DNA from: a virus
Direction: 5' to 3' (one strand)
DNA length: 51,627 bases
IMG/VR virus record: IMGVR_UViG_3300017917_003407
Span: 1 to 51,627 of that record
Below, in pieces: positions 1 to 51,627 of this stretch (positions are counted from its first letter, which is position 1; every line of letters begins with the position of its first letter). The notes under the pieces were generated by a model. It ran no database searches, had not been told where the DNA came from, and saw only the letters and a list, made by a program, of their open reading frames with translations. A program made the position numbers and the translations under genes.

Positions 1-1250
1 CTCCTGCAAAAACATCTGCAACTTATACCGCTACCTTAGGTCAAACTACATTCAACTTTACTTATTATCCTGGATACATTGAAGTATTTGTCAATGGTGG
101 TCGCCTAAGTGATGCAGATTATATCGCTACAAATGGTACATCAGTCACAATTCCTGATGCAGTAGGTTCTGGGGATGTTGTTGATCTCATCAGTTACACG
201 ATGGGTCAAGGTGTTCAGGGCCCAGCAGGTCAAGGACTCCAGGGTACTCAAGGTCTTCAGGGTGGGCAAGGTTTAGCAGGTCTATTTGCTGGACAAGGTG
301 CTCAAGGTGCAATGGGTATTGTTAACATTACCCCCGCAAAGACAACTGTAACTTATAGTGCAAATCAAGGACAAACTACATTCTTATTCACTTACTTCCC
401 TGGTTATATTGAAGTATTCTCAAATGGTATTCGTTTAACTGATAGTGAGTATGTTGCTACAAATGGCACAAGTGTAACTTTAAATGCCCCATCAGTTAAG
501 GGAGATACTATTGATCTTATTAGTTATACGATGGGTCAAGGTGTTCAAGGTATTCAAGGATCTGGAACACAAGGCCTTGCTGGTGAATTTGCTGGCCAAG
601 GTGTTCAAGGTTTATCTGGTGCATTTGCTGGACAAGGTGTCCAAGGTTTACAGGGACTTCAAGGTTTACAAGGTTTACAAGGTATTGCTGGATTTGGTAT
701 TCAGGGTGCTCAAGGACCAATGGGTATTATATCCATTACTCCTGCAAAAACAACAGTTTCTTATACTGCAAGTGCTGGTCAATTTTCATTCCCATTTAGT
801 TACAATACTGGATATATTGAAGTATTTGTTAATGGAATTCGCTTAAACGATACTGAATATGATGCATCAAGTGGAACAAACGTAGTTCTTAATCTTCCAA
901 GTATTAAAGGTGATCATGTTGATCTTGTAAATTATACAATGGGACAAGGCGTCCAAGGTCTTTCTGGTGAATTTGCTGGTCAAGGTGTTCAAGGATCTTC
1001 TGGAAGTTCTAATCTTTTAAATATAAGTAATGATATTATTCCATCAATAGATAACACTTATAATTTAGGATCTGCAGAAAAACGTTGGGCATATATTTAC
1101 ACTACTGACCTTAAATTATCAAATGAGGGTAAAACAAATGATGTTGATGGTACATGGGGATCATGGACTTTGCAAGAAGGTGAAGATGATATTTACATAA
1201 TAAACCATCGTAATAACAAAAAATATAGATTCAAACTAGAGGAAGTGTAA
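1..1250 (+). CDS. Modular collagen-like tail fibre protein (5' end outside window)
   Basis: The reading frame is open from the first base and runs into the window from upstream, so this is the C-terminal part of a larger protein. It alternates collagen-like Gly-Gln-Gly repeats (GQGVQG, GLQG) with a repeated globular module of about 65 residues. That module starts with PAKT, contains PGYIEVF.NG.RL and ends with D.(I/V)YTMGQG; copies begin near 3, 333 and 741. The C-terminal 80 residues (GSAEKRWAYIYTTDLKLS) form a different domain that I recognise from cyanophage fibres. This architecture suits a trimeric fibre or whisker. The stop codon overlaps the next ATG by one base (TAATG). The host receptor is unknown. 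Confidence 0.75.
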   Translation, partial: PAKTSATYTATLGQTTFNFTYYPGYIEVFVNGGRLSDADYIATNGTSVTIPDAVGSGDVVDLISYTMGQGVQGPAGQGLQGTQGLQGGQGLAGLFAGQGAQGAMGIVNITPAKTTVTYSANQGQTTFLFTYFPGYIEVFSNGIRLTDSEYVATNGTSVTLNAPSVKGDTIDLISYTMGQGVQGIQGSGTQGLAGEFAGQGVQGLSGAFAGQGVQGLQGLQGLQGLQGIAGFGIQGAQGPMGIISITPAKTTVSYTASAGQFSFPFSYNTGYIEVFVNGIRLNDTEYDASSGTNVVLNLPSIKGDHVDLVNYTMGQGVQGLSGEFAGQGVQGSSGSSNLLNISNDIIPSIDNTYNLGSAEKRWAYIYTTDLKLSNEGKTNDVDGTWGSWTLQEGEDDIYIINHRNNKKYRFKLEEV

Positions 1251-2935
1251 TGAGCATCAATTTTTCTGGAGGTACAAACATAATAAGCCCTGGAATTTCC
1301 ACATTTGTTGGTGGAATAAATGTTTCTGGGGTAATAACTGCTACAACATTTGTTGGAAATTTTTCTGGATCTATTACAAATGCAACTAATCTTAGTGGTG
1401 GATCTGCAGATGCTTCTCAGTTAAATGTATCAGGCGTTGCAACAGTATCGCAAGGAAGAATTCAAGTAGATGCTGGTTCTAATTTAAGATTTGGTAATAT
1501 TGCCGCTGGTTCTGGAAGTGGAAGAAATATTGCAATAGGAGATCAAGTTCTTACATCATTGAGTGGTGGTTCTGGAAGAAATATTGGTGTTGGTGAATTA
1601 TCTTATTATGATACTACCTCTGGTCAATATAACATTGGACTTGGAATTCAAGCAGGTCAAAAAATCACAACTGGTTCTTATAATGTAATTATCGGTGGAT
1701 ATAATGGACAAACAGGTCTTGACCTTCGCACTTCTTCAAATAATATTGTAATTGCCGATGGTCAAGGAAACATTCGTCAGTATATTGATTCAAGTGGTAA
1801 TGTTGGTATTAAGACTACGGTAATTACTGAAGCATTGACTGTTTCTGGTATTATATCTGCTACAAGTTTTTATGGAATTTTAAATGCTTCTCAATTAACA
1901 GGAAAACTTCCCGCAATTGATGGAAGTAGTTTATTTGGTGTTACTGCTACTGGTTCTGGTGTTCAAGTTAGAGATGATGGTAGCATTGTTGGAACTGCAG
2001 CAACAATTGATTTTGGAGCAAATATTAGTGTTTCTTTTGCTTCTGGTATTGCAACTGTTTCTGGTGCAAGTTCTGTTTCTGCTGCAACAACTGCTTATGC
2101 ACTTGCAGGAATTCCAAATCTTAATGTTGGAATTGTAACGGCAACAAGTTTTAATGGACCTTTAACAGGAAATGTTACTGGCAATCTAACAGGAAATGTA
2201 ACTGGCAATCTGACTGGAAATATAACGGGAACTTCTGGATATGCAGCAACTGCAGGAATTTCTAGTGCTGTCTCTGGAACTATTAATATTAATACGAGTG
2301 GGATTATTACGGCATCATCATTCTCAGGATCTGGTTCTGGACTCACAAATCTTCCATCTGGGCAACTTACAGGAGCCTTACCAGCAATTGATGGATCTTT
2401 ACTACTTAATCTTCCTGCACAACCTGGAAGTGGTATAAATGTTCGTGATAATAATGTTTCAGTTGGATCTGCAAGGACTGTTGATTTTGGAATTGGACTG
2501 GATGTAACAATTAGTGGTGGAATTGCCACAGTTACTGCATCTGGTGGATCATTGCAATCGAGAACTGTAGTAACTGGAGTAACCACATCAATTGCAAATA
2601 ATGGCATTGGAAATACAAATATTACTGGATTCAAATCTTACTCACTGATGAAAGTCGGATTATCTACTATAGGCTGGTTAAGACTATATACTGATAGTGC
2701 ATCTCGTTCTGCTGATGCTTCTAGAAATGTGGGCATTGATCCAACTCCTGGAAGTGGAGTGATTGCTGAGGTTGTTACCACAGGAATTTCAACAACTCAA
2801 ATCATATCTCCGTTTGTAATGGGTGGTAATTTGGATGAACCAGCAAGCACAACAATTTATGCAGCAATCACAAATCTTTCTGGAACAACTCAACAAATTA
2901 CAGCAAACCTAACAATTCTTCAACTGGAGGCATAA
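1250..2935 (+). CDS. Low-complexity virion fibre protein
   Basis: A 561-residue protein rich in Gly, Ser, Thr, Asn and Ile. It has beta-strand-like repeats such as GIITASSFSGSGSGLTNLP and a run of GNVTG/GNLTG repeats near 2165-2235. The start overlaps the stop of the preceding fibre gene, implying co-translation. The repeats match those in the window's other fibre genes (4685, 47653). The C-terminal 120 residues are less repetitive and probably form a knob. I see no enzymatic motif. A structural tail fibre role is inferred from composition and context. Confidence 0.6.
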   Translation: MSINFSGGTNIISPGISTFVGGINVSGVITATTFVGNFSGSITNATNLSGGSADASQLNVSGVATVSQGRIQVDAGSNLRFGNIAAGSGSGRNIAIGDQVLTSLSGGSGRNIGVGELSYYDTTSGQYNIGLGIQAGQKITTGSYNVIIGGYNGQTGLDLRTSSNNIVIADGQGNIRQYIDSSGNVGIKTTVITEALTVSGIISATSFYGILNASQLTGKLPAIDGSSLFGVTATGSGVQVRDDGSIVGTAATIDFGANISVSFASGIATVSGASSVSAATTAYALAGIPNLNVGIVTATSFNGPLTGNVTGNLTGNVTGNLTGNITGTSGYAATAGISSAVSGTININTSGIITASSFSGSGSGLTNLPSGQLTGALPAIDGSLLLNLPAQPGSGINVRDNNVSVGSARTVDFGIGLDVTISGGIATVTASGGSLQSRTVVTGVTTSIANNGIGNTNITGFKSYSLMKVGLSTIGWLRLYTDSASRSADASRNVGIDPTPGSGVIAEVVTTGISTTQIISPFVMGGNLDEPASTTIYAAITNLSGTTQQITANLTILQLEA

Positions 2936-2942
2936 GTAACAA

Positions 2943-4397
2943 ATGGCAACTGTAAATACATATTCAAAATCAGCAGGATGGGCAAGAACTGATATTATTG
3001 ATCAGTTAGAGCAAGCATTTCTTACGTTAGGTTGGCACGGTGGTTCTGTTAGTGGAATAGTAACAGGAGTAGTTGGACTTCAAACTGGAGGAAATACTGG
3101 ACTGAGTTCATTTTTTAGTAATGTTTTTCAAACATCCACTTCTGGACTCGGCACAGGAGCATCTTTTAATATTTACAGAAGTGGTACAATTCAACAAATT
3201 TATGTCAACCGTCCTGGAGCTGGATATACTGATGGAGAAGTAATTCAAATTTCTGCAGCAGATATTGGTGGTTCTGCATATGGTGCGGTAGGAATTGCAC
3301 TTACAGTTAAAGTTGCAGGAAATGCATCTCCAACTGGATTTGGATCAACTTCAAGATTTTTTGCAAAAGACAATACAGTTGGTGGGACTAATCCTTGGGG
3401 AGTTCTTCGTCATACTATTCAATCAAATAAAAGATATGGAGATACTTATAGGGTATTTCAAGTAAATAATAATACCGCAATGAGAACTATTGCTGGACCT
3501 GCTTTTCATCCCGGTGGAGTTCAGGACAATACAAATAATTTGGGAGTAGGATATACAAACAGTTTCCGTGGAGATGATCGTTTAGATACTTATGATAACG
3601 GCAGTGTTGGTGGTGCTCTTTATATTAGAAATAGTGCTGATAGTTTATCTGGATATGCTCAAGATACTATAACCTATGCAAGCAGTTCTTCATATCAATT
3701 AGATCTCAATTTATACAGATCTACAATTGATACAAAATTTGCTGTATTTTCATATAAACATCCAACATTATCTTCCACTAAAATATTTGATAATACCTTT
3801 GATACTTTTGTATTTCACAACTTTAATTCATCTTTATGGGATCTTGATAATGTATTTCTCGGAGGATTTACAAAAATTGTTCCAAATACAGATCAAACTA
3901 CCCCATATTTAATTTTCAGAACATACCTTACAGGAAATTATTCTAGTTTTGGATCTCAAATAACAAAAAGAATGGCAGAGTTTGGATATAATAATGTTAC
4001 TTCTGGTCAGCAATATGCAAACAATTATGTGGATTATAATGTGTATTCCAATTCATATCCACAAAGTAATGGTACTGCTTCATCAAGAATATATCTGAGA
4101 AATCAAACATTGCCTAGATCTTCTGGAGGATATAATAATCAAAATTTTGTAAGTTCAAGTGCAAACTTTAATGCAGTGATTAAAGGAATACCTTTGAACG
4201 GTAATTTAATTCCTTGTCCATATTATATTCCTGATGATTTTGTATTGATTGATTTTGATTATGCAACTCCATCTGCAAATATTCAGCAGGGTGATACAGT
4301 TACAATTAGTGGATCTGAAGTTTATACTGTCATTACTGGATCTTATAATCAGACTACCAGAACTCGTGGAATTCTCTTCTGTGCGAGGACTGTATAA
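2943..4397 (+). CDS. Virion structural protein, unrecognised
   Basis: A 484-residue protein starting eight bases after the previous stop. It is rich in Tyr, Asn, Ser and Gly but lacks the short tandem repeats of its neighbours. It has a motif (FNIYRSGTIQQIYVNRPGAGY) resembling the glycine-rich turn modules of phage adhesins, and ends in a beta-rich segment (GDTVTISGSEVYTVI). No signal peptide or transmembrane segment is visible. Its place inside a run of fibre genes suggests a virion role. I do not recognise the family. Confidence 0.5.
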   Translation: MATVNTYSKSAGWARTDIIDQLEQAFLTLGWHGGSVSGIVTGVVGLQTGGNTGLSSFFSNVFQTSTSGLGTGASFNIYRSGTIQQIYVNRPGAGYTDGEVIQISAADIGGSAYGAVGIALTVKVAGNASPTGFGSTSRFFAKDNTVGGTNPWGVLRHTIQSNKRYGDTYRVFQVNNNTAMRTIAGPAFHPGGVQDNTNNLGVGYTNSFRGDDRLDTYDNGSVGGALYIRNSADSLSGYAQDTITYASSSSYQLDLNLYRSTIDTKFAVFSYKHPTLSSTKIFDNTFDTFVFHNFNSSLWDLDNVFLGGFTKIVPNTDQTTPYLIFRTYLTGNYSSFGSQITKRMAEFGYNNVTSGQQYANNYVDYNVYSNSYPQSNGTASSRIYLRNQTLPRSSGGYNNQNFVSSSANFNAVIKGIPLNGNLIPCPYYIPDDFVLIDFDYATPSANIQQGDTVTISGSEVYTVITGSYNQTTRTRGILFCARTV

Positions 4398-4633
4398 TGG
4401 CAGATTATATATTTCCTAGTTTAACATCTTCTGTTGCTGGAGTTACAACTACAACTTCATTTTTAGTTCAATCAACTGCTTCTTATACTCAGACAGTTAC
4501 TAATGGAACTGTAACTCTTGGTGATGTAAGTGGATCTAATTTTGGTACTTTATCTGACACTCAATCTGGATGGTTAACTGGAAGAAGACCAGTAAGTGGT
4601 CAAGTATTCCCAAGAGGTGTGTATAATAAATAA
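4397..4633 (+). CDS. Small structural protein, unrecognised
   Basis: A 78-residue Ser/Thr/Val-rich protein whose ATG overlaps the previous stop (TAATG). It contains repeated T-V-T strands and ends with a compact basic segment (GRRPVSGQVFPRGVYNK). Its coupling to the preceding structural gene suggests a small virion or assembly component. The function is unknown. The gene closes this transcription unit; a late promoter for the next gene follows within 30 bases. Confidence 0.5.
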   Translation: MADYIFPSLTSSVAGVTTTTSFLVQSTASYTQTVTNGTVTLGDVSGSNFGTLSDTQSGWLTGRRPVSGQVFPRGVYNK

Positions 4634-4659
4634 AAAAATTATTGACATTTGTAAATGAT

Positions 4660-4677
4660 CATAAATATCTAAAAACC
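4660..4677 (+). promoter_or_regulatory. T4-type late promoter and conserved leader
   Basis: CATAAATA at 4660-4667 matches the T4 late promoter core (TATAAATA). It is followed by a leader CTAAAAACC that recurs before the genes at 37123 and 47653 and, with one change, 24914-25807. The gene start is 18 bases beyond. Confidence 0.6.
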
Positions 4678-4684
4678 CTAGAAG

Positions 4685-7012
4685 ATGAGCAGAGCAAGAG
4701 ATTTATCACGCCTAGGTAATGCTGGATTTGGCATTAACGGAACAAATTTAGGAATCGGTACTACTGCGGCAACTTCAGCTCTGACGGTTAGGGGTGATTC
4801 TTTTATTACTGGTATTGTAACTGCAGGTTTATTTGTTGGGGATGGATCTGGATTAACAGGTCTCCCAATTGCAGGATCACAAAATTTAAATGCAACATTA
4901 TTACTTGGAAACAGTTCATCTAGAGGATTTACTGTTGGTATTTCTACTTTTAATAATGTTGTAGTTGTTGGTGGTGCTACAACTGATTTAGTTGTAAATG
5001 GAAATGCAAGAATTACTGGAGTTATAACATCAGGTATAATTACTGCAACTACAATTACTGCTACAAGTTCATTTGTTGGAAACTTAACAGGAACTGCAAC
5101 ATCAGCACAAAATTTTTCAGGAACTCCAAATATTATTGTTGGTGTTGCAACAGTTACTACATTAAGTTCATCTGGAATTTCAACGTATATTGGAATTACT
5201 ACAAGTCTTGTACCGACTGTTGCATCAAGAGTCAGTTTAGGTACATCTGCATTTCCATTTAGAGATATTGTTATTTCTGCAGGAACACTTACAATTGCTG
5301 ATGCTAATCCATTAACTGATGGTGTTAATATTAGTAATACATCACAATATCTCCAATTAAGTCGTGGTGGTTTTAAAATTCTTTCTGGATCAACACCTAT
5401 TTTCCAAGTTGATCCATTTACTGGACTTGTAGAAAGTGCTTCACCAACTATTATTACAAACTCTTATAATACCAGTGGTATTGGAAGTGGAGCATTTCAA
5501 CTTGCTGGTGGTGGATATATTGAAAAAGATTTAAGAGTAAACGGATCATTATTTGGGCATGGTGCCAATTTCACCGGTATTCTTACTGCATCAGGATTCT
5601 ATGGTAATTTGAATGGAAATGCATTAACCTCAAATTATGCTACCTCTGCAGGCATTGCAACTTATTCAACCAGTTCTGGAATTGCAACATATTCTGCATC
5701 ATCAGGTATAGCAACCTATTCATCCACATCTGGAATCGCAACTTATTCTTATATTTCTGGATTTTCTACAGTATCTGCAGTTGCAGGATTTTCAACTTAT
5801 ACCACAACAGCAGGAATTTCAACTCTTTCACAAGGTCTGACTGGAACACCAAATATTACTGTTGGTGTTATAACTGCACTGTCAGGAAGAATTACTGGAA
5901 GTGCATCAACTACCTCAAGTGTATTAGCACTAACTGGATCTCCTTCTGCAGTTAATTCATCTTATGGAGTTCTTGGAGTTGGATCTACAGGACTAGGATT
6001 TTCTGATACAAACATTGTTGCTCATTTTTATCATAATGTAAACAGTTTTGCACAGATGATTTTCCAGAATAATAATGCTGGATCTAATGCATCAACTGAT
6101 ATTGTTGTAAACAGTGATAAGGATCTTGGATCACAATTTTATGGTGACTTTGGTATCAACAGCACCACATTTACTGGTGGTGGTCCATTTGATGATCCAA
6201 ATGGTGTTTATCTTTATGCATCTGGTGGAACACTGGCAGTTGGAACACAAGATGATTATGATTTCAGAATTGTAACTGGAGCGGCAACAAGTACTCCAAT
6301 CACTAGATTTACAGTCAAAGCAACAGATGGATATGTTGGTATTGGGACAGAAATTCCAACTGCAGTTTTAAACATAAAAGCAGGATCTGGAACCCCAGGA
6401 ACTGCACCATTAAAACTTACAAGTTTCTCATCACTTTTAGCATATCCAGAAGCAGGTGCAATAGAATATGATAATTATTCATTCTATGGTTCAACTAAAG
6501 ATTATTCACGAGGAGTAATTCCAACAGAACAATTTGTAGCACTTACAAGTACTCATACATTAGCATCTCAACAGGCTGCCCAGGGAATATTTGATGGTGA
6601 TGGTGGTCCAACAGGTGGTTCAATCACACTCGATGTTGGAACATATGCTTTTGAATGTGCATTTGCACTAACATCAATGAGTTCTTCGAACACAAGTTTT
6701 GGATTTGCACTGGGAGGAAATGCGACTAAAACACAATCATGGATGGCACTTGCAACAAAAGCAACACTTCCTAGTCCAAGTTCTACTTCAATGACATGGA
6801 ATACGACTGCTAATACTGCACTAACTGCTAACAGTACTTCCACTGCTGCATCTGCACTCATTAAAGGTACGATTAGAGTTACCGTTAAAGGAACTGTGAT
6901 ACCTCAAGTATCACTAGGAGCTGCTGCGGCTGCTGTTGTTCAGGCAAATTCTTATTTTAAAGTGTATTCTGTTGGATCTGCAACGACAGCATTTAGTGGT
7001 TATTGGTTATAA
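4685..7012 (+). CDS. Long tail fibre protein with 9-residue tandem repeats
   Basis: A 775-residue fibre-like protein. The N-terminus (MSRARDLSRLGN) matches that of the 37123 gene (MTKARDLGKL), suggesting a common virion-attachment segment. Residues 315-380 hold about seven tandem 9-residue units of the form SGIATYSxx (5640-5830). Beta-helix-like repeats flank them. The C-terminal 160 residues (from IPTEQFVAL) look like a globular tip, rich in Ala, Ser and Thr. Expression is likely late, from the upstream CATAAATA element. No catalytic motif is seen. Confidence 0.6.
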   Translation: MSRARDLSRLGNAGFGINGTNLGIGTTAATSALTVRGDSFITGIVTAGLFVGDGSGLTGLPIAGSQNLNATLLLGNSSSRGFTVGISTFNNVVVVGGATTDLVVNGNARITGVITSGIITATTITATSSFVGNLTGTATSAQNFSGTPNIIVGVATVTTLSSSGISTYIGITTSLVPTVASRVSLGTSAFPFRDIVISAGTLTIADANPLTDGVNISNTSQYLQLSRGGFKILSGSTPIFQVDPFTGLVESASPTIITNSYNTSGIGSGAFQLAGGGYIEKDLRVNGSLFGHGANFTGILTASGFYGNLNGNALTSNYATSAGIATYSTSSGIATYSASSGIATYSSTSGIATYSYISGFSTVSAVAGFSTYTTTAGISTLSQGLTGTPNITVGVITALSGRITGSASTTSSVLALTGSPSAVNSSYGVLGVGSTGLGFSDTNIVAHFYHNVNSFAQMIFQNNNAGSNASTDIVVNSDKDLGSQFYGDFGINSTTFTGGGPFDDPNGVYLYASGGTLAVGTQDDYDFRIVTGAATSTPITRFTVKATDGYVGIGTEIPTAVLNIKAGSGTPGTAPLKLTSFSSLLAYPEAGAIEYDNYSFYGSTKDYSRGVIPTEQFVALTSTHTLASQQAAQGIFDGDGGPTGGSITLDVGTYAFECAFALTSMSSSNTSFGFALGGNATKTQSWMALATKATLPSPSSTSMTWNTTANTALTANSTSTAASALIKGTIRVTVKGTVIPQVSLGAAAAAVVQANSYFKVYSVGSATTAFSGYWL

Positions 7013-7020
7013 AATAAATT

Positions 7021-7028
7021 CATAAATA
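7021..7028 (+). promoter_or_regulatory. T4-type late promoter
   Basis: CATAAATA lies 30 bases before the ATG at 7058, in a short AT-rich gap after the preceding fibre gene. Confidence 0.5.
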
Positions 7029-7057
7029 AATAATATCAGGAATATCGTCACAAAAAA

Positions 7058-7618
7058 ATGTCACAGAATAGAAAGATATCCCAATTTGCATCATATGTTG
7101 CATATGATGATGTAACAACGCATATTGCGATTACTACAACATCATCTGCACCATATGTTGGCATTGGATCAACAGTTCCTGAGCAAAAATTAACAGTTCG
7201 TGGAAATGCATATGTTTCAGGATTTGTTAGTGCCACGACATATTATGATAATACTGGTGTTTGTATAGATGCGCTTTATCAATTAGATAATATTTCTGGT
7301 GGTTCTTCTGGACTTGATAATACATTTACTCCAACATTTGATCAACAAAGAGTAGATCTTACCTCACCATTTAAGTTATTAATTACGGTGAATGGTACAT
7401 TACAATCATGTTTTGCTTATGATAAAGAGTATGTTTGGCAAACTGGATTATTATGCTCATGGGATGGATATACAGTTGACTATGACGGAAATATTAAATT
7501 CACTGAACCTCTTCCTGAAGGAAGTCAGGTTGCAATCAAAACAAGATCTGGATCATTAAATAATGATCTAGCTGGACACAGAAAATATCCATTTAGACCA
7601 TTGGATATAGTGTTTTAA
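7058..7618 (+). CDS. Short fibre/structural protein
   Basis: A 186-residue protein. The first 60 residues (MSQNRKISQFASYVAYDD, then VGIGSTVPEQKLTVRG) resemble the VGIGST.P module of the longer fibres in this window. The C-terminal 110 residues form a distinct domain (FKLLITVNGTLQSC, then PLPEGSQVAI) that I take as a beta-sandwich. It has its own late promoter and is followed by another one for the next gene. It is probably a fibre or connector; the precise role is unknown. Confidence 0.55.
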   Translation: MSQNRKISQFASYVAYDDVTTHIAITTTSSAPYVGIGSTVPEQKLTVRGNAYVSGFVSATTYYDNTGVCIDALYQLDNISGGSSGLDNTFTPTFDQQRVDLTSPFKLLITVNGTLQSCFAYDKEYVWQTGLLCSWDGYTVDYDGNIKFTEPLPEGSQVAIKTRSGSLNNDLAGHRKYPFRPLDIVF

Positions 7619-7624
7619 TTTTTT

Positions 7625-7632
7625 TATAAATA
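7625..7632 (+). promoter_or_regulatory. T4-type late promoter (exact consensus)
   Basis: TATAAATA is an exact match to the T4 late promoter. It sits 43 bases before the next ATG, and an AAGAAGGAC Shine-Dalgarno region lies just upstream of that ATG. Confidence 0.7.
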
Positions 7633-7674
7633 ATTTCATCAAATAAATACAAAACGTAAGAAGGACTTTTAAAA

Positions 7675-10600
7675 ATGGCAAGAAAGGTACTATTTGATAC
7701 TCAGTACACATTCAACCCAGCAACTAGAACTATCACGATTCCTCGTGCTATTCCTAGAGAAAGAGTTGTACTGATCACTAACGTAACAACAAACCAAGTA
7801 ATTTATAATTTCTCTGACCCTGCCCTTAAGGCAACATCATATTCGATTGCTGCGAATACAAACAACCAAAACATTTCGAACGTTTCATATACGACAACGA
7901 TCGTATTGAACTATAATACCGCAGCAATGAGTGCTTCGGATAAACTCTCAATTCTCGTTGACGAGTATGATGAGAAGTTTACTCCTGCTGAGGTTTATGT
8001 CGATCCCGCAAACAAGATGCGTGTATCGACTCCACAGTCGATGATTGATACTGACTTTGAACTTTCAACTCAACCATCGAAGTGGGAAACTGTTACCACA
8101 ACCAACCTGCGTCCATTTGCATATGCATCGATTGGTTCAACCGTAGGTTTTGTCGGTGGATTCGTAGGTCTGTCTACAATTTCCTCGATCACTCTTCCAA
8201 CTGGATCAAAAACAGTAACTGTTAACCTTTCAGTTGGTACTGCTCCTACAAACGGACAACCAATCATTGTTCAAGATACAATTCTTCCAATTGCATCTGG
8301 TGTATTCATTGTTGAGTCTGGTGGTGGTACAAACTCCTTTACTTATAGTGCTAAGTCGCTGAATAATACAACGACGACAGCAATGTTTGACCCATTCAGA
8401 ACTGTTATCTATCCAGGAAACACATACTATCAGGCTGGTATTGGTACTCAGGGTGCTGTATATACAATCACTTCTGGTCTTGCTGTTACTGTTACTACTC
8501 CAGGTAACCAAGTACATGGTCTATCAGTTGGTAACTTTATCGCAGTTAACGGTATCACTGGAACAAACCCACCAAACGGTAACTTCCAAGTTGCATCGAT
8601 CACTGGTCCATCAACCTTCACATTCTATGCAAACGCGATTCCTTCAGGTCTGACTACTTCATCTTCTCAGGTATTTACAAGACCACAAGGTATTTCTCTG
8701 CACAGAGCATTTGATGGTGGTGTAACTTTCTCCAACAACTCAATGTCGAACAATGAAAGAATTGTTCGTCAGACCAGAAGATATTTCCGTTATCAGTCTG
8801 GTAAGGGTATTCAGTTCAGTGGTGGTACAATTTTCAAACCAAACTTTAACGTTGATACCATTACTTCATCGGGTACAACTGTTACCGTAACAGTAAAAGA
8901 TCAGCACAATCTCCAACCTGGTGCATCAGTTACTGTCTTTGGTGCAAACGAATCTGCTTATAATGGCACATTTGTTGTTGATAGAGTAATCAACATGTAC
9001 ACCTTTGTGTACACTGCACTTGCAGTTCCTTCGGCAGCTACTGCATCAGGTAACTATATTGTTGCATGTAACTCTTGGTATGGTGCTGTAACTCGTGTAG
9101 GTCCATATGATGATCAGAACGGTATGTTCTTTGAGTTCGACGGTCAAACCATGTGGGCTGTTCGTAGAAACTCCATCTTCCAGATCTCGGGTAGAGCAAG
9201 TGCAACATTTGGTTCTTGCGTAATTACGCAGACAGATGCTAACCAACCAACACTCTTCTCGAAGCAGTTAAACCCTGGAGATTACATCGTTCTCCGTGGA
9301 AACTCCTACAGAGTCGTTGATATTTTAAGTGATACTTCACTGACTATCAGCCCTGCATACAAGGGTCCTTCAACAATCAACATGGTTGTTTCGAAGACTG
9401 TAGATATTAGAGTTCCTCAGTCTCAGTGGAACCTTGATAGATGTGATGGTACAGGTCCTTCGGGTTATTCCCTGGATCTCAGCAGAATGCAGATGTACTA
9501 TATCGACTATACATGGTATGGTGCTGGATTTATTCGCTGGGGATTCCGTGGCGCAGATGGTAACGTCTTCTATGTACACAAGGTAGCAAACAACAACGCT
9601 AACACTCAAGCGTACATGAGATCAGGTAACTTACCTGGCCGCTATGAGGTTGCAACTGTTGCTCCAATCACGAAGACCACTGGTTTCGTTGGTGCTCTAG
9701 ATAGTTTTGTTGGTATTGCATCGACTGCTGGATTCCCACCATCGGGTGTTGCAGTTATTAAAGATACCAGAGTTTGGGAGTATGTCAACTACACTGGTAT
9801 TGGTACAACCGCTCTCACGGGTGTTACCAGAGCACAAGCAGGTGGTAACCCATCATTGACGATTACTTCAGGATCCGTTGCTGGTTCTGCTACCACTGCA
9901 GGTATTCAGATTGGTCAAAGAGTTGTTGGTCCATTCCCTGATGGAACATATGTTGCTAACATTGGTGTTGGTTCAATTACTCACTCCAATGCTGCACTCA
10001 CGACGCTCGCTGGTGTTGCTGTAACTTATGCTCCTCTTGGTTATCCTGCAGCACAGAACTTCCCATTCTCTGCTACTGCTCCAGCAAACGTCGAACTTGC
10101 ATATCCAACATTCGGTCCTTCCATGTCACACTGGGGTGCTAGTGTCATGATGGATGGTAGATATGACGATGATAAGTCACTTCTCTTCACTTATGGTCAG
10201 GTTACTACAACCACTATTGCTCAGGGTGCAACTAAGGCTCTCTTCTCAGTCCGTATTGCTCCTTCTGTAGATAATGGTGTTCCTGCAGCATATGCAAACA
10301 GAGAAGTCGTTAACAGAATGCAGTTGATTCTCCGTACCCTTGACATCGCTGCTCTGACTCCATCTGGTGTTAACGCTAACCTCCTTGCAAGAATCGTTAT
10401 TAACGGTATTCCTTATAATGCGGTTGTTGGTTCTAACCTACAGACCACTTGGACTAACGCAGTTAATAGTGCTGCTGGTATCGTTAACTCCTCGTTCGCC
10501 CAAATCGCTGACTACTCACAGTCTGGTGGTAACACCCAGGTATACGGTGGTGAGGTAACTGGTGGATTCTTCATCGGTTCTGGTGCAAACAGCGTTGATC

Positions 10601-10776
10601 TCTCACTGGTACGCGATCTTGGTAACGCAGCTCTCGGCGGTGGATATGAACCATATCCTCACAGAAACATCTTCCCAGATGGTCCTGATGTACTCACAGT
10701 TCTCGTAACTAACGTAGGTAACGTAGGTGTTGCAACCGTTCTCGGTCGTCTCTCCTGGACAGAAGCACAGGCTTGA
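7675..10776 (+). CDS. Large conserved virion structural protein
   Basis: A 1033-residue protein of a type I recognise as widespread in T4-like cyanophages (start MARKVLFDTQYTFNPATRTI). It has at least two copies of a beta-rich module (H.L..G..V.V.G....NG.F.V......TF.Y) near residues 270-330 and 400-460. The 41927 fibre carries the same kind of module. The gene is visibly richer in C-ending codons (aac, ttc, atc) than its neighbours, as expected for a highly expressed virion gene or a different origin. The consensus late promoter and good Shine-Dalgarno support strong late expression. Its position in the particle is not known to me. Confidence 0.65.
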   Translation: MARKVLFDTQYTFNPATRTITIPRAIPRERVVLITNVTTNQVIYNFSDPALKATSYSIAANTNNQNISNVSYTTTIVLNYNTAAMSASDKLSILVDEYDEKFTPAEVYVDPANKMRVSTPQSMIDTDFELSTQPSKWETVTTTNLRPFAYASIGSTVGFVGGFVGLSTISSITLPTGSKTVTVNLSVGTAPTNGQPIIVQDTILPIASGVFIVESGGGTNSFTYSAKSLNNTTTTAMFDPFRTVIYPGNTYYQAGIGTQGAVYTITSGLAVTVTTPGNQVHGLSVGNFIAVNGITGTNPPNGNFQVASITGPSTFTFYANAIPSGLTTSSSQVFTRPQGISLHRAFDGGVTFSNNSMSNNERIVRQTRRYFRYQSGKGIQFSGGTIFKPNFNVDTITSSGTTVTVTVKDQHNLQPGASVTVFGANESAYNGTFVVDRVINMYTFVYTALAVPSAATASGNYIVACNSWYGAVTRVGPYDDQNGMFFEFDGQTMWAVRRNSIFQISGRASATFGSCVITQTDANQPTLFSKQLNPGDYIVLRGNSYRVVDILSDTSLTISPAYKGPSTINMVVSKTVDIRVPQSQWNLDRCDGTGPSGYSLDLSRMQMYYIDYTWYGAGFIRWGFRGADGNVFYVHKVANNNANTQAYMRSGNLPGRYEVATVAPITKTTGFVGALDSFVGIASTAGFPPSGVAVIKDTRVWEYVNYTGIGTTALTGVTRAQAGGNPSLTITSGSVAGSATTAGIQIGQRVVGPFPDGTYVANIGVGSITHSNAALTTLAGVAVTYAPLGYPAAQNFPFSATAPANVELAYPTFGPSMSHWGASVMMDGRYDDDKSLLFTYGQVTTTTIAQGATKALFSVRIAPSVDNGVPAAYANREVVNRMQLILRTLDIAALTPSGVNANLLARIVINGIPYNAVVGSNLQTTWTNAVNSAAGIVNSSFAQIADYSQSGGNTQVYGGEVTGGFFIGSGANSVDLSLVRDLGNAALGGGYEPYPHRNIFPDGPDVLTVLVTNVGNVGVATVLGRLSWTEAQA

Positions 10777-10808
10777 TCTTTTAAAACTACAATTAATGGT
10801 GTTCAATT

Positions 10809-12011
10809 ATGCCTCTTAATCAACTCCGTCATATTCATCCTACACCTTTAGTTGTTAGTGGTCTTGAGATCAGAGGTGGAAACATTGCTGGAAGTTTAAC
10901 CGGTGATGTCACCGGTAACATAAACGCTACCACAGGTGTTTCCACCTTTACAGTCATTAGTGGAGTAGGCACCGCTGGAATCAGCAGTGCCTATATCACT
11001 ACACTCAATGACGGCCCCTTAGCTGGTTACCGGAATAGAGTGATAAATGGCGATTTCAGAATTGATCAAAGGAACGTAGGTGCAGCACAAACTATTAGCG
11101 CAGGTGCCGCTCTGTCATATACAGCAGATCGTTGGTGGGCTCACTCAACTGCTGTTGCAATTCAAGGTCAGCAAATTCTTGGTATTGGTTCTGGAGCACC
11201 TTTACAGAACCGCTATGTGTTCAGTAAATTTAATCAAGTTACTCCAACTGTTGTTCTATTTGGACAAAGAATTGAGTCTGCAAATACTCATGATTTAGCA
11301 GGTAATACTGCTACCATTTCTGTAGAACTTGCACACAGTGCAGCTTTAACAGATGGTCCTGGTATTGGTTGGACTGTTTTCCATCCAACTTATCAACCAG
11401 ATACTTTTGGATCTATTGCAGCTCCAACAAAAACTCCATTTGCAACAGGAACCATTACTGTAGGTCCTTCAAATAGAAGATATACTGCTACTTTCCCAGT
11501 TGCAATTGGTGCAACAATGGGTATTGAGATTGTATTCAGTGCAACTGGAATTTCAACAAACAGCGTAGCAATTGGTGCTACTGCCCCTGGCGGTGGTCTA
11601 GTTGCATTTGGTGCAGTTCAACTTGAAAGAGGTCCAGTAGCTACTCCTTTTGAAAGAAGAAGTTATGCTCATGAGTTAATGCTCTGCCAGAGATATTTTG
11701 AAAAAACATTTGCACAAAATATTGCACCTGCACAAAACGTTGCTACTTTTGCTGGTTCAATTACTGGAACAGGTGCAGCAACAAACACTGCATTTGGTGC
11801 ACAATGGTGGTTTAAGGTTGAAAAGTTTGCAACTCCTTCAGTTGTAACTTATACTCCAAACGCAGCATCTGCTACTTGGTCAACTAACACAACAACACCT
11901 ACTCTCTCTGGTGCTATCTTTGGTAACTCTGGAATTTATCTGAACGGTACAACTTCTGTAACCGCAGGTAATAACTATTCTATCCACGCTATCGCATATT
12001 CGGAGCTCTGA
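10809..12011 (+). CDS. Tail fibre with carbohydrate-binding-like C-terminal domain
   Basis: A 400-residue protein. A short N-terminal repeat region (GGNIAGSLTGDVTGNINAT) leads into a long domain with NRVINGDFRIDQRNVG, YTADRW and LERGPVATPFERRSYAHEL. I recognise this signature from phage and bacterial fibre proteins with a jelly-roll, carbohydrate-binding-like fold. A small fibre-assembly-like gene follows after four bases, the usual fibre/chaperone order. It is therefore a candidate receptor-binding protein. Codon use in the first 300 bases follows the preceding GC-richer gene. Confidence 0.65.
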   Translation: MPLNQLRHIHPTPLVVSGLEIRGGNIAGSLTGDVTGNINATTGVSTFTVISGVGTAGISSAYITTLNDGPLAGYRNRVINGDFRIDQRNVGAAQTISAGAALSYTADRWWAHSTAVAIQGQQILGIGSGAPLQNRYVFSKFNQVTPTVVLFGQRIESANTHDLAGNTATISVELAHSAALTDGPGIGWTVFHPTYQPDTFGSIAAPTKTPFATGTITVGPSNRRYTATFPVAIGATMGIEIVFSATGISTNSVAIGATAPGGGLVAFGAVQLERGPVATPFERRSYAHELMLCQRYFEKTFAQNIAPAQNVATFAGSITGTGAATNTAFGAQWWFKVEKFATPSVVTYTPNAASATWSTNTTTPTLSGAIFGNSGIYLNGTTSVTAGNNYSIHAIAYSEL

Positions 12012-12015
12012 TACT

Positions 12016-12264
12016 ATGGCATATCAATTAACAGATACTGATGTAATTATTCGTTTATCTGATGGTGCTATGATTCCGCCAGATGAGCGTAATACTGATT
12101 ATCAAGAGTATCTCAGATGGTATAATGCTCATAAGGATAATGAACCACTTCCTTATGAAGCACCAGAACCAATTGTACTGAGTCCAGAAGAGAAACTTGC
12201 ATCTGCAGGTTTAAGTGTAGACGAACTCAAAGGTCTATTAGATTCAGCATCATCTGGAACCTGA
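12016..12264 (+). CDS. Probable tail fibre assembly protein
   Basis: An 82-residue acidic protein with the pattern IRLSDGAMIPPDERNTDYQE and then YLRWYNA, typical of short proteins and C-terminal domains encoded after phage tail fibre genes. The second half is Pro/Glu-rich with a predicted helix (SPEEKLASAGLSVDELKGLL). It lies four bases downstream of the carbohydrate-binding-like fibre, matching the family's usual position. A chaperone role in fibre trimerisation is inferred from this context. Confidence 0.6.
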   Translation: MAYQLTDTDVIIRLSDGAMIPPDERNTDYQEYLRWYNAHKDNEPLPYEAPEPIVLSPEEKLASAGLSVDELKGLLDSASSGT

Positions 12265-12270
12265 TAAATA
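12263..12270 (+). promoter_or_regulatory. Possible late promoter element
   Basis: GATAAATA overlaps the stop codon of the preceding gene. It could give late transcription of the glycosyl genes in addition to the sigma70-like promoter just downstream. Confidence 0.4.
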
Positions 12271-12317
12271 CTGACGAAAGTTGACTTTTTGAGTCAATTG
12301 AACTATATTGTCAGTAT
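12268..12317 (+). promoter_or_regulatory. Sigma70-like promoter inside a nested inverted repeat
   Basis: TTGACT at 12281-12286, a 17-bp spacer and TATATT at 12304-12309 form a good promoter. The -35 hexamer is one arm of a perfect hairpin (TTGACT/AGTCAA at 12292-12297). An outer perfect 8-bp repeat (ATACTGAC 12268-12275, GTCAGTAT 12310-12317) encloses both. Transcription would begin near 12316, after the possible TTG start at 12308, which supports ATG 12332 as the real start of the next gene. Confidence 0.65.
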
Positions 12318-12331
12318 GCTTCATAATTTTT

Positions 12332-13339
12332 ATGTCAGAAGATCTGAATTTTGTAAAAATTGCAGTAGAAAAGGGGGGTAGTATTCACCCCCTTATTATT
12401 CCTGCTAAAGATTTAAAAGGCCCATCACTCACGAATCCTTCGGTTTTCGTGGATGATGGGAAAATTTTAGTAAATTTAAGAAATATTAATTATACATTAT
12501 ATCATTCAGAAAGAAAGAAATATACAAATCATTGGGGTCCACTAGTATACATTCACCCCGAAAATGATCTTCATCTTCGTACATGGAATTATATGTGCGA
12601 AATGAATGATGATATGAGTATTAAATGGTATCAACGAATCGATACATCAAAATTTCCAGATAAAGAACTTTGGGATTTTGTAGGATTAGAGGACTGCCGT
12701 ATTGTTCGTTGGGATGGTAAATTATATTACACTGGTGTTAGAAGAGATTTAGACACCATTGGAACTGGTAGAATGGAATTGTCTGAGGTTGAAATTGCAG
12801 ACAATTCAATTATCACTGAAAGGTCGGTAAAAGAAGTTGCACAGCATCGTATTCCGATTCCTGGCAATGGAGAGTCTTATTGTGAAAAGAATTGGATGCC
12901 AATTCTTGATATGCCGTATCATTATGTCAAATGGACAAATGGTACTGAAGTCGTTCGATATGATGTTGAAACTGGTGAATGTATTAAAGTTGTAGGTAAA
13001 CAATGGAAAGATCTTGGAACCTATGATATGCGTGGAGGATCTCAGGTCATTCCTTATGATGGTGGATATTTGGCCTTAATTCATGAAACTTATCTTTTCC
13101 GTAGCAAAGTTGAAAGAAAAGATGCAATTTATCGCCATCGATTTGTCTTCTGGGATAAGAATTGGGATATAGTTAAAGTTTCTAAAATCTTCTCTTTCAT
13201 GTGTGCAGATATTGAATTTGCAGTTGGAATGGCACCATACAAAAAAGACTTCTTGATTACTTTTGGATTCCAAGATAATGGTGCATATCTTCTCCGTGTT
13301 CCTCAAAATGTTGTAAAGGATTTTCTTTATGAATCATGA
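12332..13339 (+). CDS. Five-bladed beta-propeller glycosidase-like protein
   Basis: A 335-residue protein with repeated propeller motifs: NPSVFVDDGKILVNLRN, GLEDCRIVRWDGKLYYTG, CEKNWMPI, GGSQVIPYDGGYLALIHE and FAVGMAPY. These resemble the GH43/GH130-type five-bladed propellers found beside glycosyltransferases. The acidic GLEDCR position corresponds to the conserved sugar-contacting region of such proteins; whether it is hydrolase, phosphorylase or binding protein cannot be told. I chose ATG 12332 because the in-frame TTG at 12308 lies within the promoter. The stop overlaps the next ATG (ATGA), so it is probably translated together with the glycosyltransferase fusion and acts on the same glycan. 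Confidence 0.6.
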   Translation: MSEDLNFVKIAVEKGGSIHPLIIPAKDLKGPSLTNPSVFVDDGKILVNLRNINYTLYHSERKKYTNHWGPLVYIHPENDLHLRTWNYMCEMNDDMSIKWYQRIDTSKFPDKELWDFVGLEDCRIVRWDGKLYYTGVRRDLDTIGTGRMELSEVEIADNSIITERSVKEVAQHRIPIPGNGESYCEKNWMPILDMPYHYVKWTNGTEVVRYDVETGECIKVVGKQWKDLGTYDMRGGSQVIPYDGGYLALIHETYLFRSKVERKDAIYRHRFVFWDKNWDIVKVSKIFSFMCADIEFAVGMAPYKKDFLITFGFQDNGAYLLRVPQNVVKDFLYES

Positions 13340-16300
13340 GTATTTCGATAATTTGTGCATGTAAAAATAGAGAAGAATCATTAAGAATATCTCTTCAATC
13401 CTGGTTGTGTTTTGATCAAATTAAAGAAATTATTATTGTTGATTGGACTTCTGATAAACCAATATCACATTTGACAAAAAATGATGATAGAATAAAAGTC
13501 ATCAGGGTTGAAAATGAAAAGTATTTTAATTTATCTCAACCATTAAATCTTGCATCAAAACTTGCAACTGGTGATTGTATTCTAAAATTGGATTGTGATT
13601 ATATTCTTAATCCGTATCACAGTTTTTTTGAAAATTATGATATTGATGAAAGATCATTCATGTCTGGTAATCATAATGTAAAACAACATGAATTTTGGAA
13701 TGGTCAAGGATATGGAATTGATCTCAAGAATATGCACATTATTGACATTTATGATTATGTTGTTACCTACACTCACTACTTTAAATATCTAAAAGGAATG
13801 TTATTTGTTCATCGAAGTTCTTTTGAACATATCGGTGGATTTAATGAAAATATTGATAATTATGGTTGGGAAGATAGTGACATTATTCATCGATTAGAAC
13901 TTTTGGGACTAGAACATAAAAAAATTAATTATGATCATTCACTGATTCACATTCCACATCCAGATCGGAAAAGATTTGAAAATTGTAAAATTTATGATCC
14001 AGTAGAAGAAGAAGATTTAAAGAAACAAATTTCACCAGAAGTTCCTCAAGATCGAGCTCAATGGGAAATAGAATACTTTTTATCACACAAATATATTGGT
14101 GAAAATCAAAAAAAATTTGTAAAAGTCGATGATCCTTATGTAAATCAAAAGTTTGATTGGGATATTGAAAAAGTAAATGAACAGTACTATGTTGCTAAAA
14201 AAATGTCTAAACTTGATAATTTTCCTTCAGTTTATTATATTAGTCTAGAAGAAAGTAAAGATCGTCAAAAAAATATTGAAGACCAGTTTGGACTTTATAA
14301 TATTGATACTCGTGCAATTATTTCAAAACGATTTGCAGAGTGTGATGATAAAGTTACTGGACCATTAGTTGATATTTTAGATGATGGTACAAAAGGATGT
14401 GTTGTATCTCATCTCAAAATGATAGAAAAGTGGTATAATGAAACTGATGAAGACTATGCATTTTTCTGTGAAGATGATTTAAGTTTAGAAACAATTGATT
14501 ATTGGAATTTTACATGGGAAGAATTCATTGGAAGTCTTCCTGAAGATGCCGAATGTGTTCAGTTGTGTTGTGTTCGTCCTGATGAGATTGATATTCAACT
14601 TAGAGAAAGAACGCCATATGATTGGTCGGTAACTGCATATATTCTTACTCGGGATTATGCTAAGAAAATTATTGATAGATATTGTTTAGAAGACTCATAT
14701 CATTTGGAAATTTATGATACAGAATTTTATCCAATGCCAGAAAGCGTTTTATTTTTTGGAATTGGTAAAGTTTATAGTATAAATTTATTTGTAGAGGATC
14801 AAAAGTTAAAATCTACATTTGCTGAAGTTAATAAATTAGAAACAGGCCAAAAAGAATACCATACGGAAACCTATAATCATGTAATGAATTGGTGGAAATC
14901 AAATGGTAAAAATGCAAATATTATTTCTAAAAAAGATGTTCCCATGAAGAAAAAATACGAAGATGAATTGCAAAATCTCTTAACTAATTTTGCTCTTGAT
15001 CCTGAAGATCCAGATGCTAATTTTCAATTAGCTCTATGGTATGAAAAGGAGAATCATACAGCTCCTGCACTATCTTATTTCCTTCGTTGTGCAGAGCGTA
15101 CCACAGACAAGGATTTTGCCTATGTGGCACTGATTAAAGGGCACTACTGCTATGAGAGACAGGGAACACGCGACACCACCGCCAAGACGCTTCTACAACA
15201 CGCTCTGTGCCTTCTTCCGAGAAGACCAGAGGCATATTTTCTTGCTGCAAGATTTCATGAAAAAAGACAACAATGGCAAGATTCCTATATCTATGCACAT
15301 CTAGGATTGGAGGTATCTGACTTTAATCAACCTGAACTCAAAGCTGATGTAGAATATCCAGGAAAATATGGTCTTCTTTTTCAAAAAGCACTTGCTGCTT
15401 ATTGGTGGGAGAAGGTTGATGAGTCTAAAGAAATTCTTTTAGATCTCAAAAACAATTACCAAATGAAAAATAATTACTATGAATTGGTCATAAGTAATTT
15501 AAAAACTCTTGGTGTATCTGAGGAACAATCTGAAAAAAAGACATTAACTATTACGGATGATAAATTAGATATCGTTTTACAGGGATCCTATGATGAATTT
15601 ACAGATCAAATTATTCGTGAATATGTAAGACTTCCTTTTATTCGTAATATTATTGTTTCTTGTTGGAAGGACGATAAGACAAATTATTATGTTGATGATC
15701 GTGTTGAATATATTAGAAATGATTATCCTCAAACATTTGGTACTGATAATAGGAATTTGCAGTTGGTTTCTTCTCTTGAAGGAGTTAAAAGAGTTAAAAC
15801 AAAATATGCTGCAAAGATGAGAACAGATCAGAAATATAATTATGACAGCATGATGAAAATGTATGAGTACTTTATGGAAAATAAAGATACTGATACAAAG
15901 TTTGAATTTGATTCTGATAAACCAAAAAATAAAATTTTTGTATCTGCAATTTATCCAAGTTTACTGTTTCATCCCAAGGATCATATCTTTTGGGGAAATA
16001 CTTCTGACTTAGTTGATTTGTTTGATATTCCCTTGGAGATTGGAGGATTGTCTGATAAAATTAAAGTTGGAAAAGATCATCTTGCAAAATACTATAACTT
16101 TTTTGTAAGATCTGAAACTTATATTGGCGCACACTATTGTTCCAATTTTGATGAAAGACTCAAAATTTGTTTACTTGAACCAAATAAATATCTTTATGAT
16201 AATGCTCCAAGTTGGAATGATGTTTATGAAATTAGTAAAAGTTTAACACCTAAGGTATTTAAATCCTTTCCAAGGGAAGGAATTGACTTTTCTTGGCCCA

Positions 16301-16377
16301 AGAAAAATATGGATTCATATCCATATGATGATCAGAAGAAATATTACAATGAGTGTTGGGCAGAAGACGGGTATTGA
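13336..16377 (+). CDS. Multidomain glycosyltransferase: GT2 + GT25 + TPR-like + WavE
   Basis: A 1013-residue fusion. Residues 1-250 are a GT2-type transferase: CACKNREESL at the start, a DxD-like KLDCDYIL, and the acceptor motif GGFNENIDNYGWEDSD. Residues 295-500 are a GT25 (LPS) transferase: YYISLEESKDRQKN, KGCVVSHLKM and the catalytic-type FCEDDLSLE. Residues 545-735 are helical repeats like TPRs (DPDANFQLALWYEKE, RRPEAYFLAARFHEK). Residues 745-1013 match the WavE LPS-synthesis domain: VLQGSYDEF, IIVSCWKDD, KYAAKMRTDQKY. It probably builds or alters a glycan on host LPS or on the virion. Translation is coupled to the upstream propeller gene. Confidence 0.75.
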   Translation: MSISIICACKNREESLRISLQSWLCFDQIKEIIIVDWTSDKPISHLTKNDDRIKVIRVENEKYFNLSQPLNLASKLATGDCILKLDCDYILNPYHSFFENYDIDERSFMSGNHNVKQHEFWNGQGYGIDLKNMHIIDIYDYVVTYTHYFKYLKGMLFVHRSSFEHIGGFNENIDNYGWEDSDIIHRLELLGLEHKKINYDHSLIHIPHPDRKRFENCKIYDPVEEEDLKKQISPEVPQDRAQWEIEYFLSHKYIGENQKKFVKVDDPYVNQKFDWDIEKVNEQYYVAKKMSKLDNFPSVYYISLEESKDRQKNIEDQFGLYNIDTRAIISKRFAECDDKVTGPLVDILDDGTKGCVVSHLKMIEKWYNETDEDYAFFCEDDLSLETIDYWNFTWEEFIGSLPEDAECVQLCCVRPDEIDIQLRERTPYDWSVTAYILTRDYAKKIIDRYCLEDSYHLEIYDTEFYPMPESVLFFGIGKVYSINLFVEDQKLKSTFAEVNKLETGQKEYHTETYNHVMNWWKSNGKNANIISKKDVPMKKKYEDELQNLLTNFALDPEDPDANFQLALWYEKENHTAPALSYFLRCAERTTDKDFAYVALIKGHYCYERQGTRDTTAKTLLQHALCLLPRRPEAYFLAARFHEKRQQWQDSYIYAHLGLEVSDFNQPELKADVEYPGKYGLLFQKALAAYWWEKVDESKEILLDLKNNYQMKNNYYELVISNLKTLGVSEEQSEKKTLTITDDKLDIVLQGSYDEFTDQIIREYVRLPFIRNIIVSCWKDDKTNYYVDDRVEYIRNDYPQTFGTDNRNLQLVSSLEGVKRVKTKYAAKMRTDQKYNYDSMMKMYEYFMENKDTDTKFEFDSDKPKNKIFVSAIYPSLLFHPKDHIFWGNTSDLVDLFDIPLEIGGLSDKIKVGKDHLAKYYNFFVRSETYIGAHYCSNFDERLKICLLEPNKYLYDNAPSWNDVYEISKSLTPKVFKSFPREGIDFSWPKKNMDSYPYDDQKKYYNECWAEDGY

Positions 16378-16402
16378 CAGATCTCCCATTATCCCCTATA
16401 AT
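16374..16402 (+). promoter_or_regulatory. Consensus sigma70-type promoter for a small RNA
   Basis: TTGACA (16374-16379), exactly 17 bp, TATAAT (16397-16402). The -35 overlaps the stop codon of the glycosyltransferase gene. Predicted transcription start is 16409, the first base of a hairpin. The -10 is flanked by a CCATTAT/ATAATGG inverted repeat. Confidence 0.8.
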
Positions 16403-16408
16403 AATGGA

Positions 16409-16516
16409 GTCTTCAGAGTTCTTTGTAGCTTTGAGACTCTAAGACCCTTTTCAGTGGTGCGAAAAGGTAATTGGTGGTGGATACGAAGAGGGGAGAATTT
16501 TCTCTCCTCTTTTTTC
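16409..16516 (+). ncRNA. Candidate phage small RNA with three hairpins
   Basis: A discrete transcription unit of about 108 nt with no sensible ORF, between a perfect promoter and an intrinsic terminator. Hairpin 1 is GTCTT-c-AGAGT (16409-16419) with ACTCTAAGAC (16436-16445). Hairpin 2 is CCTTTTC (16446-16452) with GAAAAGG (16461-16467) and loop AGTGGTGC. A GGTAATTGGTGGTGG single-stranded stretch follows, then the terminator. I do not recognise the family. It could instead be a terminated leader for the glutaredoxin gene. Confidence 0.65.
16486..16516 (+). terminator. Intrinsic terminator of the small RNA
   Basis: AAGAGGGGAGA (16486-16496) pairs with TCTCTCCTCTT (16501-16511) around the loop ATTT, an 11-bp stem with one G-U pair, followed by a T-run to 16515. 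Confidence 0.85.
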
Positions 16517-16547
16517 TTATAAATTAATGTATATCTTTTATAGTCTC

Positions 16548-16790
16548 ATGAAATTTATTGTTTACTCAAAAGATGAGTGTCCTTATTGCTATAAGGTAAA
16601 ACAAGTTTTAGAATTGACAGGAAACGAATTTGTAGTGTATACTTTAAATCAAGACTTTACCAAAGAAGATTTTATTCAAAAATTTGGTGAAGGTTCTACT
16701 TTTCCACAAGTTCTTTGTAATGAAGAAAAAATTGGTGGATGTGTAGACACGATTAAATTTCTGAAAGAACGTCAAAAAATTGCAAAATAA
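16548..16790 (+). CDS. Glutaredoxin
   Basis: An 80-residue thiol-disulfide oxidoreductase with the CPYC active site at residues 11-14, the cis-proline motif TFPQV and the glutathione-site GG.VD pattern (KIGGCVD). Length and motifs fit a classical dithiol glutaredoxin; T4-like phages use these as reductants for ribonucleotide reductase. I chose ATG 16548 (MKFIVYS) over the in-frame ATG at 16527 because family proteins begin directly with this first beta strand. It lies just after the small RNA terminator, so its own promoter is unclear. Confidence 0.9.
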   Translation: MKFIVYSKDECPYCYKVKQVLELTGNEFVVYTLNQDFTKEDFIQKFGEGSTFPQVLCNEEKIGGCVDTIKFLKERQKIAK

Positions 16791-16818
16791 TAACATAAAT
16801 AACAGAGAACTCGATCAT

Positions 16819-16965
16819 ATGAATCGAGGTATTGAACTCATTCTTAATGGAGGAAAAAGAAAGCAACCCAAGTCTTTACATTTTGTATTCAGAAAGATGG
16901 TTTGCTTTCTAAAACGGGAAGTAAACATCTACTTTGAATTTTCTTTAAGTAAAAGAAAGAAGTAG
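16819..16965 (+). CDS. Small basic protein, unrecognised function
   Basis: A 48-residue highly basic protein (start MNRGIELILNGGKRK) with an alternating hydrophobic/basic C-terminal half suggestive of beta strands (VNIYFEFSLSKRKK). I recall similar short proteins in cyanophages at comparable positions but know no function. ATG 16819 is preferred to an upstream in-frame TTG. It lies 28 bases after the glutaredoxin stop and 17 before the next gene's ATG, so probably one operon. Confidence 0.5.
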   Translation: MNRGIELILNGGKRKQPKSLHFVFRKMVCFLKREVNIYFEFSLSKRKK

Positions 16966-16982
16966 TTTCCCGGAGTAAAACA

Positions 16983-17201
16983 ATGTTAGCCACAAGTTTA
17001 GTATTTGGTTCTTTTTTAACCGTACTGTTTTTCATTGTTGGACTGTTAATTGGATGGGTTGCCAGAGAATATAGGATGAATTACCGAGAAATTCCCCAGT
17101 TTCATCCTGAAATGTATGATTCTAATGGAAATATTATTCCCGATGAAATTTTAGCAGTTCGTTTTGAGAATGATTTTCTTGAAGATGATGAAGAAGATTA
17201 A
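16983..17201 (+). CDS. Small single-pass membrane protein
   Basis: A 72-residue protein. Residues 1-26 form a hydrophobic helix (SLVFGSFLTVLFFIVGLLIGW) followed by AREYR, so the basic flank should keep the C-terminus cytoplasmic. The tail is acidic and ends in DDEED. A CCGGAG Shine-Dalgarno precedes the ATG. It is a common type of cyanophage protein of unknown role, possibly anchoring a partner at the host membrane. Confidence 0.65.
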   Translation: MLATSLVFGSFLTVLFFIVGLLIGWVAREYRMNYREIPQFHPEMYDSNGNIIPDEILAVRFENDFLEDDEED

Positions 17202-17228
17202 TTAAATTATTGTTGATTTTTTTAAAAT

Positions 17229-17825
17229 ATGACTACATCGCAAACAAAAGCAAAACCAAGAACAACAACTAGGAAAAAAACCGTAGTTGTTAATGAAAAT
17301 CTTCCAGCAAATCCCTTTGCATTTGAAGTTTTTGAATTAATTTCTAGTCAAAAAACAAATGCTAAAAAAGTTGAATTGTTGAGAAGATATGATCATCCCT
17401 CATTAAAAACACTTTTTATTTGGAATTTTGATGAAAGTGTAATTTCTATTCTTCCTGAAGGGGATGTCCCATATGCCGCTACCAGTGAACAAAATTCTTT
17501 TAGTGGTACATTGAGTGGAAAAATTGAAGATGCAGTAAATAAAATGGAAGAATTGGGATCCAATTCTCTTGGTTCTCAAGATCAAGGTCGTTCTTCAATT
17601 CGTAAAGAATATACAAAATTTTATAATTTTGTTAAAGGAGGAAATGATTCATTAAGTTCTCTTCGTAGAGAAACAATGTTTATTAATATTCTTCAAGGTC
17701 TTCATCCACTTGAAGCTGAAATAATTTGTTTGGTTAAAGATAAGAAATTGGAAACTAAGTATAAAATTTCAAAAGAAATTGTTTCTGAAGCTTATCCTGA
17801 TATTCAATGGGGAAATCGTTCATGA
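17229..17825 (+). CDS. Conserved cyanophage protein, function unknown
   Basis: A 198-residue soluble protein. A basic Thr/Lys-rich N-terminus (residues 1-20) is followed by a conserved-looking core: NPFAFEVFELISSQKT, YDHPSLKTLFIWNFDE and VISILPEGDVPY. The C-terminal third is helical (GLHPLEAEIICLVKDKKL). I recognise this as a family common to T4-like marine phages (possibly DUF6433) without known activity. It is translationally coupled to the next gene by an ATGA overlap. Confidence 0.6.
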   Translation: MTTSQTKAKPRTTTRKKTVVVNENLPANPFAFEVFELISSQKTNAKKVELLRRYDHPSLKTLFIWNFDESVISILPEGDVPYAATSEQNSFSGTLSGKIEDAVNKMEELGSNSLGSQDQGRSSIRKEYTKFYNFVKGGNDSLSSLRRETMFINILQGLHPLEAEIICLVKDKKLETKYKISKEIVSEAYPDIQWGNRS

Positions 17826-18160
17826 ATGCAGTATTAGCGGAGAAAGAGATGGCTGATTGCTGGAGTACACAAGAAAAACAAGAATTGCCATCTCGTTACG
17901 GGTGTGAATTAATCTATGAACGGGCAACTTTAGAGCAGGCAAAAGATTCTTCTTTACCAAGTGATGCATATTTGGTTTTCTATGAAATAGATGGAAATAT
18001 GAGAATGGATGTTTGTAGGGGTTCGAGAAGAGTAGATATTTTTGATTTGTATTATGATAAATTTGGTTCAGGAGTTGTTAAAAAAATAGACTGGGGTTAT
18101 GGAAGAAAAAATCCAAAACTCTGGGGATATAAAGCACCAGAATCCAAAAAAAGGAAGTAA
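17822..18160 (+). CDS. Conserved small protein, unknown
   Basis: A 112-residue protein starting at ATG 17822, overlapping the previous stop (ATGA). It has an N-terminal helix (LAEKEMADCW), a beta-rich middle (YLVFYEIDGNMRMDVCRGSRRVDIFDLYYDKFG) seen across residues 49-82, and a basic tail ending in KKRK. I do not recognise a domain. The tight overlaps with the genes on both sides place it in the glutaredoxin-to-18330 operon. Confidence 0.55.
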   Translation: MNAVLAEKEMADCWSTQEKQELPSRYGCELIYERATLEQAKDSSLPSDAYLVFYEIDGNMRMDVCRGSRRVDIFDLYYDKFGSGVVKKIDWGYGRKNPKLWGYKAPESKKRK

Positions 18161-18330
18161 TGGACGTATTTTTAGTTACTCTTATTACTTGCAAGCAAGC
18201 AATAGGGTTGCTAAACAGACTTCATAATAATTTAAATGTTGAAGAAAAGATTAAAAAAGAAATAATTTATGAAATATTGGGGGAGATAAAGTCTTGCCCC
18301 ATTATTATTAAGGACGATAAAAAACAGTAA
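18160..18330 (+). CDS. Small helical protein, unknown
   Basis: A 56-residue ORF (start MDVFLVTLITCKQAIGLLNR) whose ATG overlaps the stop of the preceding gene (TAATG). It is mostly amphipathic helix (NVEEKIKKEIIYEILGEIK) with a short basic end. Overlap and in-frame length support translation. No function is assigned. Confidence 0.5.
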   Translation: MDVFLVTLITCKQAIGLLNRLHNNLNVEEKIKKEIIYEILGEIKSCPIIIKDDKKQ

Positions 18331-18348
18331 CATATGTTACAAAACTAC

Positions 18349-18377
18349 TTGACTATATAATGACAATGGGGTATAAT
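18349..18377 (+). promoter_or_regulatory. Sigma70-type promoter of the riboswitch transcript
   Basis: TTGACT (18349-18354), 17 bp, TATAAT (18372-18377). The -10 is bracketed by GGGG and CCCC in inverted orientation. Predicted start is near 18384, just before the riboswitch. Confidence 0.8.
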
Positions 18378-18385
18378 ACTCCCCT

Positions 18386-18490
18386 ATCGTTCATCCTATG
18401 ATCATAGGACGGAAGTAAGCTAACGCGGAACGGATCGTTCATTCGCTATTTTCAAATAGCGAACGCAAACGTTGAGCCGAAGGAACGCGC
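18386..18490 (+). promoter_or_regulatory. Glutamine-II riboswitch (downstream-peptide RNA)
   Basis: P1 pairs CGTTC (18388-18392) with GAACG (18483-18487). P2 is the palindrome TCCTATGATCATAGGA (18394-18409). The core ACGGAAGTAAGC and the 3' strand CCGAAGGAACGCGCC match what I recall of the glutamine riboswitch/downstream-peptide motif of marine cyanobacteria. P3 pairs GCTAACG (18419-18425) with CGTTGAGC (18470-18477). Inside P3 are two further hairpins: GAACG-GAT-CGTTC (18428-18440) and TTCGCTATTT/AAATAGCGAA (18442-18463). Known members bind L-glutamine and precede short peptide genes, as here. Confidence 0.82.
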
Positions 18491-18519
18491 CAATACCCAC
18501 AAAGTAAAGGAGCAAACCA

Positions 18520-18603
18520 ATGGCACTTATTCTTATTAAACAAAAAATGCTGAAAGAACAGCGTCTACGCGAAGCACAGTTGTTTATGGCAACCAAATAC
18601 TAA
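18520..18603 (+). CDS. 27-residue basic downstream peptide
   Basis: The ORF begins MALILIKQKMLKEQR and ends FMATKY. It is preceded by an AAGGAG Shine-Dalgarno eight bases before the ATG. It is basic (six Lys/Arg against two Glu) and predicted helical. Its position directly below the glutamine riboswitch matches the defining context of that RNA class. By analogy with glutamine-controlled small basic inhibitors of cyanobacterial glutamine synthetase, it may act on host nitrogen metabolism; this is inference with no sequence similarity shown. Expression is likely glutamine-dependent. Confidence 0.75.
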   Translation: MALILIKQKMLKEQRLREAQLFMATKY

Positions 18604-18613
18604 ATTAAAAATC

Positions 18614-18651
18614 AAGAGAGGATTGACATCCTCTCTTTTTTTATGTAAAAT
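18614..18651 (+). promoter_or_regulatory. Composite terminator-promoter
   Basis: Terminator: AAGAGAGGAT (18614-18623), loop TGAC, ATCCTCTCTT (18628-18637), T-run to 18642. The sequence across the loop is TTGACA (18623-18628), and exactly 17 bp later is TAAAAT (18646-18651). The same DNA can therefore end the riboswitch transcript and start that of the next genes. Confidence 0.75.
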
Positions 18652-18663
18652 GATGATGGACAA

Positions 18664-18840
18664 ATGAATATCATGGACAAAGAAAAACTTAAAATCATAA
18701 TTAGAAATTTGGAACTATGGGTGAATGAATTGAAGTCTGAAATTTATTCGGAAACAGATGCATACACTCGTAAAGATTCTGAAAGAACATACTTAGATTA
18801 TGATGAAATTTTTGAAGATGATGATGGTTATGCCGATTAG
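18664..18840 (+). CDS. Small acidic protein, unknown
   Basis: A 58-residue ORF (start MNIMDKEKLKIIIRNLELWV) with an N-terminal helix and an acidic tail (FEDDDGYAD). It follows the composite terminator-promoter, and the next gene's Shine-Dalgarno overlaps its stop codon. An alternative start is ATG 18673. No family is recognised. Confidence 0.5.
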   Translation: MNIMDKEKLKIIIRNLELWVNELKSEIYSETDAYTRKDSERTYLDYDEIFEDDDGYAD

Positions 18841-18848
18841 GAGGATTT

Positions 18849-19043
18849 ATGTACGAAACACTGACTGAATTTGAAAGAGCACTTGCACGTTTTGGTGATA
18901 AAGTTGCTCTAATTGCTGGACTTGAAATTAGTGATAAGATGAGTCCAGAAGAAGCTTATCAACAAATTAAAACTCTTTACAAGGAACTTAAAGAACTTCG
19001 TAAGACTGAAAAGCAAAGTTGGGTGAAAGATTTACTAGAATGA
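18849..19043 (+). CDS. Small helical protein upstream of thyX, unknown
   Basis: A 64-residue protein preceded by a strong TAGGAGG Shine-Dalgarno. Two amphipathic helices are predicted (TEFERALARFGDKVALIAGL; SPEEAYQQIKTLYKELKEL). The stop overlaps the thyX start (ATGA), so it is translationally coupled to thyX. The pattern suggests a helical hairpin or dimer. The function is unknown. Confidence 0.6.
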   Translation: MYETLTEFERALARFGDKVALIAGLEISDKMSPEEAYQQIKTLYKELKELRKTEKQSWVKDLLE

Positions 19044-19795
19044 AACCTATTAAAGCAAAAGATCTTTTAGAACTAGACAAAGAAATGCAAGTTGTGATGC
19101 TCAGGCAAACACAACTTCCACAAACTCTTGTTTGGCAAGCGGGAAAAAATGATTATTCTGAGGAACCTATTCATACTAAGTTTCCACCAAGTGAAACAGA
19201 ATGTGGTAAATGGGTTATCGAACAGTTACTTGCAAATGAACGTGGTCACTGGGGTCCACTGGAACATCCTGCAATCGCTTTGGATTGTGTTGGATTTGTT
19301 CATAATGTAATGGTACAGGCACGTACTCATCGTGTTGGTGTATCATTTGATGTGCAATCACAACGTTATACTGGTCGTCGTGTTCTTAAAGTTGCTAGTG
19401 GTGATTTGAAACCAGAACAAGTTTTTTATGTTCGTCCTCCAGGATTATATCTTGATCGTAAAGGTCACAAATATGAATGGACTCAAAACGATTATGAACG
19501 TCAACTGAAGTTTTGTTTAGCAGCATCTGAACGTTATGCTGAGGGATACGAAAAAAGAGGTATGGCAGAAGAGCATCTTCGAGATTATCTTCCACAAAAT
19601 ATTAGACAAAATTTTGTAGTGTCTTTCTCACTTCGTGCTGCACTTCACTTTCTTGATCTTCGTGCAAAACTTGATGCTCAAGTTGAAATTCAAGCACTGT
19701 GCGAAGGAATGGTTCCTGTTTTACAAAAATGGGTTCCCGAAATTTTTCATTATTATGAAGAGAAAAGACTTCACAAAGCACGTCTCTCTCCTTGA
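19040..19795 (+). CDS. thyX: Flavin-dependent thymidylate synthase
   Basis: A 251-residue ThyX, which converts dUMP to dTMP using methylene-tetrahydrofolate and FAD/NADPH. The signature region RTHRVGVSFDVQSQRYTG at residues 95-112 is the cyanobacterial/cyanophage variant of the RHR...S motif that binds flavin and dUMP. The C-terminal region (NIRQNFVVSFSLRAALHFLDLR.....DAQVEIQAL) carries the conserved active-site helix. I chose ATG 19040, overlapping the previous stop, over an upstream in-frame TTG. It supplies dTTP for phage DNA synthesis beside the replication genes. Confidence 0.93.
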   Translation: MKPIKAKDLLELDKEMQVVMLRQTQLPQTLVWQAGKNDYSEEPIHTKFPPSETECGKWVIEQLLANERGHWGPLEHPAIALDCVGFVHNVMVQARTHRVGVSFDVQSQRYTGRRVLKVASGDLKPEQVFYVRPPGLYLDRKGHKYEWTQNDYERQLKFCLAASERYAEGYEKRGMAEEHLRDYLPQNIRQNFVVSFSLRAALHFLDLRAKLDAQVEIQALCEGMVPVLQKWVPEIFHYYEEKRLHKARLSP

Positions 19796-19796
19796 T

Positions 19797-19804
19797 CTAA
19801 ATAA
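19797..19804 (+). promoter_or_regulatory. Possible late-type promoter
   Basis: CTAAATAA is a common cyanophage variant of the late box. It sits directly after the thyX stop, about 30 bases before the next ATG. Confidence 0.35.
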
Positions 19805-19825
19805 AATATCTTGATTATCTAACTT

Positions 19826-20074
19826 ATGGCAACATATCCTGTTATTAATAAACAAACGGGTGAACAAAAAGAAGTATCAATGAGTGTTCACGATTGGGAT
19901 CAATGGAAAAAAGATAATCCTGATTGGGATCGAGATTGGTCTGATCCATCAACTTGCCCAGCGGCTGGCGAAGTTGGTGAATGGAAAGACAAACTTATCA
20001 AGACTAAACCTGGATGGAACGATGTTTTACATCGTGCATCGCAAATGCCTGGTTCCACTGTAAAGAAAATCTAA
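19826..20074 (+). CDS. Conserved small cyanophage protein, unknown
   Basis: An 82-residue protein (start MATYPVINKQTGEQKEVSM) with a Trp/Asp-rich middle (WKKDNPDWDRDW) and a C-terminal segment (KPGWNDVLHRASQMPGS). The C-terminal motif resembles the tail of FmdB-like zinc-ribbon proteins, but the zinc-binding cysteine pairs are absent here. The stop overlaps the phoH ATG. The function is unknown; it is probably co-expressed with phoH. Confidence 0.55.
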   Translation: MATYPVINKQTGEQKEVSMSVHDWDQWKKDNPDWDRDWSDPSTCPAAGEVGEWKDKLIKTKPGWNDVLHRASQMPGSTVKKI

Positions 20075-20832
20075 TGGGAAGAAGAAGGTCATCGAATGGT
20101 AACCAACCAATCGGAGTTGGTTTAACTGCGAAGCAAATGAAAAGAAGGAAACCTATAAGTTCCGAGTATTTAACTGATATTGAACCTTTAACTAAAAATC
20201 AAAAGCATTTATTTGATTCATATGAGGCAGGAAAACATCTTGTAGCATATGGTTGTGCAGGAACAGGAAAGACTTTTATCACACTTTATAATGCACTGAT
20301 GGACGTTTTAGATGAAAGAAGTCCATATGAAAAAGTTTATATTGTTCGTTCTTTAGTTGCTACGAGAGAGATTGGTTTTCTTCCTGGATCTCATGATGAT
20401 AAATCTGATATTTACCAAATTCCATATAAGAATATGGTAAAATATATGTTTCAGATGCCTTCAGATGCGGACTTTGAGATGCTTTATGGCAACTTAAAGT
20501 CCCAAGAAACAATTAAGTTTTGGAGTACATCATTTCTTCGTGGTACAACTCTTGATAATTCAATTATTATTGTTGATGAATTTCAAAATTTGACTTTTCA
20601 TGAACTTGACAGTATAATGACACGTGTTGGTGAAAACAGTAAAATTATGTTTTGTGGAGATGCAAGTCAATCTGATCTCCAAAAATCCAATGATCGTAAT
20701 GGAATTATTGATTTCTTAAAAATTCTAAAAACTATGCCTTCTTTTGATATTATTGAATTTGCTGTAGATGATATCGTTCGTTCTGGTATTGTTAAAGAAT
20801 ATATTATTGCAAAACTTGAAGCAGGATTTTGA
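20074..20832 (+). CDS. phoH: PhoH-like P-loop ATPase
   Basis: A 252-residue PhoH-family ATPase. Walker A GCAGTGKT lies at residues 60-67 and Walker B IIIVDEFQN near 164-172; FCGDASQSDL is the sensor-like region. PhoH is common in marine phages. The link to phosphate stress is known for the bacterial gene, whereas the phage role is unproven. ATG 20074 overlaps the preceding stop and its own stop overlaps the next gene. This is preferred to a longer in-frame start at 20014, which would lie inside the neighbouring gene. Confidence 0.9.
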   Translation: MGRRRSSNGNQPIGVGLTAKQMKRRKPISSEYLTDIEPLTKNQKHLFDSYEAGKHLVAYGCAGTGKTFITLYNALMDVLDERSPYEKVYIVRSLVATREIGFLPGSHDDKSDIYQIPYKNMVKYMFQMPSDADFEMLYGNLKSQETIKFWSTSFLRGTTLDNSIIIVDEFQNLTFHELDSIMTRVGENSKIMFCGDASQSDLQKSNDRNGIIDFLKILKTMPSFDIIEFAVDDIVRSGIVKEYIIAKLEAGF

Positions 20833-21518
20833 TGTTTACACATGTTGATATTAGTCTCCCTGATTTAGAAAGGGAGACTATTGATGGTATTAGATATTAT
20901 AAAGTTCCAGATGATAATGAACTTCTGAAATTATTTTCAATTACTTCTGTAACTAGTCATCATAATCGTCAAATCTTTGAAAATTGGAGAAAAAGAGTAG
21001 GCGAAGAAACAGCAAATCGTATCACAAAAGCTTCTACTGAACGTGGTACTGATATGCATACTCTTACTGAGTATCATTTAAAGAATCTTGAAGTTCCTTT
21101 AGATAGTGCTATTCCAATTGCTAAGTTCTTATTTAAGATTGCACTGCCAGAATTAAATAAGATAAATAATATCTATGCCTTGGAAAAATCTTTATACAGC
21201 AAGGTTCTTGGTGTTGCAGGGACAGTTGACTGCATTGCCGAGTATAACGGCGAGTTGGCAATTATAGATTTCAAAACTTCAAAAAAGCCTAAACCTGTAG
21301 ATTGGATTGAACACTACTTCGTGCAAGCAGTTGCATATGCATGTATGCTGTACGAATTGACAGGAATTTCTGTCAAAAAATTAGTCATTATTATGGCTTG
21401 TGAAAATGGAGAATGTAAAGTTTATGAAGAATATGACAAATCAAAGTACATCAAACTCCTCAGTAAATATATTAGAGAGTTTGTTAGAGATAAACTTGAA
21501 TTATATGGAAAAGGATAA
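20832..21518 (+). CDS. RecB/Cas4-like PD-(D/E)XK exonuclease
   Basis: A 228-residue nuclease. The catalytic core reads GVAGTVDCIAEYNGE (motif II Asp) then LAIIDFKTSKKP (D-x-K motif III), followed by the RecB-type helix FVQAVAYACM (Q..xY). An N-terminal helix with ASTERGTDMH may carry the motif I acidic residue (TEYH). Similarity is to the MGME1/RecB exonucleases common in T4-like cyanophages; it probably trims DNA in recombination or repair. ATG 20832 overlaps the phoH stop, and its 3' end overlaps gp33 by 14 bases. Confidence 0.8.
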   Translation: MFTHVDISLPDLERETIDGIRYYKVPDDNELLKLFSITSVTSHHNRQIFENWRKRVGEETANRITKASTERGTDMHTLTEYHLKNLEVPLDSAIPIAKFLFKIALPELNKINNIYALEKSLYSKVLGVAGTVDCIAEYNGELAIIDFKTSKKPKPVDWIEHYFVQAVAYACMLYELTGISVKKLVIIMACENGECKVYEEYDKSKYIKLLSKYIREFVRDKLELYGKG

Positions 21519-21765
21519 AGAACTAGAAAAAGTAATAGAGAGTAAATTTCTAACTCCTTCTAAATTTTCTTTAGAGATAGAGAAAATTGTTGCGGAAGAA
21601 GAAATGAATTATATTGATGCAATTTGTTACTATTGCGAAATTAATAATTTTGAAATAGAATCAGTTACAAAGTTAATTTCTAAACCTCTCAAAGAACGTA
21701 TCAAGTATGATGCAGTTCGTCTCAATTTTATGAAAAAAACTTCTCGTGCAAAACTTCCGCTATGA
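21505..21765 (+). CDS. gp33: Late promoter transcription accessory protein
   Basis: An 86-residue protein matching the gp33 type of T4-like cyanophages: TPSKFSLEIEKIVAEEEM, YIDAICYYCE and KLISKPLKERIKYDA. In T4, gp33 bridges RNA polymerase beta-flap and the gp45 clamp to activate late transcription from TATAAATA promoters with gp55. The presence of such promoters in this window fits. ATG 21505 lies inside the end of the nuclease gene, and the stop overlaps gp59 (ATGA). The order gp33-gp59-gp32 is conserved in T4-like phages. Confidence 0.85.
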   Translation: MEKDKELEKVIESKFLTPSKFSLEIEKIVAEEEMNYIDAICYYCEINNFEIESVTKLISKPLKERIKYDAVRLNFMKKTSRAKLPL

Positions 21766-22352
21766 GTCCCTTTGAGACATATCAAACTTATCTTTCAATG
21801 AAAAGTCATTTTACGAACAGTAAATATGACTTTTTTAAGTATTCGGGCAAATCTAGAGCAACCGTAACTTCTTTTAATAAAAGAAAAGATAAGTATTTCT
21901 TTGAAAAATTATCAAGACAAAAACAAGACAAAGAAATTACTGACTATTTTTTATCTAATTTTGTTGCCACTGATCATCCCTCAAATCTTTGGATTGGTGA
22001 GATCATACAAAGTGGGGAAAATAATTACAAAGAGTGGCAAAAAAGACAACAAAGTTTATCATATTTTATAAAAGAACAATCACAAGAATTGTTTTCTTCA
22101 TACAACTTGAATGAAGTTTTTGATTGTTCAAGACAACATCCACCATTATTAAAAAAATATTTGGGTGGTAACCTCTACTTGGAAACTCTGGTGATCTATG
22201 ATAGAATATTCAGGTACGTGGATGAGTTTGACAAAAAACTCAAAGATCCAGTGTGGGAAACCGTCAGTTTAAAAATTAAAAAATATTCACCATTTCTAAA
22301 TATTGATGTATTTTCCTACAAAAAAATTTTACGGAGCATTTTAAATGAGTGA
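21762..22352 (+). CDS. gp59: DNA helicase loader
   Basis: A 196-residue protein of the gp59 type (MSPFETYQTYLSMKSHF, SGKSRATVTSFNKRKDKYFF, KDPVWETVSLKIKKYSPFL). In T4 it loads the gp41 helicase onto gp32-coated forks and recombination intermediates. The length is close to T4 gp59. It is strongly basic, as expected for a fork-binding protein. It overlaps gp33 at its start and the next ORF by eight bases at its end. Confidence 0.88.
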   Translation: MSPFETYQTYLSMKSHFTNSKYDFFKYSGKSRATVTSFNKRKDKYFFEKLSRQKQDKEITDYFLSNFVATDHPSNLWIGEIIQSGENNYKEWQKRQQSLSYFIKEQSQELFSSYNLNEVFDCSRQHPPLLKKYLGGNLYLETLVIYDRIFRYVDEFDKKLKDPVWETVSLKIKKYSPFLNIDVFSYKKILRSILNE

Positions 22353-22677
22353 TTTTTTTGAGTCCGAATTGGTTCGTGAAGAACTAGAAGAAATTAACAA
22401 TCTCCAAAGAGAAATTTATTCTAGTGTTCTTCAATTTGGTGCCTTTTCGAAAGAAGAAAAAAAAGAACATATTGAAAAATTGCTCCAACTTTTAGAAAAG
22501 CAAAAGATCATGTATACAAGGCTCTGCCTTTCGGATGATCCTAAAGCAAAAGAACTCAAATCAAATATTAAAAAATCAGTAGTTATTATGGGTTTTGCAC
22601 CAGATACTGATATGAGTGTTCTTTTTTCTAATATGGAAAAAACAATCGAATCTCTTAAAAAACACATTGACAACTAA
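22345..22677 (+). CDS. DUF1825-like protein
   Basis: A 110-residue helical protein (MSDFFESELVREELEEIN start, KEEKKEHIEKLLQLLEKQKIMYTRL core) resembling the DUF1825 family of cyanobacteria and their phages. It lies between gp59 and gp32, its usual cyanophage position. The function is unknown; the neighbours suggest a replication accessory role. Its 3' end contains the -35 of the gp32 promoter. Confidence 0.6.
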   Translation: MSDFFESELVREELEEINNLQREIYSSVLQFGAFSKEEKKEHIEKLLQLLEKQKIMYTRLCLSDDPKAKELKSNIKKSVVIMGFAPDTDMSVLFSNMEKTIESLKKHIDN

Positions 22678-22695
22678 GAGTATCTTTGTTATACT
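22667..22695 (+). promoter_or_regulatory. Sigma70-type promoter for gp32
   Basis: TTGACA (22667-22672), 17 bp, TATACT (22690-22695). The -35 lies in the last codons of the upstream gene. Transcription would start about 35 bases before the gp32 ATG. Confidence 0.75.
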
Positions 22696-22737
22696 ATCCA
22701 AGTACATCCAAATTATCCAATTTATCCTCCAAATCTC

Positions 22738-23679
22738 ATGTCTTTCGCAGATCTTAAAAAACAATCAAAACTTGGTTCTCTCACCGCTAAGTTGGTGAAA
22801 GAAGTTGAAAAAATGAATAATTCCTCCTCATCCACCGATGATCGTGTATGGAAACTAGATGTGGACAAGAGCGGCAATGGTTATGCCGTCATCCGTTTCC
22901 TGCCTGCTCCGAACGGTGAAGACCTTCCGTTCGTTAAACTCTACAGTCATGCATTTCAAGGTCCTGGTGGTTGGTATATGGAAAATTCTCTGACTACTAT
23001 TGGTCAGAAAGATCCTGTATCTGAAATGAATTCCGAACTCTGGAATAACGGTACAGATGCTGGTAAAGAACTTGCTCGTAAGCAGAAGCGCAAACTGACT
23101 TATATTTCCAACATTTATGTTGTAAAGGATCCTGCAAATCCTCAAAATGAAGGTAAGGTTTTCCTCTATAAGTTTGGTAAAAAGATCTTTGACAAACTCA
23201 CCGCTGCAATGCAACCCGAGTTTGAAGATGAAGAAGCAATTGATCCGTTTGATTTCTGGAAAGGTGCTAACTTCAAACTGAAGGCAAAGAACGTTGCTGG
23301 TTATCGTAATTATGATTCCAGTGAGTTTGCTGCTCCTGCTCCTCTGTTAGACGATGATGATGCAATGGAAGCAGTTTGGAAGAAGCAGTATTCGCTTGCT
23401 GAACTCGTTGCTGCAGATCAATTCAAGTCCTATGATGAACTGAAGAAGCGCCTTGATTATGTGCTTGGCGTTCGTGGAGTTCCTAAGAGTCAAGATCCAG
23501 AACTTGTTGCTGAGGAAGAAGAATGGGAAGCAGAGCGTACTGGTAAGTTGAGTGCACCTGAACTGACCAGCGATCTTCGTTCCGAACTGAACAGTTTGGG
23601 TTCTACTAAGTCTTCTTCTTATGATGAAGATGAAGATGATGATACTCTGTCTTATTTTGCTCGTCTTGCCGAAGAGTGA
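22738..23679 (+). CDS. gp32: Single-stranded DNA-binding protein
   Basis: A 313-residue gp32. An N-terminal basic segment (KKQSKLGSLTAKLVKE) serves cooperativity. The OB core contains YAVIRFLPAPNGEDLPFVKLY, FQGPGGWYMENSL and KLTYISNIYVVKDPANPQNEGK. A very acidic C-tail (DEDEDDDTLSYFARLAEE) recruits partners. The T4 zinc-ribbon cysteines are missing; I find no cysteine in the protein. Codons are GC-richer than in the flanking small genes, consistent with high expression. It has its own promoter. Confidence 0.93.
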   Translation: MSFADLKKQSKLGSLTAKLVKEVEKMNNSSSSTDDRVWKLDVDKSGNGYAVIRFLPAPNGEDLPFVKLYSHAFQGPGGWYMENSLTTIGQKDPVSEMNSELWNNGTDAGKELARKQKRKLTYISNIYVVKDPANPQNEGKVFLYKFGKKIFDKLTAAMQPEFEDEEAIDPFDFWKGANFKLKAKNVAGYRNYDSSEFAAPAPLLDDDDAMEAVWKKQYSLAELVAADQFKSYDELKKRLDYVLGVRGVPKSQDPELVAEEEEWEAERTGKLSAPELTSDLRSELNSLGSTKSSSYDEDEDDDTLSYFARLAEE

Positions 23680-24293
23680 AATCTAATTACACAATTGACC
23701 GTGTAAGTAAGTCCGAAGCCGCAGAATTACTTCTGCGGTTTCATTATTTAAAAGATATATCAAAGACTTTTAAATCTGGATTTAATTATGGTCTATTTAA
23801 AAAAAATGACTTTTGCCCACTGAATATTGGTGGAATTAAAGGAATTTGTATTTTCACTGGATTACCTGTACCTGAAATTGCCAAAGGTGCTTTTGGATTG
23901 GAACGAAATGAACAACAAGGACTTTTTGAACTTTCAAGACTTTGCATTGAACCTAGTACGCAGTCATGCGAATATAACATCACTTCTTGGTTTGTGTCAC
24001 GAGCGATTAGACAACTTCGGAAAGATACTGAAGTTAAAGCAATCATCTCTTACGCTGATAGCGATTACCATGCTGGTACAATCTATCGCGCTTGTAATTT
24101 TAAATATGCAGGTCTCACAGACCCTAAGAAAGATTTCTACTATTCAGACGGAACTAAACACTCTCGTGGAAAAATAAAAGGTGCTGAAGGAGAATGGAAA
24201 GACCGCTCCCGCAAGCACCGTTATGTGATGATTTTTGATAAGAGTTTAAAACTTTTATGGGAGACTGATTCTTGTATTAGCAGTACGAATTAG
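23676..24293 (+). CDS. Mom-like DNA adenine modification protein (GNAT fold)
   Basis: A 205-residue protein. HYLKDISKTFKSGFNYGLF, FELSRLCIEP, NITSWFVSRAIRQLRKD, ISYADSDYHAGTIYRACNF and KHSRGKIKG match the Mom/adenine methylcarbamoylation protein group as I know it. In phage Mu, Mom converts adenine to methylcarbamoyladenine and blocks restriction enzymes. The start is GTG 23676, overlapping the gp32 stop (GTGA); no ATG is near. Linkage to gp32 suggests modification during replication. The 3' end overlaps the convergent gp53 gene by 39 bases. Confidence 0.75.
   Translation: MKSNYTIDRVSKSEAAELLLRFHYLKDISKTFKSGFNYGLFKKNDFCPLNIGGIKGICIFTGLPVPEIAKGAFGLERNEQQGLFELSRLCIEPSTQSCEYNITSWFVSRAIRQLRKDTEVKAIISYADSDYHAGTIYRACNFKYAGLTDPKKDFYYSDGTKHSRGKIKGAEGEWKDRSRKHRYVMIFDKSLKLLWETDSCISSTN
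23715..23742 (+). terminator. Possible attenuator hairpin in the Mom-like gene
   Basis: GAAGCCGCAGAA (23715-23726) pairs with TTCTGCGGTTTC (23731-23742) around TTAC. This is a 12-bp stem with one G-U pair, inside codons 14-23. The following T-run is weak, so termination may be partial; it could also be simple coding coincidence. Confidence 0.4.
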
Positions 24294-24914
24294 TTTATCA
24301 TCAACATATTGTGAAGACTTATCATATACCATAATATTTCTCATATCGTTTAAGAATTGCTGTAAATATTCTTTTTTTAAGACATATATTGTCCTCTTTT
24401 TGTCATTTACACGAACTTCATATTCATAATTTGAAACACCTGTAACAGGATTTGGATTTAATAACTGATATGGATTTTTTGGATCTGGAATATTAAAGTC
24501 CTTATCGACTACTTTTCCCTCAGGTAAAATAATTCTGTTTTGATTATCAACAACTCTTAGAGTTTCATAAAATTTTGTTTCAAATAGTTCGTCTTCAGAA
24601 CCGTATTTTTCTAAAGAGTATTTGTATAAATCTCTTTCTGATAAAGGCCATTCGTCTCTGATGTGAACAATTCCAGATGTAATAATAACTACCCAATCTA
24701 AATCTATTTTTCCGTATAGATCTTGTGCAACAGTTTCTGGTCGGTATCCATCAGGAATTTGATACTTATTAAAAATAGTAAAAACATTTTGCAAATCATC
24801 ACGTAGTTTTACTCTTCTGAATAAATTTTTTACTCGAACATAATCATTAGAACCTGTCTTATTAGGAAGAAACGATTGGTATTCTAAATCTGGAAGTTCT
24901 CTAAAGTAAGTCAT
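24255..24914 (-). CDS. gp53: Baseplate wedge subunit
   Basis: A 219-residue protein on the minus strand. The pattern TYFRELPDLEYQSFLP at the start, LDWVVIITSGIVHIRDEWPLS and a C-terminal basic region match gp53 of T4-like phages, the wedge subunit that joins wedges round the hub. T4 gp53 is about 196 residues. The stop of gp48 upstream shares a base with its ATG. Its C-terminus overlaps the convergent Mom-like gene. Confidence 0.8.
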   Translation of the reverse strand: MTYFRELPDLEYQSFLPNKTGSNDYVRVKNLFRRVKLRDDLQNVFTIFNKYQIPDGYRPETVAQDLYGKIDLDWVVIITSGIVHIRDEWPLSERDLYKYSLEKYGSEDELFETKFYETLRVVDNQNRIILPEGKVVDKDFNIPDPKNPYQLLNPNPVTGVSNYEYEVRVNDKKRTIYVLKKEYLQQFLNDMRNIMVYDKSSQYVDDKLIRTANTRISLP

Positions 24915-25807
24915 TAGTATCCTACTCCATTTGTGCCATCTCCATTATCATAATCAGACTCATAAATTGGATTAATCTCTTGAAATACTAATCCAAGTTT
25001 CATCATTGTTGGTGTTGCATCATCATATGTAGAATAATTACCAGCACCTGTATAATCAACGGTCATAGTCAATAGTGCACATGGTTTAAAAGAAGGAAGA
25101 AACGGATGTTTGTTTGGGCCTTGTTTAAAGGATAATAAGAAAATATTCGGTGCACTAATAAACAATCCTGAATTAACTCCATTAGAAGAAGAATTTTTTG
25201 CAGCACTGTATCTCTTGAGATTGCGAATAATACTTTTTATTATTCCGGCTTCATTATAGTCACGAGGTGCTAAATCAAATTGAAACTGAAATCTTCTTAA
25301 TGTAACTCCTTGAAAAAGAAGTTCCATATTTGGGTTTAGAACTTGACCACTTGATCTCGAAAGTAAACTGTCTAGATCAACGTTAGCACCTAATGCCTGG
25401 ACTGCTTTTGTTGCAAAAAAACTTGATACTAAATTTTGAGCGTTACCAGATTTAGATGCTTCAGTAAAAGATTTAACTCCGCCTATTACACCTCCAGCAA
25501 GAGATGAAGCTGGATTCGCGCTTTCAATTGAATTTTGTGCAACACTTAATCCATATGCGGTTAGAGGATCTAAACTAGAATCTCCCCATCTTACGGAGTT
25601 TTCATCTTGAATGCCTTGTGGCATTGGCATATAAATTGTAAAGTTTGATTGAACTTTATTGTAGTTTTCAGATCCACTTGGTTGCCTAAAACTAGTGGTA
25701 TTGGCGTTTATTTCATTAAGTCCTGGAGGAATATAATCGACCGCACGAATTTCCAGGTAATCGTCATATGCATTAATCTTTCTATTCGGATACCTAAAAA
25801 GTGTCAT
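24914..25807 (-). CDS. gp48: Baseplate tail tube cap
   Basis: A 297-residue protein. The conserved MELLFQGVTLRRFQFQFDL and APRDYNEAGIIKSIIRNLK segments, then FKPCALLTMTVDYTGAGNYS, match gp48/gp54 tube-initiation proteins of T4-like phages. The middle (residues 105-160) is Ala/Ser/Gly-rich. It would cap the baseplate hub and start tail tube assembly. A late promoter with the shared leader (25819-25833, minus strand) precedes it. Confidence 0.75.
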   Translation of the reverse strand: MTLFRYPNRKINAYDDYLEIRAVDYIPPGLNEINANTTSFRQPSGSENYNKVQSNFTIYMPMPQGIQDENSVRWGDSSLDPLTAYGLSVAQNSIESANPASSLAGGVIGGVKSFTEASKSGNAQNLVSSFFATKAVQALGANVDLDSLLSRSSGQVLNPNMELLFQGVTLRRFQFQFDLAPRDYNEAGIIKSIIRNLKRYSAAKNSSSNGVNSGLFISAPNIFLLSFKQGPNKHPFLPSFKPCALLTMTVDYTGAGNYSTYDDATPTMMKLGLVFQEINPIYESDYDNGDGTNGVGY

Positions 25808-25818
25808 TATGGTGGAGA

Positions 25819-25833
25819 TTTTTAGTTATTTAG
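25819..25833 (-). promoter_or_regulatory. Late promoter with shared leader (minus strand)
   Basis: Read on the minus strand this is CTAAATAACTAAAAA, the same box-plus-leader seen before the 4685, 37123 and 47653 genes. It is 12 bases upstream of the gp48 start. Confidence 0.55.
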
Positions 25834-25834
25834 A

Positions 25835-26560
25835 TTAATTTTTCAATTTTTTCATATAAGGAATGTCGCATAAAAAGTCAAATTCATCCCCTGATTTGAC
25901 TACATGAAATGAACTTCCTACTTCATTCCATGTATAATTTCTATAGTCATCCCAGTGAACATTAAATCCTCTAAATCCCCAATTGCCCATTATAGAATCA
26001 GTAATAATTAATGGATGTTGGTCATATTCAATTCCTGGTGTTTTTGCATTGTATATAAAAGTATATGCTTTCCCTGGTATTGGAACAGGACTTGTATCAA
26101 CAAAGACTTGCATGATTACTCTCATCATTGCATCTGGATTGTTATTGATCTTTGCTAGTCTTTTTTTTAATAAAGTAACTTTGTCTGGTTCGTTTCTCTG
26201 AAAAATATTATTATTTCTAATCAGATCAATTAATTTTTCTTTTACATAACGAGAATATCCTACAATTCCTAAACGAGATGCAATGGATCTGAGTTGATCT
26301 CGATTATAATCCTCTAGTGGTTGTTCATATCCAGTTAATCCTTTATACTGTTGTATTCCAGGTGTTTTTGTTGGTGCAGCACTGATGTAATGTTCATTAC
26401 TTCTAATCTCATCGATCAGTTGTTGTTTATTTAAATTTTCCTCAATAATGCGTCTTAAAGATATACCATAATTTCCTGCAATACCACGAAGTTGATCTCT
26501 AGAATATTCTTCTAGAGATGGTTTTTCATATCCACTAAGACTACTGTATTTTCCTGCCAT
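25835..26560 (-). CDS. Probable baseplate/tail protein with duplicated motif
   Basis: A 241-residue protein. Residues 1-55 and 70-118 carry a duplicated motif (GYEKPSLEEYSRDQLRGIA and GYEQPLEDYNRDQLRSIA) followed by a helix ending in LIDEIR/LIDLIR. This is reminiscent of Rho-N or SAP-like helical modules. The C-terminal 100 residues (PGKAYTFIYNAKTP, IITDSIMGNWGFRGFNVHW) form a separate beta-rich domain. Between gp48 and gp4 it is probably a virion or assembly protein. I do not know its function. Confidence 0.6.
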   Translation of the reverse strand: MAGKYSSLSGYEKPSLEEYSRDQLRGIAGNYGISLRRIIEENLNKQQLIDEIRSNEHYISAAPTKTPGIQQYKGLTGYEQPLEDYNRDQLRSIASRLGIVGYSRYVKEKLIDLIRNNNIFQRNEPDKVTLLKKRLAKINNNPDAMMRVIMQVFVDTSPVPIPGKAYTFIYNAKTPGIEYDQHPLIITDSIMGNWGFRGFNVHWDDYRNYTWNEVGSSFHVVKSGDEFDFLCDIPYMKKLKN

Positions 26561-27012
26561 TAGATTCCCAGATCATCTTCTGTTAAAATTTTAAATTCCC
26601 AAAGTCTATCTTTACAAAATTCTTTTGCAACTTTCCATTTTGCTTGATTTTTAGCCCACTCAGTTACTTCATAAAGATATCCTTTTGTGATATTCTTTTT
26701 CTTTTGAGGTTCTACTGTTTGTTTTTTTGGTTTTATTTCAATAATATACTTTTTTATTTTTCCATTACTCTCCTTTACCTTAATATAAAAATCTGGATAA
26801 TATCTATGAACTCTATTGTCTAGTGGAGAGATGTATGGCAGTGCAATTTCTTCACTACCCCATTCTAAAATGTTTTCATTTAAATCACAGTATCTCATAA
26901 ACTTTCTTTCCCACAATGATCTGTAAATAATTTTTGTTGGATCACCTTTATATTTTTGTGGAAAAGAGGGTTGATATCTTCCTTTGTAACTTTTATTGTT
27001 CTCACCTGCCAT
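26560..27012 (-). CDS. gp4: Head completion protein
   Basis: A 150-residue protein matching gp4 of T4-like phages: YKGDPTKIIYRSLWERKFMRY, YYPDFYIKVKE and KYIIEIKPKKQT. The E/PD..I/EIKP arrangement (RSLWE, PDF, EIKPK) also fits a PD-(D/E)XK (TnsA-like) nuclease fold. In T4, gp4 completes filled heads before tail attachment. Its ATG is embedded in the late-promoter inverted repeat at 27012-27051. Confidence 0.82.
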   Translation of the reverse strand: MAGENNKSYKGRYQPSFPQKYKGDPTKIIYRSLWERKFMRYCDLNENILEWGSEEIALPYISPLDNRVHRYYPDFYIKVKESNGKIKKYIIEIKPKKQTVEPQKKKNITKGYLYEVTEWAKNQAKWKVAKEFCKDRLWEFKILTEDDLGI

Positions 27013-27051
27013 CTAAATACTTTATATTTAAATCCTTATAAGGTATTTAGA
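27012..27051. promoter_or_regulatory. Face-to-face late promoters in an inverted repeat
   Basis: TCTAAATAC (27012-27020) and GTATTTAGA (27043-27051) are perfect inverted copies of the late box. The left copy points to the plus-strand tube gene. The right copy points to the minus-strand gp4 gene. The two predicted starts would overlap in the 22-base centre. Confidence 0.5.
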
Positions 27052-27861
27052 GTGGGAATTGCAAAACCAAGAAAAATATCTGATATAAAACCAATATTTG
27101 GAAACCTTGCACTGAGTTCTCAGTATGAGGTTGTTTTTGGTGGATTAAGTTTAGAGTTGCAAACTTATCTAACTGCAAGAGGAGTAGATTCTAGATTTAT
27201 TGGCGAAAAAGCAGGACTACTTTGTAATCGCGCTTCATTACCTGGAAGTTCTGTTGCTACTTTTAATGTTTATGGAAACTATACTGGTGTTTCCGAAACA
27301 TTTGCTCAGGGAAGAACATTTACTGAAATTCAACTAGATTTTTATGTTGATAAAGAGTATAAAACATTGAAGTTTTTGGAACACTGGATTGAATTTATTT
27401 CAAATGCATCGGGAATTAATCCAACGAATCCTGGATATTTTTATAGAGTTAGATATCCTATTTCATATAAATCAAACTCAACAAAAATTGTAAAATTTAA
27501 TCGTGATTTTAAAACGGAACTACAATATAATTTTATTGGACTATTTCCAAAAGATTTAATTTCGGTTCAGGTATCTTATGATGAATCTCAAACTCTAATT
27601 GCGAGTGCCTCTTTCAGTTATGAAAGATATGTTTGTGGTAGTGTCACAAGTATTGATTTTGCACAAAATACAGATAATAACAAAGAACCAGCAAATTCAA
27701 TAACACAAAGTACACCTATTTCTCCAACTTTAATTACAACTCAATCTATTCTTTCCCCACCAGTTTATTATAAAACTGGACAATCTCTCGGTAATGAACA
27801 AGGAGTTACTCCTGTTACTTATTCTCCAGGGAATGTTAATCCCACTATTCAACAACGTTAA
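27052..27861 (+). CDS. Tail-tube-fold protein, gp54-like initiator candidate
   Basis: A 269-residue protein starting with GTG 27052 (MGIAKPRKISDIKPIFGN) after an AAGG Shine-Dalgarno. No ATG is available near the N-terminus. The core (QYEVVFGGLS, LCNRASLPGSSVATFNVYG, TFTEIQLDFYVDKEYKTLKF) is the pattern of myophage tube proteins (gp19/gp48/gp54 fold). The C-terminal 50 residues are Thr/Pro/Gln-rich and likely flexible. As gp19 is expected elsewhere beside gp18, a gp54-like initiator is the best inference. Confidence 0.55.
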   Translation: MGIAKPRKISDIKPIFGNLALSSQYEVVFGGLSLELQTYLTARGVDSRFIGEKAGLLCNRASLPGSSVATFNVYGNYTGVSETFAQGRTFTEIQLDFYVDKEYKTLKFLEHWIEFISNASGINPTNPGYFYRVRYPISYKSNSTKIVKFNRDFKTELQYNFIGLFPKDLISVQVSYDESQTLIASASFSYERYVCGSVTSIDFAQNTDNNKEPANSITQSTPISPTLITTQSILSPPVYYKTGQSLGNEQGVTPVTYSPGNVNPTIQQR

Positions 27862-27869
27862 AATACACA

Positions 27870-27877
27870 AATAAATA
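27870..27877 (+). promoter_or_regulatory. Possible late promoter
   Basis: AATAAATA lies 28 bases upstream of the gp26 ATG, with an ATAGGAT Shine-Dalgarno region between them. Confidence 0.4.
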
Positions 27878-27905
27878 AATTTACTGAAGTCATTATAGGA
27901 TCATT

Positions 27906-28625
27906 ATGCCTTTACCTAAAATTGCTACACCAACATATGAGTTGGAAATTCCTTCATCAAAAAAATTAATCAAATTTAGACCTTTTCTTGTTAAGGAAGA
28001 AAAGATCTTGATTATTGCGATGGAAAGTCAAGATAATAAACAAATTGGAAATGCAGTTAAAGAAGTAATATCAAACTGTATTTTAACCAAAGGAATTAAA
28101 GTTGATGATCTCGCTACATTTGACATCGAGTATTTGTTCTTAAATATTCGTGGAAAATCTGTTGGTGAGTCTGTAGATATTTTAATTACATGTCCAGATG
28201 ATAATGAAACTCAAGTTCCAGTAAGTATTAATCTTGATGACATTCGTGTTCAAACAAAACCAGAACACACAAGAGATATTAAACTAGACAATAATCTTAC
28301 GATGAGAATGAAGTATCCTTCATTGAGTGAGTTTATTAAGAGTAATTTTAATACTGAAGATGATGTAACTGTTGATGATTCTTTTGATTTGATTTGTTCT
28401 TGTGTAGAGCAAATTTATAATGAAGAAGAATCATGGGCTGCATCCGATTTTAGCAAAGAAGAATTAAATGATTTTCTTGAACAACTGAGTTCAAAGCAGT
28501 TTAAAGAAATTGAAAAGTTTTTTGATACAATGCCAAAACTCTCTCATACTATTAAAATTAAAAATCCAAACACAAAAGTTCAGAGTGAAGTAGTTCTGGA
28601 GGGACTATCGGCTTTTTTCGCGTAG
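27906..28625 (+). CDS. gp26: Baseplate hub / tail assembly chaperone protein
   Basis: A 239-residue protein of the T4 gp26 (base plate protein, PF12322) type: PTYELEIPSSKKLIKFRPFLVKEEK is seen across residues 7-31, followed by IGNAVKEVISNCI. The last sense codons are GCT TTT TTC GCG before TAG. A slippery T-TTT-TTC at 28613-28619, a GGAGGG element upstream and a 9-bp hairpin downstream form a -1 frameshift signal that would fuse it to gp51. The next large gene is a tape-measure candidate, matching the universal order of frameshifting tail chaperones. Confidence 0.82.
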   Translation: MPLPKIATPTYELEIPSSKKLIKFRPFLVKEEKILIIAMESQDNKQIGNAVKEVISNCILTKGIKVDDLATFDIEYLFLNIRGKSVGESVDILITCPDDNETQVPVSINLDDIRVQTKPEHTRDIKLDNNLTMRMKYPSLSEFIKSNFNTEDDVTVDDSFDLICSCVEQIYNEEESWAASDFSKEELNDFLEQLSSKQFKEIEKFFDTMPKLSHTIKIKNPNTKVQSEVVLEGLSAFFA

Positions 28626-28653
28626 GTATGGCTCATGAAAGTCTTGAGTCATA
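28598..28653 (+). other. Programmed -1 ribosomal frameshift signal
   Basis: The elements in order are: internal Shine-Dalgarno-like GGAGGG (28598-28603); nine bases; slippery heptamer T-TTT-TTC (28613-28619) in the correct phase for gp26; seven bases; hairpin TATGGCTCA (28627-28635) with TGAGTCATA (28645-28653), 9 bp with one G-U. After a -1 slip the frame reads CGC GTA GGT ATG GCT, entering the gp51 frame with no stop between. The geometry is that of E. coli dnaX. Confidence 0.8.
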
Positions 28654-28798
28654 CTACAAAACTAATTTTGCCATGATGCAGCATCATAAATACAGCTTGA
28701 CAGAATTAGAAAATATGATTCCCTGGGAACGGGAAATTTATGTGACTCTTTTACAACAATATATTGAAGAAGAAAATCTTAAAAATCAACAATCCTAA
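28628..28798 (+). CDS. gp51: Baseplate hub assembly protein / chaperone C-terminal part
   Basis: A 56-residue protein (MAHESLESYYKTNFAMMQHH, then YSLTELENMIPWEREIYVTL). The ELENMIPWER.IY motif matches gp51-type proteins of T4-like phages and resembles the C-terminal 'T' part of frameshifted tail assembly chaperones. It may be made alone from ATG 28628 or as a gp26-gp51 fusion. No Shine-Dalgarno is obvious before its ATG, which supports the fusion. Its stop overlaps the next ATG (TAATG). Confidence 0.7.
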   Translation: MAHESLESYYKTNFAMMQHHKYSLTELENMIPWEREIYVTLLQQYIEEENLKNQQS

Positions 28799-30648
28799 TG
28801 GCAGTTATAGAGTCGCCACTATCTAAAGCTCTTCAGGGCGGTTTAATTCAAAGAACTGTTGCAAGCAGCAGTGTTTTTAGTGGCGGTCTTCGTTTAAATC
28901 CAATTAGTTCTGGACCAGATTTTCAAGCACTTGCACAAACAAGTCAAAACAGTAGTGATATTGTAACACTAAAAAATCAAATTGGCGATCTTAGATTACA
29001 AGTTGATTCATTAGTTAGACAAAATGCTCAACTTTTTGCAGATATTGGTCAATTAACTGTAGTTAAAAGACAAGTTAATGATCTTCAAAATCAGATTAAT
29101 ACCATAAATTCAACAGTAATTTCTATCGCTAACAAACCAGATACATCTGGTGAACAAATATTAAGACTCACAGCGGACGTTGCAGATAATAAAAATACAA
29201 TTATACAATTATTAAAACAAATTGATAATCTAAGAGACCAAAATAAGCAGATTATACTTGGCGTAACTAATAATATTACTCAAATTCAGCAACAAGTTAA
29301 TGGACTTCAAGAACAGGTTGTTGACTTTAGTACAGCACTTGATAGAATTGCAGTAATTATTGCAAATACAAGTGCACTTGATCAACAGAAAAGTCAGTTT
29401 GAAAATGAACAAGAAAGAAGAAATTCAGAAATAGGACTTAGAAGAGGTAAAGAAAAATCATTAGAAAATAGAATTCAAGATGCACTTACCGAACCAGTTA
29501 AAAGAATAGGAAATAAACTACAACTTGGACTTGGTAATTTACTACAAGCATTATATTTTATTTTTGGTGGGTGGTTAACAAATCAAGTTCTCAATTTATT
29601 TAATGCATACTCAAGTAAAAATTGGGAATTATTTAATAAAATTAAAGAATCAATTATTAGAAATACTCTTATTGCAGTAAGAGGTTTATTACTTGTAAAA
29701 GGAGGTTTTTTTAAATTAATAGGTGGTATCTTAGATCTTGCAAAAATGATTGGAAAATTCTTAATTATAAATCCAATTAAAATGTTATTCCAGGGAGCAA
29801 GAAATTTATTAACTGGTGGTAAGGATGTAAAAGCAGCAGCCGAAGGAACTGAATTGGCAACAAAAGTTGCTGGAGAAGGTGCTGAGTTGGCAGCTAAAAA
29901 AGGTGCTGGTAAATTTTTAGGAAAATTTATACCTGGATTAAGTGCTGTTATTGGTGGCGCATCTGCAATTCAGAATGTGTCTGAAGGAGATTATGGGGGT
30001 GCTTTACTAGATGTTGGATCTATGTTACCTGTTGTTGGAACTGCTTTTGCAGTTGGATCTCTTTTATATGAAACAGTTGGACCTGGAGCAAAATTAGCAG
30101 AGGAAAGATCTAAAGGTTCATCTACAAAGGAATTAAGAAAAAACTTTGAAAAAACGCAAGCATCTCCACAGCAATCAGCAATACCATCAAGTATATCTAC
30201 TGCATCAGTAGCAGCACCTTCTGTTACTCCAGCAAGACCACAAACACCAATGATGCAGCAGTCTGCTACACCTTCCGCTGCAACTCCTACAAAATCAATT
30301 CAAACACCAGAAACTACTTCTACTCCAACAACACCATTAACTCCAACTGCTGCTTCTTTTAGCATAGATACAACTAATCAATTTAAAGCGTTTGAAAACT
30401 TAGAAGATAATAAAATAACTCCGGCACAAACTCAAAATATTCCATCAAAACCAGCACCTGGACCAGAACCACCAGCAAAACCAAATATTATATACACACA
30501 AACTGGAACTTCTAAACCACAAATACCTACTGGACCTGAACCAACTAGAGGTGGTTCGGTATCTGAGGTTCCTTTTATTCCTTCATCTGATCCTGATAAT
30601 TTTTATACATTATATTCACAAGTTCACTATAATGTAGTAACGACATAA
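28798..30648 (+). CDS. Tape-measure / baseplate hub candidate
   Basis: A 616-residue protein. Residues 55-220 are coiled coil (SSDIVTLKNQIGDLRLQ, NDLQNQINTINST, QVNGLQEQV). Residues 245-440 contain hydrophobic helices (LLQALYFIFGGWLTNQ, IPGLSAVIGGASAI, LPVVGTAFAVGSLL). Residues 450-600 are Pro/Thr/Ser-rich linkers. Coiled coil plus membrane-active segments is the tape-measure pattern, and T4 gp29 is of similar length (about 590). It lies directly after the gp26/gp51 chaperone pair. The family is inferred, not recognised residue by residue. Confidence 0.55.
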   Translation: MAVIESPLSKALQGGLIQRTVASSSVFSGGLRLNPISSGPDFQALAQTSQNSSDIVTLKNQIGDLRLQVDSLVRQNAQLFADIGQLTVVKRQVNDLQNQINTINSTVISIANKPDTSGEQILRLTADVADNKNTIIQLLKQIDNLRDQNKQIILGVTNNITQIQQQVNGLQEQVVDFSTALDRIAVIIANTSALDQQKSQFENEQERRNSEIGLRRGKEKSLENRIQDALTEPVKRIGNKLQLGLGNLLQALYFIFGGWLTNQVLNLFNAYSSKNWELFNKIKESIIRNTLIAVRGLLLVKGGFFKLIGGILDLAKMIGKFLIINPIKMLFQGARNLLTGGKDVKAAAEGTELATKVAGEGAELAAKKGAGKFLGKFIPGLSAVIGGASAIQNVSEGDYGGALLDVGSMLPVVGTAFAVGSLLYETVGPGAKLAEERSKGSSTKELRKNFEKTQASPQQSAIPSSISTASVAAPSVTPARPQTPMMQQSATPSAATPTKSIQTPETTSTPTTPLTPTAASFSIDTTNQFKAFENLEDNKITPAQTQNIPSKPAPGPEPPAKPNIIYTQTGTSKPQIPTGPEPTRGGSVSEVPFIPSSDPDNFYTLYSQVHYNVVTT

Positions 30649-30649
30649 T

Positions 30650-32473
30650 ATGGCAATCACATCTGCTATTAATTTTGCAAGAATTACAAGTGGAGTCAGA
30701 TCTCTTTCAGGTGGACTGAAAAGGATGAAAGATTCTACTGGAAAAATGCAAAAGTATGTCTTAAATGTTTATAATGTAAAAAGAAAAAACTTTGCCGAAT
30801 CAAAAACTCTAACTGCGAAAAGAGATGAAATGATTCGTATTAAAGATCGTGAAGAAGAAGCAGATGCAGCATCATCAAGAAGTAAAATTTTTTCTAGACC
30901 TTATAGTGCACTAGTTCGTAGTACAAAGGGATTTTTGGGAAGACTGATGGATTTTCTTGGATCTTTATTAGTTGGATGGTTACTTTATAATTTACCATCT
31001 ATTGTTGCAATGGTAAATGATACAGTATCTAGAGTTTTCAAATTATTTAATTTGTTAAAAAGTTTTGTAAGTAATTTGATAGGAGCATTTATTAATTTTG
31101 GAAATGTTCTTGGAGCAGTCTTTAAAAATGTTGTCACACTTGATTTTTTTGATACATCAAAACGTCTTGAGAATGCTGTTGGTGAATTGAATAGTAATTT
31201 TGGTCAAATGAGAAAAGACTTTGAAGATGGTTTAAAATTATTTACAACACCACTTGGGGAATTACCAGGTGAAGAACCAGTAGCAGCACCTGGAACTGAT
31301 TATACGAGACAAGTTTCTGGATCTGAACAACAAAAAACAGAATCTTTATTAGCAGGATATGAAGGATTTAGAACAAAAGCTTATTTGGATGCTGTAGGAG
31401 TTCCTACTATAGGATTTGGACAAACGAGAATAAATGGAAGGTCAGTTAGACTTGGTGATGTAATGACCAGAGAACAAGGAAAAGAGGGATTAAGAGAAAA
31501 TATTCAAAGTCATAGAGCTCGTGCTATTGCTCAAGTTGGTCAGTCTAATTGGGAAAAACTTCCAGAAAATGTAAGAGTCGCATTGACATCGATTGCTTAT
31601 AATTATGGAAGTCTCCCTCAAAGAATTATGCCTGCAGTAAGAAGTGGAGATCCTGAAGCAATAGCAAGAGCAATAGAAGGATTAAGTGGAGATAATGGCG
31701 GAATTAATGCTTGGAGAAGAAAAGATGAAGCTAGATTTATTAGAACTGGAACAAGTACTAGAGCTGATAAATCTTTTCTTACTGCAGTACCAGGATCTAG
31801 TCCATCAACTCCATTAGTAACTCCTACTCAATCGAGATCTGGTAAAGGTAATGGAATGTTAACGCCTCAAGATCTGATTAAAGTTAAAAATTTATCATAT
31901 GCTCCAGACTATCGAGACTGGTATGGTAGTAGTGCTATGTTAAATCCAATTGCAGGCAAAGCATTTCTTGCTGCTCAACAAGAATATGGTAAAGATATTC
32001 CAATTAATAGTGCTTATAGAAGTGTCAAACATCAACAAGCAATACAAGGAAGTTATGGTGTTGTTGCAAAACCAGGAACATCAAGACATGGTTTAGGACT
32101 AGCTCTTGATCTTGAACCAAATACTCCTGCTTATAATTGGTTAAAGAAAAATGGACCAAAATTTGGATGGTTTTATGCAGCAATTCCTGGAGATCCATAC
32201 CATTTTGAGTATAGGGGTGGAGGTGTCTCACCAACACAAGGTATATCTCCAGGACAAATTGCCTCAACTCCAAGTTTACCTCCAACAGCATTAATGCCCA
32301 ATAGACAAGGACCGCAAATTACTATAATTGATAATAAGAAAAGAGATCTTCCGCCTCTTGCAAGTCAAGGTGGAAATAATGGAGGTACTGTTCCAATACC
32401 TGAAACTTCCCCAACAGAAGTGTTAAATAATATGGTAAGAAAACAAATGTTACTAGATCTAGCATACACATAA
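30650..32473 (+). CDS. Hub-associated peptidoglycan hydrolase: lysozyme + M15 peptidase
   Basis: A 607-residue protein. Residues 80-165 are hydrophobic helices (LGSLLVGWLLYNLPSIVAM) like those in the preceding protein. Residues 230-375 are a GH24 T4-lysozyme-type domain with the E-8-D-5-T-like pattern in AGYEGFRTKAYLDAVGVPTI and GFGQT. Residues 430-525 are a VanY/M15 D,D-carboxypeptidase-like domain with the zinc motifs TSRHGLGLALDLE and PYHFEY. A Pro-rich tail follows. It probably degrades host peptidoglycan at infection, replacing the lysozyme domain missing from gp5 in this phage. Confidence 0.75.
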   Translation: MAITSAINFARITSGVRSLSGGLKRMKDSTGKMQKYVLNVYNVKRKNFAESKTLTAKRDEMIRIKDREEEADAASSRSKIFSRPYSALVRSTKGFLGRLMDFLGSLLVGWLLYNLPSIVAMVNDTVSRVFKLFNLLKSFVSNLIGAFINFGNVLGAVFKNVVTLDFFDTSKRLENAVGELNSNFGQMRKDFEDGLKLFTTPLGELPGEEPVAAPGTDYTRQVSGSEQQKTESLLAGYEGFRTKAYLDAVGVPTIGFGQTRINGRSVRLGDVMTREQGKEGLRENIQSHRARAIAQVGQSNWEKLPENVRVALTSIAYNYGSLPQRIMPAVRSGDPEAIARAIEGLSGDNGGINAWRRKDEARFIRTGTSTRADKSFLTAVPGSSPSTPLVTPTQSRSGKGNGMLTPQDLIKVKNLSYAPDYRDWYGSSAMLNPIAGKAFLAAQQEYGKDIPINSAYRSVKHQQAIQGSYGVVAKPGTSRHGLGLALDLEPNTPAYNWLKKNGPKFGWFYAAIPGDPYHFEYRGGGVSPTQGISPGQIASTPSLPPTALMPNRQGPQITIIDNKKRDLPPLASQGGNNGGTVPIPETSPTEVLNNMVRKQMLLDLAYT

Positions 32474-33813
32474 TGGCAGCAATTAGCAGGTCAATATATG
32501 AAATATTGACAATCGAATCAAATGATCAGAAAAGAACAGTTGATGCCAGAAGTGGTGTAATTTCTATTGACTACTATGAAGATATTTTTTCACCAACTAT
32601 AACTGCAAAAGTAACAATAACAAATACTGGCGATACAATATCTTCTCCAGATAATCAAGGTAATCCTGATGGATATAGACAATCAATTTATAATGGTCTC
32701 CCTCTTCGAGGTGGTGAAAGAGTATCACTAAAAATTAGAGGAAATAGTCCAAAAAATCCAGGATTAGATTTTTCAGCATCAACAAATAAGTATTTGTATG
32801 TTTCTAGTATTACTAATGTAATTTCTGAGTCGCAAAAAGAGTCTTTTACACTAAACTTGGTTTCTCGTGAAGCAATAACAAATGAAACGTCGAGGGTAGG
32901 AAAGAAATATAAAACATCTTCTAGAATTGATGATTCTGTGAGAGATATTTTATCTAAGTATCTTGCATCTCGCAATATTGGAGAGATTGATAAAACTTCA
33001 AATAAGTATGGATTTATTGGAAATTTAAGAAAACCATTTACGGTTTTAATTTGGTTAGCATCAAAAGCAGTTCCTGATTTTTCTAAAGATGCAACTGCAG
33101 GATTTGTATTTTATCAAACAGTTGATGGATTTCAATTTAGATCACTTGATAAATTGATTCAACAATCAGCAAAATCAACTTACACTTATACTCGTGTGAA
33201 TTTATCGGGGGTTGAAAGAGATAATGACTTTAATATTTTAAATTATAGAACAGAAAAAAATCAAAATTTAATTGAGAAACTTAGATTAGGAACATATTCA
33301 AGTTATAGAATTTTCTATAATCCATTTGATTTTACTTTTACAGATCCAGCTAAAGGATTATTTACGATTGATAATTATGTTAGTGGGGTTAAAAATTTAG
33401 GAAAAGAATTGTCACTACCAAAAATTTCTGGAAGTGATGGCAGAGATCTTGGACAAATACCAACAAGATTTATCACGCAGTGTTTAGATGTAGGAACACT
33501 TGAACAAGATGTTTCTGTTGAATCAAACGCAGATCCTATAAAATATCAATCTCAATCTCTTATGAGATATAATGTTTTATTTACTCAAACAGTTACAATG
33601 GTAGTTCCATCAAATACTAATTTGAGAGCAGGAGACATTATTAATTGTCAAGTTCCTAAAATTTCCACAGGAGATAAAGAAGAATTTGATCCTGATCAAA
33701 GTGGACTATATATGATTAAAGAGATTTGTCATCATTTTGATACCGATGGTTCATATACATCAATGAAATTAGTAAGGGATACTTTTGGAAGACACGGAGT
33801 AAACAATAAATGA
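32473..33813 (+). CDS. gp27: Baseplate central hub subunit
   Basis: A 446-residue protein of the gp27 type. An N-terminal SRSIYEILTIESNDQKRTVD and SGVISIDYYEDIFSPTIT segment leads to tube-like domains, and a C-terminal DIINCQVPK and SGLYMIKEICHHF segment matches the hub proteins of contractile tails. It forms the trimeric ring between tube and spike in T4. It precedes the gp5-like spike, the conserved order. Start and stop overlap both neighbours. Confidence 0.75.
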   Translation: MAAISRSIYEILTIESNDQKRTVDARSGVISIDYYEDIFSPTITAKVTITNTGDTISSPDNQGNPDGYRQSIYNGLPLRGGERVSLKIRGNSPKNPGLDFSASTNKYLYVSSITNVISESQKESFTLNLVSREAITNETSRVGKKYKTSSRIDDSVRDILSKYLASRNIGEIDKTSNKYGFIGNLRKPFTVLIWLASKAVPDFSKDATAGFVFYQTVDGFQFRSLDKLIQQSAKSTYTYTRVNLSGVERDNDFNILNYRTEKNQNLIEKLRLGTYSSYRIFYNPFDFTFTDPAKGLFTIDNYVSGVKNLGKELSLPKISGSDGRDLGQIPTRFITQCLDVGTLEQDVSVESNADPIKYQSQSLMRYNVLFTQTVTMVVPSNTNLRAGDIINCQVPKISTGDKEEFDPDQSGLYMIKEICHHFDTDGSYTSMKLVRDTFGRHGVNNK

Positions 33814-35852
33814 TGCACGATAACCTACTAAAAAGTAATTTTCTTGGCCGAGATGGATTTCGTTGGTGGATAGGACAAATTGCACCAATTGATGCACAAG
33901 GAAAGCAAGCAAATGGTGGAGGATGGGGAAATCGTTTTAAAGTTCGTATTATGGGATATCATCCCTTTAGCGAAGCAGAACTACCTAATGCAGATTTACC
34001 TTGGGCTCAATGTTTGTTGCCAACCACAGCAGGATCTGGTGCTGCAAATATGGCAACAAATGTGAAATTGCAACCCGGTGATGTAGTATTTGGATTTTTT
34101 CTTGATGGTGATAATGCACAAATACCAGCAATCATGGGTTGTTTTGGTAGGACAGATCAAGTTTTAAATGCAGAAGCATCCTCACCATTTATCCCATTCA
34201 CTGGTTATACTGACAGAATTTCTTCACCAAATGGAACTCTTGCTCCCAATCAAGCAAATGACCAAAATGTAAATGCTCAAAAATCTCCTAGAAGTGTTCC
34301 ACAAAAAGTTGCTAAAAGTTTAGGAGGAAATGAACTTTCATTCAGTTCATTGATTGGACAAACAACTATATTTGCAAATACATGTTCTGGTACATCAACT
34401 GATGGAATCATATCAGAAGTTACAAATTTACTTGATAAAATTCAAAATGGTGCAAATGCATTTTTAAATCTGAATCATGAAATTAATCAGGTAGTAGATA
34501 AAATTCAAGGAATTGCTCAAGGTTTCATTGGACAAATGTTCAATCATCTTTTTGAATCTTTAGTACCAATTTTACAAAAAGGATTAGATTTACTTTATAA
34601 AACTGTTTTTGCAAAAATTCTTGCAATAACTTTAAGTCCTCTTGCTGCACATTTGGCAGGAGTTGCTGCACAAACGGCAATGGTTGCTCCTGTAAATTTC
34701 CTAGAGAAAGCTATTGCATGTGTTGCTGGAAGCGTTGCCCAAGGATTAAGAGGGACAATCAGAGATATTTTAAATGCTGTAATTGATAATGTTAAAAATT
34801 TCACAACATGTGCTGGAGAACAGTTTGTTGGATCATTTTTAAATAGATTAGTTGATGATATTGTTTCTGGTCTTGCTGGTGCACTCGGTGGTGTTTCCAA
34901 AATATTATCTGGCGGATTTAACGCTGCAAATATTTTACGTAGTTCTGTAGATGCAATTAAGGCAATTGGGGGATTATTTGATTGTAATCAAAATGGTCAA
35001 TCAAAATGTGGATCCTTAGTAAGAAAATGGACAGTAGGTAAAGGTCCAAATCAAGCAAATTCAAATGATTTTAATGCTATTCTTTCAAATATGAATATTG
35101 CATCTGCAATTGGAAGTCTTGGAAATGACTTTCAACAACAATATGGTGACTGGGATATTTTTGGAACAGGAACAAAAGTTAGAAATGCTTCTAGTGCACT
35201 TGGTGGATGTTATACTGGTCCGCCGTCATCTTGTGGTCCGGTTCAAGTTAGAATTTTTGGTGGATATGGTGATGGTGCGACTGCTACGGCAATTCTTGGT
35301 TCTTTTGTTCGCAATACACCTGGATTAAATGAAGCAGTAAATGCCGTTTCACAAACTGGAAGTATATTAGGTGTAAGAATAACAAATCCTGGTCAAAATT
35401 ATCGTTATCCTCCTTTTGTTGAATTTGTTGATAATTGTGGGCAAGGATATGGTGCAATTGCGCGGGCAACAATTAATGATGAAGGACAAGTAACTGGAAT
35501 CTATGTGGTTTCAACTGGAGAAAATTATCCAATTACGGAAGAAACACCCGTTGCTTCAGTTAGTGATGTTGCAATTGACAATGCAGGATCTAATTATAAA
35601 TCGACAGATAAAGTTGTTGATAACTTTGGTAATCGTTATTCAATTAAAGTTAATTCTGATGGAAATATCATTAGTTCTTCACTACTAAATATTTCTGTTC
35701 CGATTAATGATATTCCTCGTATTAAGATTACATCTGATGAAGGTATAGGTGCTATTCTTAGACCAATTATTGGAATATCATCAACATCAGATCAAAAACT
35801 TGCTGCAGGTATAAGCAGCATTACTAGTGTAATTGATTGTGTAAGCCCGTAA
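33810..35852 (+). CDS. gp5: Baseplate hub/spike protein, gp5-like OB domain without lysozyme
   Basis: A 680-residue protein. Residues 1-115 match the gp5 OB domain: WGNRFKVRIMGYHPFSEAEL, DLPWAQCLLP and GDVVFGFFLDGDNAQIPAIMG across residues 91-111. There is no lysozyme domain and no triple-stranded beta-helix. Instead residues 180-400 hold hydrophobic helices (ILAITLSPLAAHLAGVAAQ, IVSGLAGALGGVSKILSGG), and residues 490-680 hold beta modules of the form GSILGVRITNPGQNYRYPP. The gp5 beta-helix appears to be encoded by the next gene. The start (ATGATG) overlaps the gp27 stop. Confidence 0.7.
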   Translation: MMHDNLLKSNFLGRDGFRWWIGQIAPIDAQGKQANGGGWGNRFKVRIMGYHPFSEAELPNADLPWAQCLLPTTAGSGAANMATNVKLQPGDVVFGFFLDGDNAQIPAIMGCFGRTDQVLNAEASSPFIPFTGYTDRISSPNGTLAPNQANDQNVNAQKSPRSVPQKVAKSLGGNELSFSSLIGQTTIFANTCSGTSTDGIISEVTNLLDKIQNGANAFLNLNHEINQVVDKIQGIAQGFIGQMFNHLFESLVPILQKGLDLLYKTVFAKILAITLSPLAAHLAGVAAQTAMVAPVNFLEKAIACVAGSVAQGLRGTIRDILNAVIDNVKNFTTCAGEQFVGSFLNRLVDDIVSGLAGALGGVSKILSGGFNAANILRSSVDAIKAIGGLFDCNQNGQSKCGSLVRKWTVGKGPNQANSNDFNAILSNMNIASAIGSLGNDFQQQYGDWDIFGTGTKVRNASSALGGCYTGPPSSCGPVQVRIFGGYGDGATATAILGSFVRNTPGLNEAVNAVSQTGSILGVRITNPGQNYRYPPFVEFVDNCGQGYGAIARATINDEGQVTGIYVVSTGENYPITEETPVASVSDVAIDNAGSNYKSTDKVVDNFGNRYSIKVNSDGNIISSSLLNISVPINDIPRIKITSDEGIGAILRPIIGISSTSDQKLAAGISSITSVIDCVSP

Positions 35853-35853
35853 A

Positions 35854-36411
35854 ATGCCAGAATATAATTGGGAAGGTAGATCTATTTTCAGTTTAGGTCC
35901 TAAGTTTAGGATTGATACTGCTAATCCCCAAATGGGATATAATGGATCAGATGTTTATAACATTTATGCAGTTACTGATAACAATGAAGTTTCATTAACT
36001 GGAATGACCGAAGGTGGAATTTATCGAATTTATAATGATCGAACTATTGAAATTATTGCAGGAGTAAAAAATCAAGAAAGTCCAGGAGTTGATATAGTAA
36101 TCAGTAGCAAAAATGGAGATATTTGTATAACTGCAGAAAAAAATGGAAAGGTAAGAATTAAAGGTAAAAATATTATGATTGATGCTGATGAGGATGTAGA
36201 TATTAAAGCGGGTAGAAACATTAACTTACTGAGTGGATCTGGGAGAGTATTATTGAAAGGAAATAAAATTGATAAATCTGCTCTTACTGGAAATTTCATC
36301 GATAATCCTTTTGGAAAAAGAGTATTTGATGGAAGTTTTGTTGGTGCAAATTTAATTAAAAATGCATTTGTTGGTGGAGTTTCACAAATTACTGGTTTTA
36401 GTGGATTTTAA
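35854..36411 (+). CDS. Spike beta-helix protein (gp5 C-domain-like)
   Basis: A 185-residue protein. Residues 45-150 are short alternating strands of VDIVISSKNGDICITAEK, KVRIKGKNIMIDADEDVDI and NINLLSGSGRVLLKGNKI. This resembles the intertwined beta-helix of T4 gp5C and VgrG-like needles. It starts two bases after the gp5-like gene, so a fused gp5 seems to have been split in two. The C-terminal 40 residues (GVSQITGFSGF end) are Gly/Phe-rich and might contact a tip protein. Confidence 0.65.
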   Translation: MPEYNWEGRSIFSLGPKFRIDTANPQMGYNGSDVYNIYAVTDNNEVSLTGMTEGGIYRIYNDRTIEIIAGVKNQESPGVDIVISSKNGDICITAEKNGKVRIKGKNIMIDADEDVDIKAGRNINLLSGSGRVLLKGNKIDKSALTGNFIDNPFGKRVFDGSFVGANLIKNAFVGGVSQITGFSGF

Positions 36412-36413
36412 TT

Positions 36414-37079
36414 ATGGAAAATAATAACGATCAATATTGGGGCGGCCCTGCATATTTTAATAATGATATGACCATTTATGGTAATTTGAAAGTGTATGGA
36501 GATCTTGATGCAATTGTTTCTATACCAGGATCTATCATTCAAGTTGTTGGTGCAGCATCTAGTAGTTCTACTGTTGTCTCAACAACAGGATTTAATAATC
36601 CAAGTGGAATAACTGGAGTATCAACATCCACTATTTCTATTATAGGAAATTCAAATAGTAGAATACTTGTCAATTTTACCGGTAATACTTACTGTAATAA
36701 TACAGGTGGTGCAATTAATCCTACAATTGGTTATGCTGTAACTAGAGTGATAATTCCACCACCACAATCTTTTAATACTGTTGGTGTTGGAAGTACTGCA
36801 GTATTTTTCTCATTTAATTCCACTTCAATTCCAGCATCTTCGACTTTAACTGCTCCAGTATCAATAAATTTTGTTGATAGACCAACACCAATTGAAAGAG
36901 GAAGTACAGTTATATACACTTTATTCATGGGAATAACGGGAGCCACACCAGCAAGTCTTCTTTATAATGGAGCACCTATTGCATCACCTGGGATGTTGGG
37001 ATTGAGTAATAGTGCATCGGGAGGATTTAATCCAATGACTTCAACGACTCTTCAAGAAGTATTAGGAAGAAAATCATAA
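36414..37079 (+). CDS. Virion protein, unrecognised
   Basis: A 221-residue Ser/Thr/Ile/Gly-rich protein. The N-terminus (YFNNDMTIYGNLKVYGDLD) resembles head-binding or attachment segments of fibres. The rest is beta-rich (SRILVNFTGNTYCNNTGG, TAVFFSFNSTSIPASS), and the end is TTLQEVLGRKS. It follows the spike gene by two bases and is probably a baseplate or fibre component. Function not assigned. Confidence 0.5.
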   Translation: MENNNDQYWGGPAYFNNDMTIYGNLKVYGDLDAIVSIPGSIIQVVGAASSSSTVVSTTGFNNPSGITGVSTSTISIIGNSNSRILVNFTGNTYCNNTGGAINPTIGYAVTRVIIPPPQSFNTVGVGSTAVFFSFNSTSIPASSTLTAPVSINFVDRPTPIERGSTVIYTLFMGITGATPASLLYNGAPIASPGMLGLSNSASGGFNPMTSTTLQEVLGRKS

Positions 37080-37097
37080 AAAGAATTTTTATAGGTT

Positions 37098-37114
37098 TAT
37101 AAATAACTAAAAAC
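37098..37114 (+). promoter_or_regulatory. Consensus T4-type late promoter and shared leader
   Basis: TATAAATA (37098-37105) followed by ACTAAAAACC, nearly identical to the leader before the 4685 gene. The next ATG is at 37123. Confidence 0.75.
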
Positions 37115-37122
37115 CTTATAAG

Positions 37123-37587
37123 ATGACTAAGGCAAGAGATCTAGGAAAACTAGCTAATATCAATACTTTAACCGTAGTTGGTTCAAGGGTTGGTATTGGC
37201 AGTACAATTCCTTCTGTTACTTTAGATGTAGCAGGAGTCATTAATGCAACAAACTTATCCGTTGGGGGTGCAACAACTTCTGTTGTTGTAACTGGAAATT
37301 CCACTATTGTTGGTATTTTAACGGTTGGTATTAATAGTATTACGATTGATGGTACAAGAAATCGTATTGGTATTGGTACATTTAACCCCAGAACAGCACT
37401 TGATGCTTCGGCAACTTCGGATGCAATAGCACTTCCATCCGGTCCAGTTGGACAAAGGCCTCCATCTCCAGCAGGTGGATATATAAGATGGAATAACATA
37501 AGCAATGCAGTTGAAGTCTATAATGGTACATCATGGGTTGAACTTATTTCTGATTATTTTCCCTCAGGTTCTACAATACTAAGTTAA
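37123..37587 (+). CDS. Short fibre protein
   Basis: A 154-residue fibre-like protein. The N-terminus MTKARDLGKLANINTLTVVG matches the start of the 775-residue fibre at 4685. VGIGSTIPSVTLDVAG and IGIGTFNPRTALDAS modules recur in the window's other fibres. The C-terminus (YIRWNNISNAVEVYNGTSWV) resembles short tail-fibre tips. Expression is from a consensus late promoter. It may act as a connector between baseplate and longer fibres. Confidence 0.55.
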   Translation: MTKARDLGKLANINTLTVVGSRVGIGSTIPSVTLDVAGVINATNLSVGGATTSVVVTGNSTIVGILTVGINSITIDGTRNRIGIGTFNPRTALDASATSDAIALPSGPVGQRPPSPAGGYIRWNNISNAVEVYNGTSWVELISDYFPSGSTILS

Positions 37588-37591
37588 TAGA

Positions 37592-40500
37592 ATGGCAAAC
37601 GAATATCTAGTAAGAACTCCAACAGTAACCAGCAATCAAAGATGCTGGACGTGGAGTGGATGGATCAGAAGATCTGTTCTTTCAAACGTAACCTCAAACC
37701 AAAACATTCTGAGAATTCCTGCAGGTAGTGCAACTGGGGGAGACTGTGCAATCAGATTTGATGGCGATGCATTTCGTGTCTTTATTAATGGAGGAACAAC
37801 TGCTGATTTAAGAACAGCAGCACTGTTAAGAGATCCTCAGACATGGATTCATTTGCATGTAACTTGGAATAGTTCTTCTCCTTCTCAGACTGCAAGATTG
37901 CGTTTATATATTAATGGTGTTAACCAATTAAGTTATAGCACTGAAACTTATCCATCTATTAATGCCATCTCAAGTATGTGTGGCATTGGTACTACATCAT
38001 ATATCGGATGTTTGAGTGGTAGTGCAACTGTTGGATCTGGTCTGGCAGCTGCTACAGAATTTTTAAATGCTGAAATTGCAGACTTTTATTTTGTAGATGG
38101 TCTTGCAATTACTCCAGATCAATTTGGATTTTATAAAGAAAGAAGAGGATATATTTCTGCAGGTGCTGGTTCAACATATATTAATGATTTTCGTTCTGGG
38201 CAATGGGTTCCAAAAACTCCAAGAGCAATTGTCAATTATGTTACTAATGCTGGTGGTTTTGGTCCAAATGGTTATTATTTACCATTAAATGATGCTGCAA
38301 ATATTGGCGCAGATTTCCATTGTACTCCAAATAGTATTATTGGACTTAATGAGAACTTACAACAACCAAGAGTTTCAATTGCACTAACTGCAGATCCATT
38401 TGCTAGTGGTGGTGCATATTCAAACGTATTAAGAAGAGATACTTTCGCTCCAAATATTCTTTTAGCTGCTCCATTAGTTTGGGGTGCTGCTTCTAGTGGA
38501 TATCAGGATTATTCCGCACTTATTAAAGGATCTGGAGTTTCTAAATCTCCATCTGCATTCCAGAACTCCCCAATTTCATTTGCTTCTACAAGTATCTACT
38601 ATGGAAGTTCTGCATACTTCAATGGTTCAACAGGAAGTTATGTTTCTTATGGTCCTCATTCTGATTTCCAATTTGGTACAACAGACTTTACCGTCGAGTT
38701 TTGGGTAAATCCACAAAGAAGAAACCCATCAACACCTGAAATGCTTCTTAGCATTGGTCTTCCTTTCCAAATTTATCGAAATGTAAATAATGAAATTTTG
38801 TGGGCTATGAGCACCACAAATACTGCTAACTATTTCATTAACCAACCAATTGGAATTGCTGCTACCAACCAATGGACTCACGTTGCAGTATCTAGAAAGG
38901 GAAATGCTTTCTATGGATTTATAAATGGTGTTTGTGGAATTGGATCAACTGCATTCCCATCTGCTGGTATTTTCTCAGCAACACCATCACCTCTAGTATT
39001 GGGTGATTATGGTGCAAACATTGGACAGTTCCCATTCCAGGGATATATGCAAGATGTTCGTGTTTATAATGCAGGAAAATATACAAATGGTTTTGATGTT
39101 CCAAAATCGTGGGGATCTATTAATATTAACCCAAGCGTCGGATTCTCAACATGGAGAGCAAGTGGAGCATTTGCGAATAGTGTACCAACAAATCAATTCT
39201 GTTCATTAAATGCACTTGCAAACTCTAATCCAATTAGTAGCGTAGCAATTGCATATTCATTTGGAAATACCAGTGCATATTGGTCATTGAATGGTAATAC
39301 TACAGCAACATATGGAACTGTAGGTGTAAATACTGGATCATGGTATTTTGAAGCAAGAATAACTAACATTGGTAACTCTGGAAACCCATTTATTGGTGTC
39401 TCAAGTGCTCTTGGCGTTTCAACTGCTATTGGAATTGCAACGGGACTTGTACCAATTGGTATTCAGTCTGCAGCAAACTTTGGAAACCGCACAAGTTTTG
39501 TTCAAGGTGATGTAATTGGCGTTGCATACAGTTTTACCAATGGTAGACCAGCAACAATTGATTTCTATCAGAATGGTGTTCAAATTGTTCCAGGTCTTCC
39601 AATATATTCTTCTATTAGTACTGCTGGATTTGTTGGTTGTGGTACTGCTGATGGTCTATTCTTCCCAGCATTCTCTGGAACAAATGGTGTAATCTGGGAT
39701 GTAAACTTCGGTGATAATCCATCATTTGGTGGTCAGTTGCCATTAACTATCTTTGCAAACAACCAAGCAGCAGGATTTACTGATATTAATGGACAAGGTA
39801 CATTCAGATATCCACCACCGGTCGGATATCTTGCACTGTGCAGAAACAACTTAATTACAGTAAGAGACAATAACGCGGTACAAAACCCAGGACAATATTT
39901 TAGAACAGTTCTTTATACTGGTGATGCAACTCAAAGCAAAAACATCACTGGTGTTGGATTTACCGGTGATTTCATTTGGATTAAAGCAAGAGGAGCAACT
40001 GTAAACCACCGTCTATTTGATAGTATGCGTGGTCCAATTGGTACATTGTATTCTAATACAACATCTGCAGAAGTTAATGAAAATGGAAGTCTGATTGCTT
40101 TCAATGCTGATGGTTTCTCACTTGGAAATGATTCTGCTGGTGGTGTTAATGCTTCAGGTACACAGTATGTTGCATGGTGTTGGAGAGCAGGTGCTGGTAC
40201 AACTTCCACTTGCCCAGATGGAACGATTACAACTGGTATTAGTACCAATTTAGTTTCAGGATTTAGTGTTGTAAACTACATCGGAAATAACACTGCTAAT
40301 GCTACCATCGGCCATGGTTTACAAAAACCTGCTGCATTTGCCATCATTAAAAATAGAGATGGTGCAAACAACTGGGCAGTATATCATAAGAACCTTGCAT
40401 TCCCGAATCCATTCCTGGCAGATTTAATCAGCAATCCAGGTCCAAGATACACACTTAATATTGGATCACTGACCTCTGGTTATCTTGCATTAAATAGCAC

Positions 40501-40924
40501 TTCTGCAGCAACATCATATTCGATGGATGCTCAAACAAATGGTGCCAATGCTAGATATGTGGCTTATGTCTGGGCAGAAATCGAAGGCTACTCCAGATTC
40601 CATGAATACCTAGGAAATGGTAACATTGATGGACCCATGGTTACACTTGGATTCAAACCAGCTCTAGTCATAATCAAAAACGCTAGTGCTACTGGATCAT
40701 GGAGAATGTTTGATTCTTCTCGTAACCCAGTTAATCCAACTGATGTAACATTAGTTGCTGAAGCTACAACAGTAGAAACTGCTTCTGCTTCTGTTATCAC
40801 AATTGACTTCCTTTCCAATGGATTCAAGGTAAGATCAACAGATACCAGTCTTAACACATCATTAAACCGTTATGTTTATGCTGCATGGGCTGAGACACCA
40901 TTTGCATATGCAAATGCTAAGTAA
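37592..40924 (+). CDS. Large LamG/SPRY-type fibre protein
   Basis: A 1110-residue protein with lectin-like modules. Residues 1-190 are a concanavalin/LamG-like domain (CWTWSGWIRRSVLS, RLRLYINGVNQLSY). Residues 345-500 are a second one (DFTVEFWVNPQRRNPS, WTHVAVSRKGNAFYGFINGV). Residues 545-700 look SPRY-like (YWSLNGNT, GSWYFEARI, IGVAYSFTNG). The C-terminal 300 residues repeat FIWIKARGA / AFAIIKNRDG / ALVIIKNASATGSWRMFDS units. Such folds bind glycans, so it is a candidate receptor-binding or capsid-decorating protein. It starts four bases after the short fibre gene. Confidence 0.65.
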   Translation: MANEYLVRTPTVTSNQRCWTWSGWIRRSVLSNVTSNQNILRIPAGSATGGDCAIRFDGDAFRVFINGGTTADLRTAALLRDPQTWIHLHVTWNSSSPSQTARLRLYINGVNQLSYSTETYPSINAISSMCGIGTTSYIGCLSGSATVGSGLAAATEFLNAEIADFYFVDGLAITPDQFGFYKERRGYISAGAGSTYINDFRSGQWVPKTPRAIVNYVTNAGGFGPNGYYLPLNDAANIGADFHCTPNSIIGLNENLQQPRVSIALTADPFASGGAYSNVLRRDTFAPNILLAAPLVWGAASSGYQDYSALIKGSGVSKSPSAFQNSPISFASTSIYYGSSAYFNGSTGSYVSYGPHSDFQFGTTDFTVEFWVNPQRRNPSTPEMLLSIGLPFQIYRNVNNEILWAMSTTNTANYFINQPIGIAATNQWTHVAVSRKGNAFYGFINGVCGIGSTAFPSAGIFSATPSPLVLGDYGANIGQFPFQGYMQDVRVYNAGKYTNGFDVPKSWGSININPSVGFSTWRASGAFANSVPTNQFCSLNALANSNPISSVAIAYSFGNTSAYWSLNGNTTATYGTVGVNTGSWYFEARITNIGNSGNPFIGVSSALGVSTAIGIATGLVPIGIQSAANFGNRTSFVQGDVIGVAYSFTNGRPATIDFYQNGVQIVPGLPIYSSISTAGFVGCGTADGLFFPAFSGTNGVIWDVNFGDNPSFGGQLPLTIFANNQAAGFTDINGQGTFRYPPPVGYLALCRNNLITVRDNNAVQNPGQYFRTVLYTGDATQSKNITGVGFTGDFIWIKARGATVNHRLFDSMRGPIGTLYSNTTSAEVNENGSLIAFNADGFSLGNDSAGGVNASGTQYVAWCWRAGAGTTSTCPDGTITTGISTNLVSGFSVVNYIGNNTANATIGHGLQKPAAFAIIKNRDGANNWAVYHKNLAFPNPFLADLISNPGPRYTLNIGSLTSGYLALNSTSAATSYSMDAQTNGANARYVAYVWAEIEGYSRFHEYLGNGNIDGPMVTLGFKPALVIIKNASATGSWRMFDSSRNPVNPTDVTLVAEATTVETASASVITIDFLSNGFKVRSTDTSLNTSLNRYVYAAWAETPFAYANAK

Positions 40925-40938
40925 ATCTTAAGACCCCC

Positions 40939-40975
40939 TTGACACAGATCTCGATACCCCCTATAATAAGGGGGT
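40939..40975 (+). promoter_or_regulatory. Sigma70-type promoter with the -10 in a hairpin loop
   Basis: TTGACA (40939-40944), 17 bp, TATAAT (40962-40967). An 8-bp perfect inverted repeat, TACCCCCT/AGGGGGTA, encloses the -10 and is followed by TTTT. It may also act as a weak terminator for the preceding fibre gene. Confidence 0.7.
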
Positions 40976-40992
40976 ATTTTAATGGGACCACC

Positions 40993-41184
40993 ATGAACGC
41001 AGAATGCTTAGCTGGCATTGTGATTGACATTTGCACACGTTCTTTCCTGTTGGTTAGTGATGAAGGAACAGAACGTTTTGTGTCTTGTGAAACTCAAAAA
41101 GAATTTCTCAATGTTCTCAGGTATGTGAAAAAGCATGTGCCATCGGAACAAATTGAATATGCTGAAATTGCAATTAATGAATAA
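40993..41184 (+). CDS. Small protein preceding Phd/YefM-like gene, unknown
   Basis: A 63-residue protein (MNAECLAGIVIDICTRSFLL start) with a short beta segment (TERFVSCETQKEF) and a helix (LNVLRYVKKHVPSEQIEYAE). ATG 40993 is the first start after the promoter; an in-frame ATG at 40939 reported by extension does not exist, the upstream frame opening with TTG within the -35. It overlaps the next gene by eight bases. It is not a recognisable toxin. Confidence 0.5.
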   Translation: MNAECLAGIVIDICTRSFLLVSDEGTERFVSCETQKEFLNVLRYVKKHVPSEQIEYAEIAINE

Positions 41185-41353
41185 AGTAACTATTGAAGAA
41201 CTTCAAAAAAATTTTGAAGAATACCTTGATAAGGTGCAAGAAGGAGAATCTTTTCTTGTTGCGAGTGAATATGGAGAAGTCATATTAACTCAATCTAGAG
41301 AAGAAGATGATGATATTGTGCGAATATATACAGATCACGAAGAAGGTTCTTGA
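41177..41353 (+). CDS. Phd/YefM-like antitoxin-type protein
   Basis: A 58-residue protein. VTIEELQKNFEEYLDKVQEG then ESFLVASEYGEVILTQS is the Phd/YefM antitoxin N-terminal DNA-binding pattern. The acidic C-terminal tail (REEDDDIVRIYTDHEEGS) corresponds to the toxin-neutralising region. No Doc, YoeB or RelE-like toxin is encoded beside it. It could autoregulate the promoter at 40939 or neutralise a host toxin. It overlaps the preceding ORF and ends before a hairpin terminator. Confidence 0.65.
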   Translation: MNKVTIEELQKNFEEYLDKVQEGESFLVASEYGEVILTQSREEDDDIVRIYTDHEEGS

Positions 41354-41361
41354 TGATAATA

Positions 41362-41393
41362 TCCAAATCCACTAAAGTGATTTGGACTTTTAT
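41362..41393 (+). terminator. Hairpin terminator between antitoxin-like gene and tRNAs
   Basis: TCCAAATCCACT (41362-41373) pairs with AGTGATTTGGA (41376-41386), an 11-bp stem with one bulged C, followed by CTTTTAT. Confidence 0.55.
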
Positions 41394-41481
41394 GCGAGTG
41401 AGACTTGGTAGTCAGAGAGGTCTTATAAACCTTTTCCGCCAGATTAGCGGCTTTGAGATGGTTCGAATCCATCCACTCGTA
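41394..41481 (+). tRNA. Aberrant tRNA-like gene, anticodon loop CTTATAA (tentative UAU)
   Basis: Acceptor GCGAGTG (41394-41400) pairs with CACTCGT (41474-41480) with a G-U first pair, and A is the discriminator. The T-arm is canonical (GATGG TTCGAAT CCATC). The anticodon stem is GAGGT/ACCTT with loop CTTATAA. A long variable region has its own CCGC/GCGG hairpin, as in Leu, Ser and Tyr tRNAs. The D-arm is abnormally short (GAC TTGGTA GTC) and only one base follows the acceptor stem, where T8 would be expected. The amino acid is uncertain, and a decayed class II tRNA is possible. Confidence 0.55.
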
Positions 41482-41484
41482 TCT

Positions 41485-41557
41485 GCTCGTTTAGCCATCT
41501 GGTGAAGGCAGCGAACTCATAATTCGCCCCAGGAGAGTTCGATCCTCTCAACGAGCA
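41485..41557 (+). tRNA. tRNA with CAU anticodon (Met, or Ile2)
   Basis: A canonical 73-nt cloverleaf. Acceptor GCTCGTT/AACGAGC with A73; T8 A9; D-stem GCC/GGC; anticodon stem GCGAA/TTCGC with loop CTCATAA (anticodon CAT); five-base variable loop; T-arm GAGAG TTCGATC CTCTC. CCA is not encoded. G1-C72 pairing and the lack of three G-C pairs in the anticodon stem argue against initiator tRNA. Elongator Met and lysidine-modified Ile cannot be separated here. Confidence 0.88.
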
Positions 41558-41601
41558 TTTTCATTTTAAATCTCCGTTAAATATAATTAAATGGAGGTTG
41601 C

Positions 41602-41877
41602 ATGATGTCATATAAAATCTCTACTGATTATTGTTGGTATGATCGCGGAAAACAAATTGTTAAAATGTATTTTATCAATGGCGTACCATTTACTTTTGAT
41701 GAATTACCAGATTATGCATCATCTGATATTGAATTAATTAAAATAGCAGATAAAAATAAATCATATGATCCCGAAGACTTGTATAAGTCTTCTTTTTACT
41801 TAATTGACGAGGAAGTTCATCCTTGTTTATTTCCAATTGAGTTAGAAAATCCTGAAGAAATGCCAGTGGATGAATAA
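41602..41877 (+). CDS. Small acidic protein, unknown
   Basis: A 91-residue acidic protein with tandem ATG starts at 41602 and 41605 after a GGAGG Shine-Dalgarno (41593-41597). The second ATG has the better spacing. Sequence features are an aromatic N-terminus (YKISTDYCWYDRGKQIVKMY) and a Glu/Pro-rich end (ELENPEEMPVDE). I recognise no domain. It lies between the tRNAs and a giant fibre gene and may belong to the small-gene operon rather than the structural one. Confidence 0.5.
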   Translation: MMSYKISTDYCWYDRGKQIVKMYFINGVPFTFDELPDYASSDIELIKIADKNKSYDPEDLYKSSFYLIDEEVHPCLFPIELENPEEMPVDE

Positions 41878-41888
41878 TAATTTGATTA

Positions 41889-41896
41889 CTAAATAG
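41889..41896 (+). promoter_or_regulatory. Possible late promoter
   Basis: CTAAATAG, a weaker late-box variant, lies 30 bases before the giant fibre gene's ATG. Confidence 0.4.
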
Positions 41897-41926
41897 ATCA
41901 TAGCAGATCTTGGAATTAATAATCAA

Positions 41927-44900
41927 ATGCCTCTCAATAAATTAGATAATTTTCTGAAAAATACTGAAGGTAGAATTCTTTACGTTAACCCTAGTGATCT
42001 TGATGCAACTGACTCGATTACTAATCAGGGTAATTCTCTTTCAAAGCCTTTTAAAACAATTCAAAGAGCCCTTTTAGAGGCGGCACGATTTTCATATTTA
42101 AGAGGAAATAATAACGATATTACTGAAAAGACCACAATTCTTTTGTTTCCTGGGGAGCATACTATTGATAATAGACCAGGATTTGCAATTAGAGACGTTG
42201 GTGGAGTTGCATACAGTGTATCACCATCGGGACTTCAAAGCGTTGCATCTCTTGATCTTTCCCTAACATTAACAAGTAATTTTGATATTACACAATCTGA
42301 TAACGTACTTTACAAATACAATAGTATTAATGGTGGTGTTATTGTACCTAGAGGTACATCTATTGTTGGATTAGATTTAAGAAAAACAAAAATTAGAGCG
42401 AAGTACGTTCCTAATCCAACAGACCCAAATGTTCCTACGTCTGCAATTTTTAGAATTACTGGTGCGTGTTATTTTTGGCAGTTCTCATTATTTGATGCAG
42501 ACCCAACTTCTCCAGTTTATGTTAATAATGTTGACTTCTCTTCAAACAATATTGCATTACCAACATTTTCACACCATAAACTAACTTGTTTTGAATATGC
42601 AGATGGTGTCAATAAACCAACAGGTTATGACATCACTGATCTTGATATGTATTATGCAAAACTATCAAATGCATTTAACGTTGCATCTGGTAGAGATATA
42701 GATCAAAAATATCCTTCACTTCCTCTTGGATTTGCAAAAAGAAGACCAGAGTGGGAAATTGTCGGTGCATTTGCAACAGACCCAATTGCAATTTCTTCAA
42801 TTATTTCTGGTGATGGATTTACTCCATCAACTGTTGTAACAGTAACTACCACAAGTGCACATAATTTACAAGCGGGAACACCTATTAAGATTACTGGGTG
42901 TTTAACTACCGACTATAATATTTCTACTACTGTTCAAAATGTCATTAGTGCAACTTCTTTTACATATCTTTTACAATATGTAAGAGTTAATTTACCAGCA
43001 AATCCAAATCTTTCAAATGCCAAAGCAGTTATTGAAACTGATACTGTTTCTGGTGCTTCCCCATATGTGTTTAACTGTTCGCTTCGTTCTGTATGGGGCA
43101 TGAACGGAATGCACGCTGATGGTAGTAAAGCATCAGGTTTCCGTTCAATGGTTGTTGCTCAGTTTACTGGTGTCTCTCTTCAAAAAGATGATAGAGCATT
43201 TGTAAAATATAATCAATCATCTAGATCATATCAAGGAATTAGTTATCCTGTAGTAACTGGTGCTGAACTAGCATCTGGATCATCCTCTACAGATCCAGCA
43301 AGTGTTTATCACCTAGATCCAAGAGCAATTTACAGAAAAGGATGGGAAAATACTCATATTAAACTCTCAAATGATGCATTTATTCAGGTCGTATCTGTTT
43401 TTGCTATTGGATATACAAATCATTTTGAAGGAAAAGCAGGATCTGATATATCAATTACAAACTCAAACTCAAACTTTGGTCAAAATTCATTAAATGCCTC
43501 TGGATTTAAAAAAGATGCATTTACAAAAGATGACACTGCTTATGTAACATCAATTTTAGGTCCAAGAGCTGTTACGAATACAACAAAAAATTCTATAATT
43601 GAAACAAATATTTCATGGGTATCTTTTGATGTCGGTCTAACAACATCAATTGGTATTTCAAGTCATCTTTATCTTTATGGGTTTAACACTCCTGATAATA
43701 TTCCACCAAATATTATTCAAGGATATCGTGTTGGTGCTAGAAAAGATGAACAAGTTTATATTGGTGGAATAGATGCAAATAATCATGGAATTTCGACGGC
43801 AACCGTCTACATGCCAGATAATGTTGTTTCTGCTTCAGTAGGATCAACATTTGTAACTGGTTCAAACAGTTATGAAAAGGTTTATTCCGTTTCATCTGGT
43901 CCAACAGCAGTCAATTCTTTCCAAATTGGTGCACATGGACTATTAAATGGTGAAAAAATTAGAATCTTCAGTGATGATGGAGATCTTCCAGAGAATATTG
44001 AAGAAAATACAGTTTATTATGCAATTGTTTCTCAGTTTTATGATAACATCAATGGTGATCCATCACTACCATTTGATTATATCAAACTGGCATCATCTAC
44101 AACCAATGCAGCTATTTTCAATCCAATAACTGTTTATGGTGGGACAAATCTCAAAATTGTAAGTAGAGTATCTGATAAAAATCCGGGAGATCTTGGTTCC
44201 CCATTACAATATGATATCTTTAATAATAACTGGTTTGTTCATGTAAATTCAAATAATGGAATTTACAATAGTTTTAGAATTTTTGGTTCTGATGAAGATG
44301 TTGGATTTGGACCAAGAAGTCCTGTAAGTTACTTTAAGAGAGCTAGTGATTCTAGAAGTATTGATGAAAAGGTTTATAAACTTAGGGTTGTAATTCCAAA
44401 AGAAACTGTTGATGCTAGAGATCCAATTGAAGGGTATATCGTTCAAGAATCAAGTTCTACGGGTGCTAGAACAAATTCTGATTTTAGTTTATCAACACTT
44501 AGTTCAACAGATTACAATTATAAAAGAAATCAAAGATTTATTTCAACATGTTCTGCACTTTCAAATGTTGTAACGACTGTTTGTGATCTTCCACATAACT
44601 TAAAAGTTGGTGATTTATTAGTAATTAAAAATGTAGCAGATACAACTAATTCAACTGCAGTTGATAATGTTGGATATAACGGAACTTTCAGTGTAGTTTC
44701 TATTGTAGATGATAAGACATTTACTTATTCTTTAGTAGATTATTTTGGAGTTTTACATACACCTGGAGTTTGTGTTAATAATACGAATGTTAGAAATACT
44801 TCTCTACCCAGATTCCAAAAACTTGATCTATTATCAAACTTCTACATTTATAGAAATGAAATAATTAAACCTTTTGTATATGGAATACAAGATGGTGTTT

Positions 44901-47638
44901 ATCACTTATATGTTTTAAATGCTAAGAATGAAGTTCCAGTTGAATTTAGTGGATATAAGTACAGTCAAAATGTTATTAATCTCTATCCACAGTTAGATCG
45001 AGATAACTTAGAGGATAATCCAAAATCTGCAAAATCATTTGGAAAGAGATTTCCTGTTGGTGATGTTGGCACAAATGATCAACAAAAGAGTATTACCAGA
45101 GAAACAATTGACCAATTCGTAAAAGATTTTGGCGTTGGACTAGGTGTTTCTGCAGTTTCAACAGTTGGATCTGCAACCACAATTACATTTGACAGACCAC
45201 ACAGTTTAGCTGGAATTATTACCTATTCATCTCTTGGTGGTGGTTCTGGATTTACTGATGGAACATATTATAATGTTAAACTTTACAATGATAGTGGATT
45301 AACCACATGGAATGGAGCTACTTCAAAAGTTGTAGTTTCTGGTGGAACAGTTGTTTACAGTGAAATTATAACTGGAGGTTCTGGTTATAGTTCTGGGCAG
45401 ACTCTTTATTTTGATAAAACTCCACTTAAAGGAGCTTCTGCAAGTGCAACAATTACAATTAATTCTTCTGGTATTACCACTTGTATTGGTCATACAATTC
45501 AGTTTACTGGTGCTGGTACAACAGACAGTTCATATGCTCGCATTCGTTCAGTTCCTTCATCAACTCAAATTTCAATTGCCAAAACAGCAGGAGATCCTTT
45601 TGTTGTAGTTGGTGAGTATGGATTCATTACTGGACCAAGTTTTGTAATTCAATCTACCCAATACAATTCAACAGTAGGAATTACTACATTCAACTTTATT
45701 TTTAATCACGGACTATTATCTGGTAATAAGTTTAGAGTTCTCGATCAAAACAATAACAATCTTGGAGACTTTATTGTCAATACCAGAAATAACGTAACTG
45801 CATTTAGTGCATATACTGGTAAAAATCTTGTAGCGCCAGGAATTACTCCGTCCTATATCTTGAGACATGGTTTATCTGCAAATGCAGGAACAGCAGATAT
45901 CACTGCACCCAATGTTAATGTTCGTGATATTGCATTCTTCCAAAATGATTATCTAAAAGTTGTTAACTTTACTGATGATACTCATATTCAGATTACTGCA
46001 ACCCCACTTCCAAGCACTGCAATTCCAGTAAGATTCCCACTTGGAACTTATATCCAAGTAGACAATGAAATCATGAGAATTGTCAGTGATACCTTGGGTG
46101 GTGCTGGTGCTGATGAAATTACCGTTATTCGTGGTGCACTAGGCACTGTAAAACAGTCTCATGATATTGGTTCTTTAATTAAAAAGATCAAACCTCTTGC
46201 AATTGAACTTAGAAGACCTACTGTTCTTCGTGCATCTAACCAAACATTTGAATATCTGGGATATGGTCCTGGTAACTATTCAACTGCACTACCACAACTT
46301 CAAATTGTAAATCTTTCTGATAAACAAACTCGCTTAGCCCAAGCACAACAAAGATCTTGTGGTACTGTTGTTTATACTGGTATGAATAACAATGGTGATT
46401 TTTATCTAGGAAGTAAAAAGACCAATGCAAAAACTGGTCAAGAAGAAATTTTTGATGCGCCAATTCCATCAATTAGAGGACAAGACCCATCTAGATTGAG
46501 TGTTTCTTTTGATGAAGTTACTATCAAGGAAAGACTACTTGTTGAAGGTGGAAATTCAAACACTCTTCTTTCGCAGTTTAATGGCCCAATTATCTTTAAT
46601 GGTGATGCAACATTCAATGCTGCAGTCAACATTGATAACATTGTTGGAGTTCTTGCAACAAATGATTCTACTAAGTACACTAACGGAGCACTTACTGTAG
46701 CGGGTGGTGTTGGTATCGCTAAAAACACATATATTGGTCAAGGATTAAACGTTCAGTTATTAACAACTACTGGAAGTTTAGTGGTTAACAATGGATCTAG
46801 TGTAAATCGATTAAATGTTTCTGGTATTTCAACCTTCAATAGTGGTATTAATATTAGAACTTCTGGTGCCGGAAATGGAGACATTTACAGTGCAGGTTCA
46901 TCATCAAATAGTATATTTAATATTGCTAACACTACAAATGCTGGAAGAATTGATTTAAGTCTTAAGAATTCTTCTGGTGTTAATACAAATACATTCTCAG
47001 TTGTAAGTGCTGGTGCAACTGTAAATGGAACTCTTGATGTACGTGGTAATACTTCAGTCACCAACAATCTTTCGGTGGGTGGAAATGCAAATGTTACTGG
47101 AACTTTTGGCCTTACTGGTGCATTAACTTTAAGTAGTAGTCTTACACAAACTGGTGGTACAACATCACTTAAAAACACTACAATTGATAATACATTAACA
47201 GTTACTAATATTAGTGGGCATACAGTAACAGGTGCTTTAACAATCAGTACTGGTAATTTATCAGTTAGCAATGGATCATTAAGTGTTAGTGGATCAATTT
47301 CTGCAACAGGTGATATTACTGCATTTGCTTCTGATGAAAGACTTAAGACTAATATTAAACCATTAGAAAATGCACTAGAAAAAGTTTTAAGTCTAGATGG
47401 ATTTACATACAATTTTAATGAAATTGCATCAAATCTTGGATTTGATCCAGATGTAACGCATGTTGGTGTGTCTGCACAGCAAATTCAAGCAGTATTGCCA
47501 GAGGCAGTTGCTCCTGCACCTGTAAATGATGATTACTTAACAGTTAAGTATGAAAAGATTATTCCTCTACTGATTGAAGCTATTAAAGATCTTTCAAATG
47601 AAGTAAAAGATCTTCGTAGACAAATTGAAAATAAATAA
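41927..47638 (+). CDS. Giant tail fibre with C-terminal S74 intramolecular chaperone
   Basis: A 1903-residue protein. The N-terminal 250 residues (EGRILYVNPSDLDATDSI, PFKTIQRALLEAARFSYLRG, TTILLFPGEHTIDNRPG) look like a right-handed beta-helix/pectate-lyase-type domain. H-N-L modules (AHNLQAGTPIKITG near residue 310; PHNLKVGDLLVIKN near 890) follow, then many beta repeats. Residues 1800-1903 carry SDERLKTNIKPLENAL, HVGVSAQQIQAVLPEAV and a final coiled coil, typical of the endosialidase chaperone (peptidase S74). Such domains trimerise the fibre and then cleave themselves off before the Ser of SDERLK. Confidence 0.75.
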   Translation: MPLNKLDNFLKNTEGRILYVNPSDLDATDSITNQGNSLSKPFKTIQRALLEAARFSYLRGNNNDITEKTTILLFPGEHTIDNRPGFAIRDVGGVAYSVSPSGLQSVASLDLSLTLTSNFDITQSDNVLYKYNSINGGVIVPRGTSIVGLDLRKTKIRAKYVPNPTDPNVPTSAIFRITGACYFWQFSLFDADPTSPVYVNNVDFSSNNIALPTFSHHKLTCFEYADGVNKPTGYDITDLDMYYAKLSNAFNVASGRDIDQKYPSLPLGFAKRRPEWEIVGAFATDPIAISSIISGDGFTPSTVVTVTTTSAHNLQAGTPIKITGCLTTDYNISTTVQNVISATSFTYLLQYVRVNLPANPNLSNAKAVIETDTVSGASPYVFNCSLRSVWGMNGMHADGSKASGFRSMVVAQFTGVSLQKDDRAFVKYNQSSRSYQGISYPVVTGAELASGSSSTDPASVYHLDPRAIYRKGWENTHIKLSNDAFIQVVSVFAIGYTNHFEGKAGSDISITNSNSNFGQNSLNASGFKKDAFTKDDTAYVTSILGPRAVTNTTKNSIIETNISWVSFDVGLTTSIGISSHLYLYGFNTPDNIPPNIIQGYRVGARKDEQVYIGGIDANNHGISTATVYMPDNVVSASVGSTFVTGSNSYEKVYSVSSGPTAVNSFQIGAHGLLNGEKIRIFSDDGDLPENIEENTVYYAIVSQFYDNINGDPSLPFDYIKLASSTTNAAIFNPITVYGGTNLKIVSRVSDKNPGDLGSPLQYDIFNNNWFVHVNSNNGIYNSFRIFGSDEDVGFGPRSPVSYFKRASDSRSIDEKVYKLRVVIPKETVDARDPIEGYIVQESSSTGARTNSDFSLSTLSSTDYNYKRNQRFISTCSALSNVVTTVCDLPHNLKVGDLLVIKNVADTTNSTAVDNVGYNGTFSVVSIVDDKTFTYSLVDYFGVLHTPGVCVNNTNVRNTSLPRFQKLDLLSNFYIYRNEIIKPFVYGIQDGVYHLYVLNAKNEVPVEFSGYKYSQNVINLYPQLDRDNLEDNPKSAKSFGKRFPVGDVGTNDQQKSITRETIDQFVKDFGVGLGVSAVSTVGSATTITFDRPHSLAGIITYSSLGGGSGFTDGTYYNVKLYNDSGLTTWNGATSKVVVSGGTVVYSEIITGGSGYSSGQTLYFDKTPLKGASASATITINSSGITTCIGHTIQFTGAGTTDSSYARIRSVPSSTQISIAKTAGDPFVVVGEYGFITGPSFVIQSTQYNSTVGITTFNFIFNHGLLSGNKFRVLDQNNNNLGDFIVNTRNNVTAFSAYTGKNLVAPGITPSYILRHGLSANAGTADITAPNVNVRDIAFFQNDYLKVVNFTDDTHIQITATPLPSTAIPVRFPLGTYIQVDNEIMRIVSDTLGGAGADEITVIRGALGTVKQSHDIGSLIKKIKPLAIELRRPTVLRASNQTFEYLGYGPGNYSTALPQLQIVNLSDKQTRLAQAQQRSCGTVVYTGMNNNGDFYLGSKKTNAKTGQEEIFDAPIPSIRGQDPSRLSVSFDEVTIKERLLVEGGNSNTLLSQFNGPIIFNGDATFNAAVNIDNIVGVLATNDSTKYTNGALTVAGGVGIAKNTYIGQGLNVQLLTTTGSLVVNNGSSVNRLNVSGISTFNSGINIRTSGAGNGDIYSAGSSSNSIFNIANTTNAGRIDLSLKNSSGVNTNTFSVVSAGATVNGTLDVRGNTSVTNNLSVGGNANVTGTFGLTGALTLSSSLTQTGGTTSLKNTTIDNTLTVTNISGHTVTGALTISTGNLSVSNGSLSVSGSISATGDITAFASDERLKTNIKPLENALEKVLSLDGFTYNFNEIASNLGFDPDVTHVGVSAQQIQAVLPEAVAPAPVNDDYLTVKYEKIIPLLIEAIKDLSNEVKDLRRQIENK

Positions 47639-47650
47639 CTTAAAAACCTA
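47630..47650 (+). promoter_or_regulatory. Late promoter with shared leader
   Basis: AATAAATA (47630-47637) overlaps the stop of the giant fibre and is followed by ACTTAAAAACC. This is the leader shared with the 4685 and 37123 genes, shortly before ATG 47653. Confidence 0.55.
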
Positions 47651-47652
47651 AA

Positions 47653-49779
47653 ATGGCAAATTATAGTAAGTCGTTTAATTTTAGGAATGGTGTTCAGGTT
47701 GATGATGATAATTTCATCGTCAACCAGACTGGTCTGGTTGGAATCGGAACCAGCGTTCCATCCCAACTCTTGGATGTAAATGGAAATATAAATGTCGTTG
47801 GATTACTAAGAGCTAATAATTTAAATCTTGCTGGAATTTCTACTCTTGCAGAAACTAGAGTTGGATTTGGTATTACATTAGATCCAAGCACCGGAATTAT
47901 TACAGCAGTAAAATATTTTGGTGATGGTTCAACACTATCCAATCTACCAACATCTCAATGGATTGATACTGATGTTGGACTAGGATTCACCAGCATTTAT
48001 GCATATGGATATGTTGGAGTTGGTACAGTTGATCCTCGTTATGTATTCCAAGTTGGTGGTCAACCTGGAGTAGGAAATCAAAAAGGTGTTGGTATTAATT
48101 CTACTGGTGGAGTTGTTATATCTGGAGTCGTAACTTCATATTCTGGATTTTCTGGTCCAGGTCTTGGAATTACACAATTAAATGCTGATTATTTGGTTGT
48201 TGGATCTATTTCTACAACTGTAATTCCTGTTATTCCAAATGCATTAATTCCAAACTTTTTAAGCGTTGGAATTGTTACTGCTTCTGGTGGATTCAATGGA
48301 AATATAACAGGAAATATAACAGGAAATGTAAATGGTAACACGAATGGAAATTTTGTTCAGGCAGGAATCATAACTGCAACAAATACTTTTCAGGGTGGAA
48401 ATATAACAGGAGTTGCGGCAACACTTACTTATTTAAATGTTGGTATTCTCACAGCATCTACAAATATATTCGGAAGTGTAACTGGTCAATTTTTTGGAAA
48501 TATTATTGGTAGTTTGACTGGTGTTGCAGATTCAGCTAAAGCATTAACTGGTGGACCAAACATTTCTGTTAACAATGCATTTACAACATCGATTGTTAAT
48601 CAAACTAGTTTAATTACTGGATTTACAAGCATTACATCTAACCTACAAGTTACATCAGGTCTTCAGGTTAATAGTGCCAGTAGTGGTTTTACCGTTACAA
48701 GTTCTGGTGCTGTAGGAATCGGAACGTCAATACCAAATTCTTCAGATCTTCAAATTAGAAAATCTAGTCCACTTGTAGAAGTAATTGGTGATGGTGGAAC
48801 TGCATTAATTAGTATTGGTCAATCTGTTGGTGTTGGAAACAGTGTTGGTATATTGCGCTTTGGTTCTGGTCAAGGACAATTTGATTTAATTAATAGAAGT
48901 CCAGGAAACTTTAATTTTGTTGTTCATGGTGGTGATAATACTGGAATTAGTACATTCCTTGGAATCACCACAGGTGGATTTTCTTGGCGTTATGGGCAAA
49001 CAAATAGTCAGATTATGTATCTTGACTATACAGGAAAGTTAAGTGTTGGTGCATATCCAAATCCTGTAGAGACACTAAGTGTAGTTGGAACTTCCACAAT
49101 AACAAGTGATGGTTACATTGGTAATAATCTAAGCATTGGTGGTGCACTAACTATTCTTGGATATGGAAATGAAAAAGTAGTATTAGGTGCTGGTGTCAGT
49201 AATGTCTTTAATAACAGTAACATTTACACAACAGTTGGTGTTTCAACTCTTTATGATTTAAGAATTATTGATAAAATCTTATTAGATTCAGGTGCTCAAA
49301 TTGGAATAGGAACCACAGTACCACGCGCAGACTTAGATGCTTCCACAAAAACAGCACTCTTTACTTCTGTTGGAATAGGAACTACTGTAAGAGGCAACAC
49401 TGCACTAACAGTTCAAGGTGGACAACTTGTAAATTCTCTTGGTATTGGAACAGGAAATTTAAATGGTGCCCTGTATGTTGGTGGAGATACAACTTATCTT
49501 GACAATACAACAGTACAGATGACTGGTGTTGTAATTTTAGGCAATAAAGATGTAAAAATTGGTATTGGAACAACATTTACATATGCTGCTGTTGACTTCT
49601 CAGCCGCTGGTGCTGGATTCACTTCTGTTTATGGACAATTTTCTCAATTCTTATTGCCACCATTAGTGACAACTTATGTAAGAGCTGGTTTAGCAACCAG
49701 AGAAGGTGCAATTATATACAATGTCACTACGAAAAAACATCAAGGATGGAATGGAACTGCATGGTTTGATTTCTATTAA
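47653..49779 (+). CDS. Long tail fibre protein
   Basis: A 708-residue fibre-like protein. The N-terminus (MANYSKSFNFRNGVQVDDDN) leads into many VGIGT.VP.A.LDV-type modules also seen at 37123 and 4685. A GNITGNITGNVNGNTNG tract lies near residues 215-230. The C-terminus (AIIYNVTTKKHQGWNGTAWF) matches the short-fibre end of the 37123 protein (VEVYNGTSW). It is a structural protein under a late promoter and the last fibre before the early-type region. Confidence 0.6.
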   Translation: MANYSKSFNFRNGVQVDDDNFIVNQTGLVGIGTSVPSQLLDVNGNINVVGLLRANNLNLAGISTLAETRVGFGITLDPSTGIITAVKYFGDGSTLSNLPTSQWIDTDVGLGFTSIYAYGYVGVGTVDPRYVFQVGGQPGVGNQKGVGINSTGGVVISGVVTSYSGFSGPGLGITQLNADYLVVGSISTTVIPVIPNALIPNFLSVGIVTASGGFNGNITGNITGNVNGNTNGNFVQAGIITATNTFQGGNITGVAATLTYLNVGILTASTNIFGSVTGQFFGNIIGSLTGVADSAKALTGGPNISVNNAFTTSIVNQTSLITGFTSITSNLQVTSGLQVNSASSGFTVTSSGAVGIGTSIPNSSDLQIRKSSPLVEVIGDGGTALISIGQSVGVGNSVGILRFGSGQGQFDLINRSPGNFNFVVHGGDNTGISTFLGITTGGFSWRYGQTNSQIMYLDYTGKLSVGAYPNPVETLSVVGTSTITSDGYIGNNLSIGGALTILGYGNEKVVLGAGVSNVFNNSNIYTTVGVSTLYDLRIIDKILLDSGAQIGIGTTVPRADLDASTKTALFTSVGIGTTVRGNTALTVQGGQLVNSLGIGTGNLNGALYVGGDTTYLDNTTVQMTGVVILGNKDVKIGIGTTFTYAAVDFSAAGAGFTSVYGQFSQFLLPPLVTTYVRAGLATREGAIIYNVTTKKHQGWNGTAWFDFY

Positions 49780-49782
49780 CAC

Positions 49783-49812
49783 TTGACATAATACCTATAA
49801 TATGAGTAGAAT
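49783..49812 (+). promoter_or_regulatory. Sigma70-type promoter for second small RNA
   Basis: TTGACA (49783-49788), 18 bp, TAGAAT (49807-49812), starting four bases after the fibre stop codon. The closer TATAAT at 49796 is only 7 bp from this -35 and would lack a partner. Confidence 0.65.
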
Positions 49813-49818
49813 AGGTTT

Positions 49819-49909
49819 GTCGCCTTTAGAGATAAGGCTTAAGAATCTATAAAGTCTTAATGTGACAGTTAGGAAAGTGACACAGGGGGGTTGACACCCC
49901 TCTTTTTTT
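49819..49909 (+). ncRNA. Second candidate phage small RNA with three hairpins
   Basis: An RNA of about 90 nt between a promoter and a terminator, without a plausible ORF. Hairpin 1 is GCCTT (49822-49826)/AAGGC (49834-49838). Hairpin 2 is TTAAGA (49839-49844)/TCTTAA (49855-49860), stacked directly on the first. Hairpin 3 is the terminator. The plan (two small hairpins, a purine-rich linker, terminator) is like the 16409 RNA, but the sequence is not. It might instead be a terminated leader of the 50015 gene. Confidence 0.6.
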
Positions 49910-49919
49910 GTTTTACAAT
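49885..49919 (+). promoter_or_regulatory. Composite terminator-promoter
   Basis: Terminator: GGGGGGT (49885-49891), loop TGAC, ACCCCTC (49896-49902), T-run to 49909. TTGACA at 49891-49896 spans the loop; 17 bp later is TACAAT (49914-49919). The predicted start for the ParB-like gene is near 49926. Confidence 0.75.
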
Positions 49920-49924
49920 TTGAC

Positions 49925-49975
49925 CATAGATCAAGATTACGATCTATGCACAGATCAAATAAAAATATGATCTGT
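49925..49975 (+). repeat. Two tandem palindromes upstream of the ParB-like gene
   Basis: CATAGATC (49925-49932)/GATCTATG (49941-49948) and ACAGATC (49950-49956)/GATCTGT (49969-49975) are perfect inverted repeats sharing AGATC/GATCT half-sites. They start at the predicted transcription start, so they may be operators or 5'-leader hairpins. Confidence 0.55.
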
Positions 49976-50014
49976 ATTCACATTTGACCTTTCAAGATTA
50001 ACAAAGGAATTTTT

Positions 50015-51121
50015 ATGAATCTTATCAAAGTTATTGATGCTTACAAAGACAAAGTACCAGATGTAGAAAAATTCGAGTTATCCCAACTTGGATCTGTTGA
50101 CTCTCCACCAATCGGTTTACTTGAATTTGATAAAGCAGTAGAGCATTTTAATCCAAAACCAGGAGACACAATTGTTGCTTTGGTTAAAGTTGGAGATATT
50201 TGGAGTGATCCAAAATATAATCGGACTGAAAGAATCCATTATAAAAATATTTCTAAAAATTTGAGGAAATGTAATGGATTTTCTTATAAAGCTTGTGGTA
50301 TTATTTCCTTATTTTTACGCCCAAATAATCAACTTGTTACTACAAAAGGGAATCATCGTACAACAAAAAGATTTGCTACAACTTTAAATCCAGATTCTCT
50401 TATTCCTGCAGAAATTACTTTCCACAAAGAAGAGATTGATTATGATAGTATGATTTGCCAAGAATCATCAGATCATCATTTTGATTGTAATTTAAGAACT
50501 TCTCAAAATGCTGATGATAAATTTAAAGCAGCATACTATGCTAAAGAAAAAGAAACAATTATTCTTTATAATTATCTAGATCAATTTAGTATTGGAGTAG
50601 CTGGAACAAATAATAAAGCTAGATTTTCTACTACCTCTCACAATTATATTGCTCAAGCTAAATCTCATGATCAAGATGCTTGTTCTCGTTATTTGAAAGC
50701 ATTTACTGATAATCTTTGTGAAGAATTTATTGGTGGAAATGCTACTCTTGCAGGAACAATTTTTGTTAGTACATTTCAAGAATCGATAAAATTTATTGAT
50801 GAAAACAATCAAATTGATTCAATCAAAGGATTTTTAGAATATATCTATAAAGATCGTTATGCAAAATCTAGCGGATATCTTGAGAATGTAACGCAATCTA
50901 AACTTACTGAAGGAAATGCCACATTTAAAGGACCGGAGATTAATGTTGCTAGATTGATTTCATTGTACAATGAATATTGCTCTAAAGTTATTAAAGCTAA
51001 AATTCCATCAAATAACAATCATGCCATTGGTTATTCTTCAAATGAATATACCAATTTTGTCAGAAAATCTGATGAAGTAGTTCGGATTCGTGTTGATGAA
51101 CTTGCAAGATCAGTTATCTAA
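50015..51121 (+). CDS. ParB-like domain protein
   Basis: A 368-residue protein. Residues 50-130 resemble a ParB/sulfiredoxin-like N-terminal domain: PGDTIVALVKVGDIWSDPKYN, then GIISLFLRPNNQLVTTKGNH ending in the GNHRT motif, comparable to ParB 'G.HR'. The C-terminal 200 residues are helical and unrecognised (EETIILYNYLDQFS-like region, HNYIAQAKSHDQDACSRYL). In ParB relatives that motif binds or hydrolyses nucleotide. It is preceded by a promoter and two palindromes and followed by a terminator, so it is a monocistronic early-type gene. Its role is unknown: DNA binding, nuclease or host takeover. Confidence 0.5.
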   Translation: MNLIKVIDAYKDKVPDVEKFELSQLGSVDSPPIGLLEFDKAVEHFNPKPGDTIVALVKVGDIWSDPKYNRTERIHYKNISKNLRKCNGFSYKACGIISLFLRPNNQLVTTKGNHRTTKRFATTLNPDSLIPAEITFHKEEIDYDSMICQESSDHHFDCNLRTSQNADDKFKAAYYAKEKETIILYNYLDQFSIGVAGTNNKARFSTTSHNYIAQAKSHDQDACSRYLKAFTDNLCEEFIGGNATLAGTIFVSTFQESIKFIDENNQIDSIKGFLEYIYKDRYAKSSGYLENVTQSKLTEGNATFKGPEINVARLISLYNEYCSKVIKAKIPSNNNHAIGYSSNEYTNFVRKSDEVVRIRVDELARSVI

Positions 51122-51144
51122 TACATTAATTAATGTTATGATGC

Positions 51145-51180
51145 GGGGGCTTGACGCCCCCCTTTTTTATGGGGTATGAT
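51145..51180 (+). promoter_or_regulatory. Composite terminator-promoter
   Basis: Terminator: GGGGGC (51145-51150), loop TTGAC, GCCCCC (51156-51161), T-run 51163-51168. TTGACG (51151-51156) sits in the loop; 18 bp later is TATGAT (51175-51180). It separates the ParB-like gene from the helicase gene. Confidence 0.75.
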
Positions 51181-51202
51181 CTTCCCATACCAAATTGATC
51201 CG

Positions 51203-51627
51203 ATGAAACTCCGTCCTCACCAGCAGCGTACTGTCGATGCCATGGCGATCCATTCGCTTGGGCAAGTCGTTCATCCTACTGGTTCTGGGAAAACGATCTG
51301 CATGTCTGCCGATACCATGCGTGTTTTTGAGAGCACTGTTCCTCAAACTGTAGTTGTGGTTGCTCCTCGCATTGGACTTGCTTTGCAGTTATCTTCTGAG
51401 TTTCTTGAATTTATCAGTGATGTTGCTGTGATGCACGTGCATAGTGGTGAGACGCATCATTTTTCTACCACTAAACCTTCTGAGATTCAGTGGTGGGATC
51501 AGATGGTAAGTGTTGCAGTGAATCCTAATGGACCTGATGTCAAACACAAATTGATCTTCACAACCTATAATTCTCTGAGCAAGATTGAAGAGTCTGGTAT
51601 TTCTGTGGATACTATTTACTTTGATGA
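51203..51627 (+). CDS. Superfamily II helicase (3' end outside window)
   Basis: The first 141 codons of a DEAD/DEAH-type helicase. The Q-motif-like LRPHQQRTVDAM comes first, then Walker A HPTGSGKT at residues 25-32, motif Ia VVVVAPRIGLALQL, motif Ic TTYNSL, and the start of motif II YFDE at the window edge. The fold matches UvsW-like and restriction-type helicases of T4-like phages, but the N-terminal UvsW domain is absent, so I do not assign uvsW. Codons are GC-richer than in the preceding gene. Expression is likely early, from the promoter in the terminator loop upstream. Confidence 0.8.
   Translation, partial: MKLRPHQQRTVDAMAIHSLGQVVHPTGSGKTICMSADTMRVFESTVPQTVVVVAPRIGLALQLSSEFLEFISDVAVMHVHSGETHHFSTTKPSEIQWWDQMVSVAVNPNGPDVKHKLIFTTYNSLSKIEESGISVDTIYFD

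Follow-up and report, generated by a model that had tools for sequence, protein, structure and literature searches.

Do the neighboring genes gp26 and gp51 of a marine T4-like phage encode two separate proteins, or do ribosomes join them by slipping back one base near the end of gp26? The question is raised by a T4-like cyanophage in IMG/VR (virus record IMGVR_UViG_3300017917_003407), the whole 51,627 nt of which was analyzed and is referred to here as the window. The evidence set out below makes it very probable, at the level of nucleic acid and predicted protein, that a programmed −1 ribosomal frameshift fuses gp26 to gp51 in a tail assembly chaperone (TAC) gene, yielding a short form (TAC-N) and a long form (TAC-NC). 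On this reading the annotation of the pair, which belongs to the core genes of oceanic viruses of a very common group, needs correction, and many of their records omit gp51. Coordinates of the features are collected in Table 1.

Table 1. Features of the gp26–gp51 locus and its downstream gene in the window.
Feature	Coordinates	Strand	Evidence
gp26 ORF, 239 aa; short chaperone form (TAC-N)	27906..28625	+	PF12322, E 2.4e-75; phrog_150, E 8.4e-83
Shine-Dalgarno (SD)-like GGAGGG; candidate stimulator	28598..28603	+	Sequence; anti-SD duplex energy; GAG codon bias
Slippery heptamer T_TTT_TTC, gp26 frame	28613..28619	+	Sequence, phase, conservation
Downstream hairpin, 10-bp stem GTATGGCTCA/TGAGTCATAC; holds gp51 ATG	28626..28654	+	Minimum free energy (MFE), covariation
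−1 frame extension (gp51, TAC-C); with gp26, putative long form TAC-NC	28613..28798	+	phrog_634, E 7.1e-28
Annotatable gp51 ORF	28628..28798	+	Within −1 extension
616-aa gene; tape-measure candidate by position and size	28798..30648	+	1-base overlap with gp51 stop

The Slippery Site and the −1 Frame

The 3′ end of gp26 reads GCT TTT TTC GCG TAG. The initial annotation had described a complete bacterial-type frameshift signal at this point, and its description was borne out part by part: the heptamer is present and in phase with gp26, GGAGGG lies nine bases 5′ of it, a 7-base spacer leads to a 9-bp stem (28627–28635/28645–28653), and the −1 path from gp26 into gp51 is free of stops. Counted from the last base of the gp26 stop codon, the −1 frame opens 37 nt earlier and stays open as far as the gp51 stop at 28798, about 57 codons beyond the gp26 stop; the predicted peptide across the junction of the fusion contains LSAFFRVGMAHESLESYY. 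Among the 44 ORFs of at least 100 aa in the window (16,652 codons), an in-phase TTTTTTC is found at the end of gp26 alone, and the gp26 site is also the sole in-phase T6N or A6N heptamer from which −1 reading continues for at least 40 codons past the stop.

Conservation Among Relatives

The relatives compared were 199 distinct IMG/VR loci, picked by similarity of the gp26 protein alone, with no use made of the site itself. In every one of them a T6 heptamer stands in phase exactly at −10 from the stop (198 TTTTTTC, 1 TTTTTTG) and −1 reading meets no stop for 48–69 codons. The comparison of junctions that had been suggested as a check thus upholds the heptamer and its phase (199/199) but not the hairpin, which is kept in some clades only; neither loss of the heptamer nor an interrupting stop, the outcomes named as contrary to the proposal, occurs in the 199 relatives, but the Vibrio phages D509 and K474 have no slippery heptamer in their gp26/gp51 pair. 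In these two phages the pair is possibly expressed in a third way, or from another slip site; in K474 the gp51 start overlaps the gp26 stop. A heptamer with an open −1 frame is found in the Kyanoviridae, including one Methylophilales phage (TTTTTTT), in Straboviridae of Vibrio, Aeromonas, and Citrobacter, in Otagovirus, and in one Variovorax phage; Rhizobium phages carry the variant TTTTTTG, also with an open −1 frame.

Codon usage within gp26 bears on what maintains the site. Among approximately 100 conserved gp26 codons in 78 loci, synonymous variation is zero at TTT TTC alone, and Phe codons elsewhere in gp26 of these loci are divided between TTT (74%) and TTC (26%). Judged by this pattern, the slippery site is conserved beyond the constraint of the protein.

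Candidate Stimulatory Elements

The duplex of the SD-like stretch with the anti-SD has an energy of −10.2 kcal/mol, against a gp26 background with a mean of −2.4 and a minimum of −8.0, and 67 of 78 relatives use GAG for the Glu codon within the element, vs. 30% elsewhere in gp26. Downstream, an extra pair (G28626–C28654) extends the stem to 10 bp (28626–28635/28645–28654) and leaves a spacer of 6 nt; the 51-nt segment 28620–28670 folds with an MFE of −16.3 kcal/mol (z −4.9), a stability reached by 0 of 200 shuffles. Across 53 distinct sequences 90.8% of the cells of the stem are paired, vs. 25–44% in slid controls, and changes on both sides of the stem account for 27 cells, nearly all at one pair. 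There, the wobble base of an Ala codon tracks the second base of a Glu/Ala/Val codon (GCU/GAG, GCG/GCG, GCA/GUG), with about 16 state changes on the gp26 tree and complementarity in 72 of 77 sequences; because the Ala third base switches together with its Glu/Ala/Val partner, the stem is kept. Sub-threshold Rfam matches, e.g., of mir-1302 to the hairpin, were rejected as chance.

The SD-like element and the covarying hairpin are candidate stimulators in the clade of the window and are not universal among the relatives. The clade of S-CAM4 has a strong hairpin (median z −3.7) with the SD mostly absent, most of the Vibrio, Aeromonas, and Rhizobium relatives show an SD-like stretch but no strong hairpin, and elsewhere there is an SD-like stretch only, or neither element. 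That marine T4-like phages hold the heptamer fixed and let the stimulators turn over around it strikes us as an evenly balanced proposition; if true, such turnover would provide a natural series on how stimulators tune the ratio of TAC-N to TAC-NC. For studies of how frameshift stimulators act on cyanobacterial ribosomes, the covarying hairpin can itself serve directly as a test case. Four loci (L016, L017, L022, and L024) have CCCTCTCCC in place of the usual GTATGGCTCA arm after the gp26 stop, and both the hairpin and the gp51 ATG are gone from them; the C-rich run of CCCTCTCCC could pair instead with the GGAGGG 5′ of the slippery site.

Identity of gp26 and gp51

The alignment for the structure prediction of gp26 drew on the window and on loci of its relatives, and the resulting AlphaFold2 model has a pLDDT of 86.6. 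When the predicted N-domain (residues 1–95) is compared with solved structures by VIA-align, the three best are all tail assembly chaperones, with Z-scores of 7.1–8.0 and the next row at 4.7, although a Z near 8 can come from a common arrangement: the HK97 TAC 2OB9 (Z 8.0, 3.9 Å, 84 residues), 3FGX (Z 7.9), and YqbN 3KLU (Z 7.1), the last of which we take to be a PBSX-type tail chaperone. A Foldseek search of the model against the PDB gave no significant match (2OB9, E 2.2), and searching PDB sequences with the gp26 profile brought up no chaperone. There is moderate support from the model for a TAC fold in the N-domain of gp26. The fourth VIA-align match is 5IR0 (Z 4.7), ORF19 of a PICI-like element of Vibrio cholerae, which might be a satellite relative of a tail chaperone, or a chance match.

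Domain architecture provides a second line of evidence. Escherichia phage mogra (Mosigvirus, a T4 relative) and 44RR carry gp26 and gp51 as separate genes, one on each strand, and their gp51 (~250 aa) combines a complete PF12322 domain with the short C-domain of cyanophage gp51; in the window, the phrog_150 profile that covers gp26 also matches gp51 at profile positions 239–278. A short and a long form sharing the N-domain are provided by separate genes in mogra and 44RR and by a predicted frameshift here. The T4 type encodes the long form as a gene of its own, and most other groups examined appear to use slippage; assignment of gp26 as TAC-N and of gp26–gp51 as TAC-NC is supported.

The tape-measure gene that the initial annotation placed downstream finds agreement in the position and size of the 616-aa gene but not in any family match: the product has no PHROG or Pfam match above the cut-off, the viral contigs searched hold no relatives of it, and genes 3′ of other gp51s give only weak tape-measure matches. 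The protein has two marginally hydrophobic segments, and the gene is a candidate tape measure. Two genes past gp51, at 30650–32473, is a 607-aa protein that combines a phage lysozyme domain with a VanY/M15 peptidase domain.

It is unlikely that the fusion is made but that gp26 and gp51 are hub-assembly catalysts unrelated to chaperones of the lambda G/GT type. Their long-standing annotation as hub assembly chaperones and the lack of a recognizable tape measure in the gene after gp51 are consistent with such a role; against it are the first three places taken by tail assembly chaperones in the fold match, the N and N+C architecture shared by the frameshifted and separate-gene forms, and the identification of gp26/gp51-type proteins as TACs already in print, as described in PMC10885494.

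Fusion vs. Separate Translation of gp51

Start codons near the junction bear on whether gp51 is made as part of a fusion. The first 15 codons past the heptamer contain no ATG, GTG, or TTG in 38 of the 199 loci (example, FFRIALFHNTLEGYYKTNF) and lack an ATG in 76; with no start near gp51 in those 38 loci, the fusion is the likely product. In the window, the gp51 ATG at 28628 lies two bases past the gp26 stop, inside the stem of the hairpin. These facts can be set against a model in which gp51 is a separate protein made by termination–reinitiation at the ATG past the gp26 stop, with the heptamer a by-product of Phe–Phe codons. In favor of such a model, 86 of the 199 relatives share the position of this ATG, and the annotated gp51 starts of Rhizobium, Vibrio QD01, and Vibrio K474 phages overlap the gp26 stop, but the loci without starts, the invariance of TTT TTC while other Phe codons vary, and the hairpin, which would bury the gp51 ATG, make it very improbable as the explanation of the locus. 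Slippage by RNA polymerase rather than the ribosome is scarcely credible: the six T's are copied as six U's, on which polymerase could in principle slip, but the run is six T's followed by C or G in 199/199 loci and never longer there, polymerase slippage usually needs longer runs, and slippage by the ribosome accords with the phase, the SD-like element, and the hairpin alike.

Under the preferred reading, ribosomal frameshifting, cyanophage gp51 is probably not an independent protein but the C-terminal end of a frameshifted fusion; in the window some free gp51 may also arise by separate or coupled translation. In GenBank, gp51 is unannotated in the records of ACG-2014d, S-WAM1, and S-CAM4 and truncated in that of S-RIM2. 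Among the GenBank cyanophages with gp51 missing or truncated (L082–L085), most lack a usable start codon; a joined CDS would be the more accurate annotation.

Proposed Mechanism

Most ribosomes would stop at the gp26 stop codon and release TAC-N. A fraction would slip one base back on U_UUU_UUC by tandem slippage, in which two tRNA-Phe move from UUU UUC to UUU UUU, aided in this clade by upstream SD pairing and the downstream hairpin. The shifted ribosomes would then read CGC GTA GGT ATG and onward, adding a 56-aa gp51 domain to gp26 to give the minor form TAC-NC. By analogy to lambda G/GT, TAC-N and TAC-NC would together coat the tape measure and recruit tube subunits. Three points here are inferred: ribosomes slip often enough to be useful, the tape-measure protein is coated by both forms in tail assembly, and its gene is the one downstream. 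Conservation, missing starts in many relatives, RNA covariation, domain architecture, and fold together make the gp26–gp51 fusion, proposed in the initial annotation as the T4-like counterpart of lambda G/GT, best read in just that way.

Comparison With Known Systems

A 2022 study of T4-like tail assembly chaperones reportedly found frameshifting to be a conserved feature of several T4-like groups, with T4 relying on its genes 26 and 51. The scheme of TAC-N and TAC-NC in T4-like phages comes from that study (Vladimirov, Gautam and Davidson, Virology 2022, as described in PMC10885494 and PMC12846349), which is also cited for poly-T frameshift signals in their TAC-N genes (PMC12846349). The gp26–gp51 frameshift proposal is supported by the present analysis, yet according to these accounts a system of its kind was already published in 2022 for T4-like phages: the kind of phage and the gene, the poly-T slippery sites, and the two forms are the same as in the window, whereas separate genes are reported for T4 itself. 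These accounts of the 2022 work make no mention of a covarying hairpin, of stimulator turnover, or of a survey of marine relatives; what is added here is the depth of conservation, a covarying dnaX-like hairpin, possible turnover of stimulators while the heptamer stays fixed, and a reason for the “short gp51.” The literature search returned no open paper that directly states gp26–gp51 frameshifting in cyanophages and no ribosome profiling study of cyanophages. Cyanophage gp51 was remarked in 2010 to be without ~200 N-terminal residues (PMC3037559), which can be explained because those residues come from gp26.

At the TAC locus of the Vandenendeviridae and Andersonviridae, a −1 shift occurs at a conserved GTTTTT with an open −1 frame in all genomes (PMC12846349); these are other phage families than that of the window, and the reported motif is shorter (PMC12846349). 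In lambda gpG/gpGT, a short tail chaperone gene likewise has near its end a −1 frameshift that yields a minor longer form; the gp26 N-form, which is not known to resemble lambda G in sequence, is longer than that of lambda and has an added C-terminal mixed region. The lambda slippery sequence, reportedly G GGA AAG, differs from the heptamer of the window. The signal of E. coli dnaX has its SD-like element, homopolymer heptamer, and hairpin in the same order and at similar spacing, but there the heptamer is A_AAA_AAG and frameshifting yields the shorter product, whereas the U_UUU_UUC of the window would yield the longer one.
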